A stretch of DNA of 64,000 bases from Paracamarosporium sp. OC-R06-R3. Its lineage: Eukaryota > Ascomycota > Dothideomycetes > Pleosporales > Didymosphaeriaceae. A program made the translations under genes and the position numbers. The notes under the pieces were generated by a model. It ran no database searches. It was not told where the DNA came from and saw only the letters and a list, made by a program, of their open reading frames with translations. Positions 1-64,000 of the stretch are shown here, piece after piece (position 1 is the first letter of the stretch; each line of letters opens with the position of its first letter). Location of the stretch: positions 1 to 64,000 of the forward strand of contig JACVRA010000056.1 of NCBI GenBank assembly GCA_019828545.1, read 5' to 3'.

Positions 1-228
1 TGCTGCCTCAATCGGATCCATATTGGTGGAGATGCGTCGCGTCAAAGTTGGGGTGTTGCATGGTGGGGTGGTGCACTGACTGACGTGGTGCACTGACTGC
101 CAAGATACGGTAGTGAGCTGAGCAGGTCAGTCATAGCCCCGCGATCTGTCAACACTCCATGATTGACTTGCTAGAAGCCCGGCTTCAGATTTGTGTCTCT
201 CTAGTCTCATCGCTACGTGCAAAGCCTT

Positions 229-1851
229 ATGGCAACCTCGTTTCTACATCTACCCGCAGAGATCGTCGAATTGATCGCAGGCCACCTGGGCCTTTCTGAT
301 CTCCGCAGCCTGCGCTTCGTCTGCAGAGAAGTCAACGCGAAAGTCACTGCGAGCAGCCGCTTCAAAGGATTTTGCGTTCACAAGAATGTTGAGTTGCGGA
401 AGTTCGACGTAGAAGAGCTAGGTGCTCGACTTTGCGAGCCAGGTGTCCAGAAATATCTGGAGCACCTAAAAATCACAGGTGTTCTCATTGTTACGAAAGG
501 CTTGGAGCGCATCATTCGGGGAAAGACAAAACCAGTCAATCTTGAAGATCCTTGTGGCATGAAGCGTGACATGATTGGGAATCGCTTCAATTCACGACGT
601 ATTGCAGCTTCTCAGTCTGATGTGATAGACGCCGAGTCTCAATTATCCGACTTCAGAAAGCAAATCCATGATCTCGACATAGAGCGAACGACCGGTCATG
701 ATTTAAGTGCCCTGGTTAATTTATTTCATATCATCAAGACGCACTGCAAAGGGGCTAGGCTTAAAAGTCTCACTCTCGATCTAGGCGTCCGTAGAGAGCG
801 AACCACTCTCCTTTCGCCAGCCGTGGGCGCTCGATTTCGACAGGTCTGGGAGACTGCGCAACATGTTCTTTCCGTTTCACTGCAAGCCTGGCATCGTAGC
901 GCTATAAGGATAGAACGCCTGGACGTCTTCTCTGAGACAGAAGCCTGCGGAGTACAGATCCGCGCTTTGGCTGCTCTCCAAAACCAAATTAACTTCAAAG
1001 ACCTCTACGGACTAAGAGCATTGTCTCTGAGCATTGGCAACCGAATGCTTCCCCTCAATGCTTCCGAACATATTCGCAATGCCGACAGTGATGAGGCGCG
1101 TCCAAACGAACAGTCAAGGATCACGCGCGAGAACGAACACCAGCAAACTCTTGTGGCACGCAGGGAAGAACATATGAGATTACTAAATGAGCCAGATAAT
1201 ATCACTGGGCTCGCAGACTGGCTACGACAGACGACATGCCTAGAAGAGCTATCTATCCGTAATTATTGGATACTCAATGGTTTGGATACAGCTGGCCCCG
1301 CCCTTGCCGGCCGCAGAGCCTTGGTCAGATACTTCGCGGAAAATGCACCGCTTCCAAATCTACGCAACTTGACCTTGTGGAGCGCGGACGTTGAAACCGG
1401 TCCACTCCTAACAATTCTAAGAAATAGTCCACGCCTAAAGTCACTCACAATGCGACAAGTGACCCTAACTGCATCCAATGAACAAAGCTGGAGGGCAGTG
1501 TTTGGCTATGTAACCTCGCATGACGCAGAAATAACCCATATCTACTTTGACAATCTCTTCGAGGAGAATGAGCTGCAGCACAGCTACGTCATTTGTTTTA
1601 CCCCAGGTACCGAGCCTGGGTACAGCATCGACAGCGGTGAAGATGGAAGTGCTCGAAAGCAAAGACTGGGACTACAGTATTGGAACTTCCACAGTCCGGG
1701 CGCTAATGGTTGGAATGCGTTCGAGCTTCACCGGCGAGAGGATGTTCTAAGAGGCATTGAATACCAGCTCAACCCACATTATATCGTTGGAACGCCCCAA
1801 ACCTCAATGTGGATGGAACAACGAAGGCGGGACCACGGTCCTCTTGCATAA
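229..1851 (+). CDS. F-box protein
   Basis: A single uninterrupted frame of 540 residues. I start at the ATG at 229; the frame is open a few codons further upstream but without an ATG. Residues about 5-45 read as an F-box (LPAEIVELIAGHL, then LRSLRFVCREVNAKV), the Skp1-binding motif of SCF ubiquitin ligases. The rest has scattered leucine-rich stretches (for example LEELSIRNYW, LPNLRNLTLWS, SPRLKSLTMRQ), as in the many fungal F-box proteins with degenerate LRRs that would select the substrate. The substrate cannot be told. This is an accessory-type gene at the edge of a gene-poor tract. Family call firm, role inferred. Confidence 0.85.
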   Translation: MATSFLHLPAEIVELIAGHLGLSDLRSLRFVCREVNAKVTASSRFKGFCVHKNVELRKFDVEELGARLCEPGVQKYLEHLKITGVLIVTKGLERIIRGKTKPVNLEDPCGMKRDMIGNRFNSRRIAASQSDVIDAESQLSDFRKQIHDLDIERTTGHDLSALVNLFHIIKTHCKGARLKSLTLDLGVRRERTTLLSPAVGARFRQVWETAQHVLSVSLQAWHRSAIRIERLDVFSETEACGVQIRALAALQNQINFKDLYGLRALSLSIGNRMLPLNASEHIRNADSDEARPNEQSRITRENEHQQTLVARREEHMRLLNEPDNITGLADWLRQTTCLEELSIRNYWILNGLDTAGPALAGRRALVRYFAENAPLPNLRNLTLWSADVETGPLLTILRNSPRLKSLTMRQVTLTASNEQSWRAVFGYVTSHDAEITHIYFDNLFEENELQHSYVICFTPGTEPGYSIDSGEDGSARKQRLGLQYWNFHSPGANGWNAFELHRREDVLRGIEYQLNPHYIVGTPQTSMWMEQRRRDHGPLA

Positions 1852-2748
1852 GCTTGACTCCTTGAATGGTATGCATGCTCAGCTTAGAAGGAATATATGT
1901 TGTTGCTATGGTCAACTGACCTAGGAACTAGGGTCTCGTTGAAGGAAAATATTTCAGGATCGAGAACAGGAGGGAATCGCACGGGATAGGCGTAATCATA
2001 TCATTCCATTCCTAAAGTTACAGTATCTACTGAGACACCAATACAACTTGATCCGCTCTCGTGTATGATTAGAATCACCCTTAGACCCAGCAGATTCAAG
2101 TGAACTTAAATGCGGCATTTTCACTTTCTATTGCAGGCATTATGAGAATAGGAAAATTTACGAAAACTTAGACTACAAAGATCTAAGACGTTGCCGCACC
2201 AACACCTTAGGCACCGCTGCGTAACAGGCTTGGCATCACAGGACCACTTTCTCTTACATCTTCCACGGAGCAAGACAAAATTCGACAACGAAAGCGTAAA
2301 CAAAGTTGTCGCAATATCATGCAACGCTGCTTGCCCAAACCGCCACATGGAAATCTTCCTGCAACGAGCGTTTCCCGCTACGATATCAGAATAACCTCCC
2401 GTAACGAGGTGAAGCTCAGTTCCCGCTACGGAGCCAGCTAGAATACAATCAGCCGCTGTTTCATCTCCATACCAGAGCCTTCACACAGGCAAGACTGCCA
2501 CAGCTACTACCACTCCTCCTTCAGAGAAGCGACAGAACCCATCTAGACCCCACAAGCCACACGCTCCTCAAAGCAGCCGCCCAACACGCTAACACCCAGC
2601 AACCTATCAAACCTCGAGGAAACACAAGTCTTACGCAGATATTCCCCACTCGCAATCGAAAACACCACAACGTACACCACACCACACCGAATATCCGCCT
2701 TACCTCACAAGCCCAATTCCTTACAGGCCAAACCCTATCCAAGTCCAG
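1852..2748. other. Intergenic, no gene seen
   Basis: About 0.9 kb after the F-box gene. Only short frames on both strands with no recognisable protein, and no RNA gene pattern seen. Confidence 0.5.

Positions 2749-2839
<91 letters not shown>
2749..2839. repeat. (AAC)n microsatellite, about 30 units
   Basis: An uninterrupted AAC trinucleotide run of about 91 bp on the + strand. On the minus strand it would encode a poly-valine run inside a frame with no other protein character, so I treat it as non-coding. Confidence 0.95.
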
Positions 2840-5800
2840 TATGACGTACGAGCGGCAGACACGCTACTCCCCGCCAAGCACACCAACCGAGTAAAAAACA
2901 TAGCTTCGAATCTAGTCTTGCTCTAAGTATAAGCCTTCACCGCCGATCAAAGCGTTACTCGATACTACTGTTGGACATGGCGTCACTGGCTTACTGGGAT
3001 GCGCATCCCGTGCGCTAGCTGGGTACTCGGACACGTGGTTTGTACTGAGCGAGTCCTGTCCGGGGTGCATGTTGGGGCGGGACGGGAGTGTGGTGTTGTG
3101 TGGTAGGGAGGCGGGGAGGCGGGGAGGGAGTGGTGGAGTGTGGTTGTGCTTTGTGTTGGGTGCTTCAGGGTGGTTGGGGTCGGGGTGGGACATATGGTGA
3201 CGGGATATAATGTGGTCTGGGGATTGTTGTGGTTAGATTGATGTGGGAGGGGGCATGGTTGTGCGGAAGTTTGTACGGATGGTGCTTGAGTAGGGGGTAG
3301 TGAAGCTTGAGAGGGGGGGAGGAGGGTAGTCATAGCATTCTGCTGAGGATGAGAGGAGTGGTAGATTTAGGGTCTTGCATGGATAGGATGGCGGAGGTTA
3401 GGGCACGCGGGTTCCTGGGGCGTGGCTGGGATTGTGGGTGGGTTCACGGAGCGTGGGAATGCAGGTTTGATTTATCTGTAAGAGTGTATCGATGCTAGTA
3501 CTATATGATTAATCCCCTACCAATGAGTGTCTCTATGTCCATGCGGATCGACTTTGACACAGTAAAGGTTATTTCCGATGCGGAGAAAGGGTGGTATTTT
3601 ACCTAAATGCGATCCTGGAATACACGGATGTACCTTATTAGTTTATGCTTTGATGCCGCTAAGGCGACCTTCGCTACCATGTACGATTGTAATAGGCCCA
3701 GAGGAATGACCCAATGAATGGACGTTGACATGCACAGGTGTCGGCTGATGAACGTACGACCAACATACCTCGTCTTATTCGAATGTCACTCCACAGCGAG
3801 CCATTCGTCGTCAGGCAGATGCGAGGTTGCAAACAGCGAAGTAACCCAAAGCCAACGCTGATCAGATAATAGAAGCAAATGTGCTAGCCATCACCAGTCC
3901 GACACGTGACTTATGCCTATTAGTCGCCATACACGCTTACTCTAACAAACCTAGGGAGACATGAGTCGCACCACATTTCGTCTGAACCGCATAGGGCATG
4001 GCCTGGTCTGCACCCGCGTCCTCCCCGTCGACCTAAAAGTTAGGCGACGTGGACGCGCTTGTCGAGTGTGTTCGCTTCACCGATCGGCCAATCTAGAGCG
4101 ATCTATGACCTTCCTTCCCGGTAATATACCGCAAACCTGGTCATAACGCGCCCCACGCCCCGATGTTCTGTCTTCTAAGGATTGTACCGGTACATGGTCG
4201 TAGGAATTTGAGATGCAGGAATTCGCGGCAAGGGCGGGTATTTAGGCTGTGTTGGAATGCTGAGTGCGGGCGTGGGTTGGTCTAGCTGTGTTAAATGTAT
4301 GTTTAGAGTGTGATTGTCTGGCGTGGAATGTCTTGTTGCTTGGAAAGAGTGGGTTCAAGGTGAGACTGTATAGACGTTCAAGAATTTACCAACTATTAAA
4401 ATATCCGGCAGTGGTGATGACTATAGCGATAGGACAGCTCGATGAACTCAATGATTGAGGCTGAGACAGGTTTGGCCAGTATCACACGGTACCTACCTTC
4501 CACGGTTAACGATAGCTATGCCTAGCTGTGCATGCAAGTATTGCGCATCGCAATCCAATCTTTTGCGACCAACTTCTCATAGTTAAATTATTTTGGTCAC
4601 CGCGATCACATAATTCGTCCAGTGTCCATCACTCCTACATCTTAGTTTCGGAGGAAAGTATGTTTTTAAACATACTTGCTGGAGAAGACCCACCATTGCG
4701 ATCTTCGACTTGGCTTACCGACGACAGGATAGTAATCCATACGAGTAAGCTGTGACGGTGATGAAGGGTGGTTGTGCTGATGACAAGCTGGCGTGTCTTG
4801 TGAGCCATTTCAACTGCCTCCCAATAATGATCGGCGAATGGACAATGGCTCGAAGGACATATCAATGTACCGGTATATTTCCGTGGATTCTAGTATCAGG
4901 AGAAACGTTTGGATCCTTGTTTTGATCCAGGATTGGTAACACGATGGCGGACTTTGTTCTAATGACGTGGGTTTGACCAATCCCGTTCCGGAGATGCGAT
5001 GCAGTTTGATACGAGCCAGCCCCAGAATAGTAGACTGGGCAGGGTGGTGGTTATAAACCTCCAATTGTTGCACGAACCATCCACTCATTGTCCGTAGCAC
5101 GTAATATCCTTTTTATGGCAGAGAGAAACGATAGGCCCAGGCAGTGTGTTGCTCTTGGCGACAGGTTTGAGTACGAATAAGGACATCAATAATCCTTGAG
5201 AATCCCTTGGAAAGGCATTGGTGGGCTAGCTGTAGCATTGCATCTGAACGTATTTTTCTGTTATTAATCCCTTTGGCCAGTGTGCACTTCGCACAACCTA
5301 ATGCGGCTCAAAACTGATCGAAGGTGAACGGACATACTGTGTCTTGGATGGACAAATGGAAAGTGTGCAGCATTGTTGGACGTAGCGCGCAGGATCCGCA
5401 GGGCAGTGTCGTCTTTGTTTACGGTGTTGGAAGCTGCATGCGTTTGGTTGGAGTTCCATTGTGGCTAAGCCATCGGTTCCTGCCGGGCTGACTTTACACC
5501 CTAGGGTGGTACGGTTTCTCCACGTGGATAACGTCAACATGCGTTATTGAGTATCGATCTTTGCGTCGCTGACCTTTCCTGACCGAGGCGACGCTTCGTA
5601 TGCGGTGTTCAGGGGCCAGATGCAGGAGGATGACTGACAGTTGGCACTGCTTAGCGATGAACATCCACGCTCATGCAGCCGTGGACACGCGAAGTGAGTT
5701 ATTTGAGGGGTTTTGATGCTGCTCCTTCCTCATTCGACCCGCGCTCCCTAAAAGAGCAGGACCAAGGAACATCACGGAGGATGTGGAGAGAAGGGTGCAT

Positions 5801-8283
5801 CGGACGCTTTGGGGGGCCATCCATGTCTTTTAATCCGTTTTCCGTTTTGGTCGGAGCCTCCGATCGGTGTGATCTGTATTGAGAGTTGGAGGACGAGTCG
5901 TGATCGGACAGCCTGCGTAAGGCTGGTTTTGTCACGTGCTCGCATTGCAAATCAGTGCATCTAACAACAAGGTTACAGCTTGTGTTGTTGATCCCGTGCG
6001 GATGTCAAGTTCAGGTGGAACGCCAGGTATCGAGAAACAAAAAGAGAAATTGGTATACGTAGGTGCGCGTTGCCGGGCTGCTAAAGTCAGGAGTGTTCTC
6101 GAACTCTACCAACACTCAGCCAGGCGCCCTGCAGGGATGAACAGCATTCACGAGGGTGCCGCGAAAAAGCAATAAACGGTTGTGCAGTAGCCGATTGGGC
6201 AATGCTTTCGTAGATTCGCGACGGGATTTTTGAGCCTCCGCCACAAGCCTCGCGATTTGCATGAGGATCCCTCCTTCGAGGCTGTCGTGCATATTGAGCA
6301 TGTCTATCGACCCTGGCAATGACCATCATCACCATGACACAATCCACGCGGGGAGCAACGGTCAGGCGAGTGGCTGGCGGATAACGTCCCAGGGTGGGTC
6401 AGACCCTGGAGCTTCCGTACGGCGTACAATACATGCGAGGCTCTCCCCTGCACGCGGCTTAGGTGGTGTAGGGAAAGCTCGTGTGATGATGACGAGATAA
6501 GCGTGGAATGGATGGGAACAGCCCCAAACGACTAGCCGTTGTTGTGCTGCGATGATCATGTGTGCCATGCTGCACAACGCGAAGACTTCTGGAGTAGCGC
6601 ATGTTGCAGAAGGCGGCAGTGTGGGTGTTCGCAAACGACAAGGTGGCTCTGGGAGAGCGATGGCAGGCTGGGATGGGCAAAAGGTGGTCTCGGGCTTCCA
6701 GAAACCTTCCGTGCCTCCAAGATTCGCGTGCGCAAGCAAGGGTGCCCTGGCAGGCACATCCGCTGAATCGATGCTCGTCACTATAACGGATGCTGTATAG
6801 ATCGCTCCTCAGGCTGTCGCGGGTTGCACAGAGGCGGAGAAACAGAAAGCCTCTCGCGCCGATGGGCTGTCACCGTCCTGATTGATGCCAGGCGACGTCG
6901 AGCTCGCAGATGGACACGTACGTGCTCTGCCCCTGCAACCGACCTTCAGCACTGTATGTACGTATCAAAATTAGGTTGCCCTTTTGGCGCGCAAGACGGC
7001 GAAGATGCCGGATCTCCATCCATGCATCCTCCACTGTCGCCGTTTCTCCTTTGCGCCGCGGGGAGCCTCTGCTGCACGGTCGGTGTCACACGGCCATCAG
7101 GCAACGGACGTTCTGTGACACAGGGCGCGGTTTGGAGCACTCAGGCTGTGAGGCCGTCGAGAGCACGACGCCGCTGATACGTGGGAGGGCGATTCTGACG
7201 CGGGCCCGTCGAGGGAGCTGGCCACCCAGTTGTGGCATGGACGGGTAAATGGCATGCGCAAGCGGAAATTTACACGCCTTGTCAGCGTCCCAGCACGGCG
7301 TCGGTACTTGGAGTCCCACAGCGCAGGATGGGCGGGCCGACATATGCGAATGAGAGGCGGCTGGTTGTTCTGGGCCCAACCACCCTATGGTGCTGTGCGG
7401 ACCCAGACGACGGAAGGGGTGAAGATGTGTGCGGCGAGCCATCGTCGCCCAGCGGCCGGGGACAAGGTGGACGACGTGGCCAGACAGGCATAGCACCGCC
7501 GAGGGCATCGGACGCGCGAGCTGAGGGCGGTGGGCCGGGGGCGCCAGCGAATGCAGCAGCATGAGGGAGGCGTCGACAGCCGCGAGAGCATTAGCCTGTC
7601 CCGCGGGTGCTCCGGGGTCGTGTTGGTCCCCAAGGATTTGCGGACGGTGAAGCACGTGACCTTGCAAAAGGTACTAGCGCGGCGGTGGCAGCCATTTCGT
7701 AATTTCTCGTGTTTGTCCTCGCGCTCCCATTCACAGCACTCCTCTCGCGTCTGGATCAGCACTGGATCAGAAAGCCCCGGGACGGTGCAGCGGCCGCGAA
7801 CACAAGGCAGGCCAGAGCACGCACCCAGCGACCCCTACTAACCGCGCCGGCCAGGCCTAGCGAGCGAGCGAGCGCTGCAGAGGCATCCCAGCACCGCAAC
7901 TTGGCCAGCAACATTTTCGCGCACCGCCACGGCTCCCTCACGCCGCTGAGGCGGGCTTCTTCCTCTTGCCTGCGCGCTGCCTGCCCTCGCGCGCACCGCC
8001 CGCTCCCAGCGCTCCTCTCCCAGCGCCCTCTCCGGCCTCCAGCCCGCAGCCCGCGTCCGCTCGTCGTCGCCCACGCCCACCCTCGCGCAGTGCTACAGCA
8101 CCTGCAGCCGCCGGCGCGCAACCGAGGCACCCCCCTGGCCTCGCCTCCTAGCTCGATTCGCCAAACCCATCACGCCTCGTCTGTTGGCGTCCGAAGTCTT
8201 AACTCTCGCTTGAGCGGTGCCCTTTCGCAAAGGCAGCACAGCTTCGCAGGGTGCGTGCCTGCCCGTTGCGCGGTGGGACGTCC
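2840..8283. other. Gene-poor tract upstream of the Zn2Cys6 gene
   Basis: About 5.4 kb with no frame I can defend as a gene. It holds a G-rich segment (about 3060-3460). From about 6.8 kb the GC content rises towards the next gene, and the last 600 bp are C-rich and probably promoter and 5' leader of the Zn2Cys6 gene. The many overlapping frames at 6.2-8.3 kb are what GC-rich DNA gives by chance. Confidence 0.5.
3106..3128 (+). other. Potential G-quadruplex
   Basis: Four runs of 3-4 G separated by loops of 4, 4 and 1 bases (GGG at 3106, GGGG at 3113 and 3121, GGG at 3126), inside a wider G/T-rich tract. It meets the usual G3+N1-7 pattern. No gene is close enough to assign a role. Confidence 0.6.
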
Positions 8284-10363
8284 ATGTCCTTTCCACAGCC
8301 TTACCCGCAGGCGCCCTCGCACGCCGCCATGTCCAATAACATGGCCGACCACCACGCCCGACAAAATCCATCCTATCCGTCGCCCAGCCATTCCTATCCC
8401 TCACCACAGATGCCCGCCTACACCTATCCCCCGCCCCAGGGCCAGCCCGGCGCGGAGCCCTACCGCTCGCCCCAGGGCGCCAACATGAACCTGCCACCGC
8501 TCAACCTGCCGCCCATACGTGTCGATGGCCAGCAGCAGCAACAGGTCCCCCAGCAGCAACAGCCAGGCCAGCCCATGGGCTCTCCCCTCCCACCGCCGCA
8601 GCAGCACGGAATGCCGCAGTACTACGCGCATCCAGGACACCCGCCGCCCGGCCAGCCTATGCCCATGGGCTCGCAGCATCTCGCCATGCGCTACCAGCTG
8701 CCGCCTCAGCCCGGCGAGCAGAGGATGATGTCGGGCGGTCGCCACAAGAAGGAGATCAAGCGGCGCACCAAGACGGGCTGCCTGACGTGTCGCAAGCGGA
8801 GAATAAAGGTACGTGTGCGATCGAGCTCGACGGTGCGCGATCAAAGACGCGCCGCGGTGCGCGTGGAGCGTGTTGAAGGTGCGGGCACGTACTTGGAGAC
8901 CGCGGTGTCGTCTGTAACCGAGCCACCATGAAGCGAGCGATCCAAACTATTTCGCTCCTCTAATCCAACCTCACCTCTTCGCGCAATAAGCTGACCTCAT
9001 TATTTTCTAGTGCGACGAAGCCCACCCTGTGTGTCGCAACTGCCAGAAAAGCAAGCGCGAGTGCATGGGCTACGACCCCATCTTCAAGCAACAACCAGGA
9101 CCCGCCAACCTCCAACCTGCTCCCAATACGACTCCGCACCAGCCCACCGTGCCTGCTTCCTCCCCGCCTGCCTCTGCATCGTCGCAGTACAGTCCCCAGG
9201 TGCCCCAGGGCTACGCGCCCGCTGCAACTGCCGGCTACGCACCCGCAACTTCGACTGCCAGCTCCACGCCCTCTCATCACGACAACTTCAACAACCCTGC
9301 CATCGACCCTGCGCTCGCTGCCACTGACCCCGCAATGAACGGACAGGCGTCGTACAATGGTGCGCATGTGTTGCAGGCTGGGCTCCGAGGTAGTCCCTAC
9401 TCATCTACTGCGTCAGAAGCACCACTTTTAAAAGGTAAGGCTTCCAGCCTATTTGCCCTGGAGTGCATCGTCCCGGAACACGTTCTAATGTCACAACTAG
9501 GGCGACCACTACGCATTGAAGAGATATTCTCCATCTGCGGTTACAACCCACCGGAGGTGCCCCCCCACCACGGTGCCTTTTCTCACGAACTCGATGATGA
9601 GTTCTCTTTCATGTTCAACAAGGACTACTGCATAGGACTTGATTTAATGCTAGAGACAAACTGGTTTTCAGCAAACAACAACGCCGTAAATCGGGTTCTT
9701 AGCGACCATAATCTCCACGAGGAGGCGCACTTCTTTGTCGAAACTGTCAAGATCAAGACTGGCGCTGCGGACGTGAGCCAGGTATTCAGTCAAGAAGCTC
9801 GCCTCATTTGGCATCTTTTGGGCACTTGTCGGATACCGTCAAATGGTATCAACGATGGCCCCGCTACCAACACTGAACATGATGACCTCGCATTGAGGGA
9901 AGCCCGAGCTCGATTCGAAGTTTTAGAGGCGCTCCTGACCAACCAAACTCTGGAATCCAACCCCCTGCGTCAGTTGTCGTATCCTACCGGGTTTTCAGAA
10001 GATGAGAATGACAAACTCATATTCTGGGATCAGCTTGGTGAATTCGTGGTCCACGCCAACATCGAGGCTGCGATAGATGGGAACGCTGAGATGGCGCTTA
10101 CCAGGATGCGGAACGTTCTCAAGGCGCGCGAGGTTCGCGATGCTATCTACTCAATTGCTCTTGCCCGACAGCTCGGTAACCGCGTCCGTGGCTTCCCTGA
10201 CGGTGTCCCTCACCCCAACGTGCACGATCCCGAGAACGATGTCAATAAGCTCAGCGTCGCGATGTCATTCATCAGCCATGAGTGCCGAGCTGGTACTCAA
10301 CAGGTTATTGCTCGTATTTGCGACATGGCTTGCTTATCTTGGAGGGTTAGTAGAGGCCCGTAG
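8284..10363 (+). CDS. Zn2Cys6 transcription factor
   Basis: Model: exons 8284-8808, 9011-9434 and 9501-10363. The first intron (202 bp, GTACGT..TTCTAG) lies inside the zinc cluster, between Cys 2 and Cys 3. Splicing gives C166-x2-C169-x6-C176-x6-C183-x2-C186-x6-C193, a complete fungal binuclear cluster preceded by a basic stretch (KKEIKRRTKTG). The first 150 residues are Pro/Gln-rich. The second intron (66 bp) is a multiple of three, so the frame also reads through it; GTAAGG, CTAAT and CTAG argue that it is spliced. The rest is a helical region typical of fungal regulators. The 3' end is uncertain: GTTAGT at 10346 could be another donor. Nuclear DNA-binding protein; targets unknown. Confidence 0.85.
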
Positions 10364-13300
10364 TGTGGTCCTCTACGACCCCCAATAGGCATTACGATGG
10401 ACGGATCAAACGGTATATCGAGCCGCCATTGAATTTATCCCGCGTTCGGCACCTGTTTACTCGACCTCGCCCGATTATGTAACAGTATCGAATGGTTATT
10501 TTCCCTCACTGCATCATTCCCCAAATTTCTCATCTTGCCTGTTTCGACTGGTCTGCTTTTATCCTTCGTTCGAAAAGATTTTATTCGATTCTCAAAGCAA
10601 AAATTCCCCCCGTTACTTCACCTGCGCTAGTTCCTCTTCTGCATGGATCACGAGAGCACGGCAGCAAGATATCCCCGGTTCCCTCTGTCTACATACCACG
10701 CTATCTCACTTCTAGTGAGCCGCCTCCTTTGTACTTTCTAGTTGTGGAAGATCCACCATGGTTTTTTGATTATTTCGGGCATGTAGCGATGGTGTTGGAT
10801 GTGTTTGTGTCGCGGCACATAGTTGCCAGGGTTTGACGGAACTTGAAAGGGACTAGAATGAACGCAATCTAATTTCTAACAGTCGATCGTCCACCTCCTT
10901 TACTTTCGATGCCAGCCACGATCGCCGCGTTTGCTTCAAGAGTGCTCGGGGTCATGCACTGACCCGTCATGGAACTGTGCCAATTCAACGTCTTTACTGG
11001 ATGCATTCTTGTCGCGCTGCTTGGTCGATTGGCATCAGCAAACCAAGTAATCTGTTACTCAACCTGACCGTGAACCATAGGCACCAAACAACGAATTCCA
11101 CTGCTACTGCAAGCTCAATTGCTCGTCCAATGACCAACGATACTCCACTACATCAGCATTCAGCCCAACAACACCCCAGAAACGAATATGCACTCAACCT
11201 CACCGCTATTCCAGTGCCACCTTCAACCTCAATTCACGACACTCCATCGTTGCACGCAATCTCCACCCACAGATGAACATCCAAGACTTTGAGGATGCTT
11301 GGTTAGCCTCCCGAGTAACGTTCTGGCTATCACATAAAGGGAATGGAGTGGCAGCGCGACCCGGGTTACAGACGAGGCGCAACGTCTAACAAACAGCTTC
11401 GGAGAATATCCGTCAAGATGGGTCGGTGAACGTTACATACGTCGCAGCCCGGGTGTCAAGCGATGCCGATCACAGCGGGTTGGCGGTGGGTTGTACGACA
11501 ACCGTCGTCGAATGATGTACAGCATGGCGCATTGCTGGAAGCGAGGGCAGCTCCAGGTGACAACTGTCCCCTCGGGCGTTTCGGCATGGTGCGGTGGCGC
11601 GAACATGCGGTCTGTGTGAGAGATGAGGTGGGGCTGTACGATGTTGGCTAAGAAGAAGGCGCTTGTGGTTCGCGGTTTGGGTGAACACGACATGGCAAGC
11701 TTGACACACCCGAAGCTGCCGGCCAGCATGCGATTACACTGAATCCTTCCATCTTGTTCGTGAAGGCGATGCGACATGAGCCGAGATTTACATGCATGAG
11801 TCGAGGCAGGGGTGTGTACAAGTCTCAGCGGCGCTTTCTTCCTCTTCTTATTGGGCGTCAACCTCTCTGCTACTATGCCTTACCACGGGCACCTCTGCAT
11901 ACTAGCTGGTCTTCACATATATGATCAAACGTCCAATATCTGCGCAGCTTGCTTCGCACGACACCAACGGAGGTTCAAAGATGGTGTACCAACACGCCCC
12001 AACAAGTCCGAGACAACAGGCACCAATGGTTTACGGACATGTCTGCCCACCAACATGCAGAGCCAGCACATTGGTCTTGTGATCTGGAGCCTCGCCTGGT
12101 GTCGGAAGGTAAGCCGGCGAAGGATTGCAATCCGAATGTGAGGCGGTACCATCTGGGGCGGGTATCGTGGTTCGCTTCGGGGAGGATGCTAGATGGGATA
12201 ATATGGCGAGCCATTTCGCGATTCGGGCATCCGGAGCGGATTCATCGCTGAATCTACGTGTCAGTGTAGCAACGGTCGGGAAAAGATATAGGACTTCATG
12301 AGCTATTATGAAGTGTGGATCTTCCTTGAGGCTTGTGCAAGCCCCTCGAGACACATACCCCATAGCGACATCAAGAGACGCCCATTAACAAACTACTTCT
12401 CTCGATACAGCTGGACAACTTTCCCGAAACTGCAACCTGTACTTGGTAAATTGTACTCGCGAGACTACTATGTCGTACTCCGTGACTTGCTACTTCGCCC
12501 ACAGATTAAGAACATTTACTTAGATATCTTTTCGAAAACCATAGGAATATCTTGATCACACGCAGTATTGAATCGTAACTCCCTGGCCCCGTACTCTCCT
12601 CCCAAGCAAACTAAATACCCAAGAAAATGGAAAGGGGGAAATCCTTGGTTTCATTATCTCCCTCCCGTACCACCGCTTTGAGTGCTCGATGATCAAACCT
12701 ATCTAGGGCCGCAGTTCGTGATGAGGATGTTGTAGGCTACTACGTACTTGATTTTATGGTATGTGGGAGGGTGGGAGGTGTGTATCCTAGGATAGAGAAT
12801 AGCTTTGAAATGAAATGAGATGAGATGGGATAGGATGGGATGAGAGGAGTGTCCTCCGGGTCTGGAAGTGAGAAGCTGTGGAGGGACGAGGGGTACGTGC
12901 TAGTTGGGAGCTGAGTGATGAAGGTGTTGGCTGGTGGTGTTTGGATTTTTGGGTTGGGGATTGAGGGGCTGGTTGGATGGTTTGTGGTAGTTTTGTGTGT
13001 GGGGTTGGGTGGATGGTGTAGTGAGTGGTATGGGGTGATGTGTGATTGGGGGAGAAGAGAGAATGAGTGTAGGTGTGTGGGTGGAGTGTTGGGTTTGAAA
13101 TGGTTTATTTGGGAGTGTTTGGATGGGATGGTATGTGTGATAGTATGGGTAGTGTGAACTGGTGAAGCGTCATGCTCAAGGTAACTCGCTGCTGCTCAAT
13201 GTGTAGTATATGTCGGCTGGTGCAAGAATTGAGGCTGACATTCAGCAGCAGTAGTCTACTCTCCGGTTATTCAAACTTCCTAATAGGGCAAATATATATA

Positions 13301-13474
13301 CTGTAGACCGCAGTAGTGTAGTCATTGCACCATGACTCAAGTTTAAACTACACCCGATTAGGCTGCGGAACTCTTGGCGGCTCGCACTCGAACAGCGAAA
13401 TTCGCGACGACTCCAACACGCCCAAACTGCGCAGCCCCACCATAACGACAGTCCCCTTCTCGACGCCCGACAAC
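10364..13474. other. Gene-poor intergenic tract
   Basis: About 3.1 kb between the Zn2Cys6 gene and eIF3h. Short frames only. The right part (about 12735-13160) is strongly G/T-rich on the + strand with GGATG/GAGAT-type short repeats. The first few hundred bases may include the true 3' end of the Zn2Cys6 gene. Confidence 0.5.
12735..13160 (+). repeat. G/T-rich low-complexity tract
   Basis: About 420 bp with very few C on the + strand, rich in TGGG, GGTGT and GATGGGAT-like words. It resembles the tracts near 3.1-3.4 kb and 26.9-27.1 kb in base skew. The frames in it are not protein-like. Confidence 0.6.
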
Positions 13475-14684
13475 ATGGCCGACGCTCTGAAGGACTCGCC
13501 CATCAAGGCGGTACAGGTTGAAGCCCTGGTATGCCTCCTGCACACCCTCTACCACTGCCCCACCAGCCCCTCTGACTCTCGCAGGTTGTGATGAAGCTCG
13601 TCAACCATGCCGCCAAAACCTTCCCTACCGTCGCGACCGGCTCCCTCGTTGGAATGGAGTCTTCCAGCCAGCCTGGACTCCTCGAAGTCACGTCCTGCTT
13701 TCCCTTCCCCAACGTCGATATTCCCACCACCGACGACCACCGCGACAACAGCGCGAACCTTGCGGCGGCAGCGCCTCGCGCCAAGGCGAACATCGCCTAC
13801 CAGAACGAGATGATCAAGTTCCTGAGGGAAGTGAACGTCGACGCAAACAACGTTGGCTGGTACACGAGCACCAGCATGGGCAACTTTGTCAACCTAAACA
13901 CGATTGAAAACCAGTTCTTCTACCAGAAAGACCCTAACGAGCGGGCAATCGCCTTGGTACATGATGTGAGCAGGAGTTCGCAGGGTAGCTTGAGCTTGCG
14001 CGCCTACAGGCTCTCGCCTGCCTTCGTTGCGGCGTACAAGGAGGGCAAGTTCACCACCGACAAGTAAGGATGCATTTTCTGTACATGTGAATCTGGACTG
14101 ACGACCGCAGCCTGCAAAAGAGCGGCCTCCGATACCACGACATCCTCGTTGAGCTCCCCGTCACCATCCACAACTCACACCTCCTCACCTCTCTCCTCCA
14201 CCAGCTCCCTTCAGACGCACCCAAAGAAGAGCTTTCCTTCCCGCCCAACCTAGCAGCCCTGCAGCAGGACGTCAACACCCCGCAACCCCCCTTCTACCCC
14301 AACTACGACTCCCTCGACCTCTCCATCGACCCCTTCCTCGAGAAGACGTGCGACCTCCTCCTCGAGAGCATCGAGAACCACCACACGGAGCTCAACAACC
14401 ACCAGTACTACCAGCGCTCGCTCGCGCGCGAGCAAGCGAAGATCACGGCCTGGCAGCAGAAGCGCAAGGCCGAGAACGCCGCGCGCACAGCGTCCAAGCA
14501 GCCGCTCCTCCCCGAGGACGAGTGGCAGAGGCTCTTCAAGTTGCCGCAGGAGCCCAGCAGGCTCGAGACGCTGCTCAACTCGCGGCAGGTCGAGCAGTAC
14601 GCCAGGCAGGTCGACGGCTTCACTGCGGGCGTCAGCAGCAAGATGTTTGCCGTCAAGAGCAATCTGCTGCCTGGGGAGTCATAG
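13475..14684 (+). CDS. Translation initiation factor eIF3 subunit H
   Basis: Exons 13475-13528, 13585-14063 and 14111-14684 give 368 residues, close to the family length. The N-terminal MPN domain runs from about residue 12 to 150 (VQVEAL, then [43 protein letters not shown]). A helical C-terminal part has the basic [16 protein letters not shown] stretch and ends LLPGES. eIF3h is a non-catalytic MPN subunit of the cytoplasmic eIF3 complex that binds the 40S subunit. The 18-codon first exon and both introns (56 and 47 bp) restore a continuous family sequence. The gene converges on Prp31. Confidence 0.95.
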
Positions 14685-15402
14685 AGGGATCGGCCTAGCG
14701 CGCGTTGGCTGGCTGGCTCCGAGTAGAGATGGATGATAATGCTTTCTTCGTCTTGTCATGGCATGGGTCCGGCGTTGCGGGGTGGCAGGCGACTGTTAGT
14801 TTGCTTTCTGCAAAAGATGAACTGCACTGGACTGGACTGGACTGAACGATTCGGCTGGGACGTCCCATATAGACGGCACGAGCGATGAGCTCGGTCTTGA
14901 ATGAATACTGGTACTTGTCTGGACGAACTGGCAACTGGGGGTGTGTGAGCGCGGCGTCGGTGCTGATGTGTGTCTGAGGGGCGATCGTACGCTGCTAGCG
15001 GTGACGTGTGGATGCTTGAAGTGCGTCTTGCGATTTCTCACCGCGGGTGAAGACCGCTGTTATCGCTTTAAGGCCTTAGGTAGCGTCCAGAGCAATATCG
15101 AATCCATATCATGCAGTACCCCGAAACTGGTCTGTACCTCACTCACTCACGCAACTCAGCATACATACGCTGACCGTACCACGAACACAGCCATGAACAT
15201 ACATCTTTCATTTGGATATAATATAGTAGAGAGCCAGCCAAGCCAGCAGCACACCAAACAAACACCCCAACTTAACGCCACTCATCCATTCCATTCCACC
15301 AACGCCGCCCAATGCAATCGCTGATACCGAACTGATCCCAAGCGCCAAGAATGCAGTGCCTGTCCTAACTACGCAATTCCCCAGACCTTGCTCATCCGCC
15401 CT
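14685..15402. other. Convergent 3' region of eIF3h and Prp31
   Basis: About 0.7 kb between two stop codons. It contains a short ACTGG pentanucleotide repeat (14821-14845). No gene seen. Confidence 0.6.
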
Positions 15403-17121
15403 CTACTGCTTCTGCCGCTTAGACGGCAAAGCAGGGACCTTGAACCCCCCGCTGTCCACCTTCGCCGTGCTCGTCCCATTCAACTGCGTGAAGGTACCGC
15501 CCTTGAACCAGCGGTCCTCCTCAGCCTTCCGCTTGCGATTCATTTCCTCGCGGACCTTGGGATCGACGAGCTCGAGGCCCTGCACAGGCGTGAACGCAAT
15601 GGAGCTGGTTCCCGCGCCGGGGAGCCCCACGCCGCCGGTGCGCAGGCCAGAAGCGCGGAGACTGGTTGCGGTGCCGCCAGCGCCGAAGCTCTTGAGCGAC
15701 GTGTTTGCACCGCCGAGCGCCGTGTCTGCGCCGCCGCCCCAACCGGGGTTTTTCTTCGAGAGCTTTGCGCGTGTCTTGGGGTCGATTTGGTGTGCGCGGA
15801 TGCGGCCTGTGTCGGTGGCTCCGATCATGCCCATGCCGCGCGTGCTGTCGCCCGTGCCGTAGCCCACTTCTTTTTCTTCCTTGCCGAACGCCATGCGGTT
15901 CTGTGCTTTGCGGATTTCGGTCATGGCAGTGGCTTCTTTTGCCTTGCGGGCACGCCGGCCACCGCGCTTGCGGGAGGGTTTGTCGTCGGGCGTTGGCAGT
16001 GCTCGTATGCCTTGGTTCTTTGGCGGCTCGGTGAGCTTGTCGAGACGGCGCTCGCACTCATCTTTGAGGTCTTGGCCGGTGGAGCCGTCGGGTGATTGGT
16101 GTACCATGTCCACACGGGCAGCGAGGATGAGTTTCGCGGAAACGATGCGCATTGCTTGTTTCTTTAGGTCTTGACGGACGGTTTGGAGCATGGGGCTGTG
16201 GTAGAGAAAGCCCTGGTGGCGGATGCCGACATTGGTTGCGAAGCCGAGTCCAGTTGCTTTGTTGGAGCCTAGGGGCGGGATGTTGCAGGCTGGCGTCTTC
16301 GCGAGACCGGCCAGACCTCCGGCGTAGTTGATGAGTTGTGCAGCAGTCAAAGATCCGATCAGGGTAGTTAGATTAGGCGCAAAAACACTCATGCGTGACT
16401 GCACGTATTCAATGAGGATGCCTTTCGCCTTGTCCAGATCTAGCAGCATGGTGCAAGCATCTAGCACAGCCTTTAGCTCCGCGTCATTGAGATCTCGGCC
16501 TGCTGCTCGTGAAGCTTCGACCGTGACAACCATGAGTTGCGGGCCTTCCAAGATACTCCTGAGCGGCACGCCGACCAAGTTATCCGCACTCTGAGCAATC
16601 TCTTTGATGTTGTCCAGAGGGCCATTCTTGATAATGGCGACAGTTCTTGCGTAGTCGACGGGGTTCTTGATAAGTTCTTCGAGATATGGGAAGCGGAGCG
16701 AGTAATGATCGCGAATGAACTTGTGCACAGCCGTGATCTCGTCATCGATCTGGGTCGAATATTCGTTGGCTTCCTTGAGGAGCTGATATTCAGGGTTATC
16801 CTCGATCGACTCGCCGTCCATGACCTCTTCCATGTTGTCCTTTACGGCATCAATCTGCTCCAGGATGGGTTTCAGTTTCGCGATCAGGTTGGCAGCACCC
16901 CGGATATCCGCTGGGCCCTTCTGTTTCTTCTGCTTTGCCGCATACTCTGCTTCCTCGTCTGCCATGTCCTCGTCTCCATCTTCGTCTGCTGATGCGCCGC
17001 CGCCAAAGTCTTTCTCGAGGTCGGCGAGGTCATCTCCGTAGTCCCCTCCCATGTCCACCTGTTCCTCGTCCGACCCCACATCCGCGAAATCGGCGAGCAG
17101 CTCCTGCTCTAATGTCGCCAT
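15403..17121 (-). CDS. PRP31: U4/U6 snRNP protein Prp31
   Basis: Intronless, 572 residues from the ATG at 17121 (the frame is open upstream but without an ATG). An acidic N-terminus (DVGSDEEQVDMGGDYGDD) is followed by the NOSIC and Nop regions, including IKNGPLDNIKEIAQSADNL and APNLTTLIGSLTAAQLINYA, then GLAGLAKTPACNIPPLGSNK. The Prp31 C-terminal domain is marked by KPSRKRGGRRARKAKE and NRMAFG. Prp31 holds U4 snRNA with the 15.5K protein and is needed for U4/U6.U5 tri-snRNP formation in the nucleus. It is transcribed divergently from Clf1, another spliceosome gene, across 451 bp. Confidence 0.95.
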   Translation of the reverse strand: MATLEQELLADFADVGSDEEQVDMGGDYGDDLADLEKDFGGGASADEDGDEDMADEEAEYAAKQKKQKGPADIRGAANLIAKLKPILEQIDAVKDNMEEVMDGESIEDNPEYQLLKEANEYSTQIDDEITAVHKFIRDHYSLRFPYLEELIKNPVDYARTVAIIKNGPLDNIKEIAQSADNLVGVPLRSILEGPQLMVVTVEASRAAGRDLNDAELKAVLDACTMLLDLDKAKGILIEYVQSRMSVFAPNLTTLIGSLTAAQLINYAGGLAGLAKTPACNIPPLGSNKATGLGFATNVGIRHQGFLYHSPMLQTVRQDLKKQAMRIVSAKLILAARVDMVHQSPDGSTGQDLKDECERRLDKLTEPPKNQGIRALPTPDDKPSRKRGGRRARKAKEATAMTEIRKAQNRMAFGKEEKEVGYGTGDSTRGMGMIGATDTGRIRAHQIDPKTRAKLSKKNPGWGGGADTALGGANTSLKSFGAGGTATSLRASGLRTGGVGLPGAGTSSIAFTPVQGLELVDPKVREEMNRKRKAEEDRWFKGGTFTQLNGTSTAKVDSGGFKVPALPSKRQKQ

Positions 17122-17572
17122 GTCTGCGCGAGTCGCTGGTGACAATGTCTTTTAGCCGTGAAGTGAGTGGTGGCACGCTCTGGTGCCTGTGCGTCGCGAA
17201 AGCGGCAGCGACAGACTACCGGCCGGAGGAAACCCTCCTAGTAAAAAGCGGTTGAGTGGTGGCGTCGCAGAACTGCAAGCTAGAACGTACCTCTGGCGCG
17301 GTGCAGCCGCTGTAGCGAAGTCGGGCGCGGCGTTGTTTGGTGATTGAGAAAAGTGCACCGCGACCGAGTCGAGTGACGTGCAGGCGCTACTTTCTTAGCG
17401 TGGAGATTCTGCCGGCGTCGACCGCCCAGTCCAGTGAATTTCGCGCCTCACCTCACGAGCTCTCGACTCCACTGACTTGCGAGCGCCACGAGCGCGTCAT
17501 CTGACACGCGTAGCCACACCGCTTCGACGCCGAGAATCATACCTCCATATTCGCACATACACCGGTCCCACC
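17122..17572. promoter_or_regulatory. Shared upstream region of Prp31 and Clf1
   Basis: 451 bp between two divergent start codons; both genes make spliceosome proteins. It must hold both promoters and 5' leaders. The Clf1 start lies in a good context (CCCACCATGG). No specific factor site is claimed. Confidence 0.7.
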
Positions 17573-19636
17573 ATGGAGAGCTCACGAGGCCCGCCGCGGG
17601 TCAAAAACAAGGCCGCAGCTCCCGTCCAAATCAGCGCCGAACAACTCCTCCGCGAAGCCGTCGACCGCCAGGATGAGAAGCTCAAGGCGCCCACCCAGCG
17701 CTTTGCGGACCTGGAGGAGCTCCACGAGTTCCAGGGCCGCAAGCGCAAGGAGTTCGAGGACTACGTGCGCCGCAACCGCATAAACATGAACAATTGGATG
17801 CGCTATGCGCAATGGGAGCTCGAGCAGAAAGAGTTCCGCCGCGCGCGGAGTATCTTCGAGAGAGCGCTCGATGTGGATAGCACGAGCGTGGTGCTGTGGA
17901 TACGATACTGCGAGGCGGAAATGAAGAATAGGAATATCAACCATGCGAGGAATCTGTTCGACCGTGCGGTTACGATTCTGCCGAGAGTGGACAAGCTGTG
18001 GTACAAGTATGTGTACATGGAGGAGACGCTGGGGAACATCGAGGGCGCGCGGACCGTGTTTGAGCGCTGGATGCAGTGGGAGCCCGAGGAGGCGGCGTGG
18101 TCGGCGTACATCAAGCTTGAGAAGAGACACGGGGAGTTCGAAAAAGCGAGAGCTATTTTCGAGCGGTTTACCGTTGTGCATCCGGAGCCCAAGAACTGGA
18201 TCAAGTGGGCGAAGTTCGAGGAAGAGAATGGAACGAGCGACTTGGTCAGGGACGTTTTCGGCACTGCGGTCGAGACGCTGGGCGACGAGTTCATGGACGA
18301 GAAGCTCTTCATGGCATATGCCAAATTCGAGGCCAAACTCAAAGAGGTGGAACGCGCGCGAGCCATCTACAAATTCGCCTTGGACCGCATGCCACGGTCA
18401 AAATCCATAAATCTACACAAAGCATTCACACAGTTCGAGAAGCAGTACGGCGACCGCGATGGGATAGAAGACGTCATCCTCTCAAAACGAAGAGTCCACT
18501 ACGAAGAGCAGATCAAAGAAAACCCAAAGAACTACGACGCATGGATCGACTTCGCACGGCTCGAAGAAGCCTCGGGCAACACCGACCGCGTGCGCGACGT
18601 CTACGAGCGCGCCATCGCACAGATCCCCCCCACGCAGGAAAAACGCCACTGGAGACGGTACATCTACCTCTGGCTCTTTTACGCCATCTTCGAAGAAAGC
18701 GTCTCCCGCGACATCGACCGCACGCGCCAAATCTACCAAGAATGCCTCCGGCTCCTCCCCCACAAGCGCTTCACCTTCGCCAAAGCATGGCTCATGGCAG
18801 CACATTTCGAAATCCGGCAGTCTCAGCTCGCGAAAGCGCGGAAGCTGCTCGGCCAGGCAATAGGCATGTGTCCCAAAGATGCGCTGTTCAAGGGGTACAT
18901 CGAGCTGGAGCTGAAGCTCTTCGAGTTCGGGCGTTGCCGTCAGCTGTACGCAAAGCACATCGAGTTCAACGGGGCGAACACGCAGACGTGGATCCGGTTC
19001 GCGGAGCTGGAGCGCGGCCTCGACGACGTCGACCGCGCGCGTGCCATCTTCGAGCTTGCTGTCGACGAGCCACAACTCGACATGCCCGAGCTCCTCTGGA
19101 AAGCATACATCGACTTCGAAGAAGCCGAGGCTGAGTTCGACCGCACGCGCGCCTTGTACAAGCGCCTCCTGCAGAAAACAGACCACGTAAAGGTGTGGAC
19201 CTCCTGGGCACAATTCGAGCTCGGCGTCCCAGATGCAGACGCCCCGTCCACCGCAGCAGAATCCGACGCACAACCCCCCTCCCCAGCAGCTATCTCCCGC
19301 GCCCGCGCCGTCTTCCAGCAAGCGCACGCCCGCCTGAAGGACCTCGGCCTCACGCCTGAACGCGTCGCGCTGCTCACGGCGTGGAAGTCGTTCGAGGACG
19401 AGGTCGGCGCGCCCGAGGACAGGAAGAACATCGATGCGCAGATGCCGCGGAAGGTCAAGAAGAGGAGGAAGCTCGATGACGACAGCTTCGAGGAGTATGT
19501 GGACTATGTGTTCCCCGGGGACGATAAGAGCGCGGCGAATATGGCGCGGTTGCTGGCGAATGCGGCGAGGTGGAAGGCGGCGAAGCAGCAGCAGGAGGAG
19601 CAGGGGGCGACGGAGGGAGACGGAGAGGGGGAGTAG
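17573..19636 (+). CDS. CLF1: Pre-mRNA-splicing factor Clf1 (Crooked neck/Syf3)
   Basis: 687 residues from the ATG at 17573, no intron. Almost the whole protein is HAT (half-a-TPR) repeats, seen as recurring W..YA.WE / ARSIFERAL / [10 protein letters not shown] units from about residue 70 to 600. The N-terminus ([23 protein letters not shown]) and the length match the Crooked neck/Clf1 family. It is a scaffold of the Prp19-associated (NTC) complex and helps tri-snRNP join the spliceosome. A basic KKRRKLDDD stretch near residue 625-640 is a likely nuclear signal. It lies head-to-head with Prp31. Confidence 0.95.
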
Positions 19637-19687
19637 GACTGCGGGGTGGGGGAGTGGTGGAATTTATGTCTATCTAGAGAGTATGTC

Positions 19688-19720
19688 GGATTGGATTGGA
19701 CTGGACTGGATTGGACTGGG
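19688..19720 (+). repeat. GGATT/GGACT pentanucleotide repeat
   Basis: About six pentanucleotide units about 50 bp after the Clf1 stop, probably in its 3' UTR. A similar ACTGG array follows the eIF3h stop. Confidence 0.8.
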
Positions 19721-19912
19721 AGGACCTTGAAATTGGGCTGGTCCATGTATCATACCGTGCGACGCCGCTATACGCACAATACCACTTGCATGCGCAGCTT
19801 CTGCGCTTACCACCTTACCTACCTTGCATCTCGCCGTCCACGAGGAGAAGAGCGTGACATCTGACCTCGCTTCGCCTTCTCATGAACGTATGTACTTTGA
19901 AATATTGACACT

Positions 19913-20430
19913 TAGCCAAGCACGCACGCACCCAAGCTAGACATGCGATATGTCTTACCATGTTAATCAATCAATCAATCAATCAGCCAGCCAGTCAGTG
20001 CATGGGATAGAAGTGTACTCGTGATAAAGCAGGGCAGTCAACAGATTATTATCTGTAGAGAAGGAAGTAAAGTAGAGTCGGGTACAGAGAGAGATGGTTA
20101 GTATATATAGCAACGGCAACGGCAACGGCAATGGAAATAGTTAACTACTAGCCAAGCACGCATGCAAGCAAGCTGAACTCACACGATACATCTTACCATA
20201 TCAATAAATCAACCAGCCAGTCGACGCAATGAATCTGATAAAAATGAACTCGTGACAAAGCAGGGCAGTCAAAAGATTATTATCCGAGGAAAAGAAAAGG
20301 AAGGAGAGTAGAGTACAGCATAGTGAGGGGTGGTTAGCATATGCATGGTAATAGCAATAGCAATAGCAATAGCAATAGCAATGGCAATAGTCAGCGACGA
20401 TAGCAATGACAATAGCAATAGTTAGCGACG
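19913..20430. repeat. Diverged tandem duplication with AGCAAC/AGCAAT arrays
   Basis: Two units (about 19913-20148 and 20149-20430) share the same order of words: TAGCCAAGCACGCA, CTTACCAT, an ATCAATCA run, AGCCAGTC, ACTCGTGA.AAAGCAGGGCAGTCA, AGATTATTATC, then GGTTAG and a run of AGCAACGGC or AGCAAT hexamers. They differ by many substitutions and small indels, so this is an old duplication. Confidence 0.8.
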
Positions 20431-21208
20431 AATCAACACAACGGTGAACGCCATAGCAAGAGCAAGGCAGAGCAGGCATGGCAAGGCAGGGCAGAGCAGG
20501 ACATGCCGACCAGACTCGACATCTTTTCAAAGCCAGATGATCAGACATAGCTCCTGCCACACTGCCCAAGAAACGTTGGTTAGTTCAGTCAGTAGTCACA
20601 TCGTCGCGTTTCAGCCACGATTAAGATAACAGACAAGGCGGATGCCAAGCTATCCAATGCAGCGAATCCAAAAATGCATTCTTTCGAAGCGGTCCAAAGT
20701 ATCTACCAAGCGCCAAGTCCAAACGTCAATCCAAGTCTGGAGAAAAAAAGTCGACCAACAGAGTGGTATCATGAACGTGGGAAAGTCCAAAGGGAAACGA
20801 AATCCAAAATCCAAACAGAGGTGCCACGACGGTGGCTCCATACCAGATAACGTATCGATAAACGGGATCAATGAGGTAGCCGCCAAATGGTTGGAAGCTG
20901 TTCGTAACCGGGAAAACAATATGTACGCCGTGGAACGCCGATATAGTACATGGAGGCTGCTTTCGGGAAGGCAGCGCTCAGTGGCGGTATTACGCGAGGT
21001 GTAAGGGGTGTCTAGATCTAACATGAGGTAAGTGGTCTTGGGGGAGAGGGTATTAGGCGTTCGGATGCTTCCGTGCGTATTGATAACCTTCGGGCGTGAC
21101 GTAAAAGGATGGCGATTCGCTTGGTGGACGCAGTACAATTTGCGCTTCAACATCAGGTATCGTCCATTGCACATCCATTTTCCCTGCATGTCCACGCCCT
21201 GGTAATTG

Positions 21209-22768
21209 TCATCGGTCCGGCTTGCTGTAATAATACTCTTGGGCTGGTGAGCGCGATGATGATCGAAGAGGCGGCGACCGGCGAAGGGTGGGAGATGTTC
21301 GAACGGTGTCCGAGGCCTGAGCCGCAGCTGCGCTCGGTGACAAGGGAGTGGAATTACCAATCACCGGTGTGCCCTTGGCCGAGCCATTGCCATGCTGCCG
21401 TGCACTTCGTACAGTTGAAGGCGTCGCTGGTGACCGGCCACCTTGTGGGGCACGCGGCGTCGTGCTGGCACGGCTCTCAACGCTAGCATGCCTTGCACGT
21501 GGTGTGGTATTTTGACCAACTTCACCCGTGGGACGTTGTACATCGGAACGGGGTGTGCCCTCGTGGCTGCCGCCTTCTTTTCGCCTTGCTCCAGCCTTAG
21601 TCGCAGAATTCGATCGACTGCGAACAGGAGCTGACGGAGCCTCCGTGACTGGGTAGGCAGTAGATGGGCCATCGACAGGCCTTCGGACTACCTGCGGGCT
21701 GCCTTGGTTCGGTTCGCTTGGGTTATTGTTCCCCTGAAAGCTACCACCCCTGGGCTGTACGCCACTGGGGGTGCCAGATACGCCAGGTTCCGGAGTTGCA
21801 AAACCTCCAACACGCGGCGTGGCTTCCCAACTCTTACGTTTCATTACACGACCTAGTATGCCCACGAGTTCAGCCGCGTCCTCGAATTCGCTGTCTTCCA
21901 TTGCCTCTTGCGCACGGTAGACGTCTTTGATTGCACGGCGGGCTATGCGTCGAGATTCTTCATGATCGTGCATACAATCCCAAAGAAACGCACTGTGCTC
22001 AAGAGCCACTGACAATCTTAATGGGTGCGAACCGGGCAGGTATTGCGTGGCGTACCCACTAGCCGTCGTAAAATATCCTCCAGCCAGCGGGACGAAGTTC
22101 AAAGGCGGGAGAATAAATGAGGATGGCTGAGGCATGGGTACAGGGTGAAGTCCTGGAGGCGCATTGGGAGGGCCGGGTGACGGTGTACCAACCGGACCGC
22201 CTGTTGCATACGGGTTGGTGACGAACGAGGTTTCTGAGACGATTGAGTCGATGGGATCGCGCAGCATAGGCTGTTTGCCAGCTCGTTTCGATGAGGGCGA
22301 GAAATTTGACGCGTCATTGGGGCGAGGCAGTCCATTGCCGTTTCGCTCGGACAGTGGTAACGGGGGTACGCCGAGTGTTCTGGGATCCGTAGTTGTCATG
22401 TTTGTTTGCGTAACCGGGGGTTGGTTGTGGAACAAGCAGAAAATGTGATAGAAACTCGCTCGCAGCTTGACGCTGAGGACTCTGCACTCGGGTCCATGTT
22501 GGTTATCCTGAGCATAGGGTAAGACGCAAAGCTCAAGGATGGAAAGCCCCTCTCGCGACAACCAAAGGATGTGCTGGTAGAGGGCAAGGGACGGCGTGTC
22601 GCGACTCGTATCGAGCTTCCGTAGCCTCCGTGCTCGTACAAGTTGACGAGCGAGCAGGACTGAAAGGCCGAGGATCTGATAGAGCGAGGCGGAGAGGAGC
22701 GGGTTGCTGTCTGCTGTCTGCTTGGCTACCCGACCTAGGAATTTCTGGTCGAAGTCCAAGGTTGCCAT
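21209..22768 (-). CDS. Divergent 14-3-3-like protein with disordered tail
   Basis: 519 residues from the ATG at 22768 (MATLDFDQKF); the frame is open further upstream without an ATG. Residues about 1-115 look like the first helices of a 14-3-3 fold, including VLSVKLRASFYHIF, which lines up with the KMKGDYYRYL helix of canonical 14-3-3. Residues about 247-312 (SHPLRLSVALEHSAFLWD, then RRIARRAIKDVYRAQEAM) match the THPIRLGLALNFSVF region. About 130 Pro/Ser-rich residues separate the two halves, and the last 200 are low-complexity. In my alignment the phosphopeptide-binding Arg-Tyr pair is replaced by His-Ile, so canonical phosphoserine binding is doubtful. Function unknown. Confidence 0.7.
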   Translation of the reverse strand: MATLDFDQKFLGRVAKQTADSNPLLSASLYQILGLSVLLARQLVRARRLRKLDTSRDTPSLALYQHILWLSREGLSILELCVLPYAQDNQHGPECRVLSVKLRASFYHIFCLFHNQPPVTQTNMTTTDPRTLGVPPLPLSERNGNGLPRPNDASNFSPSSKRAGKQPMLRDPIDSIVSETSFVTNPYATGGPVGTPSPGPPNAPPGLHPVPMPQPSSFILPPLNFVPLAGGYFTTASGYATQYLPGSHPLRLSVALEHSAFLWDCMHDHEESRRIARRAIKDVYRAQEAMEDSEFEDAAELVGILGRVMKRKSWEATPRVGGFATPEPGVSGTPSGVQPRGGSFQGNNNPSEPNQGSPQVVRRPVDGPSTAYPVTEAPSAPVRSRSNSATKAGARRKEGGSHEGTPRSDVQRPTGEVGQNTTPRARHASVESRASTTPRAPQGGRSPATPSTVRSARQHGNGSAKGTPVIGNSTPLSPSAAAAQASDTVRTSPTLRRSPPLRSSSRSPAQEYYYSKPDR

Positions 22769-23802
22769 TGCTAGCCAGCTGGTTGCCACGTCAGCGAGAT
22801 GGTGGTAGTGGAAAGAACGACAATGGGTGGTGTTGCGGAACGAGCAGGGGCAGGTGCTGGATGGAAAGGGAAGCCGCGACCGCAACGCCCTTTTCAGAGG
22901 TTGTAATGAAGCTCTCGCTGCCAATGCACACTTGTATCCGATCCTAGTCGGAGTGACTTCTGTAGCGACTCGATGAGGCTGGGAAAAGGAGCAGGTCTGA
23001 CGTCTTGAAACGGAAAGTAGTACTCACCATCAACAAGCTCGCTGGGCCGCCGCGCTGTATCTCGGAACCGACACAGTGCGAGCTGACCCAAGCTGTATCA
23101 AAGCGTCTTCCGAAGACGAGATGAGCGTCAAGTGCTGGGCACTTGCAGCCAATTGATCGGTTTCAGCAGTGGCACCGTGCGCGCAGGTCGACGGTGAATG
23201 GTGGATCTCGTGACTAGCCCGGTGCCAAAGTTGGATGACGAGGATTCGTGATGGAGGCCGTGGATGTACTGAATTAGGTGGTAGTGATGATAAGAGTCGG
23301 TATGGTATGGTATGGTACAAGGTGCAGGTATAGTGTGTATTGATGCGGGGTGGTATATTATACTATACACAAGGTGGTTGCAACGCCAGGAAACTCCGGG
23401 GGACTGCACAGCTGTCAGCAACAGGGAGCGGTAGTGAAGCAGTCGAGTGCAGTACTCCAGATTACCCCAAACGGGACAGGGCAAGATGGTGTGGATGGTC
23501 GAGCGGACGGGAGTCGTCCCATTCGACGGGCTCAGGGCGCGAGGAGCCAATGGCAGGGCGCTCAGGGTGAGGCGACTCGGGACGCAATGCGGCAGGCTCA
23601 GCAAGCGTCAATCATGAGGCGGAGGGTGCAGGAGGCTGGCAGGACGGGTTCGAGAGCCTCAGCCAGCGCATTGCGACGTCTTTCGGCCTCGATGACGCCC
23701 GCGCGAGGAGCTGCGACGGTATAAGAAGCGCGACGCTCGGCAGGCGGTGTGGGAGCGGTCAAAGCTCTTGTTTGAAAGCTATGCCCGCCGGAGGAGCGCT
23801 CG

Positions 23803-23842
<40 letters not shown>

Positions 23843-26057
23843 CCAGGGCACTTGCAATTGCGGCGCGCTCGAGGCCTGGCGTCGTGCGCGCGTGGGTCTT
23901 GGGCGTGGGCTGGGTCTCGCGACGCGATGGGCTTGGTGTTGAGGGCAATTGCGCGCGACGGCGACGGCGACGGTGCGAGCGGGCAAAAATCGACAGGGCG
24001 GCGGGAGGCAGTCGGGGCTGCTATAATGCTCCATCTGCGCCCGGTCGCGTGGGACTCCGGAGTGCAGCTCCTGCGTCAATCTTGCAGCGCCGACAGAGCT
24101 GCGTTGGTTGACGTGTCAAGCGTCGACCTCTCCACTAACCCCAACTGTCTCGTGCATGCCCGCGGATGGGGCGTCGTTTGCCAGCTGGCATCGACGCGAT
24201 AGCCTCTCCTCCAGATCGTCCGCCCATGTCGCCATAGCCCACGACACGCGTGTTCCGCCTGGAGACCTTCATCTCATGTTCCTTTTTCCGCATGGCGTCC
24301 GTATGCTAGACGGCCAGAGGTGGTTAGACGGCACAGTCGGCGCCTCTAGCAGCCACACAGCCAGCACATCAACTGCCATGGCACTGTGGCGATGGCTTCA
24401 GTATCTGGACCCCACAGTGCGGCTATCAACTGCAGGCTGACAGCATGTCTCAACTCCAGCGGACCTGAGCCATCGTCATCATCAATCAACCAAGGAGCTT
24501 GAGATGCTCCAATGCGCCCATGGCTCTGCTCGAGCGGCTCCACCCAGATTTGGACCGGACTCTCGGAGGAATAATAATGCAGCTCTGTAGACGGCGTCAT
24601 GTCAAGTCTCCCAGCCTGCAGCATTTGCAGCGGTTCGCATCATAGGGTGCGTCGACCTCAACCAGCGGTGAGCGGTTGCACATGATTGGCCGGATGAGAG
24701 TGGGCTGTTGGCAACGGCACAAAGTACTCGCAAACATTCAATTCAATCTAGCAGGTTGCAAGATATCCGAGTATGCCCCGCTCGTGCAGGTACGACGTGG
24801 CACGGCAGGCCTCCTCGCTGTTGTTCCGCCCACACACGATTCGCTAACCAGAAACATCCCCTTCACCTACCCCTACGTCATTCATCTATACTTACCAGCG
24901 ATCCCGCTCGACCTCGCTTCTGGCCTGGCCTGGCCGAGCCTCGCAGGGCTGACACCATGCTCTGGGTATTTTCATCCCATATTAGCCAAATGCTACTTTC
25001 ACAGAACCACTGACAGCTTATTCCCAGCATGGTACCACCTACGTCGGCGTAGCGCAATGCTTACCCTTTGACAAACTTTATGAACTGCATCACATCTCCC
25101 TTCCCTACCTCTGACACTGGACATTGGCCCACTTGGACTCTCGAGCGACCAATTCCTCGCCTCTGTAGCTTTCACGAACGATGCGGTTGTTACTCGACGT
25201 CGATGTGCATAAGGAATGTTCTGCTGCATGCCGGCGGTGACGGGATCCTCATGCAAGAGAGCGGAGTCCTTCACATTTGAAGAACGGCGGCTTCCATCGA
25301 GCAAACAACTCCAAAGCTCACCCCAATGTTTTCGACTGCCATTCCAGGATTGCGCTGGCCGCATTCGCCTGGGTTACCAATTGGGAAGTCAAATCCACAT
25401 GCGGCATACCGCGACACCACGCGATCGTGTCACTCCGAGCTGTTGACGCGCATTGTACCTCATCAATCACCGAGCCTCAGCCGCGGTTTGCCACGAAATT
25501 CCTCTCCGATTAGGAAACCCATGGAAACGCAATCAGCTCTTGCAACACGGCAAGATTCGAAACGGAAAACGCACATACCGGTGCGCCTTCATTCGACGGT
25601 TGCCTCGGCGCATCTCAGTAACGCAGACGAGCCACGGCCCTATCGGCGCAAGAACCACCACGCATTGCAATCAAACTGCTCCGTCGACTAAGCAAGAGTG
25701 TCACCTGTAGAATCATGGCCACCGCCGCATATAAGAAGCTGGTCACAGGAGTCTTGCCCATCACACGACACCACTTGTGCCCTTGCCTTGAGCATTCTCC
25801 TCCGCTGGCTGCCTGACCACGCCGTCACGCATCTAATTACTGAGAGCGCACCACCGGCCCGCATCTGCTACTCTTGCCAAGGGATACCGATCCGAGCAGG
25901 TAGGTATTGCCACGTTCCTATCCTTGATTCACCCTCCCTGGCATCCAAAAATGCACTCATCTTACCAGTCGATGGTAAACGCAGCATCACGCGACTGCCC
26001 GTTCTTATCTCGATTAAGATCTCTGACCCCGGCTCCGTCGCACTCAACCCGTGCACC
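22769..26057. other. Gene-poor intergenic tract
   Basis: About 3.3 kb. It probably starts with the promoter and leader of the 14-3-3-like gene. Contains a (CA)n run. No frame here shows a recognisable domain or a convincing intron-linked model. Confidence 0.5.
23804..23841. repeat. (CA)19 microsatellite
   Basis: An uninterrupted CA dinucleotide run of 38 bp. Confidence 0.95.
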
Positions 26058-26285
26058 ATGTGCTTCTACCACGCGTACAACCACTGCTGCGGACACACGG
26101 AGATGGTCTTCATCCAGCTGTGCAGCAACGCGCAAATGATCCAGAAGAAGTGTCCGCGGGGCCAGGAAGGCATCATTCTGACGACTATCAAGGTCGAGCA
26201 TCCATGCACTATGTGTCCGAAGAAGGTACGCTGCTTTTTGACGCATCGGGGTCTTGTGACGAAGTGCTAATCGTGCGTTTAGTGA
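26058..26285 (+). CDS. Small Cys-rich protein, 56 residues
   Basis: ATG at 26058 opens a short Cys/His-rich protein: MCFYHAYNHCCGHTEM, a central ..QLCSNAQMIQKKC.., and a final HPCTMCPKK. A GTACGC donor at 26226 with a GCTAATC branch and TTTAG acceptor (intron 26226-26282, 57 bp) would put TGA straight after KK, giving 56 residues; unspliced, the frame runs 15 residues longer. The CGH..C..C..CxxC spacing resembles small uncharacterised fungal proteins that could bind zinc. No signal peptide is seen. An in-frame upstream extension exists but is not protein-like. Function unknown; moderately sure it is a gene. Confidence 0.5.
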
Positions 26286-26771
26286 GAGCGGTGGATGGCA
26301 GTGTATTTGGCGGGGTATTTTGTATGGCGTTTTGTTCGGCTTGTGGTCTACATTGCAGTATGATAAGAGGATAGCATTTGCTGCGAGACGCAACGTTGTG
26401 GGAAAGGAGGCAACGTTGTAGAGAAGGAGGCGAATCGTTTGGCACTCGGGCACCAGTGTCCTTTACACCTTTCTCCCTTCTCTTCCCTCCCCATACCTTA
26501 ATTCTGCCTAGCGTTATATGTCCTAGACTCGGCGTGTACTTTGTACATCACATCATATCTTTCCCAGCCTCCTCTTCTTTTCATGCGTTACACTTCTTGT
26601 TTAATCATAATTCCACCACTTCTCTTCCCGCATACCTATGCATGCTCTGAGCCGTTATCCTAGAGATTATACGTACTAGTCCCACACCTATCCAGGACCA
26701 CACCCCTCCTCCCCTCCCCCTCCTACATATCACATCTACTTTACTCCATTCCATCCAACCCCGCACACTGT

Positions 26772-26799
26772 AAAAAAAAATTTAAAAAAAAAAAAAAAA
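26772..26799 (+). repeat. A-rich homopolymer run
   Basis: About 28 bp of A broken only by TTT. It could be the tail of a retroelement or processed insertion, but nothing upstream supports that. Confidence 0.8.
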
Positions 26800-27072
26800 G
26801 GAAACGTAATTCCCCACGACAATGTCGCGCACCTTACCCTTACCCTTTCTAAGTCCAAGTCCAAGTCTGAGGCTGCAAGTCATGTTGAAGAGAGGGCGTT
26901 GTGGTGTGTGGTCTGGGCTGGGTCGCGGGCTAGGTGCTGGATTTAAAGCTTAGCTTTGGGGTTGTATTTTATGATGTTGGACGGAATGGAGCTGGGATGG
27001 GGTGGGGTGTTAAGAAGTGTGTGTTATGTTCAGTGTATTGTTTTCAGTGTTTAGGGGAGCTGGGTTGTGAGG

Positions 27073-27180
27073 GTCGTAGGGCTGGTGTAATTAGTGTAGA
27101 CGGGTGATGTTAGTATTATTGAAGTTTTCAGGCTGCGCAGAGATTAGGTCTGGGATATTCCGAAGCCTGATCTTCGATGG
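27073..27180 (+). repeat. Diverged direct repeat, copy 1
   Basis: Pairs with 27465-27568. Shared words in order: TCGTAGGG, TGGT.TAATT, GGGTG.TGTT, GAGATTAG, CGAAGC, TGATCTTC. Many differences are G/A or C/T. Confidence 0.65.
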
Positions 27181-27464
27181 TTTTAGCCACCATACATTTG
27201 CAATGACTCCAAGGGGGACTGTTGACGAGTAGAACCATATAAAGCTACAAGATTAGTAACTACAAAGTATTTGGTGCTTAGCTCCACTTTGGAGCCTAAA
27301 GCCAAGTCGCTGGGTCCAAACTTGGCCCAACAACAACTTGATGGTTTTGGCCAGAGCTGACAGGGTGTCAACCAAGTGTAGATGCCGTGTTAAGCGTTCA
27401 ATGCTATTAAGTTGTAGATCCCAGGCTGGGTCGTGTCAACACACATGCGTTGGTAGCAATAGTA

Positions 27465-27568
27465 ATCGTAGGGTTGGTATAATTGCTGTAAATGGGTGGT
27501 GTTGTCGATGTTTTTGCGGCTGTGAAGAGATTAGTCGGTGATGTTCATCGAAGCTTGATCTTCATCGC
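27465..27568 (+). repeat. Diverged direct repeat, copy 2
   Basis: Second copy of the repeat at 27073-27180, about 390 bp downstream in the same direction. Confidence 0.65.
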
Positions 27569-29142
27569 CTCGAGATAAAATGATGGATAGTCTATTAAAT
27601 CAGCTTTCGCTACTCAATAGTTTCGTGCTCATCGACTCATCGATGTGTCTGAAGCGTGTTTCCATTCTACACTAACTATGCTCGTTAACAGGATGTTTGT
27701 GGCTAATGTAATCCTACCAGAAGATCATGAGATATTTGGAAGTCTCTTTCTCCACGAGGTACGTCCATCAACAGGATACACGTAGCCAGACGAACAAAAT
27801 CCTACCAGAATATCTTGATAACGCGGAACTCGGGTATGTATACATCACACGAGCGGGTACGTTCGTCCCAAGCTCAATTCAATGCGAGAAATGCGACAAT
27901 GTACCCATCAGTCTCCAGATCAACCTACCTGAGTTGAACTTAGCGTGTCTGACTTTACCCATGTAGGAAAGGTACTTGTATACAGTACAGCCGAGGTAAA
28001 ACAAAACTCAGGTTAGGTCGACCTGCTAACGCACAATGTATGAGGGAAGTACTTCGGTTACTGGATACGTGGGTTATGATGGGGGAAGAAAAGAAGTAAT
28101 GCGTGAGGTTGTGCGCGCATATGAGCGTTATTTTGGTAGGGGCGGGAGCGTGCGTATGCGCGTGCTATACGGTCTATACGATGCACGCCTCGCTTCGACT
28201 TACCTGCCAGCCGGGCGGTTAGGCGAGCAATGAAACGAATTCTACCTCGTTATTCGTCGCTTGTTCGTTTCGGAAATTTATACGCATGGGGTCGGAGCGA
28301 GGGGTTACTCTATGGAGGAATAGATAGTAGGGTGCCACATGCGAATCGGGGTTATGAGGAAGGGAAAGCGATGCGAGATTACTTGCTAGCGGCGGGTACG
28401 GGGATGGTGGGGAAAATAAGGGTAGGGAAGGGTGGTCTGGGTTTCGGCGGGTAGCCTAGTTGGTAGTGGAGGTATAACCGTACATACACATACGATCGCA
28501 TCTCCCACGAGGGCGAACTGTACACTGTCGCCATGTCTACGGCAGCACCTACACGTCCATCTCCCTGGTGACATGATTTGATTCTGCAAATCCCATGCAA
28601 AACGGCACCCAGAAACATTTGTTTCTGCCCCCGCACAAGCGAGCCGATCCCCTGACCGGCCTGGCCCCGACGGTTCGTCTAAACGGTCGGATCATCACCG
28701 CGTGATTGGTTGGGGCGACCCTGCTTCTCTGGTCATCTGCTGAGGCGAGCTGCTCGGGACGACAGTATTCCGGACGTCGGTTCGAGGCCTGCGTCGTGCG
28801 TCGATGGACCGTGTGCGTGCTGTTGGAGAAGGTGGTGAGTTCATCTCGCGTGCAGGCGAGAAGGGGTGGCGAGGGGTTGGCAGGGTATGTGAAGGCGTGC
28901 TTTTGCGGGAGAGGCTGCTCTCTTCTACTCTTCACAGATTTGCGAACTTCTGAGCCTGAAGTTTGGTGACAGTTACGACTTGACAACTAGCTTATCGAGT
29001 GGTGTTATTTGAAGATTGACTTTGGGTTTTGGTCTTGGTCTTGGAAGCTGGGTGTTACGTGGAACACTGCATTGGGTTTATCCGGATTGTCCTTTTCGGC
29101 CGCTGCGTTGTGCGCCCGACGTAACGGCGCGCAGAGATATCC

Positions 29143-31012
29143 ATGGGCGTTCCAGAGTCGGAAGCGAATGGTCGCGTCACCGAGACCGAAGAAGACAATC
29201 AGACAGTGGGCGACGAAAAGCAAACAACAAGGAAAGAGATCGCGCCAAATGGAACGGTAGGAAGCGAAGAGGAGACTGAGGTGGCGAATAACGGCACCCA
29301 TACTGTGACGCGGTCGGACAAGAACGAGATAGCGGCAGAACCAGAAACGATACAAAACGTGGATGGAGAGAAAACGCCCGCGCAAGCTGACGCCGAAGAG
29401 GCGCAAGAAGAGCCGGAAGATGAATCGAAATACCTATCTGGATTCAAGCTCGGTATCCTCTCCGTAGGACTCTGTCTAACGACCTTCGTCATCGCCCTGG
29501 ACAACACCATCATCGCCACCGCGATCCCCAAAATCACAACCGTGTTCAACTCTCTAAACGATGTAGGCTGGTACGGATCGTCCTATTTGCTCACCACCTG
29601 TTCACTGCAGCCGAGCTTTGGAAGGATTTACACTTACTTCGATGTCAAATACACCTACCTCTTCGCGTTGGTCCTGTTCGAAGTCGGCTCTGTCATCTGT
29701 GCTGCAGCAACTAGCAGTCCCATGTTCATTGTTGGTCGAGCAATCGCCGGAGCTGGTGCTGCAGCGCTCTTCTCAGGAGGCATGACCATTATCGGTTATT
29801 CAGTGCCTTTGCGCAAGCGTGCCATCTACATCGCAGCCCTGTCGTCCATGTTCGGTATCGCCAGCGTGGTTGGACCACTCCTCGGAGGCGCTCTTACCGA
29901 CAAAGCCTCCTGGAGATGGTGTTTCTGGATAAATCTACCATTTGGTGGAGTTTGCTTGGTAGTTGTATTCTTCTTTTTTTCCAACCCAGTGCGTCAATAC
30001 AGCCACGTATCATTCAAGCAGCGGATGAAGGAGGTCGATCTAATTGGTGCTGTATTCCTCATCTGCGCCATCGTGTGCTTATTGCTCGCGTTACAATGGG
30101 GTGGACAAGTTTATCCATGGAAGAATTCTAAAGTCTGGGGAAATCTGCTGGGTTTTGGGCTGATCATCAGTGTCTTCATTGGGACTCAAGTCTGGCAGAA
30201 AGACCGGGCGACCATCCCACTGCGCATCATAAAGCAGCAGACCGTACTCGTGAGCTGCGTCTTCACAGCATTCCTCTCCATGGCACTGTACACGTAAGCC
30301 CCCTAACTCTCCTCTACGCCACTCTTCTGATCACTAAATTCTTCACAGCCACATTTTCTACCTCCCCTTCTATTTCCAAGCCTCCAAAGGCACATCAGCG
30401 GAAGGTTCCGGCATCCGCACTATCGCCTACCTTTGTAGCATAACTCTCTCCTCCGTCGTAATCGGCGGCCTGATCACTGTAGTCGGCTACTACGCGCCCT
30501 TCATGTGGGTGGGCAGTGCCCTCTTCGCCGTCGGCGCAGGCATGCTATACACACTCAAAATCAACTCCTCCGCCGCACAATGGATCGGCTACCAAATCAT
30601 CGCGGGCCTCGGCGCAGGCGCCTCGGTGCAAATCCCCTTTGTCGCCGTCCAAGTCGTAACTTCCACAAAAGACATGCCCACCGCCAATGCGCTCGTCATG
30701 TTTTTCAATTCGTTGGGCGGCGCAATTGCTATCTCCATCGCGCAGAACATCTTTATTAACAGCCTTGCGAAGGAAATTCCCAAGTATGCGCCTGAGGTCA
30801 ATCCGAGGGTTGTTATTACTGCGGGTGCGACGTATGTAAGGATGGTGGTGCCAGTGGAGTATTTGGCGGGTGTGCTGGAGGCGTATACGAAGGCTATTAC
30901 GACGGCTATGGTGTTGAGTATTGCAACGGCAGTGATTGCGTTTTTGGCGAGTTTGGGCATGGAGTGGAAGAGTATTAAGGGGAAGAAGATTATACCTGCT
31001 GGTGGGGGGTAG
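29143..31012 (+). CDS. MFS drug-type transporter, DHA2-like
   Basis: Exons 29143-30293 and 30349-31012 (55-bp intron, GTAAGC..TTCACAG) give 604 residues. About 98 acidic, hydrophilic residues precede the first membrane helix (LGILSVGLCLTTFVIALDNTIIATAIP). The order of motifs fits 14-helix DHA2 exporters: GWYGSSYLLTTCSLQPSFGRIY, GRAIAGAGAAALFSGG, GPLLGGALTDKASWRWCFWINLP. It should be a proton-coupled exporter in the plasma or a vesicle membrane; the substrate is unknown. Such pumps often accompany secondary-metabolite genes, and the RiPP-like pair lies about 5 kb downstream, but two or more unrelated genes intervene, so any link is speculative. Confidence 0.9.
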
Positions 31013-31588
31013 ATTTAGAAGGATTTGTGATGTGAGGGATAGATTGGAGTGTTGGCTAGCGTTGCATCGAAGGAGTATCTCACCTTTACGCTTCTGGGTG
31101 GTATGCCTAGATTCTATGTTATTTATTAGACTGATCTACCTTATCGTTACTGTGATATTGACGAATAACAGAAACTGCTCAATTGATGAGTTACTCCAGT
31201 GCTCTCATGTTATTCATGATAAAGGTACAGAAATGTATTGCTTTGTCAATCGGCCTACCTCTGTCGCCTCTATGACAGTAGGCCTTTACCCTCCAACATC
31301 ATGCCGAAATCTCGGAATACTCTAAAATGTTCTTCAAACCCAGAATCATACAAGCTATTAAGCCCTACACTAGTCCACGCCACAAGATTTCATACAAGTC
31401 GGATAATCGGCTTGCCAGTTGCAAGTGTACACAACGCAACCTAAGGACTAATTCGACACTTTTCGACCGTCTCTGCTTTTAGTAACGCCAGCGACACTAA
31501 ACAACCATGTCGCTATCCCTTGCCCTTTACCTTTACGCCCAACACCATACAAGCTCCACGATACCCAGATATCCTTTTCGACGCGAAA
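31013..31588. other. Convergent intergenic region, no gene seen
   Basis: About 0.58 kb between the stops of the MFS gene and the disordered-protein gene. Confidence 0.6.
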
Positions 31589-33370
31589 TCAAGGTTGATG
31601 TTGAACAGGACGCGTAGCATCCACATCCACCTCCCCAGCAAGCCCGCCATCGCGCTTTATCCGTGCCAACCTCTTCTCAATCCCCTTCTCCACATCATTC
31701 ATAACAGCCTTCCGAACCGCCCTCTTCGCATACGCATTCAAATGCTCCGAGCTCATCTGACACTCATCCTCCTCTTCTTCCCTCTCACCCACAACCTCCG
31801 CACAAACCCTCTCCATAAGCGCCATCCGAAACCCCAACACTCCCTCTCCCCTCTCACCCATCCCATCACCCGGCACATTCCCCGTTCCTACCCTCAAAGC
31901 CCGCATATCCCCCGGCAACGTCAGGTTTCTCCGCTCCTCAATGAGCCTATCAATGTCCCACGCATTTTTGAAAAGAGTCTGCGCGTGGAGCCAGGCTTCG
32001 TAGTCGCTTGCGGATTGCGTGAGGCGGTACTGGTGTTCGCATTGGGCGACAGTGCGGGCGGTGGCCACGAGGTCGCGCGCTGAGGTTTGGATCCAGGATT
32101 TGCGGAGGGGTTTTTGGGCTGCGAGACGGTCGTGGGATTCTGGGGTAGGTTGGCGGAGGGATTGTTTTAGTGGGAGGGGAGGCTGTGGGAGCGGTTTGAT
32201 GGCTTTGGTTGAGATGCCGGTTACGGGGTGGTAGAGGATTTCCTGGGAAGATGTACGCTGCTGGGGTGGGTTTGATATGGGTGCCTTGGGCCTAAGTGGT
32301 GCGAAGCCTTGCGTGGGTGTACCCGAGCGATGGGAGTCTATGAACGGGTCGTTGATGGGGCTCGTGTCGAATGGTGAGTAGCTCCCTGGTGTGCTCTGTG
32401 CCCAGGAGAAAGGAATCGCTTTTGGCGTGTGAAACGTTGCCGATTTCGGTGTCAGGCCACGGTTCCATTGCTGATTCTGCGACGGTAGCAAGGGTGCGGT
32501 CATCGGTGCAGTTATCGGCGCGGAAGATACTAGGCCGGAGACGTCCGAACCTAAGTCATCTGTGAAGTGACCTGGACCGAGAGGAGACGGCAAGACTGGC
32601 ACGAAGGAGAACTTGCTGGACACGCGGCGGTGGTGGGTATCTTGAGTGATGGGCGGGGGTCGTGCATCACCTACAGCACCGAAGCCATTCATCGTAGAGG
32701 TATTTCTAGTATTCTTGTTCTTGTTCGAAGAGTCCATATGAGACATGCCGACTGGAGATGCTTTTGGTGTTTTGAGGTGGTCTTGGGTGAAATCTTGTTC
32801 TTTTGTGAATCCACCCGGGTCTGGGTAGACTGTGTAGTATGTGGAGAGGTTGTTTTGGGGTGGATATGTATGCTCCGGGGGAACAGTACTGTCTATCGGT
32901 ATCGCTACCATGGGTTGAAAGACGGGCGCTTGTGGGCTGAGCCGTGGTACCGAAGAATGACCCAAGCTCTTGTCGCCAACAGGACCTAGCTCTGTGGACG
33001 TCGCGGTGGTCCACTCCCGTTCCCGATTATTACTCTGCTGAGTCGGATTTACTAGAATACCGCCGGACTTTAAGACATCCCCGGGTCTGATCGTATCATC
33101 TGACCGAGGCGAGCTCATTGAGCTTTTGCGTTGCTCGGCCGCAGACGAAGTGCTCGTAGATGAGTCCTCGGTATCGTAGCAGCTCAGCGGGGGTGTGGAA
33201 CCTCCATTGATAGATAGAAGGCTGTAGCCAGGCGAGCGTTGAATGTCCTGTAGTACTTGCTCCCACGATTGCTCCATGGCATCGCCTTGTTCTCCCTCGC
33301 CCTCTGTGTAGCTGGGCAAAAGCGGCATCGAGTTTGACTTGACGTAAGGACGAAGTCCATTGGCATCCAT
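31589..33370 (-). CDS. Uncharacterised, mostly disordered protein
   Basis: 593 residues in one frame from the ATG at 33370. Residues 1-420 are Ser/Thr/Pro-rich low-complexity sequence. The last 150 or so are ordered and helical, with conserved-looking blocks: SWIQTSARDLVATARTVAQ, YEAWLHAQTLFKNAWDIDRL, GFRMALMERVCAEVVGE, and RAVRKAVMNDVEKGIEKRL. I do not recognise a named domain. The long disordered N-terminus with a helical tail suggests a scaffold or regulatory protein, but that is only a guess. Confidence 0.75.
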   Translation of the reverse strand: MDANGLRPYVKSNSMPLLPSYTEGEGEQGDAMEQSWEQVLQDIQRSPGYSLLSINGGSTPPLSCYDTEDSSTSTSSAAEQRKSSMSSPRSDDTIRPGDVLKSGGILVNPTQQSNNREREWTTATSTELGPVGDKSLGHSSVPRLSPQAPVFQPMVAIPIDSTVPPEHTYPPQNNLSTYYTVYPDPGGFTKEQDFTQDHLKTPKASPVGMSHMDSSNKNKNTRNTSTMNGFGAVGDARPPPITQDTHHRRVSSKFSFVPVLPSPLGPGHFTDDLGSDVSGLVSSAPITAPMTAPLLPSQNQQWNRGLTPKSATFHTPKAIPFSWAQSTPGSYSPFDTSPINDPFIDSHRSGTPTQGFAPLRPKAPISNPPQQRTSSQEILYHPVTGISTKAIKPLPQPPLPLKQSLRQPTPESHDRLAAQKPLRKSWIQTSARDLVATARTVAQCEHQYRLTQSASDYEAWLHAQTLFKNAWDIDRLIEERRNLTLPGDMRALRVGTGNVPGDGMGERGEGVLGFRMALMERVCAEVVGEREEEEDECQMSSEHLNAYAKRAVRKAVMNDVEKGIEKRLARIKRDGGLAGEVDVDATRPVQHQP

Positions 33371-33924
33371 ACTGGATGTATCGCGAGTTGTGAATGCTTG
33401 AGATGAGTGTTGTATGTAGTTGTTGGTAGCCGTTTGAAGTAGTCAAGGGTTGATGTTTTGGCAAACGTAACGTGAGTCGCGTGTGAGTGTTAACGCTGCG
33501 TTGACCAAGCGACGGTCGCTGGAGTGAGTGACCAGTGAAAATTCCGTTGACCGCGGGCAGGCAGTGAAGGAAGTCCATGTGATAGCAACAGCGAGGCGAA
33601 AGTGATCCGTGGGCAAACAATTAACTAGCTTAATCCTAAACTAGAACAAATATTAACTTGTGTTCAATGAGTCTTAGAGAACGCAGGCAATGATTTGGAG
33701 CACTTCTCTGTTTGGTTTTACCCAGTTATATCCAACGCACCCAGAGTGCATAGACCTGCCCTCTGTGACTGTAAATTACCTCGATGTATTTTGAATCGTG
33801 TTTTCGTAGCTTGGACGTTTTGTTTGTAGCTACAGCAAGTCCTGATTTCAGAGAAGGATGTAAATGGGTTGTTTAATGCCAGATATCTGGTAAGATGGTC
33901 TCATCACATACTTACGAATCTAGC
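33371..33924. other. Intergenic, no gene seen
   Basis: About 0.55 kb between the disordered-protein start and the carrier stop, AT-richer than the flanks. It must hold the promoter of the former. Confidence 0.6.
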
Positions 33925-35077
33925 TCACATTAGTTCTGCCTCACCCACGTGTTCCCCTCTCCTACTAGCCAGGTACACTCTTCCACTCTCATAAACTCCT
34001 AGATACAGCCCGCTCCCTATGAATGTCCAAACCCCTCTCAACGCACCACCTCTCCACAATCCTTTGAACCCTTTGTCATGTACAATCTCTTCACCAATCT
34101 TCCACGCACTCTTCTTTCCTCTTTTCTCTGAGCTCACCAATGGATTCAAGTTTTTCACGGCGCTTTTAGCTGTAGCCTTCGAGGACTCAACGCTCTTACC
34201 AAAAGCGTCAACTAAGCCTTCTGGGCCCGCTTTGGCGCTCTTCTGTTGAGATGAAACCTCATGAGCTGCGTCGTCGACCGCAGAGAGCATAATTCTGGTT
34301 TTGATCACATCGATCGGCGTTGTGATGACAGCTGCAACTGAACCTGCAGCTCCGGCACTGAAAGCTGTGATCATGCCACTCTCAACTATGGTGCCAGTCC
34401 TTATACCCTTTCGGTCGCGATAGTCCTTGATCGTCTCTTTCAATTTTTCAAACATGGGAAACTGGAGAGCGGTAAAAGGGAGATTCCGTCCTGCTAGCGC
34501 GGTATAACCCCTCCATAGCGCCAAAGGATTTGATTTGAATCTAGCAAGTGTTTGAATTGTGGCATTTGTGGACGAGCCTGCAGAGACCATCTGTGCGTTT
34601 TGCTTGATGACCTCAGCCGGGGTCAGGATCGCACATGAGACCAATTCTGCAATTGAAGAAGCACCTGCATGCACAATGGGTGTTGGTACAAGACCATTGG
34701 GATGTGATGATGTTGAAGGGTTGATGTGATTGAAGAAAGCCTTTGTTCGTTCATAAGTAGTGAAGAACGCTCCAGCTATCCGCAAATCAGCAAAATTCTT
34801 TTCTTGTGTGTGTTGCTTTGCAGTGAATTCTATTCCGTGGGAAGGCAGGCTACTAACATGAAGGCAATGTCGCTATGATGACGCTTCCCACTCCTTGGTA
34901 CAACCCGCGAAACAAAGCCGGGTTCGGCTTCTGGGTTGCAGCATTTGTATATAGTCTTGCATAATTGGGGGACTGTATCCGCGTTTTCAGAGTATCAAGT
35001 GGATATACGAGGAGATCAACAGTGAACGCTGCGATTGCGCCGGCAAGCAGGATATCACTGTTGGTGTTGCCGGACAT
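33925..35077 (-). CDS. Mitochondrial carrier, S-adenosylmethionine-type
   Basis: Exons 34858-35077 and 33925-34775 on the minus strand (82-bp intron, GTTAGT..GATAG) give 356 residues. The three carrier signatures are present: YPLDTLKTRIQ at residues 25-35, TPAEVIKQNAQM in repeat 2 and TPIDVIKTRIM in repeat 3. LFRGLYQGVGSVIIATLPS at the end of exon 1 is the typical start of the second helix and fits the Pet8/SAMC subfamily, which imports S-adenosylmethionine into the mitochondrial matrix. An insertion of about 50 Lys/Ser-rich residues after repeat 3's first helix makes it longer than the usual 280 or so. Carrier call firm; substrate inferred. Confidence 0.85.
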
Positions 35078-36064
35078 GAATGAGGATATGGTGTATGATG
35101 AAAATGTCGAGATGGGTCACGTTTACAAAGAGTCCCTGCTTTTTCCCTGCCGAGCTCGGCACGGACCTTGAAATACCGACGTCATCTCCGAGCCTTCCTC
35201 CATCGCACACGTGTGCTGCAATTCACTATGTTTTCGGACGTATATCGGCGATGTCGGATATCTTATCTGATACAGCATCTAGAAGTGTCCACACATGCGT
35301 GCGACGTAAGCCTGGGTCTGGTCTACACGTGTTCCTTCTGCGTGGGGCCCACCAACCCCTCACGCCATTCGCGACTGATAGCGAACAACTACCTCAGCAA
35401 CACATTGCCTCGAGCACATAGACTTTACGCTCTATATCGTACTGACTATTTACACTGATTGTTGCAAGACCGCAGCATAGCTATGGCTATCGGTCACCAT
35501 ACGCAAGGTCTGGGCCGTCATACAGCTCACCGACGCGACGACATGCTCGGTAAACTTATTTCGTACTTGAACACTGCCTACAGTCGACTCAACAAGTCTC
35601 ACTATCATGCAGTCACGATTAACTCCAATGCTATTAATATATCATGCAATTTGTGGAAAGACTGTTTGGGAATCGGTTCGATAGAGCTAAGGTAAGGTAT
35701 CTATGGCATACTAACGCAGTGTGGACCGTTTAACCACATCTGGACTCAGCCCCACCCACCGATTCTTACCAACAAGAAGCTCATGGAAAGCAGACGGTGC
35801 AAAAAGAGTGGTCATCTGTTTACCCAGAAGGAGATATGCTCAAGAGGTCGGGATCGGTCCTAGCCAGGAAACGCTCGCATTCGCGACGACCTGCATCGCC
35901 ACCAAGACCAATCGACTGTTGCTGGTTCGGCATATAGTTCTATGTCGAACGTTTGTACACTGTATGGTACATCCTGGGATAAACACAGCCAGCCAGGCGT
36001 TTGATGTTGTACTGTATACGGCAGTTGCGCCAGAGTTCAGGCCAAGAGTTTCCCCTGAACGAAT
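35078..36064. other. Intergenic, no gene seen
   Basis: About 1 kb between the carrier start and the repeat-peptide stop. No gene supported. Confidence 0.55.
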
Positions 36065-36868
36065 TTATGCATCGTCGCTGGCCGGAAGAATGTTTGTTGC
36101 ACGGTACCAGGGGGCAAATTCAGTACGCTTCTCCTCAGGTGCTTCAACGTCACGCTTTTCGTCGCTAGCCGGGAGAATGTTCGTTGCACGGTACCAAGGG
36201 GCGAACTCTGTGCGCTTCTCCTCAGGTGCTTGAATGTCACGCTTCTCGTCGCTAGCCGGGAGGATGTTGGTTGCACGGTACCAGGGAGCAAACTCTGTAC
36301 GCTTCTCTTCGACATCGCGCTTCTTCTCATCGCTCGCCGGAAGGATATTAGTCGCGCGGTACCAAGGAGCAAATTCGGTACGCTTCTCCTCAACGTCACG
36401 CTTTTCGTCGCTGGCCGGAAGAATGTTAGTCGCGCGATACCAGGGAGCGAACTCTGTGCGTTTCTCCTCAACCTCCCGCTTCTCGTCGCTCGCCGGAAGG
36501 ATGTTTGTCGCACGGTACCAAGGAGCAAACTCAGTACGCTTCTCCTCTACTGAGCGCTTCTTGTCATCGCTCGCCGGAAGGATGTTTGTCGCACGGTACC
36601 AAGGAGCAAATTCGGTGCGCTTCTCCTCAGGCGCTTCAACGTCACGCTTTTCGTCGCTAGCCGGGAGAATATTCGTTGCCCGGTACCAGGGAGCAAACTC
36701 TGTGCGCTTCTCTTCTACAGAGCGCTTCTTGTCGTCACTGGCTGGTAGGATATTGGTCGCGCGGTACCAAGGAGCGAACTCGGTGCGCTTCTCAGTTTTG
36801 GCGACAGGAGCAGCAGCTCCAAGCGCAGACAGGAGTGCTACAGCACTGACGACTTCAACGAAACGCAT
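36065..36868 (-). CDS. Kex2-processed repeat precursor, nine identical peptides
   Basis: 267 residues from the ATG at 36868, no intron. Residues 1-20 are a signal peptide ending GAAA, followed by PVAKTEKR. Then come nine copies of one 16-residue block, TEFAPWYRATNILPAS, always followed by D. Each copy is preceded by Lys-Arg; the links are short acidic spacers (SVEEKR, DVEEKR, EVEEKR, DVEAPEEKR, DIQAPEEKR). The last copy ends at the stop without KR. This is the layout of fungal Kex2-processed repeat proteins, which yield alpha-type pheromones or dikaritin RiPPs such as ustiloxin. The absence of Cys and the UstYa-type gene 1.2 kb away favour a RiPP precursor. A pheromone or surface-active repellent-type peptide remains possible. 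Secretory-pathway processing is expected. Confidence 0.9.
   Translation of the reverse strand: MRFVEVVSAVALLSALGAAAPVAKTEKRTEFAPWYRATNILPASDDKKRSVEEKRTEFAPWYRATNILPASDEKRDVEAPEEKRTEFAPWYRATNILPASDDKKRSVEEKRTEFAPWYRATNILPASDEKREVEEKRTEFAPWYRATNILPASDEKRDVEEKRTEFAPWYRATNILPASDEKKRDVEEKRTEFAPWYRATNILPASDEKRDIQAPEEKRTEFAPWYRATNILPASDEKRDVEAPEEKRTEFAPWYRATNILPASDDA
36077..36784 (-). repeat. Coding minisatellite, nine units of 78-87 bp
   Basis: The nine core-encoding blocks of the precursor, from core 1 (36737-36784) to core 9 (36077-36124). The units are the same in protein but differ in DNA: between cores 1 and 9, 13 of 16 codons differ, all at the third base. Confidence 0.95.
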
Positions 36869-38040
36869 CTTGCGGCTTGAAAGAAATAAGGAGTTGGTTA
36901 GGTAAGGGGAAGAAATGTGGTGTGACCTTCACGGCTGACGTACCACGAGAGACAACCTATGCACTTATATACGGCAATCTGGATGGACACCACTGACGCT
37001 ATGGGTCCCTGTTATCACACCAAAGCACAACCGACTGTATGACCGCTTTCACTCGTGCGTCAGCGGACCCGGCGGTCACTGCATGGAAGACCAATTCGCC
37101 CATCGTGCGTAGGGATGTCAAATTCTGGAGATCGACAGGAGGACGTGTGCCAATCAACTGGAACAAGACGGTTCAACGCGGCTCGGCTTTCAAGGTGCAA
37201 TGTATCGCGAGTATGCTAAGAGATATCGCCACCGATCGTTGTGGGGTTCTTAGCCACTCACGATGCTGTAGCATGGCCGATAATCAGTTGCCTCGGTTTA
37301 CTATGTTAGAGCAAGATGATGCAAGTGCATGCTGACAGCATCCTTCGAAGCAACCAAGGCGTATGAGGTATGCTTACACGGTGGTACCCCTCATTAACCT
37401 AGAGTCGCCGTCGGTAACCTCGAGGGATTAAATATATGCTGCTTGGCTTATATGTCGATAAATTCGGATCTGGAAGTATTAGCTCATGTTGAAGGTGGTA
37501 GATAGAAGAAAGTGCTAGCAACGTCATGGAGGCGTATAGGAAACATTTTGATTGGGGATTGAGCTTGGTCCGTTAGTTACACGGGAAGTAGAGTCGAGCT
37601 ACAGCGACCTGACCAAATCGGGCAGGTCATGTGTGTACTTACACCGCGTAGATATAAGTCAGCTTAAACGCGAGTTTGCCGGGCTAGGAAGGTGTTTCGA
37701 TATAGGGTTCCGCACATCCCTAGTGATGCTTTGAAAAAGAGTTAAGCGAAGATGTACGATGGCAGTGATACTTGTGCGAAACGTACGCTTAGTCCCAAAA
37801 CGGAATATGCATAATGTGCTATGGATCCTCACGATGCAGCTCGACAGCACTAGCCTTATCTACGGGCCAAATGCGAAGAAGCACGCAATCTTGTGTTATT
37901 CATGGCCTTACTGTACGTAGTGAGACTCGGGTTACTCTATTTGCCACGGCGTTACGGTCCACCTACCGCCGCTCGCAACTTTTGACCTCAAGCCGACAGC
38001 TTCCGAACAGATTCCCTCGACAACTTCATCCAACTCCACC
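36869..38040. promoter_or_regulatory. Divergent region between precursor and UstYa-type gene
   Basis: 1.17 kb between two divergent start codons, without a supported gene. It should contain both promoters and could coordinate the pair. Confidence 0.55.
36964..36971 (-). promoter_or_regulatory. Possible TATA box of the repeat-peptide gene
   Basis: TATATAAG on the minus strand, about 96 bp upstream of the precursor ATG. The position and sequence fit a TATA element of a strongly expressed gene; not proven. Confidence 0.5.
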
Positions 38041-39170
38041 ATGAGATGGTTACAGAAATTTGAATACAGACCCGTGGCCTCTGGCACAAGCCGCGACTCT
38101 ACCTCCGAATCTGATGAAGATGAAACGAAAGGCTTCATCAGTGGAGGACCCGCAAAAGGCAACAAGCACTTCATAATAAGTCGTCAAGTATTGATACTTG
38201 TCTCACTCGTCAACTTGTCCGCCCTCCTCATCTCAGTCAGTCTTTTTGGAGTATGGTTCTACAACAACTACATGGTGCGCAATGCGGCCCTCCGAAGAGT
38301 ATCCGGCTACAGTCCCTTATACGACAGATACACTGTTGAGCTGGAGGACGTGGTCATCAATGGGACTTTCTACCCACCGCAAGAAGGCGGCAGTGTCATG
38401 CGGCATCAGCCTAATCCGAAGGACGACAAGACTTGGGAGGAGTGGGAATTGACACGTGTGTATCCTGTCACCCGCGAAGAGCTCACCAAGATGGGCAAGG
38501 ACTACACCACCGTAGCCAAACTGGAAGACGAAGACTGGGGTCTGGGAGACAATGCGTACGCAGCGATCTTCGACGTTTATCATCAGCTGCACTGCCTGAA
38601 CTCATTGCGGAAGGTTGTGTATGGAGGGTATTGTAAGTCAACCATGATTGCTCTCCAAGACCAAGAGAAGGTTTTTGCTAATCTTTCGTTACACCTAGAC
38701 AATATGAGCCAGGCTAGAGCGGACAGGGTCATGCAGCGCGAGTTGCACATGAACCACTGCTTTGACATCCTACTCCAGACCATACAGTGTTCTGGCAACC
38801 TGGACATGATACCACTGGTCTGGATGTACACCCAGGCGTATCCTTTCGCAGACATGTACGTCACAGCCTCTCTAACCCTAAACTACTCATCATTGCCCTC
38901 TTCTTGCGAACATTTCTCACACCACCTTACAGGTCCATAAACAAGAAATGCCACAACTTCGACAAGTTCACCGACTGGCGCAGAGAAAACACCATCGACA
39001 TGGACAAGTACATCGAAGTGATGAAGAAGCCCGAGGCCGACAAACCAGGCATCAAGCAACTACCAGCTGCAGACAAGTACTACGAGTACTGGGGATACGA
39101 CAATCCGAACCACAAACCGGTTTCGGAGGGGGGCCTTGGGCTGCCGCCGGAGCAGGATTCGAACTTGTAG
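38041..39170 (+). CDS. UstYa-family (DUF3328) protein
   Basis: Exons 38041-38632, 38699-38855 and 38933-39170 give 328 residues. The first intron (66 bp, GTAAGT, GCTAAT, CTAG) is a multiple of three and can be mistaken for coding; removing it joins VVYGGYY to NMSQARAD. The second is 77 bp. Residues about 50-73 form one membrane helix after a polar cytosolic start. Two HxxHC motifs, the family hallmark, are at residues 181-185 (HQLHC) and 214-218 (HMNHC). UstYa proteins are oxidases that build ether or other cross-links in dikaritin RiPPs such as ustiloxin; relatives act on other metabolites. It is divergent from the repeat-peptide precursor, its likely substrate. Confidence 0.9.
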
Positions 39171-39658
39171 TGGATAGATTAGAAGTGTATGCAAGCCTCT
39201 TGATTCCTCACAAATTATGCCGTGAATGATGTGCAGGAGTGATCCTTTGCTCATCACTTGAATACGCGTATTCCTTCGCCTTCCTTCCTGAGATGCCCCG
39301 CGCTTTGGCGCTACGACATGATCTCAGCTGTGATGAACCCCGCCAAGGTGGGGCAATCGTGGCGCAGAGCGGCATCGTTCGCACAGCCTCGCAAAATTGA
39401 GGCGTTGGGCAACTGCGTACCGAGTGTTGATTTCAGACGAACGCGCAATCGCTGTACGATTAGAAAGTCAACTTGCGCAAGGGCCACGGAGTGTTGAGCC
39501 TCGCGCCCACGGTGAAAGACGTGGCGTCATAACCCTACGAGACTAGCCCTTCACGTACAGCTCCAGCTGACGGCGCAAGTGACCCATAACTTATCCAGAA
39601 AGACCTCTTTCTTGCTTTCTTCGCTCCTCCACACACAATCTCTCGCTACTCGCTCGCT
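39171..39658. other. Intergenic, promoter of HET-C
   Basis: About 0.5 kb, no gene seen. Confidence 0.55.
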
Positions 39659-42336
39659 ATGGGGATACAAACGAAATACGTGCTGCTCATTGCCATCGCC
39701 GTGCTGGTGCTCCTGCCGGCAAAAGCGCATGCTTTTGGCGCGGGTAATATCGCGTGAGCTTGGTATCAGTCTCACTTCCAGGACACAAACTAAGGTGTGA
39801 ATAGATCGATCTCTGCGGTTGAGGGCAAGAACTGGCGCCATGGAGATATCGAGGATATGCTCGCTACGGTGGCGTGCTTGAAGGGCCACAAGTGGAAGTC
39901 TATGATGATCAAGGTATGCTCTACTATATATGTCCTTCCGTTGCAGAAGCTAATCTGGGTTCAGCGCGTTTACTTTGGAAACTGGCTCCGAGACTACTCG
40001 CAGGTATGATTACTGTGCTGTCGCTAAAGTGAAGTCTGCTAACAAGGTACAGGCTGTAGACACGGCAACCTTGAGCAAAGTTCAGGTGAGTTTTTTAGTC
40101 TGCAAACGTGCCGTATACCCGACTGACAGCCGCCAAGGGTGACACCATCCGCGTTCTGGTCTGGATTCTTTCCTTTATGTCATTTGGATATGCAACTGGC
40201 GAATTCGAGGTTACTGCAGACCGGCTTGGTGTTTACAGACCGGAAGAGCATATCGACAACCCGAAAGACTACGCCGATAATCAGGATGCTAGGAAATTCG
40301 ACCCCCGCCTGCGCGGGCCTGTTACAGAGGTTGAACTTGCTATCGACCCGGAGACTGGAATGAAGAATTATATCGCTAATGAAAGAGGCTCGTGGGCGAC
40401 GTCTGCAGGCTATGTCAAGTTTTCCTTCGCTCGAGCAATCCACTTCGGCCGCATGTATACACATGGACCCAGCGGAGAACGTGGATCGGAAGCCAATCTT
40501 GCAGAAGCACTCCGATGTCTTGGACAAGGTCTCCATTGCCTCGAGGATTTCGGAGCTCACACCAACTACACCGAGCTTGCCTTGCGGGAACTAGGTTACT
40601 CGAATGTGTTCTCTCATACAGGAACCCAGACCCAGATTAACCTCCGTGGCAAACACGTCTACCCACTTGTGACCGGGACATTTGGAGGAGTCGACTTCTT
40701 CCATTCTGTGCTAGGCGAAGCGACGGACCATATCACGCAATCTGAAGTTGACGAGATGAACACAACGCTCTCGGACGCTTTAACAAGCAATAAGAAGGGT
40801 AGCAGCGGCAGCTGTTCGGCCCTTACTGATGTCCTTGGAAAGGTCCCTGGAACCAGCGGTTTGATCCAGGAGGCTCAGGCTCTTCAAGCCGCTTCTGATG
40901 CACAAGCTTCCGCCAACGCAGGGCACGGATATCGAAGCGGGGGCTTCGATGATTATAGTAGTTCCAGGGCTGGTCCTGGGCAACATCAAGGTGCACCGCC
41001 TACCTTTGATGCGCCACCCGGGTCTGTCGGTGGACCGCCAGGACCTGGCATCCCAGGCACAAACACAGACCCAGCAACCATTATCCCCAAGATCTACCCG
41101 ATATTGGAGTTCAGAGACAAGGTGGTCAGGAATATCTCTGCGATAATCGAGAAGATTCCTGGTTTAGAGAAGCTCATTGAGACGATCACTGAGCGAGTGA
41201 CACTCTTCGTACTGTCCTTGTTGGCACCATTCGTCATGCCAATCATCAAGACTGCCTCGGAGTCTCTAAAGCAAGGCTCTTCCACGGTCATCGACTCCGC
41301 AGCAAAGCACCAGTTCGAAGTTTGGACAAACCCCCATTCCTCCGACCCAACCCACAGCATGCTCTCAAAAGACCACTTCTCCAACGTTCTCAACGCGCCC
41401 GCCGGTCAGGTCGCAGTTTCGATACTGCAATTCGTAGCACCACGCGTATTATACGCTTTTGACCATCCCGATGTGCCCGTCGACCAGGTTCTCAGCGACT
41501 GCATGCAGGTCTTCCACCACCCCGCGCTGCGTAACCAAAACAGCGAGATCCACAGGAGCATGTTCTCCGTCGTTGAAAAGTGGGCACACAATTACCGTGG
41601 CCGAGATCTCAACGACGTCCTAAGCTCGGACAGCGTACGAGCAGGCAAGAACCACAGTGGCGGCAACGACCACTCCCACGGATCCGGTCACGGTGCGGCA
41701 GGCGTATCGTCATTCACGAGCCACAGCCACGGAGGTGGCTCCCACGGCGGCGGCTCTCACGGCGGCGGCCACCAACAATCGCACTCAGGCGGCGGATACG
41801 GCCAGCACTCTTCGCACTCCGGCAGCAGCGGCGGCGGTCTCCTCGGCAGCCTGGCTGGAAACCTGCCCGGCGGCCTAGGCAACAAGCTCAATCCCGCGCT
41901 CAACATGTTCAGCAGCAAGCGCGAAGGCCCCGACGACTTCAACCCCTCAGCACCGCAGTCCGGCGCCCCCTCATACGAGCACTCGACGCCCTACCAGCCC
42001 TCTCCGTCGCCCCAGCCCACGCACGACTGGGGCTCCTTCCAGCCGTACCAGTCCTCGTACGCGGGCGGTCAAGCGGGCGGTGCCCCTGAATACAATGCTC
42101 GGCCGCCTGCAGGTGGAGATAGCTGGGGGGATCAGGGCCAGTATGCCGGGGGCCATGGCGCAGAACCGAGTTATACGGTGCCGACGGCGTATCAGCAGGG
42201 GTATGAGAATTATGGGCAGAGCAGTGGGTATGGGCAGCAGCAGCAGGGTGGATATGGTGGATATGGACAGGGACAGGGACAGGATGAGAGTGGGGGGAGG
42301 CAGTGGGGTGCTGGGGGTGGGAATAATGTGTGGTAG
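39659..42336 (+). CDS. het-c: HET-C family protein
   Basis: Five exons: 39659-39753, 39805-39913, 39965-40003, 40053-40085 and 40138-42336, giving 824 residues. The start is a signal peptide (MGIQTKYVLLIAIAVLVLL..AHA) followed by FGAGNIASISAVEGKNWRHGDIEDML. RVYFGNWLRDYSQAVD, VLSFMSFGYAT-type, and RPEEHIDNPKDYAD blocks are typical of HET-C. A His/Asp-containing GLHCLEDFGAHTNYTELAL block lies near residue 210. From about residue 555 on, the protein is Gly/Ser/His-rich, then Pro/Gln/Tyr-rich. HET-C is a plasma-membrane or secreted protein whose alleles control heterokaryon incompatibility in Neurospora; in most species the allelic role is untested. The short exons 2-4 are supported by restored family sequence. 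Confidence 0.9.
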
Positions 42337-42784
42337 ATAGGGGGTTGAAGCTTTAAGTGTCGGGGAGTGGATGGCCTGGCGTGGAGGGAGCTGGGCAGCT
42401 TGCTTGCGGATGGTGGATGATTCGATCATCTGATATATCCGTAGAGTATCGGCAATGGTAATTATATATCTCTTTCCACACTTCTTCGCATCGTCACTTG
42501 CAGGGCTCTTCGAGCAGAGATGTCCGTTCGTATTATTACCTATCTCTCGTCCTTATCTTGCTTGTCGTAACTACACATCGAGAACAGAAGATAAGATATC
42601 GCTTTCAAGTACAATGCCAATCCATTCCAATCCGATCCGATATTCCAAATTGAACGCCGGCAATCATGCTAGGCGGTCGAGTGTGCGGTGGTGGAGGGTT
42701 TTCGCGGGCGCGGTGGTGTTACAGTACAGTAGAGATACAGGAGATTGGTAGTTGTGTCGCGGAGGGTCAGTCGTCTAAACTGCT
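42337..42784. other. Convergent 3' region of HET-C and Hsp10
   Basis: About 0.45 kb between two stop codons; no gene seen. Confidence 0.6.
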
Positions 42785-43492
42785 TTACTCGTTGATCTTG
42801 GCGAGGAGCTCGTGGTCGCGGAAGAGGGAGAATTCTTCCTCGCCGACCTTGAGGGGCGAGCCGCCGAACTGTTTGGGTGCTGTTAGCGTGGGTTCGGGAT
42901 AGGTTTGTTCTTTTGTAAGATGGTGGAGATGGGCGGTCGCGTCAGTCCCGAAAGATGGTTAACGGTTCGACAGCATAGGCTTGTGGGCCTAGTCGATTGT
43001 GTTGGTGGGTATCATCATCGCGACCGCCCTTCTCTTTTCGTGCTCCTTCTAGTGTCTTTGCCATTCAACTTGATCCCACCTCTTCTTTGCTTCTCCAAGC
43101 TTGAGTCCATCCCCTACACTGGAACTTTGAAGAGGAAGTAGTCGGATACGTACCTGAGGAATCAAGACCTTGTCACCGGGCTGCACACTCGGTGCGACGC
43201 GCTTTCCCTCCCTGTCGAATGCGCCAGGGCCGACGGCAAGCACCTTGGCCTCGTTGAGCTCCTTGACGGCGCTGTCGGGCAGGAAGATGCCGGTTGCGGT
43301 TTTGGTCTCGGGCTTGATGCGCTGGACGAGGATGCGGTCGAGGAGGGGAGCAATGCTGCGGATGGACTTGATGGCGGACTGTTTCCCCATGTTAGCAAAC
43401 GTCCAAGCAGATGCGGAGGCTCTCGGGGGTGAAGCTGCTTGGGGATTGTTGCGCAGTCATCTGTGAAGGGTGATGGAGGGTCGACTCACCAT
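42785..43492 (-). CDS. HSP10: Mitochondrial 10-kDa chaperonin Hsp10
   Basis: Minus-strand exons 43490-43492, 43154-43378 and 42785-42868 give 103 residues, the family length. The first exon is the ATG alone, followed at once by GTGAGT; the 111-bp intron ends in GCTAAC..AAACAG. Exon 2 runs SAIKSIRSIAPLLDRILVQRIKPE, the mobile loop (KTATGIFLPDSAVKE) and GDKVLIPQ. A 285-bp intron follows, then FGGSPLKVGEEEFSLFRDHE and a final KINE. Hsp10 caps Hsp60 in the matrix and drives folding of imported proteins; it carries no cleaved presequence. An alternative ATG at 43390 is in frame but lies inside the intron and would break the usual N-terminus. Confidence 0.95.
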
Positions 43493-43791
43493 TTTGAAGG
43501 AAGTGTGCGGGAGATAGAAAGGGGTATCTAGAAAGCGAGACTGGAGATTTGAATTGAAGAGATGCGGACTTTTTGGGATGGATGGGAGAGATGTTTTTGG
43601 AGCTTTGGAAAATTCTAGATGGAGGACCGGAGGGCCCGTGCGCCCTTCCGAAGCTCTGCGCAGACCTCGGAACTGCATTGTGACTGACTAACGCAGCTGT
43701 CTATCCTTGTACATATTTCCCTTCTTTCCGCTCCTTTCTTGTTGTTGCTGGCACTCGACGTGGCTGAGAGGTCAATGCAACGGCGTTGTTT
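43493..43791. promoter_or_regulatory. Shared upstream region of Hsp10 and TilS-type gene
   Basis: 299 bp between divergent starts of two mitochondrial-protein genes, including both 5' leaders. It contains GAA/TTC-rich stretches (for example TTTGGAGCTTTGGAAAATTC) that could bind heat-shock factor, but no clear perfect HSE was found. Confidence 0.5.
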
Positions 43792-45942
43792 ATGTGGAAG
43801 AGAAATGTTGCCTGTCTGAGGAGCTGTTCCTCCGCAGTCGTCCGGCATGGATGGGCGCTGAGGGAAAGTGAGCTACGTAGACGCGTACGGGATACCATTG
43901 GAACATATCATGGCCTCACGCAACGATTTGCGCATACGCAGCATGGAGTAGGCAAAAACAAGGGCGCCATTGGAGACGATGAATTCCTCAAAGCACTACG
44001 CAAGGTGTTGCCGCTGCAGGAGCTCAAGCCTGAGTCGCATACCGTAGGCATTGCCGTCAGTGGAGGCGTCGATTCGATGGCGCTTGCGACACTGTTTGCG
44101 AAATGTAAAGGCTCTCAGCTACCGAAGTTGCATGGCTTCATCATCGATCACAAGGCAAGGCCTGAGAGTACGGAGGAAGCACGTTGGGTTGCAGAACAGC
44201 TCTCTACGCGTAGGACATCCGCCTCGAAATCTTGACATGTATTTAGTCGCTAATTCATGGCAGTGGGCATCCAATCTACCGTCATCCCGCTTACTTGGCC
44301 CGAAGGCTTTGACCTCAAATACAACAATCGTTTCGAGTCCGAAGCCCGTACACTGCGATATCAAGCACTAGGGACAGCATGCAGGGACAAGGGCATCAAG
44401 TCGTTGATGGTAGCACATCATGCAGATGACCAGGTAGAAACGGTCCTGATGCGCCTGAGCCAGTTGCGCCTTAGATCTGGGCTGCGGGGCATGAAGAGCG
44501 TCGAATGGATACCCGAGTGCCATGGCATTCACGGCGTTTACCATAGCGGCGCTCTCGCACCACAGGGGGATTCCATGTCCTCGTTGGTGGAACGTGGCGG
44601 CATCCAGATCCTGCGACCGATGCTGGGCTTCGAGAAGAACAGGTTGATCGCGACGTGTGAGAAGCACAATACTCTTTGGGCAGAAGACAAGACAAACCAG
44701 GACAGAACATTAACAACGCGAAACGCTCTCCGCCACGTTATCAAGAATCATCAGCTTCCCAAAGCACTATCCAAAGACTCCGTGCTAGCCATCGCTCAAA
44801 CAACTCAATCTCGAATAGAAAGGCACCAAGCTGCGGCAGAAGCGCTTTTTAACACTTGCGCCCTACGGCTAGATATCCAGACCGCAGCTCTCGTTGTGCG
44901 TTTACCACCCGTAGAGGCCCTCTTCAAAACTCCCACCCCGGTTCCTTCATCATCAGATAAGCTACAAGCCCGCAATACGGCTCATTATCTCCTTCGGCGT
45001 ATTGCTGAACTCGTATCTCCCATGGAAAACCTGGTGCAAGAAAGCATCGCCAACGCCGTTATCAACGTCTATCCGGCTCTCGCCCCGGGAGAAATCGTTC
45101 CCCGAAACAGCTTCAGTAAGAATGGCTGCTGGTGGAACAAATTAAGAAGCCCGACTGCATTCGACCATTCTGCAACAGACCTACCCGTTCCTAATTCAAA
45201 CGAGTGGATGATCTCGCGGCAACCGCCTCCCAGAGGAGAGAATGAATCTCGTACCTTAACCTTCCTACCAGAGCAAACGTCGGACTGGCACTTCTTCGAT
45301 GGTCGCTTCTGGGTCCGTGTGCAGAACCTGGCAGATCGACCCATTATCATGCGCATGCTCACCGACCAGCAGCTCGAAGAGCTACTACGAATCAATCCGA
45401 ATAGCAAATTCAAAGGGGAAAGCTTGGACCCAGAGGCGTCAACGCATGGCCGTCTGATACAGATGCGTGCCGCCTTGGGAGCTGTCAAGCCGCATGCGCT
45501 ACGCCGGCATCTGCCTGCACTGTTCCTCGCGCCCGCCGGCGCAGAACAGGAACCGTCCCTTATTGCTTTCCCAACACTTCAGTCTAGCGCTAAGATGACT
45601 GAAGAGGAGCAAAGTCGGCTGGAGTGCACATGGGAAGTACGGTACAAAAAGATCGACCCTGGGACGCGAGCCCTCTCCGAAATCATCAGTGTGCCTAGGA
45701 ACCGCGGGGAAGACAACGATTCACGGACTAGCGAGCAAAAGACGGTGAGATCGCAGCTAGATTCACTTTTAGGGGTGCAAGGAAATATGGGGAAGGACAG
45801 AGGAGAGGGCGAAAGGAATGCTTTGAGTGGGGTGGTAATTAGGGGCGAGAAGGGGAAATGGCAGAAGAGAATCCGCAAGCTGCGTAGAGGAGATGAGATT
45901 AGGGTTAGAAAGGATTCTTCTGGGAAGGTGGACGATAGGTAG
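43792..45942 (+). CDS. tRNA(Ile)-lysidine synthetase, mitochondrial type
   Basis: Exons 43792-44209 and 44264-45942 (54-bp intron, branch GCTAAT, acceptor GGCAG) give 698 residues. A basic start (MWKRNVACLRSCSS) suits a mitochondrial presequence. The PP-loop ATP-pyrophosphatase motif SGGVDS is at residues 90-95, followed by LHGFIIDHKARPES and, in exon 2, VAHHADDQVETVLMRL, all diagnostic of TilS. TilS converts the wobble C of a CAU-anticodon tRNA(Ile) to lysidine so that it reads AUA. The C-terminal 350 residues are much longer than in bacteria and poorly conserved. A nuclear gene for a mitochondrial enzyme is inferred, not shown. It is head-to-head with Hsp10. Confidence 0.85.
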
Positions 45943-46622
45943 CGTAGTGAAATTGAAGAGAAGACGTGCGGTCTCGAGATGTCTGGAGTGGATGGGTTAA
46001 TTTACAGCTTCTCTGCCCATCTTATGGGTGAACCTTGTAATACCATGTTCAAATCTAGTTGGGAGAGCAATGTCCTTCGTATGCATGTACCTTACCGAAT
46101 ATTAAAAGTCAAGATTTCGAACTGTTCCGCTACATGTACGGGTCAGTCATCTATTTACCTGCCTGAGGACATACAAATGACTAGAAAAAAGGATGAATCA
46201 CTAATTACCGGTTTTCATTGAAGTTACGTTAACATGCATATTTTCGCAAGTGCAGTGAAGAAGTCAAATGGCTAAAATCGGCTATCGATGTGCCTTGATA
46301 GTACCTGCTACATTGCTTTTCTCTATGAACAGTACATTTCTAAAGCTCCTCTATCGCAAAAGCAAGCACATCGAAAGAAAAAAAAAACGAGCATACAAAC
46401 CTCTGACATGAAGCTCGGCTTCGCCGAACATACCTCGGCATCTTACCCCAGATTTCGATGCACGCTAGGAATCTCCGCACCTCTAACTCCGCGTCCTAGC
46501 AACCCCTCTCAAACACCACATTCACACTTTCTAAGATCTCTACGTCTCTGCACCTTCTTTAAATCACCCCCAATCGCATATACTAGCTTTTACATCCTTC
46601 CGTCCGAAATCCATCACACACA
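45943..46622. other. Intergenic, no gene seen
   Basis: About 0.68 kb between the TilS-type gene and the dehydrogenase, AT-richer than its flanks. Holds the promoter of the dehydrogenase. Confidence 0.6.
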
Positions 46623-47618
46623 ATGCCGTCCGACCCCAAAGTAAAGCAACAAGCGCTCAGCAGAGAGCTCTCCGAGCCGCCTAAAGACCCAGGTACCTTC
46701 GAGGACATCCCACGAGTGCGAAGCATAGCCGGCGACCTAGGCTCTGCGTACATCTTCCCCTTTCCTCACCCACTCCATCCCCGCTAACCCCCTCGCCATA
46801 GACGCGTAAAAAACAAAGTCATAATCGTCACGGGCGCAAACTCACCCATTGGCATCGGCCGCGCAAGCACGCACCAATTCGCGCGCCACGGCGCAAAAGC
46901 AATCTACATATGTGACTTTGCGGATTCGCATCTCGCGACGCACAAGCGCGAGCTCTCGGCTTTGTATCCGTCCGTGGAGATCCACACGCGGGTGTTCGAC
47001 GCGGGGGACGAGGCGGCCGTGAAGGGTATATGCGAAGAAGCAGTTGCCACCTACGGGCGGCTGGACATCTTTTTCGCGAACGCGGGGATTAGTAGTAGGA
47101 AAGTGTTTTGGGAGGAGGATAGCGAGGGGTTTATGAAGATGCTGCGGACGAATACGTTGAGTGTGTTTCTGGCGGCGAAGTATGCGAGTCGGGCGATGCT
47201 GAGGACGTCGGCGGAGAAGCCGTACCCGGGGGGTGCGATTGTGGCGACGGCTTCGGTGGCTGGGTTGAGGTCTAATGCTGGGCCGACGGATTACTCTGCT
47301 AGTAAGGCTGCTGTGATTAGTTTGATGCAGACGTGTGCGTATCAGCTTGTGGGTACGGGGATTCGGTGTAATGCAGTTTGTCCGGGGTTGATTGAGACGG
47401 GTATGACGAAGAGCACGTATGATGCGGCGAGGGCACGTGGTAGTGAGGGCAAGATAGGGCAGTTGAACCCGTTGCGACGGGGTGGAGTGGCGGATGAGAT
47501 AGCGAGGGCGGTCTTGTTCCTTGGGAGCGATGAAGCGAGTTATGTGAATGGGCAGGCGTGGGCAGTTGATGGAGGCCTGTCAGCGGGTCTACCGTTTGTG
47601 CCGGGGAAGTTAGCATGA
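46623..47618 (+). CDS. Short-chain dehydrogenase/reductase
   Basis: Exons 46623-46747 and 46802-47618 (54-bp intron, GTACAT..GCTAAC..CATAG) give 313 residues. The Rossmann start NKVIIVTGANSPIGIG (G-x3-G-x-G, residues 53-61), the NAG motif (FFANAGIS), the catalytic Ser region (IVATASVAGLR) and YSASK (Tyr206, Lys210) are all intact. The end, ASYVNGQAWAVDGG, is the usual cofactor-side closing motif. It is a classical SDR using NAD(H) or NADP(H). An Asp after the second strand (YICDFADS) favours NAD(H). The substrate cannot be told. About 42 extra residues precede the Rossmann fold. Confidence 0.9.
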
Positions 47619-48044
47619 GCAATGGAATACCCTAAACCTGCGAAGAAGTTGAAAACAACTTTCCATTCTTTATGTATAGCTACACGCTTGTTCGCATGTA
47701 AAGCGGCGGCTACTTCTTCGCTGTCTAAAAGTTCCTCGATACTTCATCATACTAGACAAACAGACATGCTCCTCTGAAGGCCGTCTCCATGAGCTTCAAT
47801 TGCCTCCCCAACGACGCTCGACTCGGCGACCTCATCATTTTGAACTGCCATGTCGCTGATACTGCTCGACAGGACAACAGGTGGTTGCTCTCTGAGTCGG
47901 TCATTTGTAGCTGATCCTGGATGCAGGCTCTCGTCGGTAACGATATGACGCGAAAAGCGCCTGCTGCCGTGCCTCAGCGAAGGGTTTCTTCCTCCAGGAC
48001 CGCAAAGGTCTCTCGACCAATCCACAATCACCACACATTACACT
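47619..48044. other. Convergent 3' region, no gene seen
   Basis: About 0.43 kb between the stops of the dehydrogenase and Sen54 genes. Confidence 0.6.
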
Positions 48045-49401
48045 TCATCTTCCTCGTCCCCGTCCCCTACCCCTTCCACCTCTGCCGCCTCTTCCCCCTT
48101 TACCACCCCTGACCGCCGTCCGCTCGTAAATCTTTTCTCGGCTGAAGTTAACATCTGCAACTCGGATGTAGCTAGGGATACCATTATCCACGACCGCAAG
48201 CAGGACGTTTCTCTCCCCATACTTTAGCTTGTTCATGATCTGCGCATTCTCCTTCGGCCCATCATCCGGCACGGTAGCGAGTAAGTCATTTAATTCAGCA
48301 GCCGTAGGGATACTTGTTTCGCGCGCATTGACGACGCAAATGCGGAAATCGGGCGGAGGACGATTGCTCTTGCGGAAGCGCTGGCTACCGCTCGTTTTCC
48401 AGACGTCGAAGTGGATACGGAACGGATTGTTTGAGTTCGGTGGGAGCATGAAAGTCGGTGGTTTTGAGCGGTCGTGAGACGGAATGAGAGAGATGGCGCG
48501 GTAGATGTCGGCGTAAGAGCGGTAGAGGCCGGGTCGTACCAGCGGTCCATATGCCAGGTTCTCTTGCGAAACGACATGCGAAGGCTGAGCGATGCGGCGC
48601 CAGACTTCCTTCCAGAAACTTGTCCAGTACCCATCTTTCTTCCCGTCTTTCCCCTGCGAATTGGGCGCAAAGTCTTGTCCTGGTGCGCGCTCATCGTCCC
48701 AGCTGCCATGGCGGAAGACCACAAATCCCGCCCTTTTCAGACCCGAATACACGGTATACATCTCCATCGTGAGTTTCCCACCCACACCAGCCTCGTACCC
48801 CAAGAACGCTGCATACGCGGCCTGCAGACTCATAGGTACACCCTCCAACATCTTCCCGCCGTCTTCCTCCTCTTTGACCGGCCATCGGCAGTCCACACTT
48901 CCCCTCTCAATCAAGAACAGCGCCTCCTCCGGCAACAACCATTCTTTGCCTGCCTTGCTCCTCCCCATGGTCAGAAACATGCTCGTCTTAGGCTTGTTCA
49001 CGTAGGCCATATTGCTGTCCGGATCGTACATGGCGGGGATGTGATTCTTCTGTGTATGTGTGCGCTGCCAGGAAAGCACATTGTGCATAGCAAGGCGGGA
49101 GGCGTCGAGCTTAGAGAGTTGGAGGTTCGTGGAGTGCGATTCGAAGTCTTTTTCGCCGCGCTTGGGGAGGTGAAGGGTGCCATTGTCGCTGTTACTAGAC
49201 ACTTGTTAGTCTGGCGCGCGCATTGAATGTTGAGGGCTCTTTTTGCGACAAGCACCATCGTTGTGCAGGGGAAGGGTTGCAGTACGCTATTTTCGCAAAA
49301 GCTGCACCGTAGTCCAGCGTTTCTTCTTCGGGATCTTCGTCGGCGGCCGGATCGGGATTCGCGGTGCGCAGATGCGAGAGATCTTCGTCTTCGTCCGCCA
49401 T
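48045..49401 (-). CDS. SEN54: tRNA-splicing endonuclease subunit Sen54
   Basis: Minus-strand exons 49286-49401 and 48045-49194 (91-bp intron) give 421 residues. The acidic start (MADEDEDLSHLRT) leads to IPKRGEKDFE-type sequence (LHLPKRGEKDFESHSTNLQ) and the Sen54 N-terminal domain core, MFLTMGRSKAGKEWLLPEEALFLIERGSVDCRW. GLKRAGFVVFRHGSW and a C-terminal VVDNGIPSYIRVADVNFSREKIY block follow. Sen54 is a structural, non-catalytic subunit of the heterotetrameric enzyme that cuts introns from pre-tRNA. The extreme C-terminus is an RGG/GRGR-rich tail (last 20 residues) that may bind RNA. Confidence 0.9.
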
Positions 49402-49857
49402 TGTGACTGTTCGTGGCTCCAATGCGTCGTGGTGGGGAGGTCTGGCGGGATGGATTGAAAGTTCAAGAAGCTCGGAGCTATGACTCTGCTCGGCTAGACT
49501 TGCCTTCGTCAACCCCACATCCCCAGGGCTGATGCAGAAGACATGCATGCAACTCACTCTTCGGTATGTTCTACCGTAGATCTGGTTTATTGCCTGCATA
49601 TGCAGAAGGAACAGATCCGTCTGGCTGGAAAGTGTATTTGAATGAATTCCTCAGGGGCGCTGCAGTTCAAGGTACAAATCAGCGTCAAGCTCTCATGATC
49701 AATGCAGGATTACACTGAAGGTCATAATCCGATTCCAGTCCGCCTTTAGTCATATGATATTGTGTCGTGTTCATATCGTGGTACTGTTTAACACCCTTGC
49801 ATATCTGTTACCACCGTAGCCGTTCCTTATCTACCTGCATACCCGTTCCCATGAGAA
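49402..49857. other. Intergenic, no gene seen
   Basis: About 0.46 kb: upstream region of Sen54 and 3' flank of the UCS-protein gene. Confidence 0.6.
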
Positions 49858-52376
49858 TCACGTCTGTCCTAGCAGAATCTTCAACGTCTCTACGCCTAAC
49901 CCTAGCACAACTTGACTCCTACTCTCCTTGAGCAACGCTTTGAGCGCTCCCTCCCCACCCCTCGCCTTCACAGCGTTGATGCCCTTGGGCCCAATATCCA
50001 CGACTTCGCGCACACAAGTGACGCCTCGATGGCGAATGTCCTCGTTTTCGTCGCGGCAGAGCCCTGCATATTTCATTAGTACCACTTTCTATCAAGGTGA
50101 TTTAACAAGTAGAACGAGGGACAGGGAGGATTACCTAGTAGGAAGTCAACACCCTTTTCCAGCTTGAGCAACTCAATGACCGCAAGATCAATCGAAAGCA
50201 GCATAGCAAGAGCGCCTCCAGCCGCACTCCTTGTAGGTCCATCCTCGACATCGGTCAGGGCGCACAGAAGATGCAACCTTTTTCCTGCTCGGGGACTCCC
50301 ATCCGCAAACTTCTCTGCACAGGATGGGCTCGCCATCAGATTGCACAGCAACTCCGTGCTCGCCCTTGTTAGCAATGTGTTCTGACTCAGCAAGAGATCG
50401 TCGACGACAGTGTCAAAAGTCGTACTGATTATAGCGTCCTGAGTGGGTGTGTCCATCGACGCAAGATTTGTGAGCGCGAGAAGAGACTCAAAAGCGTGCA
50501 GTTGCCATGTCGAAGATTCACTTTGCTTAAGTAGGGAAATCAGGGGCCGCAAAACAGAGTGTGAGGGGAATGCGGGTGTAAAAATATGTGAAGGATTGGT
50601 AGAGATCAGGATTCGTGAGAGCGCTTGTGCGGCTTGTGGCGCTGCTGTTGGTGGGTATTTGTCTGTGTTCGAGGAAGATGTCACTGTGTCGTAGATCTGC
50701 ACAAGTAGTTTTATAGCGCCTTGTTGTGCAAGTGTCGAGCGTGATTTCGCGTCTTTGGAGAGGGAAAGGAGGATAGACGTAGTATGCGAGAGGGTGGCAG
50801 GTGAGGCTCTCTTCGCGATGCTAGCAAGGAGAGGGACAATGCCAGCTTCAAGGACGCGTTTACAGCGTACGGTGGTATGGGGCTCGTCCAACAACGGATC
50901 TGGCGGACTTGGCTTCTGCACGTTTGCATAGGCTTTGAGCTGCGCCATGCGCTTTTCTTCTTCGGATTGGATGGGCGGGTACGCGGTCAGGTTCACAAAG
51001 ATGGTGAGCCCGCCGAAGAGAACGTTAGGCGAGGTAGAAGCGTTTTTCATACTCTCGATAAGGTGCTTGAGAAACTTTGGCGATTTGGAGAGGTCTTCGC
51101 GGACTTTAGGTTGCAAAGAGGCGTAGGCGAGACCTTCCACCGAATCTTGCTTGCCGGACGTATCAGAAGAAATGACCATGCTCTTAAAGCTCGCTATTAG
51201 GTCATCCTGATCTACTTTTCCTGGCGTCACGATTACGGGGCCTTCTGAGGATGGTTGCTCGTCGCCAAGCTTGACGAGTACAAGAGCGGCGAGGTTGGCA
51301 CGCTTCTTATCAGGGCAGCTCGCGACGTGGTCTTCCAGCCATGTTCTACAGTGCCGGTTGATGGCTTCGCGGCAGTTCTTGTCAATGCAAGCTGCGCTGA
51401 TGAGTTCTAGGGCGGCTTGTTCGAGCTTGGTGCTACTCTTGCCCTCGACAAGGGGGACAAGTGTGCTGATGAAGCCTTCCGACAAAAACAACTGTGACGC
51501 TGCCTGCACTGTAATGGGGAATATGGCGGCTGCAGCTGAGAAGGCGACGACCAGTTCATCAGCGATAGACTTCTGGACGCGTGAAATGACATATTTGGAG
51601 ACGAGATCCTGTGCAGTGCTGGGTGCCAGTTCAAAGAGCTTGATCGTAGCCAGCGTCGCCTGACTGCGAAGGCTACCTGGAAGCCGGATGTCGAGGCTCG
51701 TAAGGATAACGTCGAAGCTGTCCGCATCGATGATGCCATGCAGATTCTGTGCATGATGTGCTAGCAGCTGTGCAACACCTTTCATAGCGCGCTCTGGATG
51801 CTCGAGGGCTTCCTCCATCATCATCGCTAGGCTGAGCATGAAGCAGTCTCGATGGCCTTGCACAAACGACTCATCACTGTCCCATACTGCGCGGTTGAGC
51901 AACACTTTGAGCAAGCCATCGATACTGTCGTCCCCGCGCTCAAACAGCTCGTAATAGGCCTGCGTGGGATGTTCTTTCACGAAGCCTGCGAGCCATCGCT
52001 GTGCCCCAATATGCATCAATAGCTCCCCCGTAACCTGGTCCAGGAGATCGTCCTCGCCCTTGAAATCATACAAAATCTCCATCGCCTGTTCCGCCTCCTT
52101 CTCACCCAAGCTCTTCGCTCGAATAAGCTTCAGCACCTCGTCGCCATCCTCTTCATCCTTACTCTTGACCCAAGCTTTACAAAAACTCAGTAACTCGCTT
52201 TTCTCTTCCTCTTCTTTGAGCGTCACCCATGCTTGCTTGATAAGCGGATGCTCCGGAGCGATAGTGGTGGCCTCCCGCAGCAGGCGCGCCGCGTCGGACA
52301 ATTTACCGGATTTGATATTCTCCGTAGCCTGCTGTGCGAGTTGAACTGCCCGCTCTGCCTCGGAGGTCGAGGACAT
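49858..52376 (-). CDS. UCS-domain myosin chaperone (She4/Rng3/UNC-45 type)
   Basis: Minus-strand exons 50135-52376 and 49858-50063 (71-bp intron) give 815 residues, the size of fungal She4/Rng3. I start at the ATG at 52376 (MSSTSEAERAVQ); the frame continues upstream without support. Residues about 8-60 are a helical TPR-like hairpin (AVQLAQQATENIKSGKLSDAARLL). The rest is armadillo-type helical repeats, with the conserved LFGGLTIFVNLTAYPP block and a RCKRVLEAGIVPLLASIAKR helix, as in the UCS domain. UCS proteins fold and stabilise myosin heads in the cytosol and support actin-ring function and endocytosis. The final exon completes the last repeat. Confidence 0.85.
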
Positions 52377-52935
52377 GATGAAAGAATGGGTCGTGTTGTG
52401 ACATGTTGAGAAAAAGGAAGGAAAGACGGCTTTGTTGCAGGGCACTCGATGCTCAATGTGGAGCTGCACGTGAAGCGGGAGCGGGCGCAGGATGGGCACG
52501 GACCTTCCCAAACTCAGGCAAGACCGTAGGGCGTCTTACGAAACGAAAACCACGGAGCCCTGAAGCTGCTGTCTCAAGATCTAGCAAGGTTTACAAACAC
52601 AATTGTTGAAAAACAAGCATGCAACTTTTCTCTCATTATTAATACACGTCGTCAAAACCTCGTCGCATTCAGAACCCCATCCCACGCTTGCAAGCGCCCT
52701 AAAATATACACTTAAAATGCTCATAAACCGGATACTCCGCGCTTCCCGTATACAAAGAGTAAGCAATACAAAACACACAACGTTCGAGCCGCGATTGGCA
52801 ACCTCATGACCCATCCAATGCACGTCTGAATAGACGACGCCCTCTCGCACTTCCTCAAGAGATAGTTCTCGCCAGGCGCCCTATGTCTTTGCCTCCAGCC
52901 CTGCTGGATGTTTCGAAGTAATCTCATTAGTATCA
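52377..52935. other. Intergenic, no gene seen
   Basis: About 0.56 kb between Cdc11 and the UCS-protein gene, which run in the same direction. Confidence 0.6.
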
Positions 52936-55900
52936 TTATTCGGTAATTTCGTTAGTAGTGTCCGACTGCTTTCGTTGAATAACCCCAAGATAAAGTAGCC
53001 GCTCCCAGACATCGTCTTTAACCAAGACACGGGCCTTGTCGAAAGCAAGTCCGTCCAGTTCGCATAGATTCCTGCAGAAGTTCGCAAGCATCATTTCTGT
53101 TACTCTTCGTCTGATACGCGTCTCGTAATCCAGTCGCGAAAGGTACTGCTGGTCTTCATTCATGTCACCACAAGGAAGCAGGAACCGGTCTGAGGTCTGC
53201 TCGTCCGAGGGCTTTCTTTGCAGTGACATGATACGGTTCTCAGAGGCCGGGGCGTAGAAGCGAACGGTGAGAGGGTTATCTCGCCAGTCCAACTTGGTCA
53301 GCGTGGTCAGCTTCCCCAGGACCATCGCATTTGTGCGCAGGCGAGCGAGTTTGTTACCAGCAACTAGAAGCTCGCTTAGCTTCTTGATGTTCAGCAGTGG
53401 TCGAAGGTCTTTGATGGAATTGAAGTTGAGATTGATCGATCGGATGTTTGGCGTTAGCTGTCCGAGGTCTTCTGGTAGTTCTTTCAGACCCATAGAAGCT
53501 AGTTCTAGCCGCTGGAGGTTGAGCAGATGTTGCGAAAGTTCTATACCACGAGTGATATTGAGAGATACGTATAGGTTGCGAACGTCCGGATTCCCTAGAA
53601 AGTTGCTAACACAGCCTTCCGGGTTCGAATCTGACCGTACGGTTTGCTCTCGTGCAGAAAAAGTTCGCAGGTGGCGAAGGTGCTCCAGACCGAGCACGTT
53701 CATGAGTGCATTGCGATCAGCATAGAGCGACTCCAATCTGGGAAAGTAGCTAGTCACGTCAAGTGAGAACATTCCGTTCCCACAGATGCGGAGGGAACGC
53801 AGCGCCTTGCAGCGATCAGATGTATCGTCCAGGGTCGGAAACTCTTCGATGCAGTTGTCATCTAGACTCCATTAGCCAAGATTAGCGGACATTTGGAAGT
53901 CGTTATCTTACCTAGATCGAGATGTTGTAGTTGGGGTAAACAGTGCACATTCCGAACTTCTACCAGCCGGTTTCCGCGAAGGTTCACGTCTGTAAGAGAT
54001 TTGCTAAGACTTGAATCAGTACTGTATCAAATCTGTGTACGATGAGAAAACCTACAGGTTCGCTTGCGCAAAATCTACAATCTCGATCTCGTTTCTCGCC
54101 ACACTCAGCTCCATGAGCCCATCCAAATAGCTGATGCCTTGTAGCGACTGGATCTTGTTGTCATCGACCTTCAAGGTTCGGAGATGGACTAGCTCGCTGA
54201 GTCCATCCAGACTGTCTATATCGTTGCCTGAGATGTCTAGATGTTGTAGGTTCGACAAGTCCGCCCAAGAGGTCAGCCCAGTGAGGCAATTGTTCTGCGC
54301 CCAGAGCCGTCGCATGGTATATGGAATACCCTTCACTTGATTGATCTTATTGTCCGATATATTCAGCTCTTCGAGTCGGTAGCAGAAGTCGTCCAAACGA
54401 TGGAGGTTCTCAAGGCCCTTCTCGTGCAGGTCAACATCGCGTAGATCCTCCCAGTACGGCTCATTGGGCTCGACATCTTGCAGTGCTTTCACTAAATCGG
54501 CGGTACCGAGTGCGTACCGATCCTCGAGCGCTTTGGAAAATTTATAGCCATCATGCTTGATCACGACCCGGTCTGGTACTTCACACTCGTCTACCTGATT
54601 CAGTGTGAAGTCAGGCAGGTCGCTAAGCATAAATGTTACATCTCCTTTCACTGGGGATGATGGTGCAGGCATAAGGGCATCTGATTTGCTCAATACCGGG
54701 GCAGAAACACTCATTGAGAGTTGCATGCGATAGTTCTTCGGTGGCCGCTCGTCGAGGACGGGAAGATCGTCTCCTCCTTCAGAAACCGAGCTGTGAATGG
54801 GACGAGTATGAGGGAATGCTTGTCCCCCTTTGTTGCGATGCCAAGTTGACCGTTGCGGGTAAGAAGCGTATTGCTGGTGGTTCATGGCACTCCATTGTCG
54901 ATAATCATCTTTATGCGGGCTTTCAGGCTGGTCCTTCTGTCTGTGCGCATCGCCAAAGCCTTGCTCCGCGATTGAAATAGTAATATTTCGAACCTGGCCA
55001 GCCGACCGTGTTGTTCCACGATTTTCAAAGTATTTGATCTCGTGTTCTATGTCATCTTCGTCGGATTCTGGGATGGTATAGGTCATCGGGGGCGGTCGCT
55101 GAATTTTTTGAGTACCTCCTTTCACCGTCTCCTGATCGCTGTAGGATGTCGCCCGTGTTTCGGTTTTTGGAAAGCTCCACGCGAAGTTGGAATTTTTGGA
55201 GGGAACCGAGCTACTGTCAGTTATGACAGTGCCTTGACCATCTCGAGTAGCTGGACGAGTCTTATCGTCAAATGCCTGTGGTGTGTCTTCCGTGTCTTCG
55301 AGAAAAGTCTCTGCTGTAGCTTGTGGTCGAGTCGGAGAAGGGTTGTCCATCATCCGCTCTGCAGTCTCGTCAACCGTAAGATCGGGGATGTTACCGAAGG
55401 GGTCCTCCTCGCTTTCGTTCGTTGCACTATGTTCCTCCTCGGGATGATGCTCCCTGGAAGGGCTCTTCTGGCGAACCCATAGGTTTTTCTCCGGATCAAA
55501 ACTCATTCCAGCCACCTCTTGCGGTATCAAGTGTGCCACAGCTTGAGGTGCCAATGTGTTCACGTGGTCAGACTTTCGTGAAGCGCTTGTAGATACTGTA
55601 TGCCCCATCGAAGATAACATAGACGGATGCGTAATAGTCGTTCTTGACTGAGAGTAGCCCTGGTTGCCATCGGTCGCAAGCTCTGAGTCTGTGTAAGGAT
55701 TTTCGATAATTCGAATGCCATCCTGCTCTACGATAACGCTGTTTTCTTCCTGTGCCGAGACACCTCTCATGCGCGAGACACTAAAAGAGCGGAACGAAGA
55801 GCCCGCAAACTCATCAGACTCCTTTTCTTGATACTTGCGAAGATGGTTCATTTTCTGAGAGTCGAGTTCAGGTTTGTTGGGGTCCTTCCACGCTGATTGA

Positions 55901-58410
55901 CGACCTTCTCGACTAGGAGGTCTGTCGAAAGTAAACGAGCTCGAAGGGTACTCGTCCTTCTCAAAAGCTGCAAGATTTTCGGTTTCGGACTCCTCGAGGC
56001 TTCCCAACCCACTCGTTGGCTTCCCTTTCGCTCGGATGAAATCCATGATTTTAACTGCTTCAGCTAGGAAGTCTTGAGTTGTGACAGAACGCTTCCGGCT
56101 CTCGTCTCGCATTCCCTGCTGTTGCCTTTCTAGGCTGAAAGCAGCTATTTCATTGGCAACAATGGCGGCACGATCTTCATCCGCTAGTGAATCTTCTTCA
56201 TTCGTAGGCTCTATGTGCTCTCGAATGGTGTTCATCTTTGGTGACGAGTGTATAAAGGCTTCGGTCGCCTCCAGGATGTCAGCATGAAGCTCGTCTAACC
56301 GCCTCTGACTTGGTGTAGGGTTCCGAGGTCTCAGTATGTGTCGACGCGCTAGAACTTCGGGATCTGCGACTTTATTGGAGGTTTCGTGACGAGCATCTTT
56401 ACGTTTTTGTCCAATATTCGTCTGCATTACTACGTGAGAATCGTGCACAGACTGCAGATCAATGTCCGGTAAGAATTCTTCGTCATCTCTCTGGATTGTT
56501 CTCCGTCTTTTTGGGGTTGGATTCTTGAACGGCGAGGTAGGCCCTCGTTTGCCCTCGGCATACTCATTGGGCGCTTCTAAAACTTCCTGCTCGGCAGTGC
56601 TAGATGCTTGGCGAACGATCTGAGGAATTGAGCGACTCGGTGCTCGGTAGTGGCTCGTTACACGAGTCATTGCCGATCTTTTGGCCCTAGACGGTTCACG
56701 CGAGATAGGAGAAGCATCATACTGGAACCTGAGAGGTGCTCGACTGCCGGGCGGCGGCACGTCCATAGAAGGAGACTCATCAGGCGCGCTATCTTCAGAA
56801 TCGTGCGAGGACATGATTGAGAAGTCGCCAGAGAATTGATACTGGTTCAGGTCGCCTTCTCCGAACGTACTGACGCGACGTCGCTGCGGATAAACCGGGC
56901 TTTTATCGTCTTTCTGCATGCTAACCTCTTCGACTGACGCTAAACGCACCTCATTATGAACGATCTTAGTCACTTCAGTCTTGTTTATCTTCACACTACT
57001 GGAGGCAGACTTCTCAATCTGGTCGGGCTTATGCTCTAGTTGGCTCAGTCGCCTTTGTAATCGATTGCTTGTGAAGGTGTCGTGAGCGTCAAAGAGCTTC
57101 AGAGGACTGCCAGAGCTTTTCATTCGTTCTGGGCTTAAGTTACTCGACGACGTTTTGGGGCGTGGTGTTTTCGGGGACGACACTTCGGCGTCATCAATTG
57201 CCTCCTCGGACATTGTGCTTACGCATATGTTGACAGTTGGTATGGGTTTAGCACGAAGTCCGTCTTGCTGATTGGGTCTCTCGGGAGATGGGCTTAGTCC
57301 ACGTCTGCGAAACGAACCGTCTCTTGAATAGCCACCTCGTTTCATTTCGACAAAGCGTCCCATGTCTGTAACATCCGCCATGCTTGGGGTGCCCGCTGCT
57401 AGACCTTCCGGTAGCGAGTCCTCTTGAAGTCGCTCAAATGACGAATCCGCTTGGCTTTGAAATAACGATTCCTCGTCCGGTACTAACGATTGCTCGGGAG
57501 ATGAACCGATGTGTCGCAACCGATTAGCAAGTTCTGATCCTCTGAAATTGGGAATAGGTGCTGGTTGAGCATGAACTCTGAGGTTTGTAGACAAATAAAC
57601 GGGGCTGAAGTTCTCGTTCTCGAATTCAATTTGACCGCTTATGGTACGAGCCTGTCCTTGCTTGATCTGGAGTAGATTCGCCGATTCCTCAGTATCTTTC
57701 AGGACTGAAGAGTCCTCAAGTGAGTCAGAGTGCGTCTGCGGTACGGTGTTCTGGTCGACAGTATCATGCTGGATGACGGAGCCTTCTTGCACAGAATCTT
57801 CCTGTTGCGCCGGCCATGGCGGTGGACTCGATGGTACGGCGCTGAGACCCTTGAGCATACCACCTCTCCGTTTTGGCAGCTTGCTCTCGGAAGCTGGCCC
57901 ATTAGGCTTCTGGAAGATGTTCTCGAGACCCATGGGACTGAAGAGATCCTTCTGATCGCCGTATCCTATCTCACCCTGCAACAACCTCCGCCTCCATTCT
58001 GGGGTGTCATGGGTAGATTTGTCCTTTGAAGGCGCCTTTGCGACCGGTTTTTGTGCTACCGTGCCCTCGCATGCGAACGAGTCAAGCGATACAGCCGAGA
58101 AGGAGTGTGAGGCACTGCGGAGCGACGCGACATAGGACGCGTCGGTGGATGGGATGTTGTTGTCGCTAAGGCTTCGCTCAACCAGCGCGCTTCTCCGCTT
58201 CGGCAGTCGAAGGTCATTGGCAGCGTGTCGGACGCGTATTTCGGAGAAAGAACCGGACGATTGTCGCATGCGGGGAAGGCGACTCTGTGGTTTTGAGGGC
58301 ACGCTTTGTGATGTTTGCGGGGACGGTGAATCTTGCGCATCGCTCGCGGCGTGCGGCGTAGGCTGTGCGATCCACTCCTCAGAGAGGTCCTCGAGCCACG
58401 GCTGGCTCAT
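52936..58410 (-). CDS. Septation initiation network scaffold Cdc11/Nud1-like
   Basis: Minus-strand exons 54056-58410, 53912-54003 and 52936-53861 (introns 52 and 50 bp) give 1790 residues. The first 1300 are Ser/Pro/Glu-rich and disordered, with many potential kinase sites, as in Cdc11 and Nud1. From about residue 1340 on there are leucine-rich repeats (LEELNISDNKINQVKGI, LQHLDISGNDIDSLDGL, LRTLKVDDNKIQSLQGI), which continue without a break across both introns. In S. pombe Cdc11 anchors the septation initiation kinases to the spindle pole body; Nud1 does this for mitotic exit in budding yeast. The C-terminal 100 residues (RIRRRVTEMMLANFCRNL, LDGLAFDKARV) are also typical. Confidence 0.9.
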
Positions 58411-59084
58411 GTTTGCGGTCGGTGTATCGCTTCGCGGGGATGTTTTGCGCGTAGGTGTTCACAATATATTTTCGTGCCGGTACAAGACGCGTCGGGATAG
58501 AAATTACGCGGGCGCGGACAGCCTCATGCGCGCATTGGGTGCCGCAATGGCAGTGTTGTGGTGGGTAACTTGCGGTGAGATCGGACGTACCTTGTGTATC
58601 AACATGCAAGGATGTGGCCAAGGTTCCTATCGATGGCGGTGTAGATTAGAGGTCACGTGGTTTATCGATTGCTCGCCTAATGTGGAGGTGCCCCGTCGCC
58701 AGAGCAACGAGACGATAGCTCTGTGCGGTCATCGAGCACAGACGAACACGCGCCAGATCGTCCCCACTACGTTCCCGAGCATAGTTCACGTTCACATTCA
58801 CGTCGAAATTTGCAGAGAGCGGGCTTCTCTTTCACCACATTATCACTACTCCCTGTCCGCGGAAGCTGCCGCTGTCGAGCTCAGGCCGCAATGCAAGAAC
58901 CACACCTACGCCTACATTTCCAATACACTCACACGACCTCTCCTCCGCCGCCACGAACGCAGGAAAGCTCTTGCGCTATCTCGATTGACCTGGAGAACTC
59001 GCCAACGCTTCAGCAATCCTGAGTCGTTCTCGCACAGCGCTGCGCATTCATACGACCGACTATAGCAACCCGCGAGCACGCACG
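58411..59084. promoter_or_regulatory. Divergent upstream region
   Basis: 674 bp between the Cdc11-like start and the start of the uncharacterised protein at 59085. Holds both promoters; no gene seen. Confidence 0.55.
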
Positions 59085-61328
59085 ATGCCCAAGATCCATG
59101 CCCAGCTCCGATACGTCACTGATACCGACCCCGTTTCCGTACAGCCTGAAGACATCATAGAACCGGAACAAGAGGAGGACACCGATCTCGGGGGAAGATC
59201 ACGAAAACGGAGGCGGATAGAGACTATTGCCAACCAGTATATCAAGCTTGGGAGGGTGCCCCTGATTGTATCCGCAGGGCTACGAGGCCCATTTAACAAT
59301 GGTTGGAAGAACCCCTGGATAAAGGAGCCATTCCAAAAAGTCAGCAAACCTCTGCATTCACGGAAAGCCGTGGCGACAAAATCACACGACGCAAATCCTG
59401 CTCACGGAAGGTTGAAGCGAACCGAAGCACACCCTTCTTCATCAATCCCATCCCCTGAAGTATCGCGCGGTCTTGTTGTTGCCCAGGATAGCTTCCTGCC
59501 TCCTGAAAAAATTTCCGATGAAGAGCTTGTCTCACCAAGCAGTTCTACCGCACCGAGAGATGATTCAGGGGTTACAGAGTTCTTTAGCGTCGATCCCGAC
59601 CCATCCATTACTTTCGATAATTCTGAAAATGACCCCATCTGGTTGCGACGCCCGCTGCCGAAGTCCACAGCCTTTGGCAACTCTACAAATGGCAACTATG
59701 ATCCTTCGCCTACACGTGCTCGTTTGGGACATAGGCCGGTTGATCAGCATGGGCGACTTCAGCTTGTAACGCCGAAACAACCCGTAAGCATACTGCAATC
59801 TGATCCAGGACAGAATGTAGACCCAGAACCCGATTGGATGTCAAGCGCTTCGGCCTCAATGAATATTACATCATCCTCGAAGCCGACGCAAATCATGCAA
59901 CACACTACGATGTCTGGTACCTCGGAGAAGAAGAAGCGAACCTACTCAAAACATGCGAAGGTCGACGCAATTGGAGACAAAAGTACATATAGGATATCCA
60001 ACAATGCATCACCGTCAAATCTGATCACCCTAAATGACGCATCAAGGGGTCATTCTTTCCGACAACCTGAAGATGTAAACCGCAGCCCACTTACACGTGA
60101 TACTCGCAATAATTATCAAGCCTCAGGATTCACCCCAATCAATGCAACCTCGCGAGAATTCAGGACAGTCCAAGACCAAGAGACTTCGAAATCGGATACC
60201 CGAATGCATGAAGCTAAAGATGAAGCTAAAATTACACAGCATGTTTCTACGTCGGCTCCAAATTCAAGGAAACGTCCCTCAAACCCAAATATAATTGTCT
60301 CGGCGGAAAGATGCGGATCAACAGCGTCTTCATTGCCTTCAGCAAACACAGGACTAAAGAGGAAAAAGCAACGTACGAATGACGCCACACCGCCTATCCG
60401 CCACGATCATGTCACCTCGCCCACTTTGGCCTCTTCTACTGGCTTCATGTACAGGAAAATTGGACAAGCAAAAAGGGCAAAGTCTTCCATAAAACTAAAA
60501 GCACGACCTGTGACTTTCAGCCCTGCGGATGACATCCTGCAGCTTACTCCGGAAGCAGCTGAACAAGAAGCTGACCCGGTTGTTGAAGCTAGCAAGCATG
60601 AAATCATCCCTGAAGCAGAACCTCGGATGGGACGACCAGACGTGTATGATGTACCAGGAAGTCCCCAAAAGGAGCAGCAGCAGCCGCGAAGTAGTCGACC
60701 AAGTCGGACTTCAGGCTTCTCCACGCAAGCTGCTTTGATGATGGCTCAGATGGAGTTTCAAGATGGCACGATGCCTACAACGGCAGAGAGCGACCCGACG
60801 CCATGGTTACCGAACAGCACACCGCATGGGGATCCGATCGTACCCAGTCCAGCATTCACTCCGTTTCATAAATTTAATGCGGCGCTTGAGGACTCTCCGC
60901 CTGATCCCACAATGCAAGATATGCCAATCAGCACACAAGATCTTTTTGCCACGATATCGCCATTTGGTAAGAGCACAGTGAAAAAGGCTACGAAACCATC
61001 GGCGAACTATCTGAGATTCTCGGTGTTTGCAAACAGAGAGGAAGATGATGCTAGCCATGGCGGTGCTCGAAATGGCGCCAAGAGCCCTACAAGCTCGCAT
61101 CGGAAACCGCTCAAAGACAAGAACAGTCAGCTGTCATTCTTGGGTTCACAGTCTGAGAGGGGATCTCAAGGCGAGAAAGCATCACAGGAGTCCATCACGC
61201 CACGGCCATCGAAGGGTACTGTGGAGCTCCCTCAGCTAGATTTGCACACATCGCTGGACGATCTAAGACGGAATAGTGACCTCGACTTTACAGACCGCTT
61301 CTTGCTCAATGTGAAAGACATGACCTGA
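59085..61328 (+). CDS. Uncharacterised, disordered, nuclear-type protein
   Basis: 747 residues from the ATG at 59085, no intron. A conserved-looking N-terminal block of about 90 residues contains a basic nuclear signal (GRSRKRRRIE) and IANQYIKLGRVPLIVSAGLRGPFNNGWKNPW. The remainder is Ser/Pro/Thr-rich and disordered, with an ordered patch near residue 640-655 (KPSANYLRFSVFANRE) and a final QLDLHTSLDDLRRNSDLDFTDRFL. The N-terminal block is reminiscent of unnamed fungal proteins, but I cannot give a function. A nuclear role is inferred from the basic signal only. Confidence 0.8.
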   Translation: MPKIHAQLRYVTDTDPVSVQPEDIIEPEQEEDTDLGGRSRKRRRIETIANQYIKLGRVPLIVSAGLRGPFNNGWKNPWIKEPFQKVSKPLHSRKAVATKSHDANPAHGRLKRTEAHPSSSIPSPEVSRGLVVAQDSFLPPEKISDEELVSPSSSTAPRDDSGVTEFFSVDPDPSITFDNSENDPIWLRRPLPKSTAFGNSTNGNYDPSPTRARLGHRPVDQHGRLQLVTPKQPVSILQSDPGQNVDPEPDWMSSASASMNITSSSKPTQIMQHTTMSGTSEKKKRTYSKHAKVDAIGDKSTYRISNNASPSNLITLNDASRGHSFRQPEDVNRSPLTRDTRNNYQASGFTPINATSREFRTVQDQETSKSDTRMHEAKDEAKITQHVSTSAPNSRKRPSNPNIIVSAERCGSTASSLPSANTGLKRKKQRTNDATPPIRHDHVTSPTLASSTGFMYRKIGQAKRAKSSIKLKARPVTFSPADDILQLTPEAAEQEADPVVEASKHEIIPEAEPRMGRPDVYDVPGSPQKEQQQPRSSRPSRTSGFSTQAALMMAQMEFQDGTMPTTAESDPTPWLPNSTPHGDPIVPSPAFTPFHKFNAALEDSPPDPTMQDMPISTQDLFATISPFGKSTVKKATKPSANYLRFSVFANREEDDASHGGARNGAKSPTSSHRKPLKDKNSQLSFLGSQSERGSQGEKASQESITPRPSKGTVELPQLDLHTSLDDLRRNSDLDFTDRFLLNVKDMT

Positions 61329-62412
61329 AGATTAGGGCGCATGGATGCGCAAGCCAGCGCATATTTTAGTGGCCACATGCACACGTGGATTTGTGGTACT
61401 CTTCGGTTCTTTGCATCTCTTCGGTTGGACGGATTGGCGACATATGGGTAGCAGTACCGGCAAGCGCAGGCTCCTTGCATGGCGTCGTGGCTCCGTTTTG
61501 GGTTGGAGGAGGCCACGTTCCGGATTGATTGGACGATAAGGACGATGAGCGCCGGATATTGTGCAGGCAGGTGCAGAGGCCAGATACGGTTGATATCAGA
61601 CAGGATCGCAGATGGGCAGAGGAGGGCAAGCAGCGGTACAGGTTGGGCTGGAGCGGGGAGGCAGAGGAGGGGACGGGGAGGAAATGCGCCGGAGCATGAG
61701 TCGGGGCGTGGGCTGGGGGCCAGGCCGAGTCGCGGATGAGGGTGGACGGGCAAGGACGATGCTTAGGGGGACGAGGCCAATAAACGGCGGTGCATGGTCA
61801 CGTTGGGCGGGCGAGAGGCGGTGCATGCTTGGAGCCTCACGATTCGCGAGGCGTGTCACTAGGCACCATGTACAGCAGGCGCACGGGCGCGCCTTCCTGA
61901 GCAGCAGGCTTGGCAAGAGCACCCGCTGGCCGACAACGCGTTCCTGCCCGCACAGTATAATTTCGCACCGCGACAGCAATCCACCTCATAACTCGCACGT
62001 CGGCTGCAAACACGCTGCTCCTGTCCACGGTGCCCTCCTGCGAACACGCCGGCCGCGCAGACGGCCCGTTGCGCTAGGAGTGTTGGCGACAGCCAGACGT
62101 CATCGGCGAGGCTCGCTTGGTGTAATCTCAGCGCCACCGCTGGGAAGGCCTTGTCCACACATTGGGAACGTGAGGCACCGCACGCCGCTCGTTGGCCTCC
62201 ACCAGCAACCGCTCTCGACAGCGCACCACTCTCCGCCCAAGCCCACCGCCCGGCTCGCTCGCACGCCCAAGCCCGCCGCGGCACTCGTCCCGCCGTGCAA
62301 CCCAGCCCGCGCGCCCAACGACCGCCATCCCGGCCCTCCGCTGCCCCTGCCGCTCGCCGCACGTTATCTACCAAACATTCCGTCACGCAGCGGCTTGACC
62401 AATGTCGTCTCC
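61329..62412. other. Intergenic, upstream of the Kcs1-like gene
   Basis: About 1.1 kb, GC-rich towards the right, probably the promoter and 5' leader of the next gene. The overlapping frames here are GC-driven and not protein-like. Confidence 0.5.
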
Positions 62413-64000
62413 ATGTCACCGCCCTTGCCCGCCCCGAGACGTGCCTCACCCCCCGCATCGGTGAGGTCAAATGCGCCGCACACCCCCGGCCATGGACGCC
62501 AAACGAGCTCCTCGCCTACCCGCGAAGACGTGACCCCAAAGACCCTTTCGCAGACGGGTCGTTCGAAAACGGCGCCCCTGGACCTGAACCATCTGTGGAC
62601 GTCGTCAATCGACCAGCCCCAGCTGTCGGAACGCGACAGCATCTTTGCGACCACGTACCTGCCGTCTGATAGCCCCGCCCCGTCTCCGCGCTCGCTCGCT
62701 CATTCAGCACACACAGCCGACAATGCTTCTGACGAAGACCGCTCAGACATGGCAGTCAATGTGCTGGCGCCCCGAACACTGACAGCTACTTCAACCCCCC
62801 GTCAGCAAAAATCCCAGCATCCGCGCTCCACTCTAGAGCAGCACCAAAGTCTGCTTTCCGCGCGCTTCAATTCAAGCAAGAAACACATGTCAGACATGGC
62901 TTCCGATGGCACGAGTGAGAGCCCTCCTCCTTTCATGAGTCCGGTCGATTCACCCGTGCATCGGCCTACCACTCCTCCCGGTGCTGTTCAGGCCACCACC
63001 TCATTGGACGATACGCTGGCTGCATCTGAAAACACTGCGGAACGACTGAAGAACAGGATGTGGCGTGTAGGTAATGCCGAACCCTACCTACCCCATGTAG
63101 GACATGCACAAATCAGGGACGGCCATGTAGATAAGAAGATCGAGGCTACGCTAGCCAAGACCGAAGTGCCGGCAGCTGCACGGAGTCGGAAAGCGAGCCA
63201 TTACCTGCGAGTTTTCAAAGAGAATGATGCCGCGGAAGAGCAGAAGAAGCGCGAAGGTCGCGGGAAAGACCGCCGTCCAGCGGAGAAGGTTCTGCAAAGC
63301 CTTCACGAGGAGGAACTTGTGCGGCCGCCCACGAGTGCATTGACAGAGCAAATCCAGAGAGCATCTCGTGCTTCCTCTGCAGCTCAGTCGCCATACAACG
63401 GTCCTACTGCTTCATACTTTGAACCTGCTACCTATGCCAGCCGTGAAGACGGCAGTATCCAATTCAGCGTCGACGGAACAGAGAGGACGCAAGAGCTACC
63501 CGCACGGTTGCTAGAAGAGATCAGGAACTTCCACAATCTTACCCCAGGTGGTCCGCGTGGATCATCGTTCTCAAAGAGTCTTCCAACCGCTGCCGCTGAG
63601 AAGCTCCGTCAACATGTGGCCAAAGCTCGGACGCCCCACATACGTGAGGCTTCGGACTATTTCCAAAATGCACGCGAAGGAAGCCCAGAACGCTCGCCTG
63701 GTTCAGATGAAGATGAGTCCGAGAAAGAGCACATTTCATCGGCGCTGTACTTTCCTCATAGGCAGCTCAAGACGCCTGAACCCATACCAGAAGAAGAGGA
63801 GACGCGGAGAGCGGAAATAGAAACTGCTCGGAGGCAAAGCACTGTCAATGCAGGCAAAGGACCCAAGGGATGGACCAAGGAGGAGACTGTAAAGACCCCG
63901 CAAGAGGTAGAAATCTCTTTACAGTCACAAGATACAAATCAATGCCTGCATGGTGACATCCCAACGACTTCTTCCCTACGGCAGGATGACAGCACCTCGC
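62413..64000 (+). CDS. Probable inositol polyphosphate kinase Kcs1, N-terminal part
   Basis: An open frame from the ATG at 62413 (MSPPLPAPRRASPP) runs to the window end without a stop, 529 codons, so the gene is cut. The frame stays open upstream of this ATG, so the true start could lie further left. Most is disordered. More ordered blocks are RLKNRMWRVGNAEPYLPHVGHAQ, RSRKASHYLRVFKEND and SALYFPHRQ. These, from memory of the family, fit the long N-terminal region of filamentous-fungal Kcs1, which makes inositol pyrophosphates from IP6. The catalytic domain would lie beyond 64000, so the call cannot be confirmed here. Confidence 0.55.
   Translation, partial: MSPPLPAPRRASPPASVRSNAPHTPGHGRQTSSSPTREDVTPKTLSQTGRSKTAPLDLNHLWTSSIDQPQLSERDSIFATTYLPSDSPAPSPRSLAHSAHTADNASDEDRSDMAVNVLAPRTLTATSTPRQQKSQHPRSTLEQHQSLLSARFNSSKKHMSDMASDGTSESPPPFMSPVDSPVHRPTTPPGAVQATTSLDDTLAASENTAERLKNRMWRVGNAEPYLPHVGHAQIRDGHVDKKIEATLAKTEVPAAARSRKASHYLRVFKENDAAEEQKKREGRGKDRRPAEKVLQSLHEEELVRPPTSALTEQIQRASRASSAAQSPYNGPTASYFEPATYASREDGSIQFSVDGTERTQELPARLLEEIRNFHNLTPGGPRGSSFSKSLPTAAAEKLRQHVAKARTPHIREASDYFQNAREGSPERSPGSDEDESEKEHISSALYFPHRQLKTPEPIPEEEETRRAEIETARRQSTVNAGKGPKGWTKEETVKTPQEVEISLQSQDTNQCLHGDIPTTSSLRQDDSTS

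Follow-up and report, generated by a model that had tools for sequence, protein, structure and literature searches.

The closest described systems are the fungal Kex2-repeat precursors (KEPs) that have a UstYa gene nearby. A survey of 1,461 strains reported 7,878 KEPs, of which 22% have a DUF3328 gene among their 15 nearest genes, and the count of such neighbors peaks at the next position (PMC7329392). In the asperipin-2a cluster, AprY is the single UstYa homologue and is held to carry out the cyclization (PMC6514808). UstYa/DUF3328 is also the class-defining enzyme in the current definition of the dikaritins (PMC12048977).

The window (the whole stretch of DNA that was analysed, 64,000 nucleotides from Paracamarosporium sp. 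OC-R06-R3) contains a pair of genes that resembles these systems. The most likely reading, to which we give a probability of about 0.78, is that the pair is a small dikaritin-type RiPP locus, in which a UstYa-type oxidase would cross-link peptides cut from a repeat precursor.

The precursor and its nine cores

The precursor gene (36065..36868, minus strand), found by ORF and repeat analysis, has one exon and encodes 267 amino acids with nine identical TEFAPWYRATNILPAS cores. Its first 20 or so residues (36809..36868, minus strand) look like a signal peptide, being hydrophobic with an Ala-rich end that closes on GAAA; the boundary was set by eye. The array from the first through the last core occupies 36077..36784 (minus strand), and its spacers carry KR or KKR sites. 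All nine copies are preceded by KR, and eight are followed by a Kex2-type site; D(D/E)K(K)R comes after these eight, and DDA and the stop codon close the ninth. An earlier note on this DNA had described a secreted precursor with nine identical KR-flanked peptides; the peptides are as it described them, and secretion is suggested by the signal-like N-terminus, as judged by eye.

The spacers are short and acidic and vary in length and sequence, while the core is invariant. At the DNA level, the nine copies of the core are all distinct from each other, differing in pairs by 2 to 13 of 48 bases. Fifteen columns of the 48-nt core are variable, and every one of them is a third codon position. The minimal changes among the copies are all synonymous (21/21), compared with 34 of the 144 possible single changes (p ~7e-14), and therefore the core peptide is under purifying selection.

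The KR-delimited unit of the precursor is TEFAPWYRATNILPASDE/DD plus KR or KKR. Cleavage after each KR is predicted to give five fragments of the form TEFAPWYRATNILPASDEKR, two ending in -DDKKR, one ending in -DEKKR and the C-terminal one ending in -DDA. Therefore, the predicted Kex2 product, once its basic residues are trimmed, is an 18-mer (19 residues in the last copy) that ends in SDE or SDD. The earlier note had taken a bare 16-mer as the KR-flanked unit. That 16-mer does occur unchanged nine times, but it is the invariant part of a longer predicted fragment, TEFAPWYRATNILPASDE/DD, which has 18 residues after trimming. The truly modified core may in turn be shorter than the 18-mer, as it is in ustiloxin, where Kex2 fragments of 13-14 residues contain the four-residue core YAIG (PMC6514808).

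A search of the protein collection gave no match for the core and no relative of the precursor, although it did give relatives of the UstYa partner. The core is also absent from the open-access papers searched, but it may be listed in supplementary tables of the KEP surveys. These results agree with the earlier note, which knew of no named product with this sequence.

The UstYa partner and its surroundings

The precursor (minus strand) and the UstYa gene (plus strand) are divergent, and their starts are 1,172 bases apart. Presumably both promoters lie in the region between them (36869..38040). The UstYa/DUF3328 gene (38041..39170, plus strand) encodes 328 amino acids in exons 38041-38632, 38699-38855 and 38933-39170, with two GT-AG introns placed by eye; Pfam recognizes UstYa in its unspliced first frame with E=7e-31. 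The gene is complete, and both HxxHC motifs are intact in the spliced translation, HQLHC at residue 181 (38581..38595, plus strand) and HMNHC at residue 214 (38746..38760, plus strand). A divergent UstYa-type gene at 1.2 kb with two such motifs is what the earlier note had claimed. The note also spoke of a one-helix protein, and the AlphaFold2 model of a relative from Paraphaeosphaeria minitans (mean pLDDT 83) has a single N-terminal membrane-length helix at residues 48-78, corresponding to 38182..38274 (plus strand) in the window. The same model places the two HxxHC motifs on two helices (178-193 and 210-229). A fold comparison of the model gave no informative match.

The window protein has 122 relatives at E<=0.001, with 120 among the matches listed. 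The P. minitans protein is the closest of the 15 that were aligned, with 86% identity. Eight further close relatives are 56-69% identical (the one at 69% is partial), and the six named members of this group come from species that we take to be Pleosporales. The other six, at 44-48%, are from two Xylariales-type strains, Pseudomassariella, Bisporella, Metarhizium and Trichoderma. Residues H181, H184, C185, H214 and C218 are invariant across 46 aligned relatives, and N216 and H217 are kept in at least 90% of them. The second motif is HxNHC in 16 of 16 rows (the window protein and its 15 relatives). Among 23 other UstYa copies compared from the same genome, it is HxDHC in 13 and HxNHC in none.

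Profile searches found 39 tyrosinase matches and six S41 peptidase matches in the genome, at least 50 for Methyltransf_25 (50 of 104 candidates scored) and at least 28 for Methyltransf_23 (28 of 82 candidates scored), and none of these is on this contig. Along the contig, about 108 kb separates the window gene from the nearest other UstYa match. As far as tested, then, the locus is minimal, as the earlier note had also stated. A kexin-type gene is present in the genome (one P_proprotein match, E=1.9e-28).

Pfam scans of the surroundings covered 28 chosen frames of the window, including the precursor and the UstYa gene, and several had no match. The clear neighbors are mostly housekeeping genes, including a Syf1/CRNKL1-type HAT-repeat protein, Prp31, eIF3h, Sen54, an UNC45-type protein, a PP-loop protein and a mitochondrial carrier. 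Farther out, at 5-8 kb and with other genes between, come an MFS gene (29125-31009) and a short-chain dehydrogenase gene (46788-47615). Two other features of the window may be mentioned. A Het-C family gene (about 39659-42336, plus strand, E=7e-223, start placed by eye) is downstream of the UstYa gene, and a perfect AAC repeat of 30 copies is present at 2749-2839.

Precursor and UstYa pairs elsewhere in the genome

The genome (43.1 Mb in 337 contigs) has 75 UstYa exon matches. Grouping these manually gave 48 regions, and two or three UstYa copies occur in some of them. The survey covered 25 of the 48 regions, or 232,762 bases. It began at the window locus and took the strongest UstYa matches first, except that L032 was taken out of rank because it is on the same contig. 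The detector for KEPs accepted open frames of at least 40 residues with a five-residue word in at least three copies and at least three KR/RR sites. A KEP-type precursor was found in 11 of the 25 regions (10 of 24 without the window locus), and in all 11 pairs the precursor and a UstYa gene are transcribed divergently, their matched parts lying about 0.9-3.2 kb apart; positions were entered by hand from the matches. Therefore, the precursor and UstYa locus of the window is not special within its own genome. On the window contig (262 kb), UstYa regions occur near 38, 146, 216 and 247 kb, and all four have a KEP precursor.

The repeats differ from pair to pair. The core of the window locus (L022) is joined by the repeat words QWYDLTYIDK in L012, TNFEIDTILDVNR in L014, QYHGKNVVK in L015, NTRVNGSQNYTGPGNG in L017, TYAPLVYVGGLK in L018, DDIWLW in L021, AFPTWIK in L025, VDQAFVNVAYFGL in L031, a NWYTDSASGVAE-like word in L032 and VDEGFSKIIY in L035. 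L012 has a second UstYa gene, which is not divergent, and in two of the 11 pairs (L017 and L021) the motif scan finds a single HxxHC in the partner protein.

Three observations from other regions can be added. Upstream of position 7552 (plus strand) in L017, beside the NTRVNGSQNYTGPGNG repeats but in a different frame, there is a further repeated stretch, which contains two Cys (NTRVGPATNVCYGDWCTT-like); perhaps it is another exon of the same precursor. The DADAAATYAPLVYV-like units at 2252-3001 (minus strand) of L018 resemble, by eye, the conserved KEP motif DADAATXYV[A/V]D (PMC6339444), and the L018 precursor may belong to a known KEP type. In G000:C23:92428-96666, two UstYa matches adjoin tyrosinase matches; clusters of the ustiloxin or phomopsin type characteristically contain both kinds of gene.

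How often such precursors occur away from UstYa genes can be gauged roughly. At the density of the UstYa regions, the remaining 53.5 kb of the window should contain about 2.5 KEPs, and the detector found none there; this control is weak. The detector also found none in 40 block shuffles, but shuffling by its nature breaks up repeats, so that these gauge only its false alarms. If a hypothetical 50 KEPs were spread evenly over the genome, just 0.27 would fall within the bases read.

These counts bear on the first alternative, namely that the precursor gives a linear secreted peptide, pheromone-like or another signal, while the UstYa neighbor acts elsewhere and is adjacent by coincidence. In its favor, 78% of KEPs have no nearby DUF3328 gene (PMC7329392), UstYa genes are many in this genome, and 14 of the 25 regions have no KEP detectable by the same criteria. 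Given this abundance and these 14 regions, the UstYa proteins of the genome probably serve other pathways too. However, random orientation would give 11 divergent pairs out of 11 with a probability of only 0.25^11, or ~2e-7, if the pairs were independent, which they are not fully, L031 and L035 being related. In addition, mating-factor and pheromone KEPs were reported to lack DUF3328 neighbors with three exceptions (PMC7329392), and a precursor of the fungal alpha-type pheromone kind would likewise be a KEP without such a neighbor, whereas here the UstYa gene is 1.2 kb away. We therefore regard a linear peptide as unlikely.

The pairs can also be compared with each other. A tree of short motif blocks groups the window UstYa with that of L018 (support 0.96), and the cores of the two loci share an aromatic-Ala-Pro start (TYAPLVY and EFAPWY; by eye). 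The UstYa proteins of L031 and L035 also group (support 0.90), and their cores look alike by eye (VDQAF and VDEGF). The blocks are short and core likeness was judged by eye, so these patterns are hints that enzyme and core may evolve together. One could go further and suppose, though with low probability, that UstYa is an old and widely kept chassis (44-86% identity across the 15 aligned relatives, from Paraphaeosphaeria to Trichoderma) whose divergent partner is refilled with different cores, here an adjacent Trp-Tyr core with possibly novel ring chemistry, for example via Trp. We know of no dikaritin with ring chemistry of that kind. If the supposition were true, head-to-head precursor and UstYa units would be modular cassettes that diversify through core swaps.

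The proposed product and its place among known systems

The product of a dikaritin-type locus of this kind would most likely be a small, cross-linked, secreted peptide whose making involves Kex2 and a single UstYa oxidase, like that of asperipin-2a. The precursor would enter the secretory pathway, where Kex2 would cleave after each KR and a carboxypeptidase would take off the basic ends; copies of TEFAPWYRATNILPASDE/DD and short acidic spacer peptides would result. The UstYa-type oxidase would be anchored in the membrane, with the catalytic part and its two HxxHC motifs facing the lumen. It would cross-link the peptide by joining a residue, most likely Tyr7 (perhaps Trp6 or Phe3), to a side chain close by. 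The cross-linked product would then be secreted, with whatever biological role it may have. Tyr is present in 65.6% of DUF3328-linked KEP cores compared with 38.2% of the others (PMC7329392). For Trp, which the window core also contains, the same survey shows no enrichment among DUF3328-linked KEPs (20.5%, compared with 24.5%), and this counts against the proposal.

A second alternative is that the UstYa protein performs another oxidation on the core, such as hydroxylation or chlorination, and forms no ring. In cyclochlorotine biosynthesis, hydroxylation and chlorination by DUF3328 proteins have been reported (PMC12048977), and sequence alone does not separate such reactions from cross-linking. 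However, cyclization is the reported role of the KEP-linked DUF3328 proteins in ustiloxins, asperipin-2a and phomopsins (PMC7329392, PMC6514808), which makes this alternative rather improbable. Tandem repeats occur in secreted structural proteins too, but that those of the window form a wall or coat protein rather than a peptide precursor is highly improbable, given the KR before every core, the short acidic spacers, the invariant core beside variable spacers and the adjacent UstYa partner.

The locus points to one concrete, unassigned peptide, whose mass can be predicted, and to one candidate oxidase, and it is a very small system for studying the action of a single UstYa protein on a core. 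For linear TEFAPWYRATNILPASDE the calculated mass is 2079.9901 ([M+2H]2+ 1041.0023), and a loss of 2 H or 4 H would shift the doubly charged ion to 1039.9945 or 1038.9867; the SDD form falls at 1033.9945. Of most general interest is the head-to-head layout, common to every pair found in this genome; 11 such pairs in 25 regions suggest a simple rule, which is to seek unannotated fungal RiPP precursors across the UstYa promoter. We found no description of this layout, and the main text of PMC7329392 has no word for it, which is no proof that it is unpublished; a paper that combines DUF3328, KEX2 and "divergent" uses the last word in senses other than gene layout.

With regard to known systems, the likeness to the Umemura 2020 survey (PMC7329392) is a Kex2-repeat precursor beside a DUF3328 gene and a core that contains Tyr. 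Venturia inaequalis, with nine dikaritin clusters of DUF3328 genes and signal-peptide repeat precursors in one Dothideomycete genome (PMC9632046), resembles the window in this pairing. Ustiloxin and phomopsin likewise have Kex2-cut repeats and UstYa-family oxidases; however, they have two and five DUF3328 proteins, respectively, and require a tyrosinase (PMC7329392, PMC6514808), whereas the window has one UstYa gene and its contig has no tyrosinase match.

Asperipin-2a (AprA/AprY, Aspergillus flavus) is similar in having a repeat precursor and one UstYa homologue, and its four genes include neither a tyrosinase nor a methyltransferase (PMC6514808). The cores differ, FYYTGY in asperipin-2a and TEFAPWYRATNILPAS(D/E) in the window, and the asperipin cluster holds a transporter and an isoflavone reductase, whereas the nearest candidates in the window, the MFS and short-chain dehydrogenase genes, are beyond other genes.

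The older five-gene definition of the dikaritins (Ding 2015, as quoted in PMC12048977) does not accommodate the locus, which has no tyrosinase or S41 match on its contig, no Methyltransf_25/_23 match there among the candidates scored, and no second UstYa match within about 108 kb. The locus does fit the dikaritins as currently defined, with a two-HxxHC UstYa beside the precursor, tandem cores bounded by Kex2 sites and a kexin in the genome. The earlier note had called it a candidate new dikaritin-type locus. The type is supported by the pairing, the UstYa relatives in other fungi, the kexin gene and ten further pairs in the genome, and the novelty does not extend to the kind, which is already represented among the published KEPs. 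The pairing belongs to the KEP-DUF3328 (dikaritin-type) association described in the literature, where the arrangement is reported as common, and it is the locus that is new within it.
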